A DNA stretch of 44,263 nucleotides from an uncultured Pseudomonadota bacterium. Its GTDB lineage: Bacteria > Myxococcota_A > UBA796 > GCA-2862545. Below the pieces are notes generated by a model that saw nothing but the letters and a program-made list of their open reading frames with translations, had not been told where the DNA came from and searched no databases. This document shows positions 1 through 44,263 of the stretch, in pieces. A program made the translations under genes and the position numbers. Positions within the stretch are counted from its first letter, which is position 1; each line of letters starts with the position of its first letter. The stretch is taken from NCBI GenBank assembly GCA_903861005.1, contig CAIOSP010000091.1:34437-78699 (forward strand), in the 5' to 3' direction.

Positions 1-2
1 GA

Positions 3-2060
3 TCAGGCGCGTGCCCGATCTGCGGCATGGCGCTTGAACCTGTGGAGATCGTCGCGGAGGAGGAGGTGAACCCGGAGCTGGTCGACATGACCCGGCGGTT
101 TGTCGTCGCGCTGGTGCTGACCCTCCCGCTGATGGCGATCACCATGTCGGACATGCTGCCGTCGATGCCGCTGCACGCGTGGGCGGGGCCGCTGGTGTGG
201 GTGCAGCTCGCGCTGGCGACGCCGGTGGTGCTGTGGGCCGGCTGGCCGTTCTTCGTGCGCTTCGCCGCGTCGATTCAGCACCGGCAGCCCAACATGTTCA
301 CGCTGGTCGGCATGGGCGTGGGCGTGTCCTATGGGTTCAGCGTGGTCGCCGCGCTGGCGCCGGGCCTGTTTCCGCCGGCGTTTCGTGGCATGGACGGCAC
401 GGTCGCACTTTACTTTGAGCCGGCGGCGGCGATCACCACCTTGGTGTTGATGGGGCAGGTGCTGGAGCTTCGGGCGCGCAGCCGCGCGGGCTCCGCGATC
501 CGCGCGCTCCTCGGACTCGCGGCCAAGACCGCGCACCGCGTTCAGGGCGATCAGGACGTGGAGGTCCCGATTGATTCGGTGGTCCCGGGTGACCTGCTCC
601 GAGTTCGGCCCGGCGAGAAGGTGCCGGTGGACGGCGACCTGGTGGAGGGATCCAGCCGCGTCGACGAGTCGATGGTCACGGGCGAGGCGATGCCCGTCTC
701 CAAGTCCGTGGGCGACCCCGTGACCGGCGCGACGCTCAACCAGTCTGGCGCGTTCGTGATGCGCGCGACGCACGTGGGCAAGGACACGCTCCTCTCGCAG
801 ATCGTGCGGATGGTGTCGGACGCGCAGCGCAGCCAGGCGCCGATCCAGCGGCTCGCCGACGCGGTGTCCACGTGGTTCGTGCCGAGCGTGATCGCCGCGT
901 CCGCGTTGACCTTCGCCGTGTGGGCGTGGGTCGGTCCGGAGCCCCGGCTCGCGTGGGCGCTGGTCAATGCCGTCGCCGTGTTGATCATCGCGTGCCCGTG
1001 CGCGCTCGGGCTCGCGACGCCCATCTCGATCGTGGTGGGCGCGGGGCGCGGGGCGTCGGCGGGTGTGCTGGTCAAGGACGCCGCCGCGCTGGAGCGCATG
1101 GAGAAGGTCGACACCCTGGTGGTCGACAAGACGGGCACGCTGACCGAGGGCAGACCCGCGCTGGGTGTGGTCGAGGCGATCGACTTTGACGAGGCGGAGC
1201 TGGTTCGCCTGTCGGCGTCGTTGGAGCGCAGCAGCGAGCACCCGCTGGCCGCGGCGATCGTGCGGGGTGCGGACGCGCGCGGACTCACGCTCGCGACCGC
1301 GACGGGGTTCACATCGCGCGCGGGCATAGGCGTGTCGGGCCAGGTGGACGGGCGCGACGTGGCGCTGGGCAACCGCCGCCTGCTCGAGGCGCTCAAGGTG
1401 GGCGATGACGCGCTGCACGCGCGGGCCGACGCGCTCCGCGCCGACGGGCAGACGGTGCTGTTCGTGGTGATCGACGGCAAGGTCGCGGGCCTGCTCGGCG
1501 TGGCCGACCCCGTGAAGTCAACCACCGTCGAGGCGCTCGCGGAGCTGCGCGCGGAGGGGCTGACGATCGTGATGATCACGGGCGACAGCCGGGTCACGGC
1601 CGAGGCGGTCGCGCGCCGTCTGGGCATTGACCGCGTGGAGGCGGACGTGCTGCCGGACCAGAAGGCCGCGCGCGTGGCGGCGCTGCAGGCCGAGGGGCGC
1701 GTGGTCGCGATGGCGGGTGACGGCATCAACGACGCGCCGGCGCTCGCGCGTGCGGACGTGGGCATCGCCATGGGCACCGGAGCGGACGTGGCGATGCAGT
1801 CGGCGGCGATCACGCTGGTGAAGGGTGACCTGCGTGGCATCGCGCGGGCGCGTCGCCTGTCGCGCGCGGTCATGCGCAACATCCGGCAGAACCTGTTCTT
1901 CGCCTTCGTCTACAACGCCGCGGGCGTGCCGCTCGCCGCGGGCGTGCTCTACCCGTGGTTTGGCCTGCTGTTGAGCCCGATGATCGCGAGCGCGGCGATG
2001 AGCCTGTCGTCGGTCAGCGTGATCGCCAACGCGCTCAGGCTTCGTCGCGTCGTGCTGTGA
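3..2060 (+). CDS. copA: Copper/heavy-metal translocating P1B-type ATPase, 5'-truncated
   Basis: ATP-driven export of Cu(I) or a related soft metal across the inner membrane. The frame is open to the left edge and the first codons encode [10 protein letters not shown], the end of the Cys-containing N-terminal metal-binding domain seen on many CopA proteins, so the true start lies outside the window; the first ATG (27) would cut this motif. Counting from that Met: actuator TGE at about 218, transmembrane CPC metal site at 323-325, phosphorylated DKTGT Asp at 367, an SEHP motif in the N-domain, and GDGIND at about 565. About eight hydrophobic segments are visible, including a final pair near the C-terminus. 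The CPC site fits Cu(I)/Ag(I) transport, although substrate cannot be fixed from sequence alone. All catalytic motifs are intact. Gene identity is very secure; the copA symbol is a family-level name. Confidence 0.95.
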
Positions 2061-2105
2061 GCGTGGCGCCGCGCCGCGTGTCTTCGGCGCGCGTCGCGCG
2101 GAGCT

Positions 2106-2147
2106 CTAGAACGTCTCGTCGAAGCCGACCTTGCCGTCGACCGCGGC
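2106..2147 (-). repeat. Tandem duplicate of the nrdB 3' end
   Basis: Directly after the nrdB stop lies a 42-bp copy of the last 13 codons plus stop. Read on the minus strand it encodes AAVDGKVGFDETF and a stop, against VAVDGEVGFDETF in the gene itself. The unit is an exact multiple of three and both copies keep a TAG stop, so it would be translated only by readthrough. The two copies differ at about five positions. Confidence 0.9.
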
Positions 2148-3146
2148 CTAGAACGTCTCGTCGAACCCGACCTCGCCGTCCACCGCCACCTGGTAGGCGG
2201 CGACGCGGCGCTCGAAGAAGTTCGTCAGCTCCTGCACCTCCTGCAGCTCCAGGAAGGTGAAGGGGTTCTTGCTGCCGTAGATGGTGGGCAGGCCCAGCGA
2301 GCGCGCGCGCACGTCCGCGACGTACTCCAGGTACATGCGCATGTCCGACAGGCTCATGCCGTGCACGCCGCCAGAGAGCACGTCCTCGGCGAAGGTGGTC
2401 TCGCAGTCCACCGCCTCCTTGAGCATCTCGGTGATCTGATCGGCGAGGTCCTGGTCGAACAGCTCCGGCTGCTCGTCCTTGACGACGTGGACCACCTTGA
2501 GCGCGAACGACATGTGCATGGACTCGTCGCGGAACACCCAGTTGGTGCCGGACGCCAGACCGTCGAGCAGGCCGCGCGAGCGCAGGAAGTAGACGTACGC
2601 AAACGCCGCGAAGAAGAACAGGCCCTCGATGCAGGTGGCGAAGCAGATCAGGTTGAGCAGGAAGCGCTTGCGCCGCTCGGGCGTGTCGAGGTGATCGATC
2701 TCCTGGACCGAGTCCATCCACTTCATGCAGAACAGCGCCTTCTTCTGGATCGAAGGGATGTTGTGGATGGCGGCGAAGGCCTGGTTTCGCTCGTTCGGGT
2801 CCGGCACGTAGGTGTCGAGCAGCGTGAGGTAGAACTGCACGTGCAGCGCCTCCTCGTACAGCTGACGCGACAGGTACAGCCGCGCCTCAGGCGCGTTGAT
2901 GTGCTTGTAGAGGTTGAGCACCACGTTGTTGGCGACGATGGAGTCGCCGGTGGCGAAGAACGCGACCAGGCGGTGGACGAGGTGCCGCTCGGCGGGGCCG
3001 AAGCGGCGCGCGAGATCGATCACGTCGCGCGAGAAGTCGACCTCCTCCACCGTCCACGTGTTGCGGATGCCCGCCCGGTACATCTCGTAGAATTCCGGGT
3101 AGCGCATGGGACGGAGCGTGAGGTTGAGGCCGGGATCGAGCAGCAT
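2148..3146 (-). CDS. nrdB: Ribonucleoside-diphosphate reductase, beta (radical) subunit
   Basis: Houses the dimetal-tyrosyl radical cofactor that starts ribonucleotide reduction in the alpha subunit. From the chosen ATG (3146; the ORF extends to 3203 but conserved sequence starts at MLLDPGLNLTLRPMRYP) the first metal-ligand set is D68, E99 and H102, followed by Y106 at the spacing of the E. coli radical Tyr122. The second set is CIEG plus the DESMH motif. A Tyr rather than Phe at the radical position, and Asp rather than Glu at the first ligand, argue for a class Ia-like cofactor rather than the Chlamydia-type class Ic. The tail VGFDETF is the expected docking peptide for NrdA. There is no N-terminal ATP-cone. 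It lies about 95 bp downstream of nrdA, presumably co-transcribed. Confidence 0.95.
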   Translation of the reverse strand: MLLDPGLNLTLRPMRYPEFYEMYRAGIRNTWTVEEVDFSRDVIDLARRFGPAERHLVHRLVAFFATGDSIVANNVVLNLYKHINAPEARLYLSRQLYEEALHVQFYLTLLDTYVPDPNERNQAFAAIHNIPSIQKKALFCMKWMDSVQEIDHLDTPERRKRFLLNLICFATCIEGLFFFAAFAYVYFLRSRGLLDGLASGTNWVFRDESMHMSFALKVVHVVKDEQPELFDQDLADQITEMLKEAVDCETTFAEDVLSGGVHGMSLSDMRMYLEYVADVRARSLGLPTIYGSKNPFTFLELQEVQELTNFFERRVAAYQVAVDGEVGFDETF

Positions 3147-3241
3147 GGGGGGACCTGAGCGGGAGGTGGGATCGAAGAGGGGACAGGTGCGCGAGCCGCG
3201 CAAGGCATGGCGCGGCGTTCAGGTCCGCGCCGAACGAGCGC

Positions 3242-5557
3242 CTATTGGCAGGCCTCGCACGCCTCGGGGTTCTCCAGCGAGCACATCACCGCCTCTTCCG
3301 CCGAGCGCGTGCTGACCTGCGCGATGCGCGTCGCGGGGCGGGAGCGCAGGTAGTACGTCGTCTTGATGCCACGCTTCCAGGCGTACATGTACATGGACGA
3401 CAGCCGCCCGATGTTGGGCTGCTCCTGGAACAGGTTCAGCGACTGCGACTGGTCGATGAACGGACCGCGGTCTGCGGCGAGGTCGATGAGCGACTTCATC
3501 GAGAGCTCCCACGTGGTCCGGTAGATCGCCTTGAGCTCGGGCGTGACGTCGGCCAGGCCCTGCACGCTGCCGGACTGCTCGCGGATCACCTGGCGGGTCT
3601 CGGAGTTCCACAGGCCCAAGCCCTTGAGGTCCTCGACCAGGTAGCGGTTGACCTGGAGGAACTCGCCGGAGAGCGTCTCGCGCTTGAACACGTTGCTGAT
3701 CTGCGGCTCGATGCACTCGTAGCAGCCGACGATCGACGCGATGGTGGCGGTGGGGGCGATGGCGATCAGCAGGCTGTTGCGAAGGCCCGTGGTCTGCACG
3801 CGGCGGCGAAGATCAGCCCAGTCGAATTCCGCCGACGGCGTGACGCCCCAGGCGTCGAACTGCAGCTCACCGCGCGCGGCGCGCGTGTCGGCGAAGGACG
3901 CGTGCGCGCCCAGCTCACCGGCGAGCGCGTTGCTGGTGTCGAGCGCGTGGAAGTAGATCGCCTCGGCGATGCGCTTGGAGAGCGCGCGGGCCTCGTCGCT
4001 GTCGAACGCCAGACGCAGCGTGAAGAACACGTCCTGCAGGCCCATCATGCCGAGGCCCACCGGGCGCCACTTCATGTTGGACGCGCGGGCCTCAGGGATC
4101 GGGTAGAAATTGCGGTCGATCACGCGGTCCAGCTGGCGCACGGCGCGGCGCACCGTCTCGCCGAGCTTGGCGAAGTCAAAGCCGCGCTCGCGGCTGACGT
4201 GCTTGGCCAGGTTGACCGAGCCCAGGTTGCACACGGCGGTCTCCGACTGGTCGGTGACCTCCAGGATCTCGGTGCACAGGTTGGAGAGGTGGACCACCTT
4301 GCCGGGCAGCGCGGTCTGGTTGCAGGCGCGGTTGGACGCGTCCTTGAAGCACATCCAGCCGTTGCCCGTCTGCGCGAGCGTGCGCATCATGCGGGCGTAC
4401 AGGTCACGCGCGGGGACCTCACGCGAGGCCTTGCCTTCGCGCTCGGCGGCCTCGTACAGGGCGTCGAATTCCGCGCCGTAGGTGTCGATCAGCTCGGGCA
4501 CCAGCTTAGGGTCGAACAGCGACCACGACCCGCCGGACTCAACCCGACGCATGAACAGGTCGGGGATCCAGTTGGCGAGGTTGAGGTTGTGCGTGCGGCG
4601 CGCCTCGTCGCCGGTGTTGTCGCGCATCTCCAGGAACGCTTCCACGTCGGCGTGCCAGGGCTCCAGGTACACACACGCGGCGCCCTTGCGCTTGCCGCCC
4701 TGGCTGACCGCGGCCACGGACGCGTCGAGCGTCTTGAGGAACGGGATGATGCCGTTCGCCATGCCGTTGGTGCCCTTGATGTGGCTGCCCTCGGCGCGGA
4801 CGCGGGTGAACGACAGGCCGATGCCGCCCGCGTACTTGGAGAGCATCGCGACGTCGGCGTAGCGCTTGTAGATGCCGGACAGGTCGTCTTCCGGCGAGTC
4901 GAGCAGGAAGCAGGACGAGAGCTGCTCGCGCGCGGTGCCGGCGTTGAACAGCGTGGGCGACGACGCCAGGTACTCGTGGCGCGAGAACGCCTCGTACAGG
5001 GCGAGCGAGTCCGTCAGGGTGTCGGACACGCCGATCGCCACGCGCAGGAAGAAGTGCTGCGGGGTCTCCACCACCTTGCGGAGCTTGGGGTGGCGCAGGA
5101 GGTAGCGGTCCTTGAGCGTCTTGAGGCCGAAGTACTCGAACAGGCGGTCGCGCTCGTCGTGGACGGCGGCCTCGAGCGCGTCGGCGTGCTCGGTCACGAA
5201 CGCGAGAACGCGGGCGTTCACCACGCCCACGTCATGCGCGAGCCGGATGGAGGCGGCGAACGAGTCGACGCCGAGGGCTTCGACTTCTTCGTGGATCTCC
5301 TCGGCCAGCGCGCGAGCGGCCAGCTGGCTGTACTCGGGCTCTTCGAACGTGAGGCTTGCGGCCGTGTGGATGAGCAGCTCGCGCAGGGCGCCGTGGTCGG
5401 CGTCGACGCGGGCGGCCGCCAGCACGCGGCGCAGCAGGCCGGCCGGGTCGACGCTCGGCAGGTCCGCGATGAGCGGGGCCATCCAGGTGATGAGCGGGTG
5501 CGTGGGCGCGGCGTAGGGGGCCTGGGCTTCAGCGGTCAGAGGCGTTTCATCGAGCAC
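3242..5557 (-). CDS. nrdA: Ribonucleoside-diphosphate reductase, alpha (catalytic) subunit
   Basis: Reduces ribonucleoside diphosphates to deoxyribonucleotides with NrdB. 771 residues. Diagnostic motifs are the substrate-site Cys in SSCFLLDS, the NLCTEI finger-loop Cys with its following Glu, SNMKWRPVGLG, the APTATIA loop, paired tyrosines in MYMYAWKRG and KTTYYLRSR, and a C-terminal CEAC pair that passes electrons from thioredoxin or glutaredoxin. The N-terminus begins close to the helical segment that follows the ATP-cone in other NrdA proteins and I see no VxKRxG-type cone, so allosteric overall-activity control by dATP is probably absent. Start is GTG at 5557, preceded by a CCGGAG ribosome site. 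Regulation is probably transcriptional through the NrdR-like boxes at 5734-5782. Confidence 0.96.
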   Translation of the reverse strand: MLDETPLTAEAQAPYAAPTHPLITWMAPLIADLPSVDPAGLLRRVLAAARVDADHGALRELLIHTAASLTFEEPEYSQLAARALAEEIHEEVEALGVDSFAASIRLAHDVGVVNARVLAFVTEHADALEAAVHDERDRLFEYFGLKTLKDRYLLRHPKLRKVVETPQHFFLRVAIGVSDTLTDSLALYEAFSRHEYLASSPTLFNAGTAREQLSSCFLLDSPEDDLSGIYKRYADVAMLSKYAGGIGLSFTRVRAEGSHIKGTNGMANGIIPFLKTLDASVAAVSQGGKRKGAACVYLEPWHADVEAFLEMRDNTGDEARRTHNLNLANWIPDLFMRRVESGGSWSLFDPKLVPELIDTYGAEFDALYEAAEREGKASREVPARDLYARMMRTLAQTGNGWMCFKDASNRACNQTALPGKVVHLSNLCTEILEVTDQSETAVCNLGSVNLAKHVSRERGFDFAKLGETVRRAVRQLDRVIDRNFYPIPEARASNMKWRPVGLGMMGLQDVFFTLRLAFDSDEARALSKRIAEAIYFHALDTSNALAGELGAHASFADTRAARGELQFDAWGVTPSAEFDWADLRRRVQTTGLRNSLLIAIAPTATIASIVGCYECIEPQISNVFKRETLSGEFLQVNRYLVEDLKGLGLWNSETRQVIREQSGSVQGLADVTPELKAIYRTTWELSMKSLIDLAADRGPFIDQSQSLNLFQEQPNIGRLSSMYMYAWKRGIKTTYYLRSRPATRIAQVSTRSAEEAVMCSLENPEACEACQ

Positions 5558-5733
5558 GGGAGACTCCGGAGGTCAGGCCATCAAGGTGCGGCGCCAGTGA
5601 GCGTAGCGGACCGTGCGGACAGCGGATGACCGCCGCCGATTGCACGACGCAATCGCGTCTGGACTTCAGAACACAAGGGGAGGGAGGGACGTAGCAACGA
5701 GGCGTCGGGGAGGTGACGCCGGAGGGGCAACAC

Positions 5734-5749
5734 CCCCTAGATATAGGGG
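5734..5749. promoter_or_regulatory. NrdR-box-like palindrome 1
   Basis: Part of an 18-bp inverted repeat (CCCCCTA-GATA-TAGGGGG) whose core CTAGATATAG fits the CWANATATWG core of the known NrdR box. Its centre is 33 bp from the second site, about three helical turns, which is how paired NrdR boxes are usually arranged. It lies about 180 bp upstream of the nrdA start. No nrdR gene is in the window. Confidence 0.7.
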
Positions 5750-5766
5750 GTGGTGTCGGAGGTTCA

Positions 5767-5782
5767 ACACCAGATGTGGGAT
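5767..5782. promoter_or_regulatory. NrdR-box-like site 2
   Basis: ACACCAGATGTGGGAT aligns with the NrdR consensus, keeping the left ACAC half, the central AT and the inner T and G. It is weaker than site 1 on the right half. Spacing to site 1 is 33 bp centre to centre. The 5558-5876 gap between nrdA and the divergent glycosyltransferase holds these two sites and no gene that I can support. Confidence 0.6.
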
Positions 5783-5876
5783 TTCGTCGGAAACGCCGCT
5801 GGAACGCGGTGAGGATTCGTGTGCGGTTCTTGTGGGGGCGACTGGGGGTCGCGGCGCGCGGGTCGGCGCGGGCACA

Positions 5877-7553
5877 ATGGCGCTCCTGCGTTCGGCCCGC
5901 TACCAGCGGCGCATGCGCGCACATCGGTTCGCCGTGATCGTGATTGTCCTGGTCGTCCTTGGCTGGCTGGCGGCCGCCGGGTCGTTCTGGTTCGTCTGTG
6001 ACGACGCGTACATCAGCTTCCGATACGCCCAGCACCTGGCGCAGGGGCATGGCCTGCGCTTCAACGTGGACGAGGCGCCGCCCGTCGAGGGCTACAGCAA
6101 CTTCCTGTGGGTGCTGATCGCGTCGGCGTTCGAGCTGGTGCGCGTGCCGCCCGCGCTGGGCATGCCGGTCGTGTCGATGGCGGCGGGCGCGGCCTTCCTA
6201 CTCCGGTTCTGGCGTGCGGCCATCGATCGCCTCGACATGCCGTCCTGGGTGGCGTCGCTGGCTGCGGCCGCGCTTGCGTTCTCGCCGGGGTTCGTCGTGT
6301 GGGGGACGAGCGGGCTGGAGACCATGCCCGCGGCGTTCCTGCTCTTCGTGGTGTTTGACGCGTGGGTGCTCGACCGCGACCCGGACGCCGGTCAGCGCGG
6401 GCTCTGGCCTGCCGTCGGGCTGTCGCTGATCCGCACGGAAGGCATCGCCTGGGTGGCGGTGCTTGGCGCGCTCGCGCTCGGCGTGCGCGGGTTGGAGCGC
6501 GGCAGGCGGGCGGACGGCGCGCGGGCGCTGGTCTGGGCGCTGGTGCGCGCGTTTGGCGTGTACGCGGTCTACTACATCCTTCGGTTCGGCTACTTCCACA
6601 CCTGGGTGTCCAACACGGCCATCGCCAAGGTGGACCTGGGTTGGGACAACCTGGAACGCGGCTCGCTGTACGTGGTCGGGTTCTGGCTGGCGGCCGCCAC
6701 CCCGTTCGCCCACCTGCTCCTCGCCCCGTTCGCGATTGGTCGGGCGCGCGCGACGGGCCTGGCGATCGTGGCGATGGCGTTCGCCGCGCCCGTCTACTCG
6801 GCGCTGATCGGCGGCGACTTTATGACCATGGGGCGCCTGCTGGTGCCGGGGCTGGCGTTTGGCGCGCTGTGCGCGGGCCTGATGGTGGCGTGGGCGGACC
6901 GCGCGTGGCGGCCGCTGGGGGTGGCCGCGTCGGTGGCGTTGATCGCGCTGACGGCGGTCGGCACGGCGCCGCTCTTCGACACCGACCTGGCGCCCCGCAA
7001 GCTGCGCAAGCGCTTCGAGGTCCGGCTCAACACCGAGGGCTACAAGTCCGAGTACCAGCAGTGGCGCTTCATGTGGGGAAACACCAAGCAGTGGCTGCTG
7101 CTCGGCCATGCGCTCCACGAGGTCGAGACGCCCGGCGACAGCTTGGTGATCGGGGCGGTCGGGGCGGTGGGCTACACGTCGGACGTCAAGATCTACGACC
7201 AGTACGGCATCGTGACTCCTGAGGTGGCGCACCGGCCTGGCAAGCCGCGCCACGACCGCAGCCCGGGCCACGACAAGTTTGTCCCGGTCAGCTTCTTCAT
7301 GAAGGACGACCCGACCTGGCTCTGGGCGCGCACCTACCGCGGCGGCACCGTCCGCCGCGCGCTGACCGACCTCGACGAGTTCAACAAGCCCGAGATCCGA
7401 ACGCGCTACGCGCCGCACGTCGACGTGGTGGACGTGGCCAGCTCGCCGGTCTTCCTGGTGACGCTGATCGAGTCCGCCCAGCCTGACAAGGACTGGGACG
7501 AGTTCCCGTCGGTGGTGCAGCAGACGCTCGCGGGCCCCAAGTCGGGCCTCTGA
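5877..7553 (+). CDS. GT-C type membrane glycosyltransferase (AftB/ArnT-like architecture)
   Basis: Integral membrane protein, likely transferring a sugar from a polyprenyl-phosphate donor on the periplasmic side. After a first membrane segment (about residues 18-38 from ATG 5877) comes DDAYISFRYAQHLAQGHG and then VEGYSNFLW. The early Asp pair is the expected catalytic position of GT-C enzymes, and this arrangement resembles the arabinofuranosyltransferase AftB group and many myxobacterial homologues. Several hydrophobic helices follow; the C-terminal 150 residues are soluble and probably periplasmic. The open frame extends upstream to 5613, but the hydrophobic start argues for 5877 or 5913 (MRAHRF). 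Acceptor and sugar are unknown. Confidence 0.75.
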   Translation: MALLRSARYQRRMRAHRFAVIVIVLVVLGWLAAAGSFWFVCDDAYISFRYAQHLAQGHGLRFNVDEAPPVEGYSNFLWVLIASAFELVRVPPALGMPVVSMAAGAAFLLRFWRAAIDRLDMPSWVASLAAAALAFSPGFVVWGTSGLETMPAAFLLFVVFDAWVLDRDPDAGQRGLWPAVGLSLIRTEGIAWVAVLGALALGVRGLERGRRADGARALVWALVRAFGVYAVYYILRFGYFHTWVSNTAIAKVDLGWDNLERGSLYVVGFWLAAATPFAHLLLAPFAIGRARATGLAIVAMAFAAPVYSALIGGDFMTMGRLLVPGLAFGALCAGLMVAWADRAWRPLGVAASVALIALTAVGTAPLFDTDLAPRKLRKRFEVRLNTEGYKSEYQQWRFMWGNTKQWLLLGHALHEVETPGDSLVIGAVGAVGYTSDVKIYDQYGIVTPEVAHRPGKPRHDRSPGHDKFVPVSFFMKDDPTWLWARTYRGGTVRRALTDLDEFNKPEIRTRYAPHVDVVDVASSPVFLVTLIESAQPDKDWDEFPSVVQQTLAGPKSGL

Positions 7554-7565
7554 GTCGGCCGGGAC

Positions 7566-7883
7566 CTACCGAACGGCGGCGACCGCGACGGGCAACGACG
7601 CGGCCAAGCCGCTTACCAGGGTGGCGAGGCGACGGACGCCTTGAGGTGACACCTGGTAGATGACCTCGCGGCCTCTACGTGTGCTGGTGACCACGCCCGC
7701 TTCCCGGAGCTTGGCCAGGTGCTGCGACACCGTCGCCTGGGCGAGCGGGACCTTCTTGTGCAGCGCACCCGCGGTGGCGGGCCCGCCTGAGATCAGGCTT
7801 CGAACCAGCCGTACACGCGCCGGGTGAGCGAGCGCGTCGGCCAGCAGGGCTAGCTCGTCTTCGTATACGTTGGAGGAAATCAT
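7566..7883 (-). CDS. ArsR-family winged-helix transcriptional regulator
   Basis: Small DNA-binding repressor of about 105 residues from the ATG at 7883 (ATG 7889 gives two more residues). The helix-turn-helix core is visible: LADALAHPARVRLVRSLI, then the recognition helix QATVSQHLAKLREAGVV, then the wing TRRGREVIYQVS. No metal-binding ELCVC motif and no Cys is present, so it is unlikely to be a classical arsenic or metal sensor. The open frame runs upstream to 8150, but homology begins only here. It is divergent from the type III glutamine synthetase and ends 12 bp from the convergent glycosyltransferase. A TTGACA hexamer lies just upstream. Target and ligand are unknown; autoregulation and control of glnN are plausible inferences. 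Confidence 0.85.
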   Translation of the reverse strand: MISSNVYEDELALLADALAHPARVRLVRSLISGGPATAGALHKKVPLAQATVSQHLAKLREAGVVTSTRRGREVIYQVSPQGVRRLATLVSGLAASLPVAVAAVR

Positions 7884-7932
7884 CGTCATTCGCCGATATA
7901 CGATGTCAAAAAGTAGAATCGTCGAAAAGGCC

Positions 7933-7944
7933 GATCCGCGGATC
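7933..7944. promoter_or_regulatory. 12-bp perfect palindrome between ArsR gene and glnN
   Basis: GATCCGCGGATC sits in the 169-bp divergent intergenic region, about 50 bp from the ArsR start and 109 bp from the glutamine synthetase start. It is a candidate operator by position and symmetry only; no family consensus is matched. Confidence 0.35.
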
Positions 7945-8052
7945 ATAGGCCCGCGACGCGACAAGATCGCTGGACCTGTATCGCGACCCCCAAGATCCGG
8001 CTCGCGCGGGTGCAGGCGGCCCAATAGCAAGCGGCCCCCTGTAGGAGGTTCC

Positions 8053-10242
8053 ATGTCCGCGCGCTTCGACGCTTTGACGGTGGCCAACAGCCGCTCGCCC
8101 CGCATCATCTCCCGCCCGGTGGGCCCTGATGGCCAGCCGCTGACCGTCACCCAGCTCTACGGGCAGAACACGTTCGGCCTGGCGCGCATGGCGGACAAGC
8201 TCCCCAAGCCCGTCTACAAGCGCGTCCGCGCCTGCATCGAAGAGGGCACTCGCCTTGAGCGCGCGGACGCCGACGTCGTCGCGCACGCCGTCAAGGAGTG
8301 GGCGATCGCCAGCGGCTGTACGCACTACACCCACTGGTTCCAGCCGATGACCGGCTCCACCGCCGAGAAGCACGACGCGTTCATCACGTACGGCGACCAG
8401 GGCCAGACCGTCGAGCGCTTCGGTGGCGACGCGCTCATCCAGTCCGAGCCGGACGCCTCGTCGTTCCCCTCGGGTGGCACGCGCAGCACGTTCGAGGCCC
8501 GCGGCTACTGCGCCTGGGACCCGTCCTCTCCCATGTTCATCATGGAAGGCCCGAACGGCAGCACGCTGTGCATCCCGTCGGCGTTCGTCTCCTACACGGG
8601 TGAGGCGCTCGACAAGAAGACGCCGCTCCTGCGCTCCATGGAGGCCATCAACAAGACCGGCGGCGCCATGCTCGAGGCCCTCGGCCAGAAGAAGGCCCGG
8701 GTCGTCGTCACGCTGGGCTGCGAGCAGGAGTACTTCCTGATCGACCGCGCCTACTGGAACCTCCGCCCTGACCTGGCGATCGCCGGCCGCACGATCGTCG
8801 GCGCGCCCCCGCCCAAGGGCCAGAGCATGGAAGACCACTACTTCGGGTCGATCAGCGCCCGCGTGCTGGCCTACATGCAGGAGATGGAGCTCGAGCTCTA
8901 CAAGCTCGGCGTCCCCGCCAAGACCCGCCACAACGAGGTCGCCCCGTCCCAGTACGAGGCCGCCCCGATCTTCGAGATCGCCAACGTCTCGGTCGACCAC
9001 AACCAGCTGGTGCAGGAGGTCATGCGCATCGTGGCCATCCGCCACGGCTTCAAGTGCATCCTCGCCGAGAAGCCCTTCGCGGGCATCAACGGCAGCGGCA
9101 AGCACGCGAACTGGTCGATGTCGGTCGGCTCCGAGAACCTGCTCGAGCCGGGCGAGAACCCCTCGCAGAACCTGCGCTTCCTCGCCTGCATGGGCGCCGT
9201 GATGCTCGGTGTCTACCGCTACGGCGGCCTGCTGCGCGCGTCCGTCGCCACCTTCGGCAACGACTTCCGCCTGGGCGCCAACGAGGCCCCTCCGGCGATC
9301 ATGTCGGTGTTCCTGGGTGACCTGCTGTCGCGCATCGCGGACGCCCTCGCCGACGGCAAGGACCTCCCCGCGAACCCGACCCAGGCCATGCTGGAGCTCG
9401 GCGTGTCGAGCCTGCCGCACGTCGCCAAGGACAGCACGGACCGCAACCGCACGAGCCCTGTCGCCTTCACCGGCAACAAGTTCGAGTTCCGGGCGGTCGG
9501 CTCCTCGCAGAACCCCGCGTGGCCCGTGACCGTCATGAACACGATCGTGTCTGAAGGCATGGCTCAGATCACGGCGTGGATCAAGGAAGGCGGCGGCGGC
9601 GAGAAGGCCGCGTTCGCGGCCATCCAGCGCGCCATCAAGGAGGCCCTGCCTGCCCGCTTCGACGGCAACGGCTACTCGGCCGAGTGGGTTGTCGAGGCCG
9701 CCGCGCGTGGTCTCAAGAACCACCGCAAGACCCCCGAGGCGCTCGACGAGCTCAAGTCGGACTCGGTCAAGGCCGTCTTCGCCAAGCACGGCGTCCTCAC
9801 GCCGGTCGAGCTCGAGGCCCGCTACAACGTGCTGTCCGAGCACTACGTGAAGAGCGTCGCGATCGAGGTGGACGCGTACCGCGCCATCGCCGACGAGATG
9901 GTCCTCCCGGCGGCCATCGCCGAGCGCGCCCGCGTCAGCGAGGCGGTCCTCACCGCCATCGCGCTCAAGGAGAAGGGCCTCACGATCGACACGTCCGCCG
10001 ACGTGGCGCGCCTGACCAAGATCGCCGGTCTCATCAGCGAGCTCGAGTCGGCCCGCGCCGACCTCGACGTGGCGTTCGACAAGGCCACGGCCGCTGGCCA
10101 CGACGGCCACGACCACGCCTGCGCCAAGACCGTCATCCCGCAGTTCGAGCGCATCCGCGCCGCGGTGGACGCCCTCGAGGGCTTGGTGACGGACGCGGCG
10201 TGGCCGATGCCCAAGTACCGCGAGATGCTGTTCCTCGTCTGA
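8053..10242 (+). CDS. glnN: Glutamine synthetase type III
   Basis: Makes glutamine from glutamate, ammonia and ATP. The 729-residue length, much longer than the roughly 470 of type I, and the N-terminal SRPVGPDGQPLTVTQLYGQ region identify GSIII. Visible family features include THWFQPMTG, the FPSGGTRSTFEARGY block, the GCEQEYFLID glutamate-binding block, KTRHNEVAPSQYE, INGSGKHANWS and NRTSPVAFTGNKFEFR. The start at ATG 8053 has an excellent AGGAGG ribosome site five bases upstream; the longer open frame from 7870 is not needed. The gene is complete. It is divergent from an ArsR-type regulator, an unusual neighbour that could link expression to a signal other than nitrogen. No PII gene is nearby. 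Confidence 0.97.
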   Translation: MSARFDALTVANSRSPRIISRPVGPDGQPLTVTQLYGQNTFGLARMADKLPKPVYKRVRACIEEGTRLERADADVVAHAVKEWAIASGCTHYTHWFQPMTGSTAEKHDAFITYGDQGQTVERFGGDALIQSEPDASSFPSGGTRSTFEARGYCAWDPSSPMFIMEGPNGSTLCIPSAFVSYTGEALDKKTPLLRSMEAINKTGGAMLEALGQKKARVVVTLGCEQEYFLIDRAYWNLRPDLAIAGRTIVGAPPPKGQSMEDHYFGSISARVLAYMQEMELELYKLGVPAKTRHNEVAPSQYEAAPIFEIANVSVDHNQLVQEVMRIVAIRHGFKCILAEKPFAGINGSGKHANWSMSVGSENLLEPGENPSQNLRFLACMGAVMLGVYRYGGLLRASVATFGNDFRLGANEAPPAIMSVFLGDLLSRIADALADGKDLPANPTQAMLELGVSSLPHVAKDSTDRNRTSPVAFTGNKFEFRAVGSSQNPAWPVTVMNTIVSEGMAQITAWIKEGGGGEKAAFAAIQRAIKEALPARFDGNGYSAEWVVEAAARGLKNHRKTPEALDELKSDSVKAVFAKHGVLTPVELEARYNVLSEHYVKSVAIEVDAYRAIADEMVLPAAIAERARVSEAVLTAIALKEKGLTIDTSADVARLTKIAGLISELESARADLDVAFDKATAAGHDGHDHACAKTVIPQFERIRAAVDALEGLVTDAAWPMPKYREMLFLV

Positions 10243-10274
10243 TTCGACTCAGACGACGGAAGTCCCGGCCTCGA

Positions 10275-10347
10275 GCCGGGGCCTGATCTTCGGGGCTCCC
10301 TTCGACGCGCTCACCGCGCGCCGAACGGACCCCGAAGCGGCCCCGGC
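10275..10347. terminator. Two-part inverted repeat between convergent genes
   Basis: Arms GCCGGGGCC (10275-10283) and CTTCGGGG (10288-10295) pair with CCCCGAAG (10330-10337) and GGCCCCGGC (10339-10347), enclosing a 34-base loop region. It lies between the ends of glnN and the convergent glycosyltransferase, so it may end transcription both ways, though there is no U-tract. Confidence 0.55.
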
Positions 10348-10390
10348 CCGGGGCCTCGACGTTTCAGGCGGCGGCCTCGAACCAGACGAC

Positions 10391-12043
10391 TCACGGGGTT
10401 GGGGACGGACGGTAGTACGGGGGCGTCGGGTCGGACGTGGGGACGTCGGTGTCGTCGGAGGCCGTGCACTGCGCGGTGTCTTCGGGCTCGGGCGGCACGC
10501 CGGGGCCCTTGAAGAGCCAGGCGAGCGGGGTGCCGTGGGGGGCGGTGGCGACGAAGAGGGGGTCTTGCTTGCCGAAGTAGAGGTTGGAGGCGATCGCGTT
10601 CTGGTGGCGCTGGCGCTGGTTGGCGTAGAACACGACGTAGTCGGCGGCCTTGTAGTGGTCGGTGCCGTAGACGGTCTGGCAGATGAATGGCGCGAGCGAG
10701 GTGTCGTCGCGGGCGGCGACGACGTGGGTGCAGTCGGGGTCGGTGCGGCGCAGGTAGTCGCCGACCTGCTCCAGGCCTTCGCCCCAGCCGAAGAGCAGGG
10801 TCTTCTGGGCCTGGGCCTCGCCGCCCATCATCGGGTTGTACCAGCTCAGCTCGTAGGGGTGGATGGAGTAGGGCGCGACGGCCGCGGCGGCGACCAGGCC
10901 CGCGGCGGCGAGGGGGGCGGTCGGGGCCCACCACAGGCGCGCGGCGATCATGCGGCCCAGGCCCGCCCAGCCGATCGCCGCGACCAGGTCGAGCAGCGGG
11001 AAGAGCGGCAGCGCGTAGCGGTCGAGCTTCTTGGCCATCAGGGTGATGATCAGAAAGAGGAAGAGCGCCGCGTTCATCGGCGGTCTCGTGCGCGAGCCCG
11101 TCTTGGACACGTAGCCCCACGCACCGAGCGCCAAGCCGATCGTCGTGACGGGCGAGAGCCGGAACAGGATGGCGATTGGGTAGAAGATGGGGCCCGGGTC
11201 GTGTACCTTGTGGCCCTGGAAGAAGTTGCCCAGCTCGTGCGAGGACGACGCCATCCCAGCGCCGGCGCCGATCCCCCACAGCACCTGCAGCGGGTCAGCC
11301 CACACCGCGGGCCACAGCGCGGTGACGACGATCGCCACGATCTTGGTCATGCGGAGCAGGGGCGGCGTCACCTCGGCGAGCAGGACGCGGGCGCGCTCGC
11401 GGGGCGCACCGTTCGTGCGCGTCCAGGCGCTCCACGACATCAGCCCCGCGGCGATCACCAAGCCCAGAAACCCGGGCAGCTTGGATAGGCCCGCCAGCGC
11501 GACGGCGACGGCGACCGCGTCCCACCCGCGGCGTCCGGGCTGACGCGCGGCGGCGATCGCGCCGAGCACGGCGACGAGCAGGAAGGACGTGGCGAGCGCG
11601 TCGGTGTCGAGGATGCGGCTGTGCGCGATCAGGAACGGGTCATAGACCCAGAAGCCCGCGGCCAGCACCGCGACCCACCCGCCGTACACGCTCCACGCGA
11701 GCGCCGCCGCCACACCCAGGCACGCGGACGCCACCACCGCGACCACGCGTCGCTGGGCCAATCGCAGGCCGTGCTGCTCGACGAGATCGGAGGGGTCGGC
11801 GCCGCCGCCGGTCGCGCGCCAGACCGCGCGGCCGATCGTCCCCGCCCACATGGTGGTGACGCCAGGGTGGGGCGCCTGCCAGGTGTCGCCGGGGTGGCCG
11901 GTGAGGAGGCCCTCCTCGAACGCGGCCGATCGATCGAACCAGTACATGCCCTCGTCGGTGGTGATGAAGCGCTCGGGCGCGACCGTGCGTGGCAGCAGCG
12001 CCAGCACGAACACCAGCAGCGCCCACAGCACGGTTCGCTTCAC
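10391..12043 (-). CDS. PMT/GT39-type membrane glycosyltransferase
   Basis: Polytopic membrane protein of 550 residues, expected to move a sugar from a lipid-phosphate donor to a periplasmic acceptor. Near the N-terminus is FITTDEGMYWFDRS, the DE catalytic pair of the family, then the HPGV motif before the next helices. About ten hydrophobic segments occupy residues 80-390; the last 150 residues are soluble and end in DDTDVPTSDPTPP, the acidic DTD motif seen on many lipoproteins here. The start is GTG 12043, overlapping the TGA of the upstream lipoprotein gene by GTGA, so the two are translationally coupled. Substrate unknown; protein O-glycosylation or envelope glycan work are both possible. 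Confidence 0.8.
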   Translation of the reverse strand: MKRTVLWALLVFVLALLPRTVAPERFITTDEGMYWFDRSAAFEEGLLTGHPGDTWQAPHPGVTTMWAGTIGRAVWRATGGGADPSDLVEQHGLRLAQRRVVAVVASACLGVAAALAWSVYGGWVAVLAAGFWVYDPFLIAHSRILDTDALATSFLLVAVLGAIAAARQPGRRGWDAVAVAVALAGLSKLPGFLGLVIAAGLMSWSAWTRTNGAPRERARVLLAEVTPPLLRMTKIVAIVVTALWPAVWADPLQVLWGIGAGAGMASSSHELGNFFQGHKVHDPGPIFYPIAILFRLSPVTTIGLALGAWGYVSKTGSRTRPPMNAALFLFLIITLMAKKLDRYALPLFPLLDLVAAIGWAGLGRMIAARLWWAPTAPLAAAGLVAAAAVAPYSIHPYELSWYNPMMGGEAQAQKTLLFGWGEGLEQVGDYLRRTDPDCTHVVAARDDTSLAPFICQTVYGTDHYKAADYVVFYANQRQRHQNAIASNLYFGKQDPLFVATAPHGTPLAWLFKGPGVPPEPEDTAQCTASDDTDVPTSDPTPPYYRPSPTP

Positions 12044-13452
12044 GGCGCGGCCTCCACCAGCGCCGACAGCCCGAGCACGGTGCCCACGTAGAGCGTGCCG
12101 TCGCGCGCGATCGTGACGGGCGCCCAGTTGTTGTTCGCGTCGAAGGCGGCCCCGACCTGCGCGCGTGAGCGCTCTGCGCCGTCGTCCGCGTCGAGCGCGA
12201 CCACGTCCCATCCGGCCGCGCGCTTTTCGTAGGTGTAGACGAGCCGTGTCGCGTACGAGAACTTGGGCACCACGCTCGGCGCGGCGATGGGCGCCGTCCA
12301 GCTCACCGCGCAGTCGGACTCGCCGACGATGACGCGCGAGATGCCCCGGTGCGTGACGCCCTCGCCGGCCACGTCGGTCAGCGCGCCGTAGCCCGCGTTG
12401 TTCTCCACCACGAACGACCGCTCGAACCCGATCAGACTGTTGTCGGTGGCGCTCGCGCCGTCGTCGAACACGGGCACCTGACAGCGCAGACGCGGCGCGG
12501 ACGCGTCCGGTCGACGGTCGTAGACCAGCACGTTCATGCGCGGTTCGGCGTTGTCGGTGATGGCGATCAGGTCGTCGTCGAGCAGGGTGGGCGTGGTGCC
12601 GGAGCCAAAGTTCACCTGTCCGGACTTCAGCTGCGTGCCGCGGTCGTAGGCCTCTCGCCAGGTGGTGGTGATCGCGCCGTCCGTCTCCACGTCGAACCGG
12701 TAGAGCGCGTGGTCGCTGACGACGAACACGCCGCCCGTCTCGTCGACCGCGAACGAGTTGCCGATCGCCTCGCCGTCCAGGCGCAGCACCTTGGCCAGGG
12801 CTGTGGCGGGGTTGACGTAGCCGACCGCGCCCGCCTCGGTGACGAACCACAGGCGACCGCTCCAGTCGGGCAGTACGGACTCGATGCCGCCGTCGTCCGC
12901 GACCAGCGGCTCACCGACCGCGTCGGCGTACAGATCGAGCTCCGACGCCAGCGTAAAGCTGCCCCCAGACTCGTCGAGCGCGACCGTCAGCACGCGCCCG
13001 TCGCTGGTGGGGATGACGGCGCGGCCTTGGTGGTCGAGCGCGAAGTAGCCGCCGCCGCTGAAGCCGGTGCCGCCGGGTCCGGACGGGAGCGCGAAGGTCG
13101 CGACACGCTCGAGCGTGTGCGGGTCGAGCGACACCAGCTCCTTGCTGCCGGTGACCGAGATGCAGACGGTGATCAGGTGGCCCGCGGCGTCGAACGTCAC
13201 GCTCGCGCACTCGCCGCCGAGTGACGCACGCACCACCTGCTGCGCGGCCAGGTCGGTCGGACCGGCCCACGCGTAGGTGTCGGTCATGTAGCCGTCGTCG
13301 TGGATGTTGCTGGCGCCGTTGGACGCCAGGAACGGGTGCTGGGGCACATCGTAGGTGCCGTGGGCGATGTCGGTGTCGTCAGGCGCCGCGGACGGGCCGT
13401 GGCACGCGCCGACCGCGCCCAACGCGACGAACGCGAGGGTCTTAGATCGCAT
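12040..13452 (-). CDS. Predicted lipoprotein with beta-propeller-like repeats
   Basis: 470 residues with a lipoprotein signal: MRSKTLAFVALGAVGAC, then an acidic PDDTDI motif. The mature part consists of repeated short strands with SLDPHTLERVATF, RVLTVALDES, GRLWFVTEAGAVGYV and GTLYVGTVLGLSALV, typical of YVTN/PQQ-like propellers in which each blade reports a stored value. I do not recognise a specific family or catalytic site. It is translated immediately before a PMT-type glycosyltransferase (GTGA overlap), suggesting the two work on the same envelope process. ATG 13452 is chosen because the hydrophobic signal starts there; the open frame extends to 13527. Function unknown. Confidence 0.75.
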   Translation of the reverse strand: MRSKTLAFVALGAVGACHGPSAAPDDTDIAHGTYDVPQHPFLASNGASNIHDDGYMTDTYAWAGPTDLAAQQVVRASLGGECASVTFDAAGHLITVCISVTGSKELVSLDPHTLERVATFALPSGPGGTGFSGGGYFALDHQGRAVIPTSDGRVLTVALDESGGSFTLASELDLYADAVGEPLVADDGGIESVLPDWSGRLWFVTEAGAVGYVNPATALAKVLRLDGEAIGNSFAVDETGGVFVVSDHALYRFDVETDGAITTTWREAYDRGTQLKSGQVNFGSGTTPTLLDDDLIAITDNAEPRMNVLVYDRRPDASAPRLRCQVPVFDDGASATDNSLIGFERSFVVENNAGYGALTDVAGEGVTHRGISRVIVGESDCAVSWTAPIAAPSVVPKFSYATRLVYTYEKRAAGWDVVALDADDGAERSRAQVGAAFDANNNWAPVTIARDGTLYVGTVLGLSALVEAAP

Positions 13453-13491
13453 CGGTCGTCGTCCTCCGGGGCCAGCATAGCCGTTCAAACG

Positions 13492-13542
13492 CGCGCGGAT
13501 GCGGTGGTTTTCCACGCGCATGTGCAACCACCCATCCGCGCG
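13492..13542. terminator. Long GC-rich hairpin between minus-strand genes
   Basis: Arm CGCGCGGATGCGGTGGTT (13492-13509) pairs with AACCACCCATCCGCGCG (13526-13542) with one bulged base and a 16-base loop. It follows the stop of the CDO-FAD gene and precedes the start of the beta-propeller lipoprotein, so it probably ends or attenuates transcription between them. No T-run follows. Confidence 0.65.
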
Positions 13543-13554
13543 CGCGAGAACGGT

Positions 13555-15402
13555 TCAGTCGACGCTCGCCTCCGCAGGGAGGGGCAGCTTCGCGATCACC
13601 GCGGGGACCATCGCCGCCGTGCGGATCGCCAGATCCGGGGCGGCTACGGACTCCCAACGGTTGGGTCGGCACCACGCGCCCAGCACGAACAGGCCGGTCG
13701 GCTCGCCCTGCGCATTGCACGCGCGGCCCTGGTCGTCGCACAGCACGCCGGTGCGCGCATCGTCCGGGGTGACGAGGCCACGCGCGAGCAGGTTGCGCCA
13801 GAGCGGATCGTCGGTGCGCGTCACATCCGAGAGCTGGCCGGCGCAGTGCACGACACGGTCGAAGGCGAGGGTGAGCTCGTCGCCGCTCGTCCGGCGCAGC
13901 GTCGCCACGCGCTCCTCGCCCGCGACGGCCAGGCCGCGCAGCTCGGCGGACTCGCGACGCAGGCCACCCTCGGCCTCCCACGCCTTCAGCTCGGCGATGT
14001 GGTCGCGGTGGGCGCGGTGGCGGACCATCTCCCACTGTGGGCGGACCTCGGTCAGGAAGACGAGGCGCTCGTCGTGCGGCAGGCGCTCCCAGAGGCGCGT
14101 GGTGTGCGCGCGGATCGCGTCGATCACCGGCTGCCACGGCACGCCGATCGCCTTGTGGCGGGCGACCTCAGCGCGGGCCCAGTCGACCAGTTCGTGCGCG
14201 GTGCGGGGCGCCGTCTCCGGGTCGACGAACGCGAGCGAGCCGGTCCACACGACCTCTGGCAGGTGACGCGCGGGCCAGAGGCCGCGCCGCGACACGGCGA
14301 CGATCGGCCCGGCGTGCTGCTGCGCGCGCAGGGTGCGCAGCACGTCCACGGCGGTCAGCGCCGTCCCCACGACGAGCACCCGATCGGTGGTCGGGATGCG
14401 GTCAAGCGTGCCCGCCACCCAGGGATCGGTGATCACACGAGGATCGGCGTCGGCCAGACCCGGGGGCTTGGTCGACAGGTGACCGGTGGCCAGCACCACC
14501 GCGGACGCGGTCAGACGCTCACCGCTCGCCAGGACCACCTCGGAGGTGGGGCCGGGGAGCACGTCCACCGCGGCGTCGCGCAGGACGCGCACGCGACCGG
14601 GTGCTGAGCGCACCACCTCGGCCAACGTGGCTTGGACGAACTGCCCGAACAGCTTGCGCGACACCAGCTCCCACGGTCGCGCCTCGGGCCTGCGATCACG
14701 CACGAAGTCGTAGAACGCGCGCGGGGTAGACGGGTCGATCGCCATCCCGATCGCTGGGACATTGAGCGTGTGGTCGTCGAACGGGGTCGAGTACGCGACG
14801 CCCAAGCCCAGCGTGTCGCCGCGCTCGACGATCGTGATGCGCAGGTCCTTGCGACCGGTGCGGAGCAGCTGGACCGCTGCCGCGACGCCCGCGAAGCCGC
14901 CGCCGAGGATGACCACGCGGCCGCCCTCGCTGGTGGTGGGCGCGTCCACGGGCAGAGGCGGCGCGTACACGTGGAGCGACAGCAGCCCCACGGGAGACGA
15001 CGGCGCGCCGCCGAGCTGGTGCGTGTCGGTGCTGACCGCCTTGCCGATGTCGCCCGGGCCCAGCCGCGTTGTGGCGCCGCTGACGCGCACCTCGATCGCG
15101 TCGCCTTGGAGCACACGGAACGCGCAGGCGGACACGCCGTGGCCGTGCAGCGCGCTCGACTGGCCGGGGCGCCAGCACAGCAGCCGCACCTCAAACCGAG
15201 GGTCTTTGTAGATGAGCGCGCGCACGTAGCGGTCGGTGTCCCAGCCGACCCATGGCGCGACGTCCTCGGCGGTGACGTCGCCCTTGTGGAGCGCGTCGGC
15301 CAGCGCGTCGACGTCCAGGCGCTCGGCGGCGAGAAGCTCGTCGACCACGGTGCGTAGGGACGCGGGCAGCGTGGCGCCCTGTGGGGTGTTCGAGTCGGTC
15401 AT
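13555..15402 (-). CDS. Cysteine-dioxygenase-like cupin fused to FAD/NAD(P)-binding oxidoreductase
   Basis: Two domains in one 615-residue protein. Residues 1 to about 150 are a thiol dioxygenase cupin: LLCWRPGQSSALHGHG carries the first two iron ligands H86 and H88, H128 is the probable third, and SLHVYAPP gives H144 and Y146. Y59-x-R61 matches the substrate-carboxylate Arg of cysteine dioxygenase. C93 lies five residues after H88, where mammalian CDO has the Cys of its Cys-Tyr crosslink. From about 162 a Rossmann fold (VVILGGGFAG) begins an FAD domain with GLGVAYSTPFDDHTLNVPA, typical of the FAD_NAD_binding_3 family. ATG 15402 is chosen for its AGGTGA ribosome site. Likely step: cysteine to cysteine sulfinate by the first domain; the second domain's substrate is unknown. 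Divergent from a sulfur-transporter pair. Confidence 0.85.
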   Translation of the reverse strand: MTDSNTPQGATLPASLRTVVDELLAAERLDVDALADALHKGDVTAEDVAPWVGWDTDRYVRALIYKDPRFEVRLLCWRPGQSSALHGHGVSACAFRVLQGDAIEVRVSGATTRLGPGDIGKAVSTDTHQLGGAPSSPVGLLSLHVYAPPLPVDAPTTSEGGRVVILGGGFAGVAAAVQLLRTGRKDLRITIVERGDTLGLGVAYSTPFDDHTLNVPAIGMAIDPSTPRAFYDFVRDRRPEARPWELVSRKLFGQFVQATLAEVVRSAPGRVRVLRDAAVDVLPGPTSEVVLASGERLTASAVVLATGHLSTKPPGLADADPRVITDPWVAGTLDRIPTTDRVLVVGTALTAVDVLRTLRAQQHAGPIVAVSRRGLWPARHLPEVVWTGSLAFVDPETAPRTAHELVDWARAEVARHKAIGVPWQPVIDAIRAHTTRLWERLPHDERLVFLTEVRPQWEMVRHRAHRDHIAELKAWEAEGGLRRESAELRGLAVAGEERVATLRRTSGDELTLAFDRVVHCAGQLSDVTRTDDPLWRNLLARGLVTPDDARTGVLCDDQGRACNAQGEPTGLFVLGAWCRPNRWESVAAPDLAIRTAAMVPAVIAKLPLPAEASVD

Positions 15403-15851
15403 CTGAGTCACCTGGAGCATGGGCGCCGCCGGCGAGCTGCACGTGGAATATCCAGCGCGTCGCGCCGCAGAGCAGACCCTATGGAGAACTTGGGTGCTCG
15501 GGGGACGACGCGCATGGACGGATTCTCCACGTCGGCATCCCGGGCACCCGGCGTGCCACGCTGGCACTCCCGAAAACCGGACGTTCGCCGGTTGCCGGGC
15601 CCCGCGGGCCTTGGCCGGTCGCGGAGTTTCGCGGAGGTATCACGGGTCGTTCGTGGCGTGCGAGCCCGCAGGACCGCCGCGTCGGCGGATTTGGGTGGGG
15701 CGACGAGATCGTCGGGAGCGCCACGAGCGCCCGCGGTGCGCGCGGCGGGGATCCCGCGAAGGGTCGTGGGATCGCGGGCGTCCTGACCGTAGAACCGACG
15801 CTTTCGTCTGGGCACGGAGACTGCAAAGGCCGCTCGTCGAACGGAGCGACC
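15403..15851. other. 449-bp divergent intergenic region with several short palindromes
   Basis: No convincing gene; open frames here lack coding character and ribosome sites. It holds GTGCCA-CGC-TGGCAC (15553-15567), AACCGG-N7-CCGGTT (15575-15593), GGCCC-CGC-GGGCC (15598-15610) and CGACGA-GA-TCGTCG (15701-15714). These could be operators or RNA hairpins controlling the CDO-FAD gene and the YeeE pair. No regulator gene is adjacent. Confidence 0.5.
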
Positions 15852-16280
15852 ATGGTCGGCGAGCAGTTCTTGGACGAGATCGCGGGCGGAGTCCTCATCG
15901 GGTTGGCGGGGGCCATCCTGCTGTTGGGGCTGTCGCGTGTGGCGGGCGTGAGCGGGATCCTGGGGGGGCTGGTCACGTCGGCGCGCGGCGATCTGGGTTG
16001 GCGGGTGTCGTTCCTGGCAGGTCTCGGCGTGGGGGGGCTCGTGCTGGCCTTGCTCGCTCCGGCTGCCCTCGCCCCCGCCTCCGGGTCGCTGGCCTGGGTC
16101 GCCGCGTCGGGGCTGCTGGTGGGTGTCGGCACGCGCCTGAGCAACGGCTGCACGAGCGGGCACGGCGTGTCGGGCATCAGCCGCCTGTCGCCGCGCAGCT
16201 TGGTCGCCACGCTGGTGTTCATGCAGACGGGCGCGCTCGCCGTAGGCGCGGTCCATCACTGGTTCGGCGGTGGGCAGTGA
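15852..16280 (+). CDS. YeeE/YedE-family transporter, N-terminal half protein
   Basis: Small four-helix membrane protein (142 residues) of the YeeE/YedE (TsuA-like) group, which takes up thiosulfate or related sulfur compounds. The family signature NGCTSGHGVSGISRLSPRS, with its conserved Cys, is present near residue 97. Full-length YeeE has two such halves; here they are separate genes. The downstream half begins inside this gene's stop (GTGA overlap), so the two should be made together. ATG 15852 is chosen as the start of the hydrophobic protein. It is divergent from the CDO-FAD fusion, which supports a role in sulfur metabolism. The exact substrate is not determinable. Confidence 0.88.
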   Translation: MVGEQFLDEIAGGVLIGLAGAILLLGLSRVAGVSGILGGLVTSARGDLGWRVSFLAGLGVGGLVLALLAPAALAPASGSLAWVAASGLLVGVGTRLSNGCTSGHGVSGISRLSPRSLVATLVFMQTGALAVGAVHHWFGGGQ

Positions 16281-16714
16281 GGAGCTATGCGATCGCGTTC
16301 CTGTCGGGCCTGGTGTTCGCCGCGGGCCTGGGCTTGGCGGGCATGACCCAGCCGGCCAAGGTGCTGGCCTTCCTCGACATCGGCGGCGCGTGGGATCCAA
16401 GCCTCGCCTTTGTGATGGTCGGCGCGATCGCCGTTCACGCGGTCGCCTGGCAGATCGCCACGCGCCGGGGGATCGTGATCGTGGTGCCGAAGGCGATCGA
16501 CGCCCGTCTGGTCGGCGGCGCGGCGCTGTTTGGGGTGGGCTGGGGCCTGTCGGGCTGGTGCCCGGGCCCTGCGGTCGTGGCGATGGGCTCGGGCCTGGAA
16601 TCCGCCTGGGTGTTCGCGCTGGCGATGTTCTGGGGCCACGCGCTGGTCACGCGCTTCGACCTGACGAGCGGAGAGGACATCCGCCTGATCTCGGCGCCGG
16701 CCCCCGCCAAGTAG
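16277..16714 (+). CDS. DUF6691/YeeE-type transporter, C-terminal half protein
   Basis: Second half of the split transporter, 145 residues and four predicted helices. It starts with GTG at 16277, overlapping the upstream stop by four bases. GLAGMTQPAKVLAFLDIGGAWDPS and GVGWGLSGWCPGPA are characteristic; the Cys in GWCPGP corresponds to the second conserved Cys of YeeE and is thought to relay the sulfur substrate through the pore. Such pairs are commonly found beside persulfide dioxygenase or rhodanese genes; here the partner is a thiol-dioxygenase fusion instead. Confidence 0.87.
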   Translation: MRSYAIAFLSGLVFAAGLGLAGMTQPAKVLAFLDIGGAWDPSLAFVMVGAIAVHAVAWQIATRRGIVIVVPKAIDARLVGGAALFGVGWGLSGWCPGPAVVAMGSGLESAWVFALAMFWGHALVTRFDLTSGEDIRLISAPAPAK

Positions 16715-16754
16715 GTCCGCGACGCCGCACCGCGACGGTCGCCGCGGCGGTTCG

Positions 16755-17171
16755 CTAGCGCTTCGCGCCCGCGGCGATCCAGTCGCGGATCTCCTGGATC
16801 TGCTTGGGCGTGAGCGCGGACGTGGGCGGCATGCGCCCGCCCTCGATGTCGGCCGCGCCCTCAAGCTTGTGCATCAGGTACGAGTTTTCAGGGTCACCCG
16901 GGATCACCAGGACGGCCCCATTCTTTGCGTTCGACGCCGCGTTCACCAGGTTGGCGTAGTCGGCGGCCTTGTTGCCGGTGATGAACGGCGCGCCGCCCGC
17001 GCCGTGGCAGGCCGAGAAGCCGCACGAGGGCCGCAGGATCTTGGAGTCGATCCGATCGAAGGTGGGCGGCGGCGCCACGTCCGTGTCCACGGCGACGTCG
17101 GTGTCGTCGGGGATCACGTCCGAGGCCCCGCACGCGCCCAGCAGCGCGGCGAGGAGGAACGACGGTCGCAT
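16755..17171 (-). CDS. CX4CH cytochrome-c-like lipoprotein (copy B)
   Basis: 138-residue lipoprotein: signal ending LLGAC, a DDTDVAVDTDV linker, then a small domain with SCGFSACHGAGG and a later GGRMPP. In one-heme cytochromes of the planctomycete-type group, Cys-Cys-His binds heme and the Met of MPP is the distal ligand. The motif here has four residues between the cysteines (CX4CH) rather than two; CX4CH heme sites are known in tetraheme cytochrome c3. The C-terminal LTPKQIQEIRDWIAAGAK helix is typical of these domains. The ATG at 17171 has AGGAG five bases upstream. It is last in a four-lipoprotein operon with a copper monooxygenase and is a paralogue of the adjacent gene. Heme binding is inferred. 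Confidence 0.82.
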   Translation of the reverse strand: MRPSFLLAALLGACGASDVIPDDTDVAVDTDVAPPPTFDRIDSKILRPSCGFSACHGAGGAPFITGNKAADYANLVNAASNAKNGAVLVIPGDPENSYLMHKLEGAADIEGGRMPPTSALTPKQIQEIRDWIAAGAKR

Positions 17172-17183
17172 CAACGCTCCTGT

Positions 17184-17597
17184 CTAGGGCTTCGCGCCGT
17201 CCGCGATCCAGTCGCGAATCAGCTGGATCTGTGCGTCGGTCAGCGGGCCGGTGCTCGGCATCGCGTCGCCTGCGATGCCGCTCGCGTCCTCAAGCTTCTT
17301 GACTAGGTACGAGTTGTCCGGGTCGCCCGCGATCACCAGCGTCTCGTCGGGCTTGCCGCTCGACGCCACGCCCACCAGGGCGGCGTAGTCGGCGGCGGCG
17401 TCGCCCGTCAGGCTCAAACCACCGCTGCTCCCGCCACCATGGCAGATCGAGAACGAGCAGGAGGGCTTGATGACCTCCGACTCCACGCGCGCGAAGGTGG
17501 CCGCCGCGACGACGTCGGTGTCGTCCGTGTCGGTCCCGGTGGTGCCACTTGTGTTGCAAGCAGCCGCAAAGGCGGCGGCGAAGAGCAGAGAGCGCAT
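17184..17597 (-). CDS. CX4CH cytochrome-c-like lipoprotein (copy A)
   Basis: 137-residue lipoprotein similar to the next gene downstream. Signal ends AAAC, followed by TDTDDTDVV, then SCSFSICHGGGSS (CX4CH), PDNSYLVKKLE, GDAMPST with a possible Met ligand, and the helix LTDAQIQLIRDWIADGAK. The two copies share domain order and the same unusual heme motif, so they arose by duplication, and the CX4CH spacing is under selection rather than an error. The ATG at 17597 follows an AGGAG site. Twelve bases separate its stop from the next start. Likely role: electron carrier on the periplasmic or outer surface, possibly for the copper monooxygenase encoded just upstream. Confidence 0.82.
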   Translation of the reverse strand: MRSLLFAAAFAAACNTSGTTGTDTDDTDVVAAATFARVESEVIKPSCSFSICHGGGSSGGLSLTGDAAADYAALVGVASSGKPDETLVIAGDPDNSYLVKKLEDASGIAGDAMPSTGPLTDAQIQLIRDWIADGAKP

Positions 17598-17609
17598 CAA
17601 ATCTCCTGA

Positions 17610-18599
17610 CTAGAAGGGGGTCGCGTTGCCGTCGTCACAGATGAATGGGACCTTGCGGCCGAGCATCATGCCGAACGTCGCGCACATCTCCTTCGGGAAT
17701 CCGAAGGCCTCGCCGGTGTCGTTGTTCCACTCGCACCTGGTGCTGAACGTGTCGCCAGCCTTCACGTGGAGCGGCTCTGCGGTGTAGTCCGTGTAGACCG
17801 GCGCATCGCGCATGTAGGGATCCCACACCGGGATGCTGTAGATCTGCTCGGTGTCCGAGCCATCGACGTGCTGCCAGTCGATTGAGTAGGACTTGCCCCA
17901 CTCGTGCATGTGGCCGCCGACGAAGAGCAGGTTGGAGTCCTCGTCCCAGGTGCACTTCACCTCAAGGGAGTGGATGCCAGTCGGGATGGAGAACTCCGAC
18001 ACGGTGTCGACGAACGGGGCGGCCCAGTCGACGACGCTGTCGTAAGGCATCGCCTCCAGCTGCAGCTCGTCCTGCACGACGATGTCGTCGGCGCTGGTGT
18101 TCAGGTAGTGCGACTGGAACACGAGGCGCTGGCCCTTGGTGATCTCGGTGGCGACGCCCGCCGGGAGCTCCAGCAGACCGGGGGTGTTGCCGTTGCCGAT
18201 CACGCCGCCGATCAGAAGCGGGACGAAGTTGTCCATGCCAGGCGCGTCGGCGGCGGTGCAGTCGATCGTGGTGCCGTCCGGGATCTCGCGGGCGGTGGTG
18301 GTGGTGCCGGCGATGATGAAGTGGTGCCCGAACTTGGACTGGTAGGTGACTTCACGGTGGATCGCCGTGTCGTCGCCGGTCCACGTCGTGTAGTAGCAGA
18401 ACTGCTTCTCGCTCGCGGCCGGGACCCGGTACACGCCGGACTGGAAGATGATCGGATCCGCCCAGGGCGCATCCGGGAAGTCCTTGCGCATGTCGGTGGC
18501 GCCGGCGAGCGCGTCGGTGTCGTCCGTGTCGCTGCTGCTGCCGTCGCTGTTGGTGCACGCCGTCGCCGCCAGGGCGAGCAGGAGGAGGCTGATACGCAT
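17610..18599 (-). CDS. PHM/DBH-like type II copper monooxygenase, lipoprotein
   Basis: Ascorbate-type dicopper monooxygenase fold, normally known from animal peptidylglycine and dopamine hydroxylases. All six copper ligands can be assigned: H92-H93 in FGHHFIIAG and H164 in FQSHYLNTS (CuH site), H230 and H232 in GGHMHEWGKS, and M305 in PKEMCATFGMM (CuM site). Paired cysteines near the C-terminus (C289 and C306) fit the disulfides of the C-terminal domain. The protein is a 329-residue lipoprotein (LAATAC, C15) with an SDTDDTDA linker. It would hydroxylate a C-H bond using O2 and an electron donor outside the cytoplasm; substrate unknown. It is flanked by lipoproteins, two with cytochrome-like motifs, on one compact operon. 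Confidence is high for the fold, low for substrate. Confidence 0.88.
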   Translation of the reverse strand: MRISLLLLALAATACTNSDGSSSDTDDTDALAGATDMRKDFPDAPWADPIIFQSGVYRVPAASEKQFCYYTTWTGDDTAIHREVTYQSKFGHHFIIAGTTTTAREIPDGTTIDCTAADAPGMDNFVPLLIGGVIGNGNTPGLLELPAGVATEITKGQRLVFQSHYLNTSADDIVVQDELQLEAMPYDSVVDWAAPFVDTVSEFSIPTGIHSLEVKCTWDEDSNLLFVGGHMHEWGKSYSIDWQHVDGSDTEQIYSIPVWDPYMRDAPVYTDYTAEPLHVKAGDTFSTRCEWNNDTGEAFGFPKEMCATFGMMLGRKVPFICDDGNATPF

Positions 18600-18626
18600 G
18601 GTTTGCTCCGTGGGTCCGGCGGGTGC

Positions 18627-19163
18627 CTAGCGGCCCTTGGGGTAAAGCAGGTTGAACTCGATCACGGCTTCCACGTCCTGGTCTTCCAGGACCAGGAACT
18701 CGTTGTTGGCGGGGAAAGTGACGGGGTCACCCTCTTCCGGAGACGTGGTGTCCGCTCCGTTGCCGTCCGAGTCCATGAAGCCAGCGGCGCGGTAATACCC
18801 GATCGGCAGCGCTTCCGTCGTGAAAAGCACCTCGCTCGTGGTCTGCGTGGTGCCGTCCGGCGTGATGTCCACCAAAGCCGCTTCGTACGACAGCACGGCG
18901 GGGAGATCGTTGCCGCTCTCGTCCTTCTTGGGGCCGAGGTTGTCGATGTCGTCGGCGTTGTAGATGTCGCCCCACACGTGGCCTACCGGCGGCTCGGCCA
19001 TGACGTCGGCCAGGTCCGGGTCGATCGTGAAGCGCAGCAGCAGGCGGCCCGTGCCGCTGCCCGCGACGTCGGTGTCGGCGGCGACGTCGGTGTCGTCCTT
19101 GGACGAGGAGCCGCCGCTGCACGCGGTGGCGGCGAGGAGGCAGGCGATGAGCAGGCGGTGCAT
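18627..19163 (-). CDS. Predicted lipoprotein, first gene of the copper-monooxygenase operon
   Basis: 178-residue lipoprotein with signal MHRLLIACLLAATAC, then KDDTDVAADTDV. The mature domain has alternating strands: GRLLLRFTIDPDLADVM, SYEAALVDITPDGT, EVLFTTEALPIGYYRAAGFMD, and a C-terminal VEAVIEFNLLYP. It contains acidic turns (DSDGNGADTTSPEEGD) that may bind calcium. The overall pattern resembles a beta-sandwich, but I do not recognise a family. ATG 19163 is chosen because the longer frame upstream is not hydrophobic. It lies 27 bp before the monooxygenase and leads the operon. Function unknown; an accessory or substrate-binding role is only a guess from context. Confidence 0.7.
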   Translation of the reverse strand: MHRLLIACLLAATACSGGSSSKDDTDVAADTDVAGSGTGRLLLRFTIDPDLADVMAEPPVGHVWGDIYNADDIDNLGPKKDESGNDLPAVLSYEAALVDITPDGTTQTTSEVLFTTEALPIGYYRAAGFMDSDGNGADTTSPEEGDPVTFPANNEFLVLEDQDVEAVIEFNLLYPKGR

Positions 19164-19194
19164 GGGGGTGTCCTGTTTGAGGCGCGGAGTGTAC

Positions 19195-19797
19195 ATGGGC
19201 ACGGCGTCCCCGGAGTGTGCCTTGCTTTGGTTTGACCGACGCTTGATAGCCGCCGCGATCGGCGTCGCGGCCCTGACCGCGGGCTGCAACGGCGTCGGCG
19301 CCGACTCCGGCCCGCACACGCGGCTCGTGCCGCCTGACGGCTGGATCCGCCTGCAAGGGGCCGAGGATCCGTTCACGGGCGAAGGGGGCGCGGACGGTGT
19401 GTGCCCGGACACCGCGTTTGGAAGCGAGGAATTTGGCGGCTTCATCGTGTTCGGCGTGCGCACGGACGGGTGCTCGCGCATCACCGTCGCGCACCCGTCG
19501 CTCGCGGAAATTCCGCGAGGGGCGCCGGTCGGCGTGCGCATCTGGCATGACCCACTCTACGCGGACGTGCCCTCCGAGGCCGTGCTCGCGCTGGCGATCG
19601 ACGGGAACGAGGTGTGGCGTGGGACGGCGCCCATCCCAAGCCTGGGCTCGATCATGACCGGCGACTGGACCGCCGACCGCGACATCCCGGCGGGCGCGCA
19701 GGTCGCCTGGCACGTTCACAACCACGGCAAGAACTCGTACCACCTGATCAATCTGGCCATCTGGCCTGACGCCGACACCGACACCGACGCGCCCTGA
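19195..19797 (+). CDS. Predicted lipoprotein with His-rich C-terminus
   Basis: 200-residue lipoprotein divergent from the copper-monooxygenase operon, only about 30 bp away, so the two share a promoter region. The signal contains FDRRLIAAAIGVAALTAGC. The mature part is strand-rich (FGGFIVFGVRTDGC, GVRIWHDPLYADV, AVLALAIDGNEVWRG) and ends with WHVHNHGKNSYHLINLAIW followed by DADTDTDA. The HxHxH cluster and nearby His could bind a metal such as copper. No known family recognised. The start could instead be a TTG about ten codons downstream; ATG 19195 is used. Confidence 0.65.
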   Translation: MGTASPECALLWFDRRLIAAAIGVAALTAGCNGVGADSGPHTRLVPPDGWIRLQGAEDPFTGEGGADGVCPDTAFGSEEFGGFIVFGVRTDGCSRITVAHPSLAEIPRGAPVGVRIWHDPLYADVPSEAVLALAIDGNEVWRGTAPIPSLGSIMTGDWTADRDIPAGAQVAWHVHNHGKNSYHLINLAIWPDADTDTDAP

Positions 19798-19800
19798 GCG

Positions 19801-20949
19801 TCAGCGGCGCCGCAGGTCCAACGCGGCGGTGTGCACGGCGGGTCGCAGCGCGCGGATCCCGGCGACGTTCTCGCGACCGTGCGCGGTGCGGTTGGTGACG
19901 AGCGCGACGACGAGCGCGTCGTCCAGGTCGATCCACAGGCTGGACCCGGTGAAGCCCAGGTGACCGATCGCGCCGCGCGGGCCGCGCCCGAACTGCTCTC
20001 CCACCGACGAACCGGCGGCGGACGGGCGGTCGAAGCCCAGCGAGCGAACCGGCGACACGTCCGGCGCGTCGAGGGCGATCAGCGTGCGCCACACGTCCGC
20101 GTGCGCGAGCTTGCCCGCGCCGTCGATGTCCTGTCGGATCACGTCGCCGAGCGTCGCCAGGTCCGTGGCCGAGCCGAACACGCCGGCGTGCCCAGCCACA
20201 CCGCCCAAGGCCCAGGCGTTGTCGTCGTCCACGTCGCCGCCGAGCGCGCTGTTGACGTGTGGATCGGGGACGAACGCGCCCTGCTGCCCCGGCGCGGGAG
20301 GCCGTGGCCGTGACGCGCCGGTCGGGGCGATCGTCGGATCGGGCGCGTCGGCGCCGACCCGTCGGAAGCGTAGACCCGTTCCCGCCCGGTGGAACACCTC
20401 GCGCAGCACGAAGGCGTCGAGCGGTTCGCCCACCAACGCCGAGATCAGCTCGCCCAGCGCGATGAAGCCGAGGTCGCTGTACGCGCGCACGCCGCGCGGC
20501 CCGGCCGGGGTTGTCCACGCCGCAGCGAGCGTCAGAGTTCGCGCCAGCGCGCGGTCGCCGGGACCGCCCGACCACAGCCCGGCGCAGCGTGGGTCCTGGC
20601 GCGCGGCGTCGAACCACGGCTGCCACGGCACCAGCCCGCCGCGGTGTCCGAGTAGCTCGCGGGCGGTGCGGTCGGGCCAAGCGACCGACGGGAGCATCCG
20701 GCCGATCGGCGCGTCCAGGTCGAGGAGTCCGCGCTGCAAAAGCACGGCGGCGGCGGCGGTGGTGGCCGCCACCTTGGTGACGCTCGCCAGATCAAAGCGC
20801 GTGTGCGTGGACGTAGCGGCGCCCATGGGTGCGACGTGCCCGTGCGCGCTGCTGTGCCGGGCTTGTCCGTCGTGCAGCACGACGACCTGCGCGGCGGGCG
20901 TGGTGCCGTCGGCGGTGGCGCGGTCGAGCAGGGTGTTCAGCGTCGACAT
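19801..20949 (-). CDS. Serine hydrolase, beta-lactamase/penicillin-binding (class C-like) family
   Basis: 382-residue protein of the beta-lactamase fold. Catalytic SVTK is at residues 56-59, YSD at 157-159 replaces the usual YxN, and a GFTGSSLW block near residue 330 occupies the position of the third (KTG/HTG) motif. HRGGL near residue 103 and the GGVAGHAGVFGSATDLA segment are typical of esterase or D-aminopeptidase members. No signal peptide, so it is predicted cytoplasmic. The ATG overlaps the stop of the upstream EF-hand gene (TGATG), giving translational coupling. Substrate unknown; cell-wall peptide or small-ester hydrolysis are both possible. Confidence 0.87.
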   Translation of the reverse strand: MSTLNTLLDRATADGTTPAAQVVVLHDGQARHSSAHGHVAPMGAATSTHTRFDLASVTKVAATTAAAAVLLQRGLLDLDAPIGRMLPSVAWPDRTARELLGHRGGLVPWQPWFDAARQDPRCAGLWSGGPGDRALARTLTLAAAWTTPAGPRGVRAYSDLGFIALGELISALVGEPLDAFVLREVFHRAGTGLRFRRVGADAPDPTIAPTGASRPRPPAPGQQGAFVPDPHVNSALGGDVDDDNAWALGGVAGHAGVFGSATDLATLGDVIRQDIDGAGKLAHADVWRTLIALDAPDVSPVRSLGFDRPSAAGSSVGEQFGRGPRGAIGHLGFTGSSLWIDLDDALVVALVTNRTAHGRENVAGIRALRPAVHTAALDLRRR

Positions 20950-21395
20950 CACCGCCGCATCGCGCGCCGGAATTCCGCGAGGCTCAGGCGACCATCGCCG
21001 TCGCCGTCGGCGGCCTGCACCATCTTCTCGGCCTCCACCCTGGGCAGGCCGGGCTGGGCGCGCATCAGCTCCGGCGCCGTGAGGTAGCCGTCGCGGTCCC
21101 AGTCGAGCACCGCGAACGCTTCGGCCTCGTCAGCCTCTTCGTCCAGACCGGTGGGGAGCGGCTCCAGCAGGCGGACGAACTCGGGGAAGTCGACCAGGCC
21201 GTCGTGATCCGCGTCCACCGACGCGATCAGCTTGGCGGCCTCGTCGTAGCCGACGTTCTGGCCAAGCTCGCCCAAACCCACGCGCAGCTCCTCGGCGCCG
21301 ATCCGGCCATCGCGGTCGGTGTCCATGAAGTCGAACGCCGCGCGCAGCTCAGCCACCCCTTGGGCTGCGAGCGCCTCGACTTCGTCCTCGGTCAT
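20949..21395 (-). CDS. Calmodulin-like protein with four EF-hands
   Basis: 148-residue soluble acidic protein, the length of eukaryotic calmodulin. Four complete EF-hand loops lie at about D25-E36, D61-E72, D98-E109 and D130-E141; each has Asp at positions 1, 3 and 5, Gly at 6 and Glu at 12. LGELGQN and VDADHDGLVDFPEF are close to calmodulin's own LGQN and DFPEF segments, and a central linker separates two EF-hand pairs. No signal peptide or membrane helix. The ATG at 21395 follows GAGG; an ATG at 21407 is an alternative. Coupled to the serine hydrolase downstream, suggesting Ca2+-dependent control of it. Transfer from a eukaryote is possible but unproven. Confidence 0.88.
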   Translation of the reverse strand: MTEDEVEALAAQGVAELRAAFDFMDTDRDGRIGAEELRVGLGELGQNVGYDEAAKLIASVDADHDGLVDFPEFVRLLEPLPTGLDEEADEAEAFAVLDWDRDGYLTAPELMRAQPGLPRVEAEKMVQAADGDGDGRLSLAEFRRAMRR

Positions 21396-21531
21396 GGTGG
21401 GCCTCATCCCTGGCTCGAATCATACCCGAAGTTCGGCGCCTGTCTGTCCACATCGCGTCAGCCGGGCGTGAGACCTGTGCGGGTCAAGCCGGAAACAGGC
21501 TACGTGCGCGGCCCCAAAGCGTGAGGGACCT

Positions 21532-22047
21532 GTGACGGACTATCCGCCTGAGATGGGCGCCGAGCCCGGTTGGACCGAGATCGACCAGCACCGCCCGCCG
21601 CTGAACCGACGCTTCGTGTCGGCCGACGCGGACCCGAAGCGCTTCCGCGTCCGCTACTGGAAGGACGCCGACGGCAACCTCGCGGCCAAGGTTCGGTTCG
21701 GTCCCAACTGCGAGGGGCCCCCCGGCCACGCACACGGCGGCAGCCTGGCGTCCGTGCTGGACGAGGCGATGGGCGGCAACAGCTGGCTTCACGGTCACGC
21801 GGCGCTCGCGGGCACGCTGACCATCAAGTACCGGGCGCCTTTCCCGTTGGAGACCGTCGCCACGGTCACGAGCAAGATCGAGCGCGTCGAGGGCCGCAAG
21901 GTCTTCACCTCAGGCGCCATCCGCAGCGCCGACGGCACCCTGCACGCAGAGGGCGAGGGCATCTTCGTCGTCATGCGCGAGGACGTGCAACAGATGCTGG
22001 CCGCCGAAGCACGCAAGGACGGCCGCGCGTTCGGCGACGCCTACTAG
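21532..22047 (+). CDS. PaaI-like hotdog-fold thioesterase
   Basis: 171-residue acyl-CoA thioesterase-like protein. The hotdog signature HAHGGSLASVLDEAMG supplies the HGG loop and catalytic Asp, followed by strands TLTIKYRAPFPLE and ATVTSKIERVEGRKVF. Such enzymes hydrolyse acyl- or aryl-CoA thioesters in the cytoplasm. GTG at 21532 is the start, preceded by GTGAGGGAC. The next gene starts about 34 bp later on the same strand. Confidence 0.88.
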   Translation: MTDYPPEMGAEPGWTEIDQHRPPLNRRFVSADADPKRFRVRYWKDADGNLAAKVRFGPNCEGPPGHAHGGSLASVLDEAMGGNSWLHGHAALAGTLTIKYRAPFPLETVATVTSKIERVEGRKVFTSGAIRSADGTLHAEGEGIFVVMREDVQQMLAAEARKDGRAFGDAY

Positions 22048-22081
22048 CGCGCGATACACGGTGAGCGTGACGGAGGTCAGG

Positions 22082-22498
22082 ATGCCCGACCAGAAGGTTG
22101 TCGCCACGCGAAAGACCGCCATCCCGCCCGAGAAAGTGGCGGAGCTCCCCAAGGGTCCGCCGCCCACCGCGGGCCGCTTGCCGGGCCAGGGCGTGCCCAA
22201 GGGCGCTGGCGTGTTGCCCGGCGAAGGCCTGCCCAAGGGCGCCGGACTTGCGCCGGGTGAGGGGCGACTGCCTGGCCTTGAGGGCGTGAAGCCCAAGGGC
22301 ATCGAAGGTCAGGTCGATCGCGGCATGCCCGGTCAGATGGACCCGGCCGCGGACAACCCCTGGGCGCCCGGCGGCCCGGGCGGCGACGAGGCCTGGGTGC
22401 CTCCCCCCGCCGAGGTGAACGACGGCGAGGACTTCTACGCCCAGCACCCCAACTTCTTGCCCCAGCCGCCCGCCGGCGGGTCTGACAAGAAGGACTGA
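22082..22498 (+). CDS. Pro/Gly-rich repeat protein of unknown function
   Basis: 138-residue low-complexity protein with imperfect units LPGQGVPKGAG, VLPGEGLPKGAG and LAPGEGRLPG, then a charged acidic tail ending GGSDKKD. No signal peptide or folded-domain pattern; probably disordered. ATG 22082 is chosen for the GGAGG seven bases upstream; a GTG at 22061 is possible. Its TGA overlaps the next start (TGATG), so it is coupled to the glycosyltransferase. No known family recognised. Confidence 0.6.
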   Translation: MPDQKVVATRKTAIPPEKVAELPKGPPPTAGRLPGQGVPKGAGVLPGEGLPKGAGLAPGEGRLPGLEGVKPKGIEGQVDRGMPGQMDPAADNPWAPGGPGGDEAWVPPPAEVNDGEDFYAQHPNFLPQPPAGGSDKKD

Positions 22499-24270
22499 TG
22501 GCGCACCCGGAGGTCGCGGTCGGAGACCGCTCTCCGGAGGAGTGTGACGAGGCGGTCGCGGCCGCCGTTGCGGCGTCCCGGGACTGGGTCGTCCTGCGCG
22601 ACGCGCCCGAGGATGAGGCGGTCGTTCGCGCGGTCGCCGGTGCGATCGCGTCGGCCGGTCGGCGCGTGCAGTGGCTCGCGGGCGGGACATGGATCGCGGA
22701 TCGGGAGCGGCTGCTCCGGCTGGTCGACGCGGGCGTCTCTGCGCTCGTCGTGTCCTGGTCGCGTGTCGGTGCCGACGTGCTGGCGGCGGCGAAGGGCGTG
22801 TCGCGGCTGCGCCTGGTCGTGCAGGTGGCGCCCGGCGATGGCCCCGCCGACGAGGTCGCGGCGGCGGCCAAGGACGCGCGGGCGACCCTGGCACTCTCCG
22901 GTCGGTTCAGCGCGGTGCAAGCGGACGACTGGGTGATCGCGGCGGACGCCCACGAGGTGTCGCTGAGCCTAGTTGACGCGGCGGCGGACACCGCGGTTCC
23001 TGCGCCTTGGACCGGGGCGGCGAGCGTGGTGGGTCCGGCGCGGATCGAGGCGGCGCGCGTCGGCTGGCGGCTGCCGTCGGGGGCGTCCGGCGTGGCTTCG
23101 GCGGATCGGCTCTCGGATTGGTCGGTGCGGGCAGGCGGCGTGCGTGCGGTCACGCGTCTGCTCGCGGCCACCGGCTCGCCGGTCCTGGGCGCGGATCTTG
23201 GCAGCGACGCGCGCCGCGGGGTGGGGCAGGGCGCGGTCGTGCACGTGGTGCTGCCCTGGCTGGCCGATCGGATCGCGGTCGGGTCGACGTGGCCCGCGCT
23301 GGTCGGCGCGCTCGCGGCGCAGGGGGTGCGGCCGGTGCTGCAAAGCGTCTGGGGAGATCAGACGCCCCAGCTCGCCGAGGGTGACGCGCGCCTGCAGGAC
23401 CGGGCGCGGGCGCGCGGGCAGACCTTCCTGCGCGAACTCGATCTCACCGGCGCGGACGCGATCATCGCCCCGGGGTGGGAGTGGGCGACCGCGCTGCTCG
23501 ACCACCCGACGTGCCCGTCCGGCGCGCGCCTCATCATCGCCGACGACCACCTGCTCAGCGGCGACGTGGCCTGGCGTCGTCGTCACCCCACCTGGCCCGA
23601 CGCCGACGTGGTCGTGCACACATGCTTCCCCGGCTACGCGCCGCTGTTCGCGCGGGTCGGCGTGCCGCTGGAGCGCGTGGTTTGGCGGCCCTACCCGATC
23701 GACTCGGGCAGCGCGGGGCTGGGGCCTGACGCGAGCGGCGGTGGCAGCCTGTTCGCGGGCGGCGCGCACCTGCGCGACGGCTCCACGCTGATCGAGGCGC
23801 TGCGGGGCACCCATGGTCTGCCGGTCGACGTGGTGGGATCACGCCCGCAGGGCGCGCTGCCCGACCGGCTGCGCCACCGCGATCGCCTGCCGCTCGACGC
23901 TTTCTATGGGCAGATCCAGGCCAGCCGCTTCGTCATCCTGACGCTGGAGCCCGACCCGCACCGCGCGGCGGGGATCTCGGTGCTGGCGCTCGCACTGGCC
24001 GCCGGTCGTCCGATCGTGGCCACCGCTACGGCAGCGACGATCGACCACCTCACGCACGGGACGGACGCGCTGCTCGTCCCGGCGCACGACCCGACCGCGC
24101 TGCGGGAGACGATCGCCCGGCTGGAGTCCGACGACACGCTGCTCGAACGGCTCGCGAGGGGCGCGCGCGCGACGGCTGCGAAGGGCACCGTCGACGCGTG
24201 GGCTGCGCGCATCGTGCACGGTTCACCGTCCTGGCCGGTCGACCGCGGTGGCACGTACGGCCCGTGGTGA
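22498..24270 (+). CDS. Glycosyltransferase (GT4-like C-terminus) with radical-SAM-like N-terminal fold lacking cysteines
   Basis: 590 residues. The C-terminal third is GT-B-like: LPVDVVGSRP, then RFVILTLEPDPHRAAGISVLALALAAGRPIVAT and TDALLVPAHDPTALRETIARL, the donor-binding half of many group-1 glycosyltransferases. Residues about 25-130 show alternating strands and helices (WVVLRDAPEDEAVVRAVAGA, RLLRLVDAGVSALVVSWS, RLRLVVQVAPGDG) reminiscent of the TIM-barrel of radical SAM enzymes, but without CxxxCxxC. A middle segment (VVHVVLPWLADRIAVGS...) probably forms the acceptor half. A degenerate fusion is one reading; a large divergent N-terminal GT domain is another. Coupled to the Pro/Gly protein. 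Confidence 0.7.
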   Translation: MAHPEVAVGDRSPEECDEAVAAAVAASRDWVVLRDAPEDEAVVRAVAGAIASAGRRVQWLAGGTWIADRERLLRLVDAGVSALVVSWSRVGADVLAAAKGVSRLRLVVQVAPGDGPADEVAAAAKDARATLALSGRFSAVQADDWVIAADAHEVSLSLVDAAADTAVPAPWTGAASVVGPARIEAARVGWRLPSGASGVASADRLSDWSVRAGGVRAVTRLLAATGSPVLGADLGSDARRGVGQGAVVHVVLPWLADRIAVGSTWPALVGALAAQGVRPVLQSVWGDQTPQLAEGDARLQDRARARGQTFLRELDLTGADAIIAPGWEWATALLDHPTCPSGARLIIADDHLLSGDVAWRRRHPTWPDADVVVHTCFPGYAPLFARVGVPLERVVWRPYPIDSGSAGLGPDASGGGSLFAGGAHLRDGSTLIEALRGTHGLPVDVVGSRPQGALPDRLRHRDRLPLDAFYGQIQASRFVILTLEPDPHRAAGISVLALALAAGRPIVATATAATIDHLTHGTDALLVPAHDPTALRETIARLESDDTLLERLARGARATAAKGTVDAWAARIVHGSPSWPVDRGGTYGPW

Positions 24271-24357
24271 TCAAAGCGGCCGACCGCGGCGCCACGTTCG
24301 GTCTGCGGTGATCGGAGCGGGCGACCGCAGGCGGCACCTGCGGCCCGGATCAGAACG
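24238..24357 (+). repeat. Three diverged 41-bp tandem repeats covering a gene end
   Basis: Units start at 24238, 24279 and 24320 (41, 41 and about 38 bp). Unit 1 is the last codons and stop of the glycosyltransferase; unit 2 repeats them, including a TGA; unit 3 overlaps the end of the convergent DUF2461 gene. Units 1 and 2 are roughly three-quarters identical by eye. Confidence 0.8.
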
Positions 24358-25012
24358 GGCGTTCGAGGGCTGCGCACAGCACGCGCATGAGCGGCGCGCC
24401 GGCCTTGCAGACGTCGACGAAGCGGTCGATCAGGTCGGGGCGAACAGCCTCGTCGTCGTTGAGGTTCATCGACTGGATCCAGTCCTTGCGGCGCAGGGCG
24501 TCCGCGAGCGGGTGGTCCTTGTCCCAGGGCTTGGGCACGCGCTGGAGCGTGTCGCCCATGTAGTTCAGGCTCGCCTTAGCCCCGGCGGCGTCGGCCTTGG
24601 CCAGCTCCGCGGGGTGCTTCACGATGTAGGCGCGGATCTTGAGCAGCGACGGCGCGTCCGGCCGCCACAGACCCAGGCCGATGAACGAGTCGTCGACGCC
24701 CAACTGCATGTAGAAGCCCGGCGCGTGCACGTCCTTGGCGGAGTCGTGGCGGAAGTGCAGGCCGATGTTGGTCTTGTACGGCGCCTTGTCGTGGCTGAAG
24801 CGCGTGTCGCGGTGGATTCGGAACAGGGCCTTGGCGTCCACCCGGATGTGCGGGCTGACCTCCTTCATCCGGGGCGCGAGCGCCTCGATGAACGCCAGCG
24901 ACGGCGCCTTCACGTGCGCCTCGTAGCGATCACGGTTGGCGTTGAACCAATCGCGATCGTTGTGGGCGGTCAGGTCCGTCAGGAAGCGGAACGTGTCGGG
25001 CGTAAACGTCAT
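24350..25012 (-). CDS. DUF2461 family protein
   Basis: 220-residue cytoplasmic protein of the DUF2461/TIGR02453 family, whose role is unknown. Typical segments are FRFLTDLTAHNDRDWFNANRDRY near the start, the FRIHRDTRFSHDKAPYKTNIG block (the most conserved part) and GFYMQLGVDDSFIGLGLW. Length and motif order match the family. The gene lies convergent to the glycosyltransferase and nine bases after the small secreted-protein gene. Confidence 0.92.
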   Translation of the reverse strand: MTFTPDTFRFLTDLTAHNDRDWFNANRDRYEAHVKAPSLAFIEALAPRMKEVSPHIRVDAKALFRIHRDTRFSHDKAPYKTNIGLHFRHDSAKDVHAPGFYMQLGVDDSFIGLGLWRPDAPSLLKIRAYIVKHPAELAKADAAGAKASLNYMGDTLQRVPKPWDKDHPLADALRRKDWIQSMNLNDDEAVRPDLIDRFVDVCKAGAPLMRVLCAALERPF

Positions 25013-25021
25013 GCCGGGCCT

Positions 25022-25498
25022 CTAGCGGTGCGCTTTGGCCTCCTGCTTAATGCGCTCCGCCCGGGCCTTGCGAATCCCCACGCGCACGTCGAGGTCGTCG
25101 TGCAGGTGGGCGAGCAGCACGCGGGTCTGCGCGTCGGCCGCCGGGCGCCCGTCGCCGCCGTTGCGGTGTAGGCTCGCGCGCAGCTTGAGCAGCCCTTCGG
25201 CGTAGATCGCGCGGATGGAGTCGTCCTCGCGCACGTCCTTGAGCACCTGACGAGGGACCTCGTCGACCGCGTCCCCGATCCAGGCATGGAGCTTCTTACC
25301 CGCCGACAGCATGGTCGAGCTCTTGCCCTTCTCATAGCCGCGGCTCCACTTCTTCTCGGCGGCCTCGAAGCGGTTCTGGAGCTTGACCTCCTGGTGCAGC
25401 TGGTGCTTGGCCTGGGCCACGTCCGCGTGGGTCGCGGCGAGGGCAGGCGTCGAGAGGAAGGTGGCGGTCAGGACGAGGGACAGCAGCTTGCGGGACAT
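25022..25498 (-). CDS. Small secreted helical protein, unknown function
   Basis: 158-residue protein with a clear signal peptide: MSRKLLSLVLTATFLSTPALA, cleaved before ATHADV. The mature part is charged and helical (VAQAKHQLHQEVKLQNRFEAAEKKW, AIYAEGLLKLRASLHR). An ideal AAGGAGG ribosome site sits just before ATG 25498. It is the first of two minus-strand genes; no family recognised. It is divergent from plsY, with a perfect GGATCG-T-CGATCC palindrome (25567-25579) in the gap that could be an operator. Confidence 0.75.
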   Translation of the reverse strand: MSRKLLSLVLTATFLSTPALAATHADVAQAKHQLHQEVKLQNRFEAAEKKWSRGYEKGKSSTMLSAGKKLHAWIGDAVDEVPRQVLKDVREDDSIRAIYAEGLLKLRASLHRNGGDGRPAADAQTRVLLAHLHDDLDVRVGIRKARAERIKQEAKAHR

Positions 25499-25624
25499 CG
25501 GCTCCTCCTTGGGGTGAGCGTGCAGATGAGACGCGGCCCGCGTGGAAATCTTCAACCGGTCACGACGGATCGTCGATCCTGCACGTGGCGAGGCCAGCGG
25601 CTATGGTGGCTGTCTGGCGGGACG

Positions 25625-26338
25625 ATGATCGCGGGGATGTGCTGGCTGGCGCTGACCTACCTCCTGGCGGCGGTGCCGTTCGGGCTGCTGATCACCACGC
25701 TGTACGGCGGGGATGAAGACATCCGCGCTGAGGGCAGCGGGAACATCGGCGCCACCAACGTCGCGCGGGTGTACGGCTGGCGTCTGGCCGTCCCGGTCAT
25801 CCTGCTGGACGTGGGCAAGGGGCTGGTCCCCGTCGTGTTCGCTGAGGTGCTCTGGCCGGGCGCGTCGCGTTGGTGGTTCGGCGCCGTCGCGTTGACCGCG
25901 TTCGCGGGCCACGTGTGGAGCGTCTACCTGTCGTTCAACGGCGGCAAGGGCGTGGCCACCGGCGCGGGCGTGATGCTCGGCCTGGCGCCCATCCCCACGC
26001 TGTTCGCGGCGCTCGCGTGGTCGGTCGTGCTGTTCGTCAGCGGGCGCTCGTCGCTCGCCAGCCTCGTCGCGACCGGCGTGCTCGTCGGCGTGATCTGGCA
26101 GGTCGACCCGGCCATCCTGCCGCTCGGCCTGCTGCTGGCGGTCGGTATCTTCGTGTCGCACACCGCCAACATCCGTCGGCTCATCGCGGGCGATGAGGCG
26201 GCGATCGTCCGCCCGGTCCGATGGGGCCGCGCGGGGAACAACCAGGCCGAAGACCCCACCTTGCTGCTGGAGCGTGGCCCCGCGGGCGGCGCCCCGCTGG
26301 CCGTGTGGCGCGTCCAGCCCGCTGGAGACCCGTCTTGA
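25625..26338 (+). CDS. plsY: Acyl-phosphate:glycerol-3-phosphate acyltransferase
   Basis: Membrane enzyme that adds an acyl group from acyl-phosphate to glycerol-3-phosphate, starting phospholipid synthesis. Family blocks are GSGNIGATNVARVYG near residue 38, and FNGGKGVATGAGVMLG near 103, with five or so membrane helices. The C-terminal 40 residues are a soluble extension. ATG 25625 starts just before the first helix; the open frame from 25286 is not supported. Its TGA overlaps the next gene's TTG (TTGA). Confidence 0.93.
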   Translation: MIAGMCWLALTYLLAAVPFGLLITTLYGGDEDIRAEGSGNIGATNVARVYGWRLAVPVILLDVGKGLVPVVFAEVLWPGASRWWFGAVALTAFAGHVWSVYLSFNGGKGVATGAGVMLGLAPIPTLFAALAWSVVLFVSGRSSLASLVATGVLVGVIWQVDPAILPLGLLLAVGIFVSHTANIRRLIAGDEAAIVRPVRWGRAGNNQAEDPTLLLERGPAGGAPLAVWRVQPAGDPS

Positions 26339-27111
26339 AGCCCATGATCCCGCTCCTCCTCCTGCTCGCCACGGTCGCGGACGCCGCGCCCGGCCCGGTC
26401 ACTGGCCCCTCGGCGCGCGCGGTCGCCACGCCTACCGTGCGCACGCTTGGCGCGGGCGTCGTCGTGGACGGCGTCGCGGACGGGGTGATCGTCGGACACC
26501 GCGGCGCGGAGGCCCTGGGCTGGACCTGGCGCGGCGTCACCTTCATCAACGTCACGCACGCGCCCGCTGCCCCGCCTGCGGCGCCCGCCCCGAGCGCGGC
26601 GCCCGTCCTGCTGTGCAGCGACGGCGTCAGCGCCACGATCATCCCGAGCCAGCCGCCGGGTTGGACCCTCGGCCTGTGCCCGGATGGCCGGATCGCGCTG
26701 CTTCGGGAGCAAGACGGCCACTCGGCGGCGTCCGTGGTGGATGGGCTGGATGGCGGACCGGTGGTGGGCGCGCGCCCGCTCGATCCTGGCGACGGGGCGG
26801 TGGGTCTGGTCGTGTGGGGCGAAGGTGGTGTGACCCGCGCGCTCGCGTGGCGTCCGCAAGAGCTCGTCCCGGCGGGCTGGAAGGCGGCGTGGATGCCGGC
26901 AGGGCCCGCGCTCGACTGGCCGGAGCCCGCCGAGGTCAACCCTCGGCTTGAGCCCGCGGTGAAGTTGGACCTCACGCTGCCGACGGGCGCGGCGATCACC
27001 GACGCGTTCGTGCGCGACGGTCGGCTGACGATCGTGGGCACGGTGCCGCAGGGCCGCACGACCCAGGCGGCCGTGTTCGACACGCCGTGGATCCCGGTCC
27101 TTCCTAGGTAG
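26335..27111 (+). CDS. Secreted protein of unknown function
   Basis: 258-residue protein with a signal peptide (MIPLLLLLATVADA) and a low-complexity Ala/Pro stretch near residue 75. The rest alternates short strands and turns (GWTLGLCPDGRIALLREQDGH, RPLDPGDGAVGLVVWGEGGVTRALAWRP) suggestive of a propeller-like fold. TTG 26335 is preferred because GGAGA lies at the right distance, and it overlaps the plsY stop; ATG 26344 is the alternative. No family recognised. Confidence 0.65.
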   Translation: MKPMIPLLLLLATVADAAPGPVTGPSARAVATPTVRTLGAGVVVDGVADGVIVGHRGAEALGWTWRGVTFINVTHAPAAPPAAPAPSAAPVLLCSDGVSATIIPSQPPGWTLGLCPDGRIALLREQDGHSAASVVDGLDGGPVVGARPLDPGDGAVGLVVWGEGGVTRALAWRPQELVPAGWKAAWMPAGPALDWPEPAEVNPRLEPAVKLDLTLPTGAAITDAFVRDGRLTIVGTVPQGRTTQAAVFDTPWIPVLPR

Positions 27112-27136
27112 GGCTCGGCGGTCGTCCGGCGCGCGG

Positions 27137-27164
27137 GCCGGGCGGACCGTCTGGCCCGCCCGGC
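27137..27164. terminator. Strong hairpin between convergent genes
   Basis: GCCGGGCGG (27137-27145) pairs perfectly with CCGCCCGGC (27156-27164) around a ten-base loop. It lies between the stop at 27111 (+) and the ompA-like stop at 27171 (-), so it may serve both strands. No T-run is present. Confidence 0.65.
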
Positions 27165-27170
27165 TCCAGG

Positions 27171-28322
27171 TCAGCGCGAGACGATCACGAACTCGATGCG
27201 ACGGTTGGCCGACCGGCCCGCTTCGGTGCGGTTGGTGTCGACCGGGCGCGTGCCACCCAAGCCCGCGGCCTCCAGGCGCGAGGCGTCGACGCCGCGCGAC
27301 ACGAGGTAGTCGACCACAGCCTGGGCGCGCTTGTCGGAGAGCGCCTGGTTGGCCGACTCGTCGCCGTTGCCCTCGGTGTGGGCTTCGACCCGGACGTGCA
27401 GGGTGGGCGAGTCTGTCATGGCGCGGGCGACGTCGTCGAGCACGGCGTACGCGCCGCCGTCGAAGTCCGACGTGCCCATCAGGAACTGGATGGGGTTGGG
27501 CAGCGAGATCGACGAGGACGTGATCTTCGCGTTCAGGTTCTGCGAGTCGGGGCAGCCGTCGTCGTCGAGGTAGCCGTTGCGGGTCTCGGGCTCGGTCGGG
27601 CACTTGTCGTTGCCGTCCGACACGCCGTCGTGGTCGGCGTCGTTGGCCGGGCAGCCCTTCTTGTCGATGGTGCCGGCCTGGGTCGGGCACTGGTCGAGCA
27701 CGTCGGGGACCAAGTCCGCGTCGTTGTCGTCGTCGGGGCAGCCGTCGGCGTCCTCGAAGCCGTCCACGTCCTCGGCGTCCTGCGGGCACTTGTCGACCGC
27801 GTCGATCTTGCCGTCGCCGTCGACGTCTTCGCTGGTCTCAGGGCAGCCGTCGTCGTCGTGATCCTGGTCGAAGTCTTCGGCCTGGTCGGGGCAGTCGTCG
27901 TCGATGTTGCGCAGGCCGTCGCGGTCGGCGTCGCCGGCCGGATCGAGGTCACGGCAGCCGTCCTCGTCGCGGTCGCCGTCGCGGTCCTCCGCCTCGTTCG
28001 GGCAGCGGTCGAGCACGTCGGGCACGCCGTCGCTGTCGACGTCCTTGCCGCCGCAGGACTCGGTCGAGGCCCACGCGGCCTTGGCGGAGGAGGCGGCGGC
28101 GGTGGCGTGGGCGCGGGCCCGCTGCGCGTCGCCTTCACCCAGCTCCACCTTGGCGAACGCGAGGTCCGCCTCGGCGTTGGCGAGGTCCACCGGCGCGCAC
28201 ACGTCGCCGTGCAGGCCGTGGGCCTTCTTGATCAGGTCCGTGGTCGCGGCCAGATCCTGGTTCAGGTTGACCACGCCGACGCAGCCGCTGAGCGTGAGCA
28301 CGAGGAGCAGCGAGGTTCTCAC
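27171..28322 (-). CDS. OmpA-family lipoprotein with thrombospondin type 3 repeats
   Basis: 383 residues. Signal with lipobox LTLSGC, a helical domain (about 20-90), then about six Asp-rich TSP3 units (DVDSDGVPDVLDRCP, DADRDGLRNIDDDCPDQ and so on) that bind Ca2+, and a C-terminal OmpA domain (about 265-380) with VRVEAHTEGNGDESANQALSDKRAQAV and GRSANRRIEFVI, which binds peptidoglycan. It anchors the outer membrane to the wall. GTG 28322 overlaps the stop of the upstream DUF4398 gene (GTGA), so they are coupled. Confidence 0.93.
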   Translation of the reverse strand: MRTSLLLVLTLSGCVGVVNLNQDLAATTDLIKKAHGLHGDVCAPVDLANAEADLAFAKVELGEGDAQRARAHATAAASSAKAAWASTESCGGKDVDSDGVPDVLDRCPNEAEDRDGDRDEDGCRDLDPAGDADRDGLRNIDDDCPDQAEDFDQDHDDDGCPETSEDVDGDGKIDAVDKCPQDAEDVDGFEDADGCPDDDNDADLVPDVLDQCPTQAGTIDKKGCPANDADHDGVSDGNDKCPTEPETRNGYLDDDGCPDSQNLNAKITSSSISLPNPIQFLMGTSDFDGGAYAVLDDVARAMTDSPTLHVRVEAHTEGNGDESANQALSDKRAQAVVDYLVSRGVDASRLEAAGLGGTRPVDTNRTEAGRSANRRIEFVIVSR

Positions 28323-28777
28323 GGCGCGTTCTCCTCGTCGTCTTCCTTGAGGAAGTCGTCGTCGTCACCCTCGTCATCCGCGGGCTTCACAGGCTCCGGC
28401 GGCGGCTCCGGGCGCACGGGCTGCGCGCCAGACGGGGCCTCCTCTTCCATCAGCGGGTCGGCCGACTCGCGCTGCATCTCTTCCAGCCCGCGCCCGCCGC
28501 CCGCCATCTTGCGGTTGGCGGCGTCCGCGTAGACTACGGCGATCTTGGCCAGGTCGATGGCGGTGCGGTTCTCACCGTCGCCCGACTCCTGGATGGCCTT
28601 GGCCGCGTAGCGCTTGGCGAGCGTGTACTCGTAGGGCGCCAGTTCATTGGCGCCACGGGAGCCCACCTCACGCACGGCATGATCCGCCGACACCACCTTG
28701 ATGGTGGAGAGGACGGCCGTGCAGCCAGGGAGCGAGCTGATCAGGATGAGGGCCGCGACTGCGGTCCGAACGTGCAT
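28319..28777 (-). CDS. DUF4398-like lipoprotein
   Basis: 152-residue lipoprotein: signal SSLPGC, then a helical domain SADHAVREVGSRGANELAPYEYTLAKRY matching DUF4398 proteins, which often sit beside OmpA genes. The C-terminal 40 residues are rich in Pro and acidic residues (EPPPEPVKPADDEGDDDD). Translationally coupled to the OmpA/TSP3 gene downstream by GTGA. Likely helps envelope anchoring, by context only. Confidence 0.85.
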   Translation of the reverse strand: MHVRTAVAALILISSLPGCTAVLSTIKVVSADHAVREVGSRGANELAPYEYTLAKRYAAKAIQESGDGENRTAIDLAKIAVVYADAANRKMAGGGRGLEEMQRESADPLMEEEAPSGAQPVRPEPPPEPVKPADDEGDDDDFLKEDDEENAP

Positions 28778-28872
28778 GCGCAGGGGAGCCTCCCATGCCC
28801 AGGAACCCTATCGCCCCGACCGGCCCGACGTGTCAAGGACGGGTGCGGATCCAACGTCAGGGAGGCAAGATG

Positions 28873-30108
28873 ATGTTCGGCATGGGCTTGTGGCTTGGAG
28901 CGTCTCTGGCCTACGCTGGGGCGATCCCCGCCACCCGCGAGGTCCTGGGCCTGGCGTCGGTGGATTCTTGCCCCACCATCCCCGACGGCACGATCCCCTT
29001 GCTGGTGCGCACGTCGGTCGGCCTGATGGCGTCCCGCGGCGACGGCACCTACGCGTTCGGCTGCCCCGACCTGTGGGGCGGCGGTGACCCCAAGGTCGCC
29101 ACCAACGTCGACGCCACCGAGATCTGGTACGTCGCCAACGGCAAGGCGCTGTCGTCCTTGAACGGCGGCTGCACGCTGGAGCCGGTCGGCCTGCCCGAGG
29201 GCCTGGGCGCGGTCGACGTGATCTTCTGGCGCGACGCGTTCTGGGTCCTCGCCGCGGCGAGCGACGGCACCTCGGGGGGCGCCCTGCTCAAGTGGGACGG
29301 GTCCGCTTTCTTGGCGCTCGTCAGCTGGACTGACTTCCGGCCGAACGCCATGCTGTCCGCGCCCGGCAACGTGCTGTGGGTGACCTCGCTCGACCCGCGC
29401 GCCCGCGTCCGCCGCCTGGATCTGACCGGCGGCGTCAGCGGCGACTCCTCGCTCGGCGACCTGCCCGACGCGATCGAGAACCTGATCCGGTTCGAACCGA
29501 CCGCCGCCGACGAGGACGAGGCGTGGTTCGTCCTGGAGCAGGCCGGCAAGCAGTGGACGTGGCACGCGGAGACGGTCGTGGGCGACAACGGCCCCATCGT
29601 GATCTGGACCGCCATGCCCGATCACAAGCGCCTGGTCCTGGGTCCCGTGAAGGTGGGCGACAGCTGGCTCGCCTCGATCGACAACGTGCTGCAGAAGTCC
29701 GACGAGCTCACCGGGGTGTGGACGCCCACCGACATCACGCTGCCGTGGACCTGCCTGGGCCAGCAGGGCGACCGCGTGCTCGCGTGCACGGTCGACAAGA
29801 TCGTGCAGGTCGACTCCTACGAGGAAGACGGCACGCCCAACACCACCGACGTGTTCTCCTTCGCCCAGGTCGCTGAGCCCGACTCGGTCTGCTCCAGCGC
29901 CACCTGCGATCGCGCGTTCACCGACTTCCTCACCGCGTCCGACCTGCTCGCCAGGCCCGACGTCGCGGTGTGCCCGGACGGCACCACCGCCGCCGACCTG
30001 GGCCCGTCGGGCTGCGCGTGCGCCACCGACGCCGCCCCGTTGGGCGCGTGGACCGGCGCCGCCGGGGTGCTGTGGGCGCTGCGTCGTCGTCGCGGCGCGC
30101 GCGCGTGA
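28873..30108 (+). CDS. Secreted MYXO-CTERM-like protein, paralogue 1
   Basis: 411-residue exported protein: signal MFGMGLWLGASLAYA, mature start VLGLASVDSCPTIPDG, repeated strands with Trp and Asp suggesting a beta-propeller or lectin-like fold, then a tail GPSGCACATDAAPLG followed by a hydrophobic stretch and RRRRGARA. That Cys-hydrophobic-Arg layout is the MYXO-CTERM sorting tail of myxobacteria. It resembles the protein at 37382 over its length (LGPVKVGDSWLASIDN against LGPAKVGDAWWASLDG; WTCLG in both). ATG 28873 is chosen because GGAGG lies seven bases upstream. Its TGA overlaps the next gene (GTGA). Confidence 0.8.
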   Translation: MFGMGLWLGASLAYAGAIPATREVLGLASVDSCPTIPDGTIPLLVRTSVGLMASRGDGTYAFGCPDLWGGGDPKVATNVDATEIWYVANGKALSSLNGGCTLEPVGLPEGLGAVDVIFWRDAFWVLAAASDGTSGGALLKWDGSAFLALVSWTDFRPNAMLSAPGNVLWVTSLDPRARVRRLDLTGGVSGDSSLGDLPDAIENLIRFEPTAADEDEAWFVLEQAGKQWTWHAETVVGDNGPIVIWTAMPDHKRLVLGPVKVGDSWLASIDNVLQKSDELTGVWTPTDITLPWTCLGQQGDRVLACTVDKIVQVDSYEEDGTPNTTDVFSFAQVAEPDSVCSSATCDRAFTDFLTASDLLARPDVAVCPDGTTAADLGPSGCACATDAAPLGAWTGAAGVLWALRRRRGARA

Positions 30109-30692
30109 TCCCACTCCTGGTCTTGCTGGTCGGCTGCGCCCAGGGCGGCGATCTGATCGGCGCGCCCACGATCACCGACGGGGACACGATCCACGTGGCC
30201 GGCGTGAAGGTGCGGCTGTTCGGCGTGGACGCCCCCGAGCACGACCAGGTCTGCACCGACGGCTCAGGCCACGCGTACCCATGCGGTGGCCGCGCCGCGA
30301 ACGCGCTCGACGTGCTCACCCGCGGCAAGAACGTGCGCTGCGTCCCACGCGACACCGACCGCTACGGTCGCACCGTCGCCGTTTGCTACGTCGGCAGCGT
30401 GGACATCGACGCGTGGATGGTCCGCGCGGGCTGGGCGCTCGCCTACCGGCAGTACTCGTCGGACTACATCGACGAGGAGACCGCCGCGCGCGCGGACCAC
30501 GCCGGACTGTGGGCTGGGCCCTTCCAGGCGCCTTGGGACTTCCGCCACGGCGGGCCCGCGACCTACTCGGCGCCTGCGGCGCGCCCCGAAGGGTGCTGCC
30601 GCGTGTGCACGAACAGCCAGCCCTGTGGGGACGGGTGCATCGCGATCGGCGCGACCTGCCACGCGGGGCCGGGGTGCGCCTGCCGGCCGTGA
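30105..30692 (+). CDS. Staphylococcal-nuclease-like lipoprotein with Cys-rich tail
   Basis: 195-residue lipoprotein (LLVLLVGC) with an SNase domain: TDGDTIHVAG, VRLFGVDAPEH and DRYGRTVA. Residues corresponding to the known catalytic set (R35, D40, E43, R87) are present as R37, D42, E45 and R89, so nuclease activity is plausible. The C-terminal 35 residues have nine Cys in a CCRxCxxSQPCGDxCI...CHxxPGCAC pattern, a small domain often attached to extracellular nucleases. It is coupled by GTGA to the MYXO-CTERM protein. Likely degrades extracellular nucleic acid, fitting a predatory or scavenging life style. Confidence 0.9.
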   Translation: MIPLLVLLVGCAQGGDLIGAPTITDGDTIHVAGVKVRLFGVDAPEHDQVCTDGSGHAYPCGGRAANALDVLTRGKNVRCVPRDTDRYGRTVAVCYVGSVDIDAWMVRAGWALAYRQYSSDYIDEETAARADHAGLWAGPFQAPWDFRHGGPATYSAPAARPEGCCRVCTNSQPCGDGCIAIGATCHAGPGCACRP

Positions 30693-30787
30693 GCTGGTCC
30701 GCTTGGGATGCGAGGCGGCCTGAGCGCCGCGTTCTTCCGACTTGACTGGCGACGCGCGATCCGGGCCGCAAGGGGGCGCTTCCCGCC

Positions 30788-31900
30788 TCAGACGGCGCTC
30801 ACCCGAACCGACCCGGCCCGCGTCGCGACGCCGTTGATCTGCACGTCCACGACGTGATCCCCAGGGTAGTGCTTGCGCGTCGAGAGGTCGGCGGTGGACA
30901 CCGACTTGGTCACCGCGGCGCGCTGGCCAGGCGCCAGGTCCAGGTCGCGACCCTTGAACACCTTGGGCTTGGCGCCGCCGTTCGCCTTCACAAAGCGCAC
31001 GATCAGGTCGACGACCGCGCGCAGGGGCGCGTCGCCGTCGTTCGTCAGCTCGACCTGAACAAGGAACGTCTCTCCGAGCGCGATCTCCGCGGGCGAGACC
31101 GTCGCGTTCACCGTCACGGCGTCGCCGCCCGCGAACCCGCGGATCGCGAGCGCGCGCGGGTCGCCCTTCTTGACTGACGAGCGGAGCGCGTGCGTCACGA
31201 TCCACGCGCGCTCGGGCGTCGCGTCGACCATCCACCGCTCGGCCACCGCCAACAGCAGGTCCGGGTGGTCCTTCCCGATGTCGTTGAGGTGGTTGGCGAC
31301 CGACCGGCGCACGTAGAGCTCGGGGTCGTCCTTGAGCCGCTCCAGCAGGGCGAGCGTCGGGGTCGGGTCCTTCTGGAAGCGCTTCAGGCGCGACGCCCAC
31401 GGCAGGCGCGGCCGCGTCCCTTCCGACACCAGGCGACGGACGTGGTGGCTGGGATCGCTCGCCCACTCCGACAAGCGCGCGAGGGTGCGCTCCGGGTCGT
31501 GCTCCAGGAACGCGCGGATCGAGAACTCGGCGCTGAACCGCTGGGTGAGCGTGTGCTGGGCGCGCATGGACGCCTCGAAGTGGTCGAGGCCATGGTCGGC
31601 GATGAAGCGCAGGTGGGGCAGGTAGTGAAACGGCGCCAGGCCCGCGCCGTCGACGTGGCCGAGCACCGGGCCGACCGAGCGCAGCAGCACCTCGACGGCC
31701 TCTTCGAAGTCCGCGGGCATGCTGGTGCGCATGGCGCGCGCGAGGTGCGCGGCGCGGTCCATCAGCTCCAGCGCCTCCAGGCCTTGCGTCGCCTCGGCGA
31801 CGAAGCGCGCGCGGGGAAAGTCCGCCCACGCGGCGTGCAGCTCGTCGGCCAACTGACAGGCGCGCTCGGCGTCGAAGAAGTGCTTGAGCTGCGGCGCCAT
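30788..31900 (-). CDS. AlkC-type DNA alkylation repair glycosylase with C-terminal Ig-like domain
   Basis: 370 residues. The N-terminal two-thirds are HEAT-like helical repeats (LIRF-type helices, VRRLVSEGTRPRLPWASRLKRF, ELYVRRSVANHLNDIGKDHPD) typical of AlkC/AlkD glycosylases that excise cationic N3-methyladenine. The C-terminal ~95 residues switch to beta strands (VTVNATVSPAEIALGETFLV, GDHVVDVQINGVATRAGSVRV), an Ig-like domain found only in the AlkC-alpha subgroup. ATG 31900 follows a CCGGAG-type site. Complete gene. Confidence 0.87.
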   Translation of the reverse strand: MAPQLKHFFDAERACQLADELHAAWADFPRARFVAEATQGLEALELMDRAAHLARAMRTSMPADFEEAVEVLLRSVGPVLGHVDGAGLAPFHYLPHLRFIADHGLDHFEASMRAQHTLTQRFSAEFSIRAFLEHDPERTLARLSEWASDPSHHVRRLVSEGTRPRLPWASRLKRFQKDPTPTLALLERLKDDPELYVRRSVANHLNDIGKDHPDLLLAVAERWMVDATPERAWIVTHALRSSVKKGDPRALAIRGFAGGDAVTVNATVSPAEIALGETFLVQVELTNDGDAPLRAVVDLIVRFVKANGGAKPKVFKGRDLDLAPGQRAAVTKSVSTADLSTRKHYPGDHVVDVQINGVATRAGSVRVSAV

Positions 31901-32004
31901 CGGGCTCCGGGGAGGGAACAGCGGCGTCGGGCGCCGTGTCTGCGTGCGTGTTGGCGCGACGGTGCTACCTGTGCGCTCGACCGTCATGCCCTGTGGAGTC
32001 GAAC

Positions 32005-32673
32005 ATGTCCCGCACCGTGCTCGCCCTGCTGCTTGCCACCAGCGCCGCCGCGTACGCCGCCGACCCCAAGCCGCCTGCGGCCCCTGCGGCCCCTGCGGTA
32101 CCCGAGGTGCCCGCTGCGCCGGCCGCGCCCGCGCCGCCTCCGGACCCGCTGTCAGTCGCCAGCCGCATCCGCCAGGACGCGCGCGCCAACCGCATCACGC
32201 CCGCCGCCGTGTTCGCCCGCACCGAGGTGTCGCCGTCGTGGAAGCCGTACAAGTCGGCCGCAGACGCGCGCGCTACCGCGGAGGTCGACGACCTGATCAG
32301 CGTGTACGAGTTTGAAGGCGGCATCCGGCTGGTGGTGAACGAGCCGTCGAGCATGGGCGACAACTCGGATCGCGTCGAGTACGTCTACGCGCCCGACGGC
32401 GCGCTGGTGCAGTTCGCGCACCTGAGCCTGGGCTGGGGCGACGTGTGCGGGAACGTGCGCGAGGAGGTCGTCGTCGACCTGGTGTCGCCGCAGGAGGCCC
32501 GCCGCGGGTTCGCCATGCGCTACAACGACGGCAAGCCGTTCACCGACGCGCAGCTCGACGCCAACTGCGCGTCGAGCACCCACCCGGAGACCGCCGAGGA
32601 CCCCGGCTACCAGCCGTCCTGGCGCTCCTTCCGTTCGGTCCCGATCTCCGGCGCGTTTCACGCCGCGGAGTGA
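32005..32673 (+). CDS. Secreted protein of unknown function with Pro/Ala linker
   Basis: 222 residues: signal MSRTVLALLLATSAAAYA, an Ala/Pro linker with PAAPA units (about 20-50), then a compact domain with conserved-looking Trp, Cys and acidic residues (SVYEFEGGIRLVVNEPSS, EYVYAPDGALVQFAHLSLGWGDVC). ATG 32005 has GGAG eight bases upstream. No family recognised. Seven bases separate its stop from the convergent MopE/FG-GAP gene. Confidence 0.7.
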   Translation: MSRTVLALLLATSAAAYAADPKPPAAPAAPAVPEVPAAPAAPAPPPDPLSVASRIRQDARANRITPAAVFARTEVSPSWKPYKSAADARATAEVDDLISVYEFEGGIRLVVNEPSSMGDNSDRVEYVYAPDGALVQFAHLSLGWGDVCGNVREEVVVDLVSPQEARRGFAMRYNDGKPFTDAQLDANCASSTHPETAEDPGYQPSWRSFRSVPISGAFHAAE

Positions 32674-32680
32674 GTCGGGG

Positions 32681-35011
32681 TCACTCGCCGCCGCCGAACC
32701 ACAGGTAGGTGCGGCCGGCTCGTGCCTCGCCGTGTCCGCCGTCCGCCCAGGGGGCGCTGACCACGAGGTCGTCGTAGCCGTCGAGGTCGACGTCGCCCGC
32801 GCCCGTGGCGTCGAAGCCGAGCCCGCCGCCCGCCAGCTTTCCGCGCAGGTGCGCGCCGGGGACCGCGCCCGCGATGTCCTGCGTCGTGAAGACGCCGGGG
32901 CGCACCGGACCATAGAGGATGTAGGCCGCGCCCACCCCTGAGCCTTCCTGTACCGCACCGATCAACAGGTCGCCCGCGCCGTTGCCGTCGAGGTCGCCGA
33001 CGTAGGTGACCGACACCCCGAATGCCCCGTCCGCGTCCACGCCGTCGATCCGGGTGCCCGCGCGCAGGCCGCCGACGTCGTCGAGCGCGCCGCCTGCCGC
33101 GGCCGAGGTTCCCGGCACGATCCACACACGGCCTGCGTCGCCGCCGCACGGGGTCAAACACGCGGCACCCACCACCAGGTCCGCGCGGCCGTCGCCGGTC
33201 ACGTCGGGCACCAGCGCCACCGGGAGCATGTCCGACTCGACGCCGACCGGCAGCGTCCAGGTCAGGTGGGGGAGCGCGCTCGCGCCATCCAGCGACAGGC
33301 TCGCGACCCGCGGAAGGTTGGGGATCACCGCCACCTCGCGCGCGCCCCCGGTGCCCTCCCACGACATCGCCACGTCGTTCGCGTCGTCGCCGAACGCGTC
33401 CTGGCCGATCGACACGTCTCGGAACAGGCGCGTGCCGTCGTGAAAGCCGGCGACCGTCAGGCTGGTGCTGGTGGGGTTGGCGGCGAACGCGCCCGAGTAC
33501 GAGAAGGTCACGTCGGTGCCGGGGCGCGTGCCCGAGGCTTCGACGGCGGCGACGACGAGCGTGCCGTCGCGGAACTGGTCGGCGACGCTGACGCGCACGC
33601 CCAGCGCGTGGTCCTTCACCACGCCGTCGGACCGCAGCGACACCGCCGACAGGTCGTCCGTGCCCGCGCCGATCGGGGCGGGGACCGCGTACAGGCCGCC
33701 GACCAGATCCTGGCTCTTGGTGCGACCGGGCGCGCCGACCACCACGCCCGCGGGCAGGCCGGGCGCGGCCGCCGAGACGGCGACGTCCAGGCCGACGTTC
33801 TCGGCGACCGCGCCAAACAGGAGCGCGTAGAGATCGCTCGCGGGCCGCGACGTGACGCGCATGTCGGGGGCCGACGCGATCGCCACCGCGCCCGACAGCG
33901 TGGCGGACCCACCCAGCTTGCGACCGGGCGAGCCGATCGCGACGTCGGGTGAGCCGTCGTCGGTCAGGTCGACGCCGCCTGCCACGGCAAACCCAAACAG
34001 CCCGTCGGTCCGGTCGCCGATCCAGACGACGTCGGCGTCGTCGACCGAGCGCTCGCCGCCCAGCCCGCAGGTGCGCGGGGTCGGATCGCAGTCCTGGTCG
34101 ACGCCGTCTCCGCAGCGCTCCGCCACGCCGGGGTGCACGTCCGCGTGGGCGTCGTCGCAGTCCACGCCGCCCGCCAGATCGGCCGCGTAGCCGTCGTGGT
34201 CGACGTCGGTCAGGTCGACGCCGTCGCAGTCGTCGTCCACGCCGTCGTAGGGGACCTCGGGCGCGCCGGGCCAGGTGGTGGCGCGTGCGTCGTCGCAGTC
34301 GTCGGCGATGGACACCGTGCCCGCGGGCGCCGCGCAAGCCCAGGTGGGCGCGCTCAGGTCGCCGTGGCCGTCATCGTCGGCGTCGGCGAACCACATCCGC
34401 GGGAGCAGCGCGGAGGTGTCGTCGCAGTCATCCGGGTGCAGCGCCGCGCCCCCGCAGTCGAGCAAGGCGGGGATGAGCACGTCGGGGTCGCCCAGACCGT
34501 CCTGGTCGGCGTCGGCGTAGCAGGACTCGAACCCGTCGCAGGACGCGTCGACGCCGTCGGCCGCGGCTTCGGGCGCGCCCGGCCACACGTCGGCGCGGGC
34601 GTCATCGCAGTCGTCGTCGCGGTCGGACCAGCCGGCGCCGGGGGCGCAGGCGGAGGCGGTGAGGGAGGGCGTGCCGAAGCCGTCGCCATCCTGGTCGATG
34701 AACCACTCGGCGACCTCGTGCACGGCGGCGTCGCTGTCGTCACAATCGGCGCTGTCGATCGCGGTGTGTGCCGCCGTGCCGCAGCGCGCGATCAGGCTCA
34801 CGGCCACCGTGAGCGCGCCGCCAAAGCCGTCGCCGTCCGCGTCCAGCGGGCAGAGATCGGCGCCGTCGCAGTCCTGGTCGACGCCGTCGCCGATCACCTC
34901 AGACTTGGGTTCGCAGGGGACGGTGTCGTCCGCGCGGCCCTGCCAGGGCGTGGGTGACGCGGTGGATCCGCAAGCCTGGAGCAGGACGAGGAAGAGCAGG
35001 GATGAGCGCAT
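32681..35011 (-). CDS. Large surface lipoprotein with MopE-type and FG-GAP repeats
   Basis: 776 residues. Lipobox LVLLQAC is followed by about six Asp-rich metal-binding repeats (DADGDGFGG...DCDD...VHPG, DGVDQDCDG), the MopE motif. After about residue 330 come FG-GAP/integrin-type propeller units (VDLTDDGSPDVAIGSPG, VPDVTGDGRADLVVGA, DVDLDGYDDLVVSAP). Likely Ca2+-stabilised and surface exposed, an adhesin or binding protein; this domain combination is common in myxobacteria. ATG 35011 has an AAGGAGG site. The DNA repeats here are due to protein repeats. Confidence 0.88.
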   Translation of the reverse strand: MRSSLLFLVLLQACGSTASPTPWQGRADDTVPCEPKSEVIGDGVDQDCDGADLCPLDADGDGFGGALTVAVSLIARCGTAAHTAIDSADCDDSDAAVHEVAEWFIDQDGDGFGTPSLTASACAPGAGWSDRDDDCDDARADVWPGAPEAAADGVDASCDGFESCYADADQDGLGDPDVLIPALLDCGGAALHPDDCDDTSALLPRMWFADADDDGHGDLSAPTWACAAPAGTVSIADDCDDARATTWPGAPEVPYDGVDDDCDGVDLTDVDHDGYAADLAGGVDCDDAHADVHPGVAERCGDGVDQDCDPTPRTCGLGGERSVDDADVVWIGDRTDGLFGFAVAGGVDLTDDGSPDVAIGSPGRKLGGSATLSGAVAIASAPDMRVTSRPASDLYALLFGAVAENVGLDVAVSAAAPGLPAGVVVGAPGRTKSQDLVGGLYAVPAPIGAGTDDLSAVSLRSDGVVKDHALGVRVSVADQFRDGTLVVAAVEASGTRPGTDVTFSYSGAFAANPTSTSLTVAGFHDGTRLFRDVSIGQDAFGDDANDVAMSWEGTGGAREVAVIPNLPRVASLSLDGASALPHLTWTLPVGVESDMLPVALVPDVTGDGRADLVVGAACLTPCGGDAGRVWIVPGTSAAAGGALDDVGGLRAGTRIDGVDADGAFGVSVTYVGDLDGNGAGDLLIGAVQEGSGVGAAYILYGPVRPGVFTTQDIAGAVPGAHLRGKLAGGGLGFDATGAGDVDLDGYDDLVVSAPWADGGHGEARAGRTYLWFGGGE

Positions 35012-35208
35012 GAGACCTCCTTCGCGCCCCCAAGAGGTCGCCAGGAACGCGCTTCTCGACGAGGAAATCTGGAGGCCTTGGTCCACATCCGTGGCGTGCG
35101 GTGTCCTTGTCGTCTTGAGTTTCATACGGGCTGGAACGGAGGCGGGAGAACGATTCCAGGCTTGCTCCGGCCGCCCCACCATGCGACCTTGGAGCGGAGG
35201 ATACACGC

Positions 35209-37374
35209 GTGGCGGAAGCGGGGCAGACCGTCGGCAATTGGCGTCTCGTCCGTCCGCTCGGCAGCGGCGCGACGGCGGGCGTCTGGCTGGGCCACCGCGA
35301 GGACGACGCCTCGGACGTGGTCGCGGTCAAGATCATCCGCCCGCACAGCTTCGAGAACGCCCGGGCCCGCTACGAGCGCGAGACCAAGGTCCTGCGCACG
35401 CTGAACCACCCGAACATCGTGGGCTTCCGCGACTCGGGCGACCTTGACTCCGAGCGCGCGTTCTTCCTGGTCATGGACATGGTCGAGGGCGAGGAGCTCG
35501 TCCACACCATCCGCCGCGGCTCCATGCCGCCCGATCAGGCCCGCGCGCTGTTCCGTGGCCTGGCCGAAGGGCTCGATCACGCGCACCAGCGGGGCATCTT
35601 CCACCGCGACCTCAAGCCCGAGAACGTGATGGTCCGGCCTGACGGGTCCGGCTGCCTGATCGACTTCGGCATCGCGTTCGAGGAGGGTGGGGCCAACCTG
35701 ACCCGCGAGGGCATGCTCCCGGGAACCGTCGGCTACTTCCCGCCCGAGGTGTTCGAGCGCGGCGCGCGTCCGGACCCTCGCCTGGGCGACATCTACGCGC
35801 TGGGTCTGATGCTCTTCGAGACCGTGGAGGGCACGCCCGCCTACCCGCTCGACGCGGACCTCTCGACCAACCAGCAGGTGCTGCGGATTCTGGCCGACAA
35901 GATGGACCGGCGCGTCGTCGAGCCGACCGTGCCGCTGCCCAAGGATCTGGCGGAGATCATCAAGGCCGCGACGAACCCAGATCCCGCCAAGCGCATTCGG
36001 ACCGCCGCGGACTTGGTCGCGCGCCTGGGTGGGCAGAAGGTCGCTGCCTCCCGCGCGTCGTCTGCGGGCGCCACGCTGTGGGTCGAAGCGGACGACGAAC
36101 CGGTCCCTACGAGCGCCGCCCCGCCGACGCCCCCGTCCGCGCAGCCTTCCGCGAGCCTCAGGCCGGAGTCGGGCATCGCCGCCATGGACGCCTCGGCCGC
36201 GCCGCCCGCGTCTCCGCCTCCCGTGATCGTGAAGGTTGTCCGCCCGCCCGCGGCGCCGCCCGCGCCTGCGCCGGCGCCCGCCGCCGAGTCCCCGCGCTGG
36301 GTCCCGCTCGCGCTCGGCGCCGCCGGCGTGATGATCCTGCTCTCGCTGGGCATCGTGTTCGCCGTGTACCGGATGTCGGCGACGCCCGGCACGCCCGCGG
36401 CGGCCACGCTCCAGGTGCTCCCGGCGGGTGACGTCGCGCGTGTGCGCGTGGATGGGGTCGAGGCCACGCACGGCCCGGACGGCTGGACGGCGTCAGGCCT
36501 CGCGGCGGGTCCGCACACCGTCACGTTGGCCGCCGGGTCGGGCTGCGGCGCCGACGGCGAGATCGCGTGCGGAGGCTGCTGTGTGTGCGCCACTCAGCCG
36601 GTGACCCTGGCCGAGGGCGAGACGCAGAAGCTCGCGATCTCGACGCCTGCGCCTGTCAGCACCCGCGCGGTGGTGGTCAAGCTCTCGGGCGACCTAGCCG
36701 GCCGCGCCGCGCACGTCCGCGTGGGCGCCGTCGACGCGACGGCGGACGGCGGGGACTTCAAGGCGACCGCGCCGCTCGCCGCGGCGGTGCCGGTGCGCGT
36801 CGACGTCGGGACCTGCGCGGACGCCGACGCGGATTGCGCCGAGGGCGCCGAGTGCCCTGCAGGCTGCTGGTCTTCCGTCAGCAAGGTCGACCTAGTGTGC
36901 GGTGCTGATCCGCTGGTCGTCCCGGTCATGCTGCCGAACGCGACGCCCGAAGCCGCTCCGGCCGAGGCGCCCTCGCGCACGGCCGCGCCGTCCAGGCCTT
37001 CGCGCACGCGGTCGAACGCCAAGCCTCCGCCGACCTCGGCGGAGCCCGCGGCCCAAGCGCTGGTCGTCGGCACTCAGGTGCAGTCCTCCAGCGGCGTGGA
37101 CGAGGGCAAGCTCGCGGCCGCGATGCGCGCGATGGCGCCGTCGCTTCAGTACTGCTGGCACCAGCTGCCGCCGCCCTACGCGTCGCTTCCCACGGCGTCC
37201 GTGGAGTTCAAGGTCAAGCGCGGCGCAGTCGACTCGTCGTCCCCCACGCTGACGGCGCGCACCGGCAACGCGACCGTGGACCAGTGCATCCTCACCAAGG
37301 TGAAGGTCGCGCTGCTGGGGAACGACGCGGGCTCGGGCAAGGCCAAGGTCGCGATCAGCTTCACCGTGAAGTGA
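35209..37374 (+). CDS. Transmembrane Ser/Thr protein kinase with extracytoplasmic domain
   Basis: 721 residues. Kinase domain about 8-275 with the glycine-rich loop GSGATAGVWLG, K41, HRDLKPEN (D134) and DFG (D152). A Pro-rich linker leads to one membrane helix at about 364-388. The outer part has two similar segments, each a beta region followed by a Cys cluster (GCGADGEIACGGCCVC and CADADADCAEGAECPAGCW), then SSGVDEGKLAAAMRAMAPSL and a domain ending VKVALLGNDAGSGKAKVAISF, resembling the AgmX/PglI C-terminal domain. Start is GTG 35209, with GGAGG eight bases upstream. A signalling receptor; its ligand is unknown. Followed seven bases later by a MYXO-CTERM gene. Confidence 0.9.
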   Translation: MAEAGQTVGNWRLVRPLGSGATAGVWLGHREDDASDVVAVKIIRPHSFENARARYERETKVLRTLNHPNIVGFRDSGDLDSERAFFLVMDMVEGEELVHTIRRGSMPPDQARALFRGLAEGLDHAHQRGIFHRDLKPENVMVRPDGSGCLIDFGIAFEEGGANLTREGMLPGTVGYFPPEVFERGARPDPRLGDIYALGLMLFETVEGTPAYPLDADLSTNQQVLRILADKMDRRVVEPTVPLPKDLAEIIKAATNPDPAKRIRTAADLVARLGGQKVAASRASSAGATLWVEADDEPVPTSAAPPTPPSAQPSASLRPESGIAAMDASAAPPASPPPVIVKVVRPPAAPPAPAPAPAAESPRWVPLALGAAGVMILLSLGIVFAVYRMSATPGTPAAATLQVLPAGDVARVRVDGVEATHGPDGWTASGLAAGPHTVTLAAGSGCGADGEIACGGCCVCATQPVTLAEGETQKLAISTPAPVSTRAVVVKLSGDLAGRAAHVRVGAVDATADGGDFKATAPLAAAVPVRVDVGTCADADADCAEGAECPAGCWSSVSKVDLVCGADPLVVPVMLPNATPEAAPAEAPSRTAAPSRPSRTRSNAKPPPTSAEPAAQALVVGTQVQSSSGVDEGKLAAAMRAMAPSLQYCWHQLPPPYASLPTASVEFKVKRGAVDSSSPTLTARTGNATVDQCILTKVKVALLGNDAGSGKAKVAISFTVK

Positions 37375-37381
37375 GGCGGGC

Positions 37382-38599
37382 ATGATCCTCGCGTGGCTGG
37401 CGCTGATGGTTGTGGCGCACGGGCACGGCGCGGCGCCCGCCGTGCTCGACGTGCTCGCGTGGAGCGACGCCGACGACGGCTGCGAGGCGACGCCCGACGG
37501 GCTGGTCCCCGCGGTGGTCCGCACCAACATTGGCCTCGCCGCGTGGGGCGCGGACGTCGAGCCCTTCGCCTACGTGTGCCCGTCGCGCTGGACGGGGACC
37601 GAGGGCGCGCTCGCCGCTGCCAGCGCGAATGGCCGCCAACTCGTGGTCGCGCGGGACGGCGTGATCGCCTGGTCGGCCGACGCCGGCTGTACGTTTCAGG
37701 TGACCGCGTCCGACCCGGGCGACTCGGTGGTCGCCGTCGCGCGGGCAGGGGACGGCTTCCTGGTCGCGGTGCGGCGCTTCGACGGCCAGCCGGGCGGCTT
37801 GATCGGCGTGCGCGACGGCGTGGTGCGGGACGTGGCGCGTTGGTCGGACGCGTCGCCCGACGGCGTGGTCGTGAACGGCGCGGACGTGTGGGTCGCGGGC
37901 GCGACGCCCAGCCCGTGGGCCGCGCGCGTCGACGGCGACCAGCGGGTGGACGCCGTGTCGCTCCCGGCGTTGGAGGAGTTGGATCGACTGACCCCGCGGG
38001 TGGTCGACAGCACGCTCTGGCTGACGGCGGGCGCGGGCGCGTCGCGCTGGCTCTGGCGCGTGCAGGACGGCGTCGCGTCCCCCGCCGTGGGCCCAGCCGA
38101 CGTGCTCTTGGGGCCCGCCAAGGTTGGTGACGCCTGGTGGGCCTCGCTGGACGGCGAGGCGTGGAGCTCCCCGGACGGCCTGACCTGGACCGACAGCGCG
38201 CGCGCCGTCGGGTGGACCTGCCTCGGCAGCCTGGAAGGTCGGCCATTCGCGTGTACCTTTACCAGCGTGGACGTCCTGTCTCCGGGTGATGGGCAGCCGA
38301 CTCAGACGCGGGTGTTCTCCCTCACCCAGATCGACGCGCCGGACCTGTCCCGGTGCGCCGCGACGGATGGCGCCTGCGAGCTGGACTGGTACCACTTCGG
38401 CGGCGAGTCAGGCTGGATCGGCACGCACGGCGGCACCTGCCCGATCGACGCGCGCCAGCCGGTGGACGACACCGATGAGCCCGGCGGCGGCCCGGGGCCC
38501 GCCTGCGCCTGCGACTCGGCGCGACCGAGCGGTCGGCTGTTCGGGCTCCTCGGGCTGGCCTGGGCCGCCCGTCGCCGTCGGCGCTCTAGCGCCCGTTGA
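37382..38599 (+). CDS. Secreted MYXO-CTERM-like protein, paralogue 2
   Basis: 405-residue exported protein, paralogous to the one at 28873: VLDVLAWSDADDGCEATPDG, then VVRTNIGLAAWG, LGPAKVGDAWWASLDG, WTCLG and the tail ACACDSARPSG, a hydrophobic stretch and RRRRRSSAR. A VDDTDEP segment precedes the tail. It follows the kinase gene closely, so it is probably its operon partner. The 3' end overlaps the convergent DUF4097 gene by 14 bases. No enzymatic motif seen. Confidence 0.8.
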   Translation: MILAWLALMVVAHGHGAAPAVLDVLAWSDADDGCEATPDGLVPAVVRTNIGLAAWGADVEPFAYVCPSRWTGTEGALAAASANGRQLVVARDGVIAWSADAGCTFQVTASDPGDSVVAVARAGDGFLVAVRRFDGQPGGLIGVRDGVVRDVARWSDASPDGVVVNGADVWVAGATPSPWAARVDGDQRVDAVSLPALEELDRLTPRVVDSTLWLTAGAGASRWLWRVQDGVASPAVGPADVLLGPAKVGDAWWASLDGEAWSSPDGLTWTDSARAVGWTCLGSLEGRPFACTFTSVDVLSPGDGQPTQTRVFSLTQIDAPDLSRCAATDGACELDWYHFGGESGWIGTHGGTCPIDARQPVDDTDEPGGGPGPACACDSARPSGRLFGLLGLAWAARRRRRSSAR

Positions 38600-39353
38600 C
38601 CACGATGTTTCCGCGCGTGCTGTGCGCGACGATCACGCTGCCCGCGTCGGGCGTGTTGGTCAGGCCGTCGATGGTGACGGTGCCACGGCGGCTGACGGCG
38701 TCGATGTCGTAGTCTCCGTTGGGCAGCGCGATCAGGATGTCCGACACGTCCGTCGTCACGTCGACCAAGTCGGGGATGGTGGTGAACGACAGGTCGACAT
38801 CACCCTTCTGGGCGCTGACCGACGCGGTAGGGGCGCTCAGCACCTGACCCTTCACGGCGCCGTGATCGCTGGCCACGTCGAACCGACCGGTGACCCCGTC
38901 CAGGGTCAGGTCCACGTCGATCAGGTTGAGGCGCGCGTCGCCCGACACGTCGATCAGTGAGAGCGTGCCGTTCTCCGCGACCACGTCGACGTCGCCGGCG
39001 ATGTCGTGGACCTCCACGTCGCCGTCGACCTTCTCGATGTCGACCGCGGTGGTGTCGGGGACGGTGAGCTCGAGGTCCACGCTGCAGGCCTTGGCCTTGA
39101 GCGGGCACTCCGACGACACGATCAGCGTCTCGCCGGCCAGGCGGCTGCTGATCTCGGGCTGCACGTCGCCACGCCAGGACAGGACCGCGTTGACGACGCC
39201 GGACGCGCCCTTCTTCACGGTGAGCGACCCGGCGATCGCGCGGACATCGACCCGCGTGAACGTGCCCGCGTCGTACTTGAACACCTTCTCGGTGGAGTCG
39301 GTGGCTTGGCATGCGGCGGAGGCGAGGAGCGAGGCGAGGAGGAGGCGGTTCAA
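38586..39353 (-). CDS. DUF4097-like beta-helix lipoprotein
   Basis: 255 residues: signal MNRLLLASLLASAAC, then short repeats such as VDVRAIAGSLTVKKG, VDIEKVDGDVEVHDIAGDVDVVAENG and LNLIDVDLTLDGVTGRFDVAS, the right-handed beta-solenoid pattern of DUF4097 adhesin-like proteins. TTG at 39353 is preferred: GGAG lies at a good distance and it starts the signal peptide. It follows the SDR gene by 23 bases. Function unknown. Confidence 0.8.
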   Translation of the reverse strand: MNRLLLASLLASAACQATDSTEKVFKYDAGTFTRVDVRAIAGSLTVKKGASGVVNAVLSWRGDVQPEISSRLAGETLIVSSECPLKAKACSVDLELTVPDTTAVDIEKVDGDVEVHDIAGDVDVVAENGTLSLIDVSGDARLNLIDVDLTLDGVTGRFDVASDHGAVKGQVLSAPTASVSAQKGDVDLSFTTIPDLVDVTTDVSDILIALPNGDYDIDAVSRRGTVTIDGLTNTPDAGSVIVAHSTRGNIVVNGR

Positions 39354-39376
39354 GGTGGGCTCCAGGGCAGCGAGGA

Positions 39377-40141
39377 TCAACGGATGGACCAGCCGCCGTC
39401 GACGGTCAGCGTGTGACCCGCGACGTAGGTGCTCTCGTCCGACGCCAGGAAGACCGCGGCGCCCGCGATGTCCGAGGGCTGGCCGATGCGGCCCGAGGCC
39501 GTGCGCTGGACGAAGCCGGCGAGGATCTCCGGGGACTCCGTGAGGGCTGAGGCGAACTTGGTCTCGACCAAGCCCGGAGCGATCACGTTCACACGGATGC
39601 CCGCCCCGCCAAGCTCAACCGCCAGCGTGCGGGTCATGGAGATCAACGCGGCCTTGGTCATGCCGTACACGCCCTGCCAGGGCGCGGCGGCGATGCCCAT
39701 GATGCTCGACACATTGACGATCGAACCGGTCTTTCCGCTGTCGAGCAGGCCTTGGGCCACCGCCCGGGTCAGCGCGAACGGCCCCGCGACGTTCACCTCG
39801 AACGTCTTGTTCCACGCGGGCCAGTCAACGGTGATCATAGGCCCGAAGTGAGGGTTCGACGCGGCGTTGTTGACCAGCACGTCGATCTGGCCGTGCTCGG
39901 CGACTAGGCGCTCGACCACCCCAGGGATGCTCGCGATGTCGCCCACGTGCAAGGGCACGCCGTGGACATCGCCCCCCGTCGCCTCGCGGATGCGCGCGAC
40001 CGCGGCCGCCACGTTGTCGGCCTTGCGCGACGCCACGATCACCTTGGCGCCCTCCTGCGCGAACGCGGTGGCGATGGCCTCGCCGATTCCGCGCGTCCCA
40101 CCGGTCACCAACGCAATCTTGCCGTTCAGACGATCCGCCAT
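39377..40141 (-). CDS. Short-chain dehydrogenase/reductase (SDR)
   Basis: 254-residue classical SDR: TGGTRGIG nucleotide site, NNAA, and the Ser-Tyr-Lys set in VSSIMG...YGMTK. IRVNVIAPGLVETKFA and YVAGHTLTVDGGW are typical of FabG-like enzymes. NAD(P)H-dependent oxidoreduction of a hydroxyl or keto group; substrate unknown. ATG 40141 with GGAGG eight bases upstream. Confidence 0.95.
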   Translation of the reverse strand: MADRLNGKIALVTGGTRGIGEAIATAFAQEGAKVIVASRKADNVAAAVARIREATGGDVHGVPLHVGDIASIPGVVERLVAEHGQIDVLVNNAASNPHFGPMITVDWPAWNKTFEVNVAGPFALTRAVAQGLLDSGKTGSIVNVSSIMGIAAAPWQGVYGMTKAALISMTRTLAVELGGAGIRVNVIAPGLVETKFASALTESPEILAGFVQRTASGRIGQPSDIAGAAVFLASDESTYVAGHTLTVDGGWSIR

Positions 40142-40198
40142 GCTCCCTCCGGTCCCGATGGTTAACGCGGCGTGTACCCTTGTTGTTTGGAGCTGGGC

Positions 40199-41143
40199 AT
40201 GCTGGTCGGACGAATCGTGGCGGACCTCCCGAGCGCAGAGCAGCCTGGCGCCGCACACGGCGACGACGCCTTCGCGCCCACCCACGACCGGCTGTCGTAT
40301 GGCACGTCGACGGTGCTCAAGCTCATCCAAGACGCGCTCGTCGCGGCCGACCTGCGTGACCTGGCATCGCTGTCGATCGACGGCCGCGACGTGTACCGGG
40401 ACGTCGGGTTCGCCTCGAACGACGAGATCGACGAGCTGCTCGAGCGCGCCGCCGAGCTGGGCCTTCTGGTGAGCTCCTTCCGCGAGATCGGCCTGGTGAT
40501 CTACGGAGAGGACGAGTCCGCCCGGCACGTGATCGACCTGCGCGTCCGCAGCCAGGTCCCGGCCGGTGAGCCGGAGCTGGTCGCCCGTATCTCCACGCGG
40601 TCCAAGCGCCTTGAGGTCCGCTCCGGCGAGTCCGCAAAGGACTACATCAGGCGCTTGGAGGCTATGTTTCGCGACCTCGAGTCGCTCGCTCGGCTTCGCG
40701 CAGAGGCCACCGTCGTCCACGAGCGAGTCGCCGCCGCCATGCGCGCCAAGCTGGAGGGCGCGACCGTCGCCACCTCCGAGGTCCGCATGGCGATCGTGCG
40801 CCCGACCCGTGAGGACCTCGACCACATCGGCGGTGCGGGCTTCGGCCCGCTCGCCAGCCCGCCTCGCTATGCGTTGGCGGAGACCCCGCGCGAGCCTCGC
40901 TGGAACGATCCTGCGGTGTCCGTGATCGAGGACGACTACGTCGTGCTCCGCAACCTCGTCGCCTTCGACGAGTTGTTGGCGGGGGCCGCGCTCCGTCAGC
41001 CGTGGGTCAGCGTGACCGACACCTCCGGCAAGCTCCTGTTCGCGGGCACGGCGGCGCGCAATTTTGAAGACACGCCTTGGCGTCGGCACTTCACGCGGGA
41101 GTGGTCGGGCGAGGGCGTTGTCGTAAGGTGGAACGCGCCGTGA
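40199..41143 (+). CDS. Conserved-looking protein of unknown function
   Basis: 314 residues, no signal or membrane helix. A helical N-terminal part (STVLKLIQDALVAADLRDLASL) and LRLEVRSGESAKDYIRRLEAMF precede a coiled-coil-like stretch (RAEATVVHERVAAAMRAKLEGA) and a beta-rich end. It is divergent from the SDR gene. ATG 40199 with GGAG seven bases upstream. No family recognised. Confidence 0.7.
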   Translation: MLVGRIVADLPSAEQPGAAHGDDAFAPTHDRLSYGTSTVLKLIQDALVAADLRDLASLSIDGRDVYRDVGFASNDEIDELLERAAELGLLVSSFREIGLVIYGEDESARHVIDLRVRSQVPAGEPELVARISTRSKRLEVRSGESAKDYIRRLEAMFRDLESLARLRAEATVVHERVAAAMRAKLEGATVATSEVRMAIVRPTREDLDHIGGAGFGPLASPPRYALAETPREPRWNDPAVSVIEDDYVVLRNLVAFDELLAGAALRQPWVSVTDTSGKLLFAGTAARNFEDTPWRRHFTREWSGEGVVVRWNAP

Positions 41144-41240
41144 AGGGCGTGTCGGATCGTGGTGGGATCGCGCTCGCTCGGGTAGACGTCGGAATCTCTT
41201 AAGGCTGCTGCCGGCGGCCCCCGACCCATGGAGTCACCCG

Positions 41241-43013
41241 ATGCACGATCACGACACCGAAGTCGTCACCACGAACCGTCATGTCCTCGCCTGGGTGGGT
41301 GAGATGGCCGAGCTGACCAAGCCGGATCGGATCGTGTGGTGTGACGGGTCCGAGTCCGAGCAACGGCGCCTCCAAGCGCTCGGTGAGGCCGAAGGCTGGC
41401 TCCGCGCCCTCAACCCTAAGAAGCTCCCTGGCTGCTTCGCGGCGCGCTCCAACCCCAACGACGTCGCGCGCGTCGAGCACCTGACCTTCATCTGCACGCC
41501 CACCAAGGAAGAGGCCGGCCCCACCAACAATTGGATGGCCCCGGACCAGGCGTACGCCAAGCTGCGCGCGCTCTACGACGGCGCCATGGCCGGCCGCACC
41601 ATGTACGTGGTGCCCTACCTGATGGGTCCCCCGGGCAGCCCGCTCGCCAAGGTCGGCATCGAGCTGACGGACAGCCCCTACGTCGTCCTCAACATGCGCA
41701 TCATGGCCCGCATGGGTCAGGTCGCCATGGACCAGCTCGGCGACGGTGACGGCTTCAACCGCGGCCTGCACTCCATGTCGGACCTGTCGGCGGAGCGGCG
41801 CTTCATCTGCCACTTCCCTCAGGACAACACCATCTGGTCCATCGGGTCGAACTACGGTGGCAACGTCCTGCTCGGCAAGAAGTGCCTCGCGCTGCGCATC
41901 GGCAGCTACCTGGCCCGCCAGGAGGGCTGGTTCGCCGAGCACATGCTCATCCTGGGTGCTGAGAGCCCCGAGGGTGAGACCACCTACGTCGCCGCCGCCT
42001 TCCCCAGCGCCTGCGGCAAGACCAACTTCGCCATGCTCATCCCGCCCGAGCGCTACAACGGCTGGAAGATCTGGACCGTCGGCGACGACATCGCCTGGAT
42101 GCGCGTCGGTGAGGACGGCCGCCTGTGGGCGGTCAACCCGGAGAATGGCTACTTCGGCGTCGCGCCGGGCACCAACTTCAATTCGAACGCCAACGCGATG
42201 AAGACTATCGCCAAGGACACCCTCTACACGAACGTCGCCGTGTCGGACGACGGGGACGTCTGGTGGGAGGGCCTGGACAACGAGCCGCCCGAGAACCTGA
42301 CCGACTGGCAGGGCCGCCCGTGGAAGAAGGGCTCGCCCGACAAGGCCGCCCACCCCAACAGCCGCTTCACCGCGCCGATGACGAACAACCCGTTCCTCTC
42401 GCCGTTCGTGAACGAGCCCCGCGGCGTGCCGATCAGCGCGATCATCTTCGGTGGCCGTCGCGCCACCACGGTCCCGCTCATCCTCGAGAGCTTCAACTGG
42501 ACCCACGGCGTCTACATGGGCGCCACGCTGGGCTCGGAGACCACCGCCGCCGCCACCGGCCAGGTCGGCATCGTGCGCCGCGACCCCATGGCCATGCTGC
42601 CCTTCTGTGGGTACAACATGGGCGATTACTTCGCTCACTGGCTGCGTATGCAGGGCGAGCTTCGCTTCCCGCCCAAGATCTTCATGTCGAACTGGTTCCG
42701 CAAGGACGAGTCCGGCAAGTTCCTCTGGCCCGGCTATGGCGAGAACATGCGCGTCCTCAAGTGGGTCATCGACCGCGCCCGCGGCCGGGCGACCCGTCGC
42801 GAGACCCCGCTCGGCTTCATCCCGCGCCTCTCGGACCTGGATCTGGTCGGCCTGGACGTCACGCCCGAGCAGGTCGAGCACGCCCTGCGCGTTGACCGTG
42901 ACGAGTGGCGCGCGGAGTTGGAGAGCGCCGGCACCTTCTTCGAGACGCTGGCGCCCCGGCTGCCCAAGGCACTCGAGATGCAGCGCCAGCTCCTGCTCGC
43001 CCAGCTGGGCTAG
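41241..43013 (+). CDS. pckG: Phosphoenolpyruvate carboxykinase (GTP)
   Basis: Converts oxaloacetate and GTP to PEP and CO2, feeding gluconeogenesis. 590 residues; FPSACGKTN gives C258 and the P-loop K260, the active-site Cys of the GTP-type. Other marks are GSPLAKVGIELTDS, GSNYGGNVLLGKKC, NPENGYFGVAPGTN and FGGRRATTVPL. The ATP-type has a different N-terminal half, so the assignment is firm. ATG 41241 with GGAG nine bases upstream. Confidence 0.97.
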   Translation: MHDHDTEVVTTNRHVLAWVGEMAELTKPDRIVWCDGSESEQRRLQALGEAEGWLRALNPKKLPGCFAARSNPNDVARVEHLTFICTPTKEEAGPTNNWMAPDQAYAKLRALYDGAMAGRTMYVVPYLMGPPGSPLAKVGIELTDSPYVVLNMRIMARMGQVAMDQLGDGDGFNRGLHSMSDLSAERRFICHFPQDNTIWSIGSNYGGNVLLGKKCLALRIGSYLARQEGWFAEHMLILGAESPEGETTYVAAAFPSACGKTNFAMLIPPERYNGWKIWTVGDDIAWMRVGEDGRLWAVNPENGYFGVAPGTNFNSNANAMKTIAKDTLYTNVAVSDDGDVWWEGLDNEPPENLTDWQGRPWKKGSPDKAAHPNSRFTAPMTNNPFLSPFVNEPRGVPISAIIFGGRRATTVPLILESFNWTHGVYMGATLGSETTAAATGQVGIVRRDPMAMLPFCGYNMGDYFAHWLRMQGELRFPPKIFMSNWFRKDESGKFLWPGYGENMRVLKWVIDRARGRATRRETPLGFIPRLSDLDLVGLDVTPEQVEHALRVDRDEWRAELESAGTFFETLAPRLPKALEMQRQLLLAQLG

Positions 43014-43039
43014 TCGCGCACCGCGCGCGGGCTCGCCGG

Positions 43040-43065
43040 GGCGCCAGGCTGGTTGCCGTGGCGCC
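43040..43065. terminator. Hairpin after pckG
   Basis: GGCGCCA (43040-43046) pairs with TGGCGCC (43059-43065) with a 12-base loop between the convergent ends of pckG and the coiled-coil gene. It can act on both strands. Confidence 0.6.
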
Positions 43066-43086
43066 TCACGCGTGGGCCCTGGCGCT

Positions 43087-43770
43087 TCAGTTCGCCTTGA
43101 GCCTCGCCAGCTTGCCTGCGAGCGCTGCGACGCGCGAGGACGCCTTGGCCTCTGCGCCCTCGGCCTTCGCGCTCTTGCCCGCGAGCTTGAGGAGGTCCTC
43201 CTCTGAGGCGGGCGGCACGGACGCGCGCGCGCTCGCCTCGCCGAGCAGAGCCTCCTGAGCCGCCAGCCGGGCCTTGGTCTGCGCCAGCTCGGCCTTGGCG
43301 ACCGTCGAGGCCAGCGACACCACCCGGGCCTTGTGCTTGGCCGCGTCCACGGCGCGCTCGGCGGCCGACACGCCGTTGCGCTCGGGGGCGTCCGCCGCGA
43401 CGGGCCCGGCCACGCGCTTGGCCTTCAGCAGCTTCTCGGCGGCCTTGAGCTTGAGCACGGCGGTCTTTACCTCGGCCTTGGCCACGCTGATCTCCTTGGC
43501 GCGGAGCTTGGCGTTGTCCTTGGCGGCGTCGACCGCCTGCTTGGCCTGCGACACGCTCTTCTCCAACCGATCCGCGTCCGCACGCAGCGCTGGATCCGGC
43601 GAGGGCGCGGCGACGGGCGCCTGTACCATAGAGGCCGGCGCTTCCACCGCCGCGGCGACAGGCTCGGTGACCGGAGCCGCGGCAGGCGCGGCCGCCTCGG
43701 GGGCCGTGGCGACGGGCGCGTCCTGGCCAAACGCCAGGCCGCTGATCAGCAAGAAGGGGAGGGCGAACAT
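43087..43770 (-). CDS. Secreted coiled-coil protein
   Basis: 227 residues: signal MFALPFLLISGLAFG, an Ala/Pro/Val linker, then a long Ala-Lys-Glu-rich coiled coil (DADRLEKSVSQAKQAVDAAKDN, AVLKLKAAEKLLKAK). Likely a periplasmic scaffold or rod; ATG 43770 has AGGAG nine bases upstream. No family recognised. Confidence 0.75.
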   Translation of the reverse strand: MFALPFLLISGLAFGQDAPVATAPEAAAPAAAPVTEPVAAAVEAPASMVQAPVAAPSPDPALRADADRLEKSVSQAKQAVDAAKDNAKLRAKEISVAKAEVKTAVLKLKAAEKLLKAKRVAGPVAADAPERNGVSAAERAVDAAKHKARVVSLASTVAKAELAQTKARLAAQEALLGEASARASVPPASEEDLLKLAGKSAKAEGAEAKASSRVAALAGKLARLKAN

Positions 43771-43980
43771 GGTCTCTCCTGACGAAGCGCACAGCGGCCT
43801 CGACTCCCACACCAAGTAGCGGGTGCCCTGCCGCAGGGCGATGTCGTACGCCTTTCGTCCTGGACGGCGTGCGCCGCGATCCAAGGGCGCCCAGGATCGG
43901 CTTTGGAAATTCTTACCCAGAAAAAATCTAGGTCCACCCTACGCCATGGCGGAGCAGGTCGAAATTCCGTGGACACGTGA

Positions 43981-44009
43981 TTGCGTGGGGTCGTCCTGCC
44001 CGTTAAATA
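43981..44009 (+). promoter_or_regulatory. Sigma70-type promoter of the putative rRNA operon
   Basis: TTGCGT (43981-43986), a 17-base spacer and TAAATA (44004-44009). A run of A (AAAAAA at about 43920) lies upstream, but too far to be a classical UP element. The 210 bases between the coiled-coil gene and this site hold one hairpin (43825-43839) and no supported gene. Confidence 0.55.
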
Positions 44010-44015
44010 CCTGGG

Positions 44016-44263
44016 GCCTTCGGAACGAAACCCGCCGAGCGAACCTCTGGGAAACAGAGGGGCGCCAAGCCGGTGAAGCCCAGTTGGCATCAGAACGGAA
44101 AGCCGGATCGCTCCGGTGCTGCCGTTCGGTCTTTGAAAAGCAATCAGTAAATGGCAAACCACGAAAGTGGTCGTAGTGGTAGAGATTGTCGTCGGCACGT
44201 CCGGCGGCGGTCTTGCGTAAATAGAGAGCCAATCGACCACAAGTCGAGCTCAAAGCAACTGGC
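44016..44263 (+). ncRNA. Probable rRNA operon leader, cut by the right edge
   Basis: Three hairpins in series: CCTCTG/CAGAGG (44044-44060), GCCAA/TTGGC (44064-44088) and GAACGG-CCGGA/TCCGG-CCGTTC (44093-44127). Immediately after the third comes GGTCTTTGAAAA (44128-44139), a boxA-like antitermination element as found before 16S genes; the third hairpin would be boxB. The end of the window reads CAAAGCAACTGGC, the kind of sequence that precedes the 16S start, so the 16S gene probably begins just outside. No rRNA body is inside the window. Confidence 0.6.

Follow-up and report, generated by a model that had tools for sequence, protein, structure and literature searches.

A dioxygenase-flavoprotein gene and its neighbours

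The window, which is the whole stretch of 44,263 nucleotides analysed here, carries on its minus strand a gene (13555..15402) for a protein of 615 amino acids, in which a cysteine dioxygenase (CDO) is joined to a flavoprotein. The open reading frame starts with the ATG at 15402, and an alternative in-frame ATG lies at 15420. Translation of the frame from 15402 to 13555 gave 615 residues and no interruption. Two Pfam domains scored above their cut-offs in this single frame: CDO_I at residues 10-119 (48.3 bits, cut-off 23) and NAD_binding_9 (PF13454) at residues 164-308 (104.2 bits, cut-off 21.8). An earlier, sequence-only reading had placed a CDO and an FAD oxidoreductase in one protein, and this architecture stands. 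The same reading had named the second domain FAD_NAD_binding_3; Pfam gives NAD_binding_9 instead. The structure model of the whole protein had a pLDDT of 87.9 and a pTM of 0.89.

Full-length homologues of the window protein, joined at the same site, were found in other Myxococcota (38-44% identity), and a full-length fusion is also encoded in a single-contig genome of 10.3 Mb from another family (G209, locus L104). Independent homologues that share this site of fusion rule out a frameshift or sequencing error at the joint. An artefact in which two genes were joined by sequencing or assembly, a thought invited by the 223-contig draft of the window's genome, thus has a negligible chance. The earlier reading had itself raised the possibility of such an error. 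The fusion of CDO_I to PF13454 is real and recurrent. We found no description of it in the open-licence papers searched.

The divergent neighbour of the fusion, on the plus strand, is a YeeE/YedE-type sulfur transporter encoded as a pair and assigned by Pfam. Its N-terminal half (Sulf_transp) lies at 15852..16280 and its second half (DUF6691), of which the window's genome has two copies, at 16277..16714. Two papers connect the YeeE/YedE family with the import of thiosulfate or sulfur (PMC11073785, PMC11582611). The pair stands beside the fusion at four loci, divergently in the window and L034 and convergently in L039 and L042. Each genome holds no more than one or two copies of DUF6691, so the chance of such adjacency is about 2 x 2/5500 per locus, which for four of 14 loci gives about 3e-10. 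When the same adjacency is counted as two independent lineages, the chance is of the order of 1e-5 as a rough estimate. A sulfate ABC transporter is encoded close to the fusion at L035, and its substrate-binding protein scored above the NCBIfam cut-off. Among the stand-alone flavin genes of the window's order, that of L131 is near a sulfate adenylyltransferase-like gene and that of L133 near a CysA-type gene. At the remaining fusion loci, no such sulfur genes were seen among the neighbours identified.

The neighbourhoods of plasmid-borne stand-alone flavin genes were mixed. On a plasmid of Pantoea deleyi (L097:4755-7350), a stand-alone flavin homologue lies in an alkanesulfonate cluster and adjoins ssuD.

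The cysteine dioxygenase half and its Cys93

The dioxygenase half is a cupin of residues 1-150 (14953..15402, minus strand), supported by the CDO_I match, the model and a profile comparison with rat CDO (E about 1e-21). Modelled alone, it reached a pLDDT of 93.6. The model matched Bacillus subtilis CDO with a Z of 20.2 and rat CDO with a Z of about 17 over about 141 residues. These results bear out the assignment of the N-terminal part as a CDO.

The alignment located all three predicted Fe ligands, H86, H88 and H128. R61, the equivalent of the Arg60 that serves the substrate carboxylate, and Y59, the equivalent of Tyr58, are both present, and the Ser/Thr-His-Tyr triad is complete (S142, H144 and Y146). 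Window and rat residues pair as H86/H86, H88/H88, C93/C93, H128/H140, R61/R60 and Y146/Y157, and the numbers given earlier to H86, H88, C93, H128, R61 and Y146 were exact. In the three-His iron site, the substrate Arg, the triad and Tyr59, the window protein is like the Arg-type CDOs of PF05995, such as rat CDO1 and B. subtilis YubC. Compared with stand-alone CDOs, to which it is 21-24% identical, it lacks most of the C-terminal tail and is fused to a flavoprotein. The fusion is the only CDO_I protein in the window's genome. Judged by its fold and aligned residues, the cupin half probably has CDO activity.

In most fusions, the alignment showed a full and intact catalytic set, with both the substrate Arg and the triad in place. 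Two fusions have damaged CDO sites. At L037 (5851-7704, G043), the site is degraded by R61H, C93G, S142L and H144Q, with the flavin half intact. At L045 (5893-7863, Vulcanococcus limneticus), the cupin carries H88R and C93E, and the flavin core is intact. The pair of changes at L045 is possibly a rewired metal site.

The codon of Cys93 (15124..15126, minus strand) stands at the crosslink position of mammalian CDO. Its predicted partner is Tyr146 (14965-14967, minus strand), so both thioether residues of the mammalian enzyme (rat Cys93-Tyr157) are present in the window protein; the crosslink itself is putative. Cys93 has been described as prototypical of eukaryotic CDOs and as absent from many bacterial ones (PMC4019311). 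The residue had accordingly been called eukaryote-like. As a residue match this is right, but as a peculiarity it is misleading, since of the 51 stand-alone bacterial CDOs that we gathered 35 have Cys93, mainly those from Planctomycetota, Vibrio and Verrucomicrobiota, a sample collected with fusion-derived patterns and therefore biased towards relatives of the fusions. A fairer contrast is found within Myxococcota, where 4/26 stand-alone CDOs have Cys93 versus 6/7 fusions. Ten of 15 CDO-flavin fusions have it overall; elsewhere position 93 is Ala in the melainabacterial fusions, Gly in L037 and Glu in L045. We therefore rejected Cys93 as a mark of eukaryotes. By its distribution it is a mark of a group of bacterial CDOs to which most of the fusions belong, and not of eukaryotic origin. 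The broad bacterial occurrence of this "mammalian" residue bears on the question of why the Cys-Tyr crosslink arose.

A different fusion of CDO was observed in Planctomycetota (L054:1410-3092, L084:4310-5980 and L085:5614-7617). Here the CDO is likewise of the Cys93 type (3/3) and joined to an oxidoreductase of sulfur metabolism. The partner is a molybdopterin protein of the sulfite-oxidase type (Oxidored_molyb and Mo-co_dimer), whereas the window protein has a flavoprotein. Such a chain would hold the first and last steps in the oxidation of cysteine to sulfate. The open-licence papers searched held no description of it.

The flavin half and its relation to FzmM

The flavoprotein half comprises residues 158-610 (13573..14931, minus strand), as supported by Pfam, fold, profile and motif mapping. 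It has the FAD motif GGGFAG at residues 167-172, a predicted NADPH motif (G346-x-A348-L349-x-x-x-D353) and SRRG at 371-374. A helical insert at about 400-478 contains R431, R461 and R463, which are invariant in the fusion family. From these features, we consider it likely that this half is an NAD(P)H-dependent flavoprotein.

In a structure search, the top match of the flavin half was FzmM of Streptomyces (8CP5/8CP2), with a Z of 27.6-27.8 over about 440 residues at 20% identity. Below it were YpdA, a bacillithiol disulfide reductase (Z 25.4), ornithine hydroxylases and thioredoxin reductases. FzmM was also the top flavoprotein in profile searches, at 3e-16 with the fusion profile and 2e-20 with the flavin-family profile. 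When the flavin family was compared with the FzmM-type family by hhalign, the result was 98.6% over 442 columns. FzmM-type proteins of Streptomyces plasmids, which adjoin CreD-type lyases, themselves score as PF13454.

The FzmM/CreE type is an L-aspartate N-hydroxylase, a class B flavin monooxygenase, and the window protein shares with it the Pfam family, the FAD and NADPH Rossmann cores and the Asn of the flavin site. In FzmM this residue, Asn62, is positioned over flavin C4a (PMC10404684). It maps to Asn214 of the window protein (14761..14763, minus strand), which is invariant, and the GxGLxxxD and SRRG motifs are common to both. FzmM Trp51, which packs on the flavin, aligns with an invariant Tyr204, an aromatic residue but not Trp. 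At the second Gly of GxGLxxxD, the window protein has Ala348, whereas all other aligned family members have Gly. Given this change, the cofactor use of the window protein may differ.

The substrate regions differ more. Arg13 and Arg577 of FzmM belong to its aspartate chamber (PMC10404684). Neither of these entry-chamber residues is conserved; the aligned positions hold Ala171 (usually Ser) and Ala/Val. The large helical domain of FzmM, with Arg266, Arg276, Arg409, Arg412, Asn413 and Arg416, has no alignable counterpart in the fusion family, whose helical insert is shorter and cannot be aligned to it. A search for a CreD-like lyase ORF near the fusions found none, and the positive controls L116, L118 and L119 were detected. 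We rejected aspartate N-hydroxylase as a direct answer, since the fusions lack both the chamber arginines that can be aligned and a neighbouring lyase gene; the flavin half cannot be read as a plain aspartate hydroxylase. The shared cores and motifs, together with the differing substrate region, suggest that it is a relative of class B N-monooxygenases with a different substrate site.

It should be noted that L116-L119 are nitrosuccinate cassettes, each an aspartate N-hydroxylase-type gene with a CreD-type lyase gene, which are found on many Streptomyces plasmids. The CreD-type lyases of these loci are annotated as PcaB or adenylosuccinate lyase.

The flavin half is unexceptional within its own family; it is 31-37% identical to stand-alone NAD_binding_9 proteins (COG4529, the group of Escherichia coli YdhS). 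Those proteins differ from the window protein in having no CDO domain. For PF13454 or COG4529 under those names, we found no function in the open-licence papers searched. Two members with unusual extensions were seen. A PF13454 protein of 893 amino acids on a Streptomyces plasmid (L098:5935-8616) has a long extra C-terminal region and is possibly a further fusion. At L115:1330-3381 (G174), a distant flavin homologue is followed in one frame by apparent ankyrin-type repeats.

Distribution and a proposed two-step oxidation

Within the window's order, 6/63 genomes encode the full-length fusion. Others have the flavin half only, and in five genomes of the order the flavin protein is present with no CDO_I at all. 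A contig scan with a single sequence found nothing, while a scan with an alignment recovered fusions. A scan of GTDB turned up the same architecture in additional Myxococcota, three Melainabacteria and one cyanobacterium, V. limneticus. Among 282 sampled Myxococcota genomes, a CDO-flavin fusion accounts for seven of the 33 CDO_I matches. At L044, the two domains are encoded by separate genes that overlap by ATGA. This gene pair lies directly downstream of an Rrf2-family regulator gene, and cysK and a gene for a rhodanese are close by. The stand-alone flavin protein is widespread on plasmids of alpha-proteobacteria, enterobacteria and Streptomyces.

The AU test found the CDO halves compatible with one clade (p 0.63), in a CDO tree that is weakly resolved and has long branches. 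The fused flavin halves, which are interspersed with CDO-free members, were for that reason rejected as one clade (p about 1e-82). The trees give a mixed picture: an old fusion with repeated loss of CDO and several separate fusions both fit and are not separable.

Our best explanation, which we hold tentatively, is that the fusion is a bifunctional enzyme of sulfur metabolism. The N-terminal Arg-type CDO would convert L-cysteine and O2 to L-cysteine sulfinate. The C-terminal FAD/NADPH monooxygenase-like half (PF13454) would then add a further oxygen to cysteine sulfinate. Oxidation of the sulfur would yield cysteate; the alternative is the nitrogen, the atom of aspartate that FzmM oxidises. 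Both activities, the handover of the product and the second reaction are proposals. Cysteine sulfinate is an isostere of aspartate in shape and charge. The flavin half is a distant relative of an aspartate-oxidising enzyme and the CDO product closely resembles aspartate, so the oxidation of cysteine by the joined protein may take two steps. An earlier example of a flavin monooxygenase with a sulfinate substrate is mammalian FMO1, which converts hypotaurine to taurine. The substrate site of FzmM binds sulfate, and sulfate inhibits the enzyme (PMC10404684), so a site of this kind can hold a sulfur oxyanion.

A two-step oxidation of a thiol within one protein had been put forward from the sequence; it remains plausible, and the kinship with FzmM makes it more specific. 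This kinship, the CDO fold and residues, the recurrence of the fusion, the L044 gene pair and the sulfur-gene context suggest such a bifunctional enzyme. Against it are the absent FzmM chamber Arg residues, the lack of a CreD-like lyase nearby and Ala348 in the NADPH motif of the window protein. Strict coupling of the two halves is opposed by the flavin half in CDO-free genomes and by the two fusions with damaged CDO sites. That the flavin half acts on the CDO product or a direct derivative has, in our view, somewhat less than an even chance, and S- and N-oxidation are not separable. A still more specific outcome, in which the fused flavin domain makes an N-oxidised sulfinate that decays to nitrite-level nitrogen or sulfite, or oxidises sulfur to give cysteate, seems rather doubtful. 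If true, N- and S-oxygenation would each amount to a way of oxidising cysteine not yet described in bacteria.

Three alternatives were weighed. The flavin half may have a substrate of its own, with the cupin as an accessory or regulatory sensor of cysteine or O2 and the fusion serving co-regulation. We consider this unlikely, but the CDO-free genomes with a flavin protein, the split flavin clades and the damaged sites of L037 and L045 keep it alive, as does the spread of the flavin protein alone on plasmids. A mere sensor, however, would not need the substrate Arg or the triad, and the catalytic set is intact in most fusions.

Slightly less favoured is an upstream or supporting role for the flavin half. 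As an NAD(P)H-dependent reductase it would produce or protect the thiol substrate, freeing it for example from a disulfide, S-sulfocysteine or a persulfide, or would keep the iron ferrous. The sulfur-transport and cysteine-synthesis neighbours would suit this role, and the fold also matches YpdA and thioredoxin reductases. However, FzmM is the better match by both structure and profile, and the flavin half has no conserved redox-active Cys pair, only a single Cys column filled in 13/20 rows. For want of such a pair, the thioredoxin-reductase type was rejected.

Less probable again is that the substrate of the dioxygenase half is not cysteine but a different small thiol, such as ergothioneine, mercaptosuccinate or 3-mercaptopropionate. 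Related solved enzymes use several thiols, and when the barrel part (residues 57-155) was compared as a single sequence, the top score was a bacterial ergothioneine dioxygenase. That enzyme, however, has Gly at position 93, and R61, Y59 and C93 of the window protein match Arg-type cysteine dioxygenases.

The fusion connects the well-studied CDO with COG4529/PF13454, a family of flavoproteins that is very common and for which the best solved relative found here oxidises aspartate. Its chief interest is that it points to a substrate that can be tested for that family, cysteine sulfinate or a relative, so that one purified protein could assign a role to the family. The same protein could bring to light a new step in how bacteria metabolise cysteine and sulfonates.

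Follow-up and report, generated by a model that had tools for sequence, protein, structure and literature searches.

The region described here lies within a window of 44,263 nucleotides (the window being the whole stretch of DNA that was analysed) and holds five genes, four of which form an operon on the minus strand (Table 1). The order of the operon is X, copper protein, cytA and cytB, and direct reading of the DNA gives intergenic gaps of 27, 12 and 12 bp, an AGGA/GGAG-like ribosome-binding stretch upstream of the ATG of each gene and, in all four products, a signal peptide with a lipobox cysteine at its end. The claim of the sequence-only reading that four lipoproteins are encoded in one compact operon is thereby borne out. 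The same reading had let the operon extend to position 19797, which is instead the end of the fifth gene, Y. As Y is transcribed divergently, on the opposite strand, it falls outside the operon. No prominent sigma-70-type promoter or terminator was found in the region.

In the four operon products the linkers that follow the lipobox cysteine are mostly rich in Asp and Thr, and the cysteine that carries the lipid is followed at position +2 by N, G, T and S, in no case by Asp. A residue other than Asp at this position is associated with the outer membrane in many Gram-negative bacteria and does not tell on which face of it a lipoprotein lies; exposure at the outer surface is something we only infer from lipoboxes of this kind.

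Table 1. Genes and motifs of the operon and of the divergent gene Y, in window coordinates.
Feature	Position	Strand	Remarks
X	19163-18627	minus	178 aa; first gene of the operon
Predicted PHM/DBH-type dicopper monooxygenase lipoprotein	18599-17610	minus	329 aa
HH pair H92-H93, predicted CuH ligands	18321..18326	minus	alignment and PHM profile match
M305, predicted CuM ligand in the invariant EMC triplet	17685..17687	minus	alignment and PHM profile match
cytA, CX4CH c-type cytochrome-like lipoprotein	17597-17184	minus	137 aa
CSFSICH, CX4CH motif of cytA	17439..17459	minus	sequence and family alignment
cytB, second CX4CH cytochrome-like lipoprotein	17171-16755	minus	138 aa
CGFSACH, CX4CH motif of cytB	17004..17024	minus	sequence and family alignment
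Y, lipoprotein transcribed divergently from the operon	19195-19797	plus	probable metal-binding accessory protein

The copper protein and the cytochrome-like lipoproteins

All six PHM/DBH copper ligands that the sequence-only reading had assigned to this bacterial lipoprotein (H92, H93, H164, H230, H232 and M305) are where it had put them, and in the alignment they are invariant in 108–109 of 109 homologues, so that the loss of ligands in close relatives, which it had named as a possible objection, was not seen. C68, C114, C216, C289, C306, C321, N293 and E304 are also invariant in this alignment. Taken alone, the window protein scores 12.2 bits against PF03712, under the Pfam cutoff of 23, and its membership of the PHM/DBH family therefore rests on the family profile; 31 of 52 relatives match PF03712 at E <= 0.01. 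The profile built from the 52 members finds rat PHM with an E-value of 1.6e-18 and human DBH with 6e-11, covering both domains, and in the profile alignment each ligand motif of the query (the HH pair, the single H, H-x-H and the M in EMC) falls on the corresponding PHM ligands. For the CuM site of PHM we take these to be H242, H244 and M314. Those of the CuH site are H107, H108 and H172 (PMC6123673). As judged from these comparisons the 329-aa protein is a member of the PHM/DBH (copper type II monooxygenase) family in which the ligand sets of both copper sites are intact, and the profile match would imply a double jelly-roll fold with two separate copper sites. None of the NCBIfam models recognises the copper-protein family. 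Matches to the copper protein were found in 144 of the 379 Myxococcota genomes searched, and the gene is absent from a genome of the same genus as the window genome (G118, 85% complete).

Downstream of the copper gene, the sequence-only reading had described two lipoproteins that each carry a CX4CH and an MPP motif. CX4CH is indeed present in both, whereas MPP occurs in cytB only, the corresponding residues of cytA being MPS, and the invariant of the family is MP rather than MPP. The two proteins are 50% identical, cytB being a tandem copy, and such a tandem pair of separate cytochrome genes occurs only in this window among the loci that were fetched. All 40 aligned family members have CX4CH in place of the canonical CXXCH heme motif, and the residues invariant among them are C14 (the lipobox cysteine), C47, C52, H53, S96, M113, P114, W130, G134 and A135. 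M113, part of the invariant M113-P114 pair, is the candidate axial Met of cytA.

Among these 40 members, Pfam matches were to PSCyt1 (12 members) and Cytochrome_CBB3 (nine members), and of the solved structures the diheme cytochrome FoxE is the closest to the cytochrome profile (E 4.6e-9), with cytochrome c6 coming second. The CX4CH form is tied to ordinary heme c sites through a multiheme protein that the same genome encodes (C174:45-329), in which a homologous domain has CLTCH at the site of the motif. Maturation of heme c would be possible in this host, since genes for cytochrome c assembly (Cytochrom_C_asm, CcmF/CcmC-type) and CcmH are present on contig C59; a further assembly gene is found on C146. 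Structure modelling, which took in the sequences of the window and of loci L006-L012, gave a fair AF2 model of cytA (pLDDT 70, the heme loop being under 50), and a Foldseek search with this model returned no match under 0.001, while many of the weak matches were c-type cytochromes. Sequence comparison places cytA and cytB with the small c-type cytochromes, as relatives that have a lengthened CX4CH heme motif and an invariant Met, and we strongly infer that they bind heme.

Conservation of the cluster and its fused forms

To judge the conservation of the cluster we used 81 Myxococcota loci that were picked by the copper protein alone, with their neighbours disregarded, a sample that over-represents one family (f4) and is not equivalent to 81 independent events. 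A CX4CH cytochrome lies within 1.2 kb of the copper gene in 43 of these loci, where about 0.002 would be expected per locus, and an X homologue adjoins the copper gene in 43 of the 81. Separate genes for both X and the cytochrome occur in 29 loci, which come from 29 different genomes and seven families; a thirtieth locus, L093, adds an eighth family and has X together with a fused cytochrome. In most of these loci X precedes the copper protein and the cytochrome follows it on the same strand, the gaps being mostly 0-80 bases; L008, L083 and L093 have other gene orders. The cluster is thus conserved across at least seven Myxococcota families, and the sequence-only reading, for which a lack of such conservation would have been damaging, comes through this check. 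Neither X nor a cytochrome was found within 1.2 kb of 25 of the 81 copper genes, and for this reason the cytochrome donor may be unlinked or dispensable at some loci.

The cytochrome family is sparse: 102 members are spread over 28 genomes that add up to about 171 Mb (0.6 per Mb), and in 26 of the 28 genomes the member next to the copper gene scores best, as measured with a profile that was itself built from such loci. Every linked member has the CX4CH motif. On a tree of the copper protein with 105 rows the cytochrome label changes 11 times and the X label four times. Clustering of the neighbours revealed no further conserved gene that could be separated from shared synteny among close relatives.

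In five loci (L093, L106, L117, L120 and L121) a CX4CH cytochrome and the copper enzyme are found in one open frame. The window genome furthermore encodes five canonical PF03712 paralogues (L001-L005), in each of which the frame also encodes a CXXCH domain at the N-terminus, and such a domain is present in 23 of 29 PF03712 frames among the best PF03712 matches of the phylum. On this sequence evidence, PHM cores joined to a heme c unit are common in Myxococcota. A comparison by hhalign between the CX4CH cytochromes and the CXXCH domains found in the five paralogues aligned the C-terminal helix alone.

Neither X nor Y has a meaningful match in Pfam or among PDB sequences. X has its lipobox cysteine at position 15, an invariant D131 and a D-x-D-x-N-G loop, and is strand-rich; in L079 it is fused to the C-terminus of the copper enzyme in one open frame. 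The AF2 model of X, made from four sequences, is poor (pLDDT 54) and has seven strands. X is probably a beta-rich, Ca-stabilised protein. Homologues of Y share C70, C93, H118 and the motif HxHNHGxN (H173-x-H-N-H177-G-x-N180). A search with Y alone covered 141 genomes and gave 33 places, and 31 regions were fetched around Y homologues; in 17 of these 31 regions, chosen by Y alone, a PHM-type gene lies at most 1 kb from the Y homologue, mostly of the canonical CXXCH-fused kind. PF03712 was found in all 24 genomes with Y versus 45 of 96 phylum-sampled genomes, the latter at a stricter threshold. Y is a His-rich lipoprotein that probably binds metal, presumably copper, as an accessory protein and could perhaps take part in copper loading.

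Electron supply and competing explanations

We lean towards reading the cluster as a heme-coupled dicopper monooxygenase assembled from cell-envelope lipoproteins. The idea that the cytochrome supplies electrons to the copper enzyme is well supported by circumstantial evidence from gene context, and strong circumstantial backing comes from the fusions of cytochrome and copper enzyme in the five CX4CH loci and in the five CXXCH paralogues of the window genome itself. Animal PHM draws its electrons from ascorbate (PMC6123673); in the proposed system heme c would take the place of ascorbate and pass single electrons to CuH, CuM would bind and activate O2, and a substrate, probably not a peptidylglycine, would be hydroxylated at CuM. 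The Asp/Thr-rich linkers could tether donor and enzyme to one membrane within mutual reach, and X and Y would act as accessory proteins in substrate handling or copper loading. The use of a c-type cytochrome as reductant of another copper monooxygenase is described for bacterial LPMOs (PMC8981238). We point out that the cytochrome would itself need a reductant, which qualifies the description of the system as self-contained in the sequence-only reading. More tentatively, with rather less confidence than in the reading of the cluster as such, we suggest that it could represent a new class of envelope oxidation system, in which a PHM/DBH-family dicopper monooxygenase is wired directly to a CX4CH heme c lipoprotein, with X and Y as new partner families for substrate or copper loading, and which would be widespread in Myxococcota in split and fused forms.

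A different chemistry could be read from the finding that FoxE, the closest solved relative of the cytochromes, is a putative iron oxidase, together with the lipoprotein nature of both cytochrome and copper protein: the cytochrome would then oxidise Fe(II) or another external donor and the dicopper protein would pass the electrons to O2 without any organic hydroxylation. We consider such a surface metal oxidase unlikely, as FoxE is longer and diheme, hydroxylation is the known chemistry of a PHM-type core whose CuH and CuM sites are separate, and it is not evident what X and Y would do in iron oxidation. To a similarly small degree we credit the explanation that the genes are co-inherited without being redox partners, for example as members of a regulon that responds to copper or envelope stress, with the copper protein as a copper store or sensor. 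The 25 copper genes that lack the neighbours would fit this, and electron transfer from heme to copper is itself predicted from sequence; however, single-polypeptide fusions have arisen repeatedly across different families, and all six catalytic ligands are invariant, both of which argue against it.

Less probable again is that the CX4CH lipoproteins bind no heme and that their Cys and His residues form a disulfide or another metal site. The departure from the standard CXXCH and the low confidence of the AF2 model around the motif could be taken that way, whereas the invariant Met-Pro, the C-terminal Trp helix, the homology to FoxE and to cytochrome c families, the CXXCH-bearing homologous domain and the Ccm genes of the genome all speak for heme. 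The alternative to which we give the least credence is peptide amidation proper, the enzyme being a peptidylglycine hydroxylase that acts on secreted peptides. The family does match PHM better than DBH overall, but the residues that anchor the peptide carboxylate in PHM, Arg240, Asn316 and Tyr318, are replaced here by G228, A307 and F309, in columns that are mixed across the family, and the genes scanned included none recognisable as a lyase partner. With these substrate residues missing and their positions variable in the family, amidation is very improbable and was set aside.

Relation to known systems

PHM and DBH are textbook ascorbate-dependent enzymes of animals, and PHM-type proteins have been described as widespread in eukaryotes (PMC8812541). 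With PHM (PDB 1PHM/1OPM) the window protein shares both copper sites, the EMC triplet and the HH and H-x-H motifs. It differs in being a bacterial lipoprotein without equivalents of the three peptide-anchoring residues and in having, where the animal enzyme uses ascorbate, a predicted heme protein partner and no recognised lyase partner. DBH/MOXD (PDB 4ZEL) has the same catalytic core. Animal DBH has an extra N-terminal domain, DOMON, to which no match was found in the copper protein, and the attached or adjacent redox partner here is instead a c-type cytochrome. FoxE (5MAB) is a diheme protein with a PDB chain of about 290 aa, whereas the CX4CH cytochromes have one motif per domain, a spacing of four and a lipoprotein anchor, and their neighbours are a copper monooxygenase and X rather than the context of a FoxE-like iron oxidase. 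LPMOs, whose single copper sits in a histidine brace, have a fold unrelated to PHM. They nevertheless offer a parallel in their c-type cytochrome donors, since a cytochrome has been proposed or shown to reduce an extracellular copper monooxygenase (PMC8981238; Cellvibrio Cbp2D/E, PMC12542752). The canonical PF03712 proteins of Myxococcota (L001-L005 and most of L152-L177) likewise combine a heme c domain and a PHM core in one chain, but with standard CXXCH, another cytochrome subtype and a separate branch of the tree.

We found no paper in the literature on bacterial PHM-cytochrome pairs or on the CXXCH-fused PF03712 proteins of Myxococcota, a group of soil and water bacteria. In conclusion, the catalytic family is known and heme-fused members exist in genomes, while the system in its split CX4CH form, together with X and Y, looks new. 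X and Y represent two protein families that Pfam does not recognise, and the cluster points to a new substrate to be found. If the proposal holds, a bacterial branch of the family with its own heme donor would provide a single-protein system in which to watch electrons enter CuH, and it would have a bearing on the origin of ascorbate use in the animal enzymes.

Neighbouring genes and the divergent lipoprotein

The divergent gene Y encodes a lipoprotein of a family without a Pfam model, and PHM-type genes adjoin its homologues in 17 of 31 loci. Among the other genes listed below, the YeeE/YedE-type gene probably has a second half that extends to 16714, and the nearest NCBIfam model to the EF-hand protein is XopAW (E 2e-22, under the cutoff of that model).

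Features of the window and of contig C174 of the same genome
Feature	Position	Strand	Remarks
Cysteine dioxygenase-type and FAD/NAD(P)-binding domains, single frame	13558-15567	-	
Sulphur-transport (YeeE/YedE-type) gene	15852-16280		Adjoins the 13558-15567 frame
Y, lipoprotein family with HxHNHGxN motif	19195-19797	+	Divergent
Protein with four EF-hands	20949-21407	-	
FG-GAP repeat protein with putative metal-binding motifs of the MopE type	32681-35206	-	
Multiheme cytochrome	C174:45-329 (L147/L124)		Eight or nine heme-like motifs

Cytochromes and Cys-rich modules in other arrangements

The first domain of the multiheme cytochrome belongs to the CX4CH family but carries the motif CLTCH, and a canonical PHM paralogue lies about 2.8 kb away. 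A second cluster type, found in L009 and L011, has the order copper protein, Cys-rich lipoprotein (motif WCxNPxGVGxPCTKGGGEC), CX4CH cytochrome, and a similar gap of 500-760 bp precedes the cytochrome in L098, L103, L110 and others. Four of the proteins that fuse cytochrome and copper enzyme (L106, L117, L120, L121) likewise carry a Cys-rich module, placed after the enzyme.

Copy number and distribution of the copper monooxygenase gene

The copper monooxygenase gene is duplicated in tandem in L054, L058, L059, L063 and L133, the last of which holds three copies. G118, which belongs to the same genus and is 85% complete, gave no match to the copper protein at E 1e-6, so members of this genus may carry the system only patchily.
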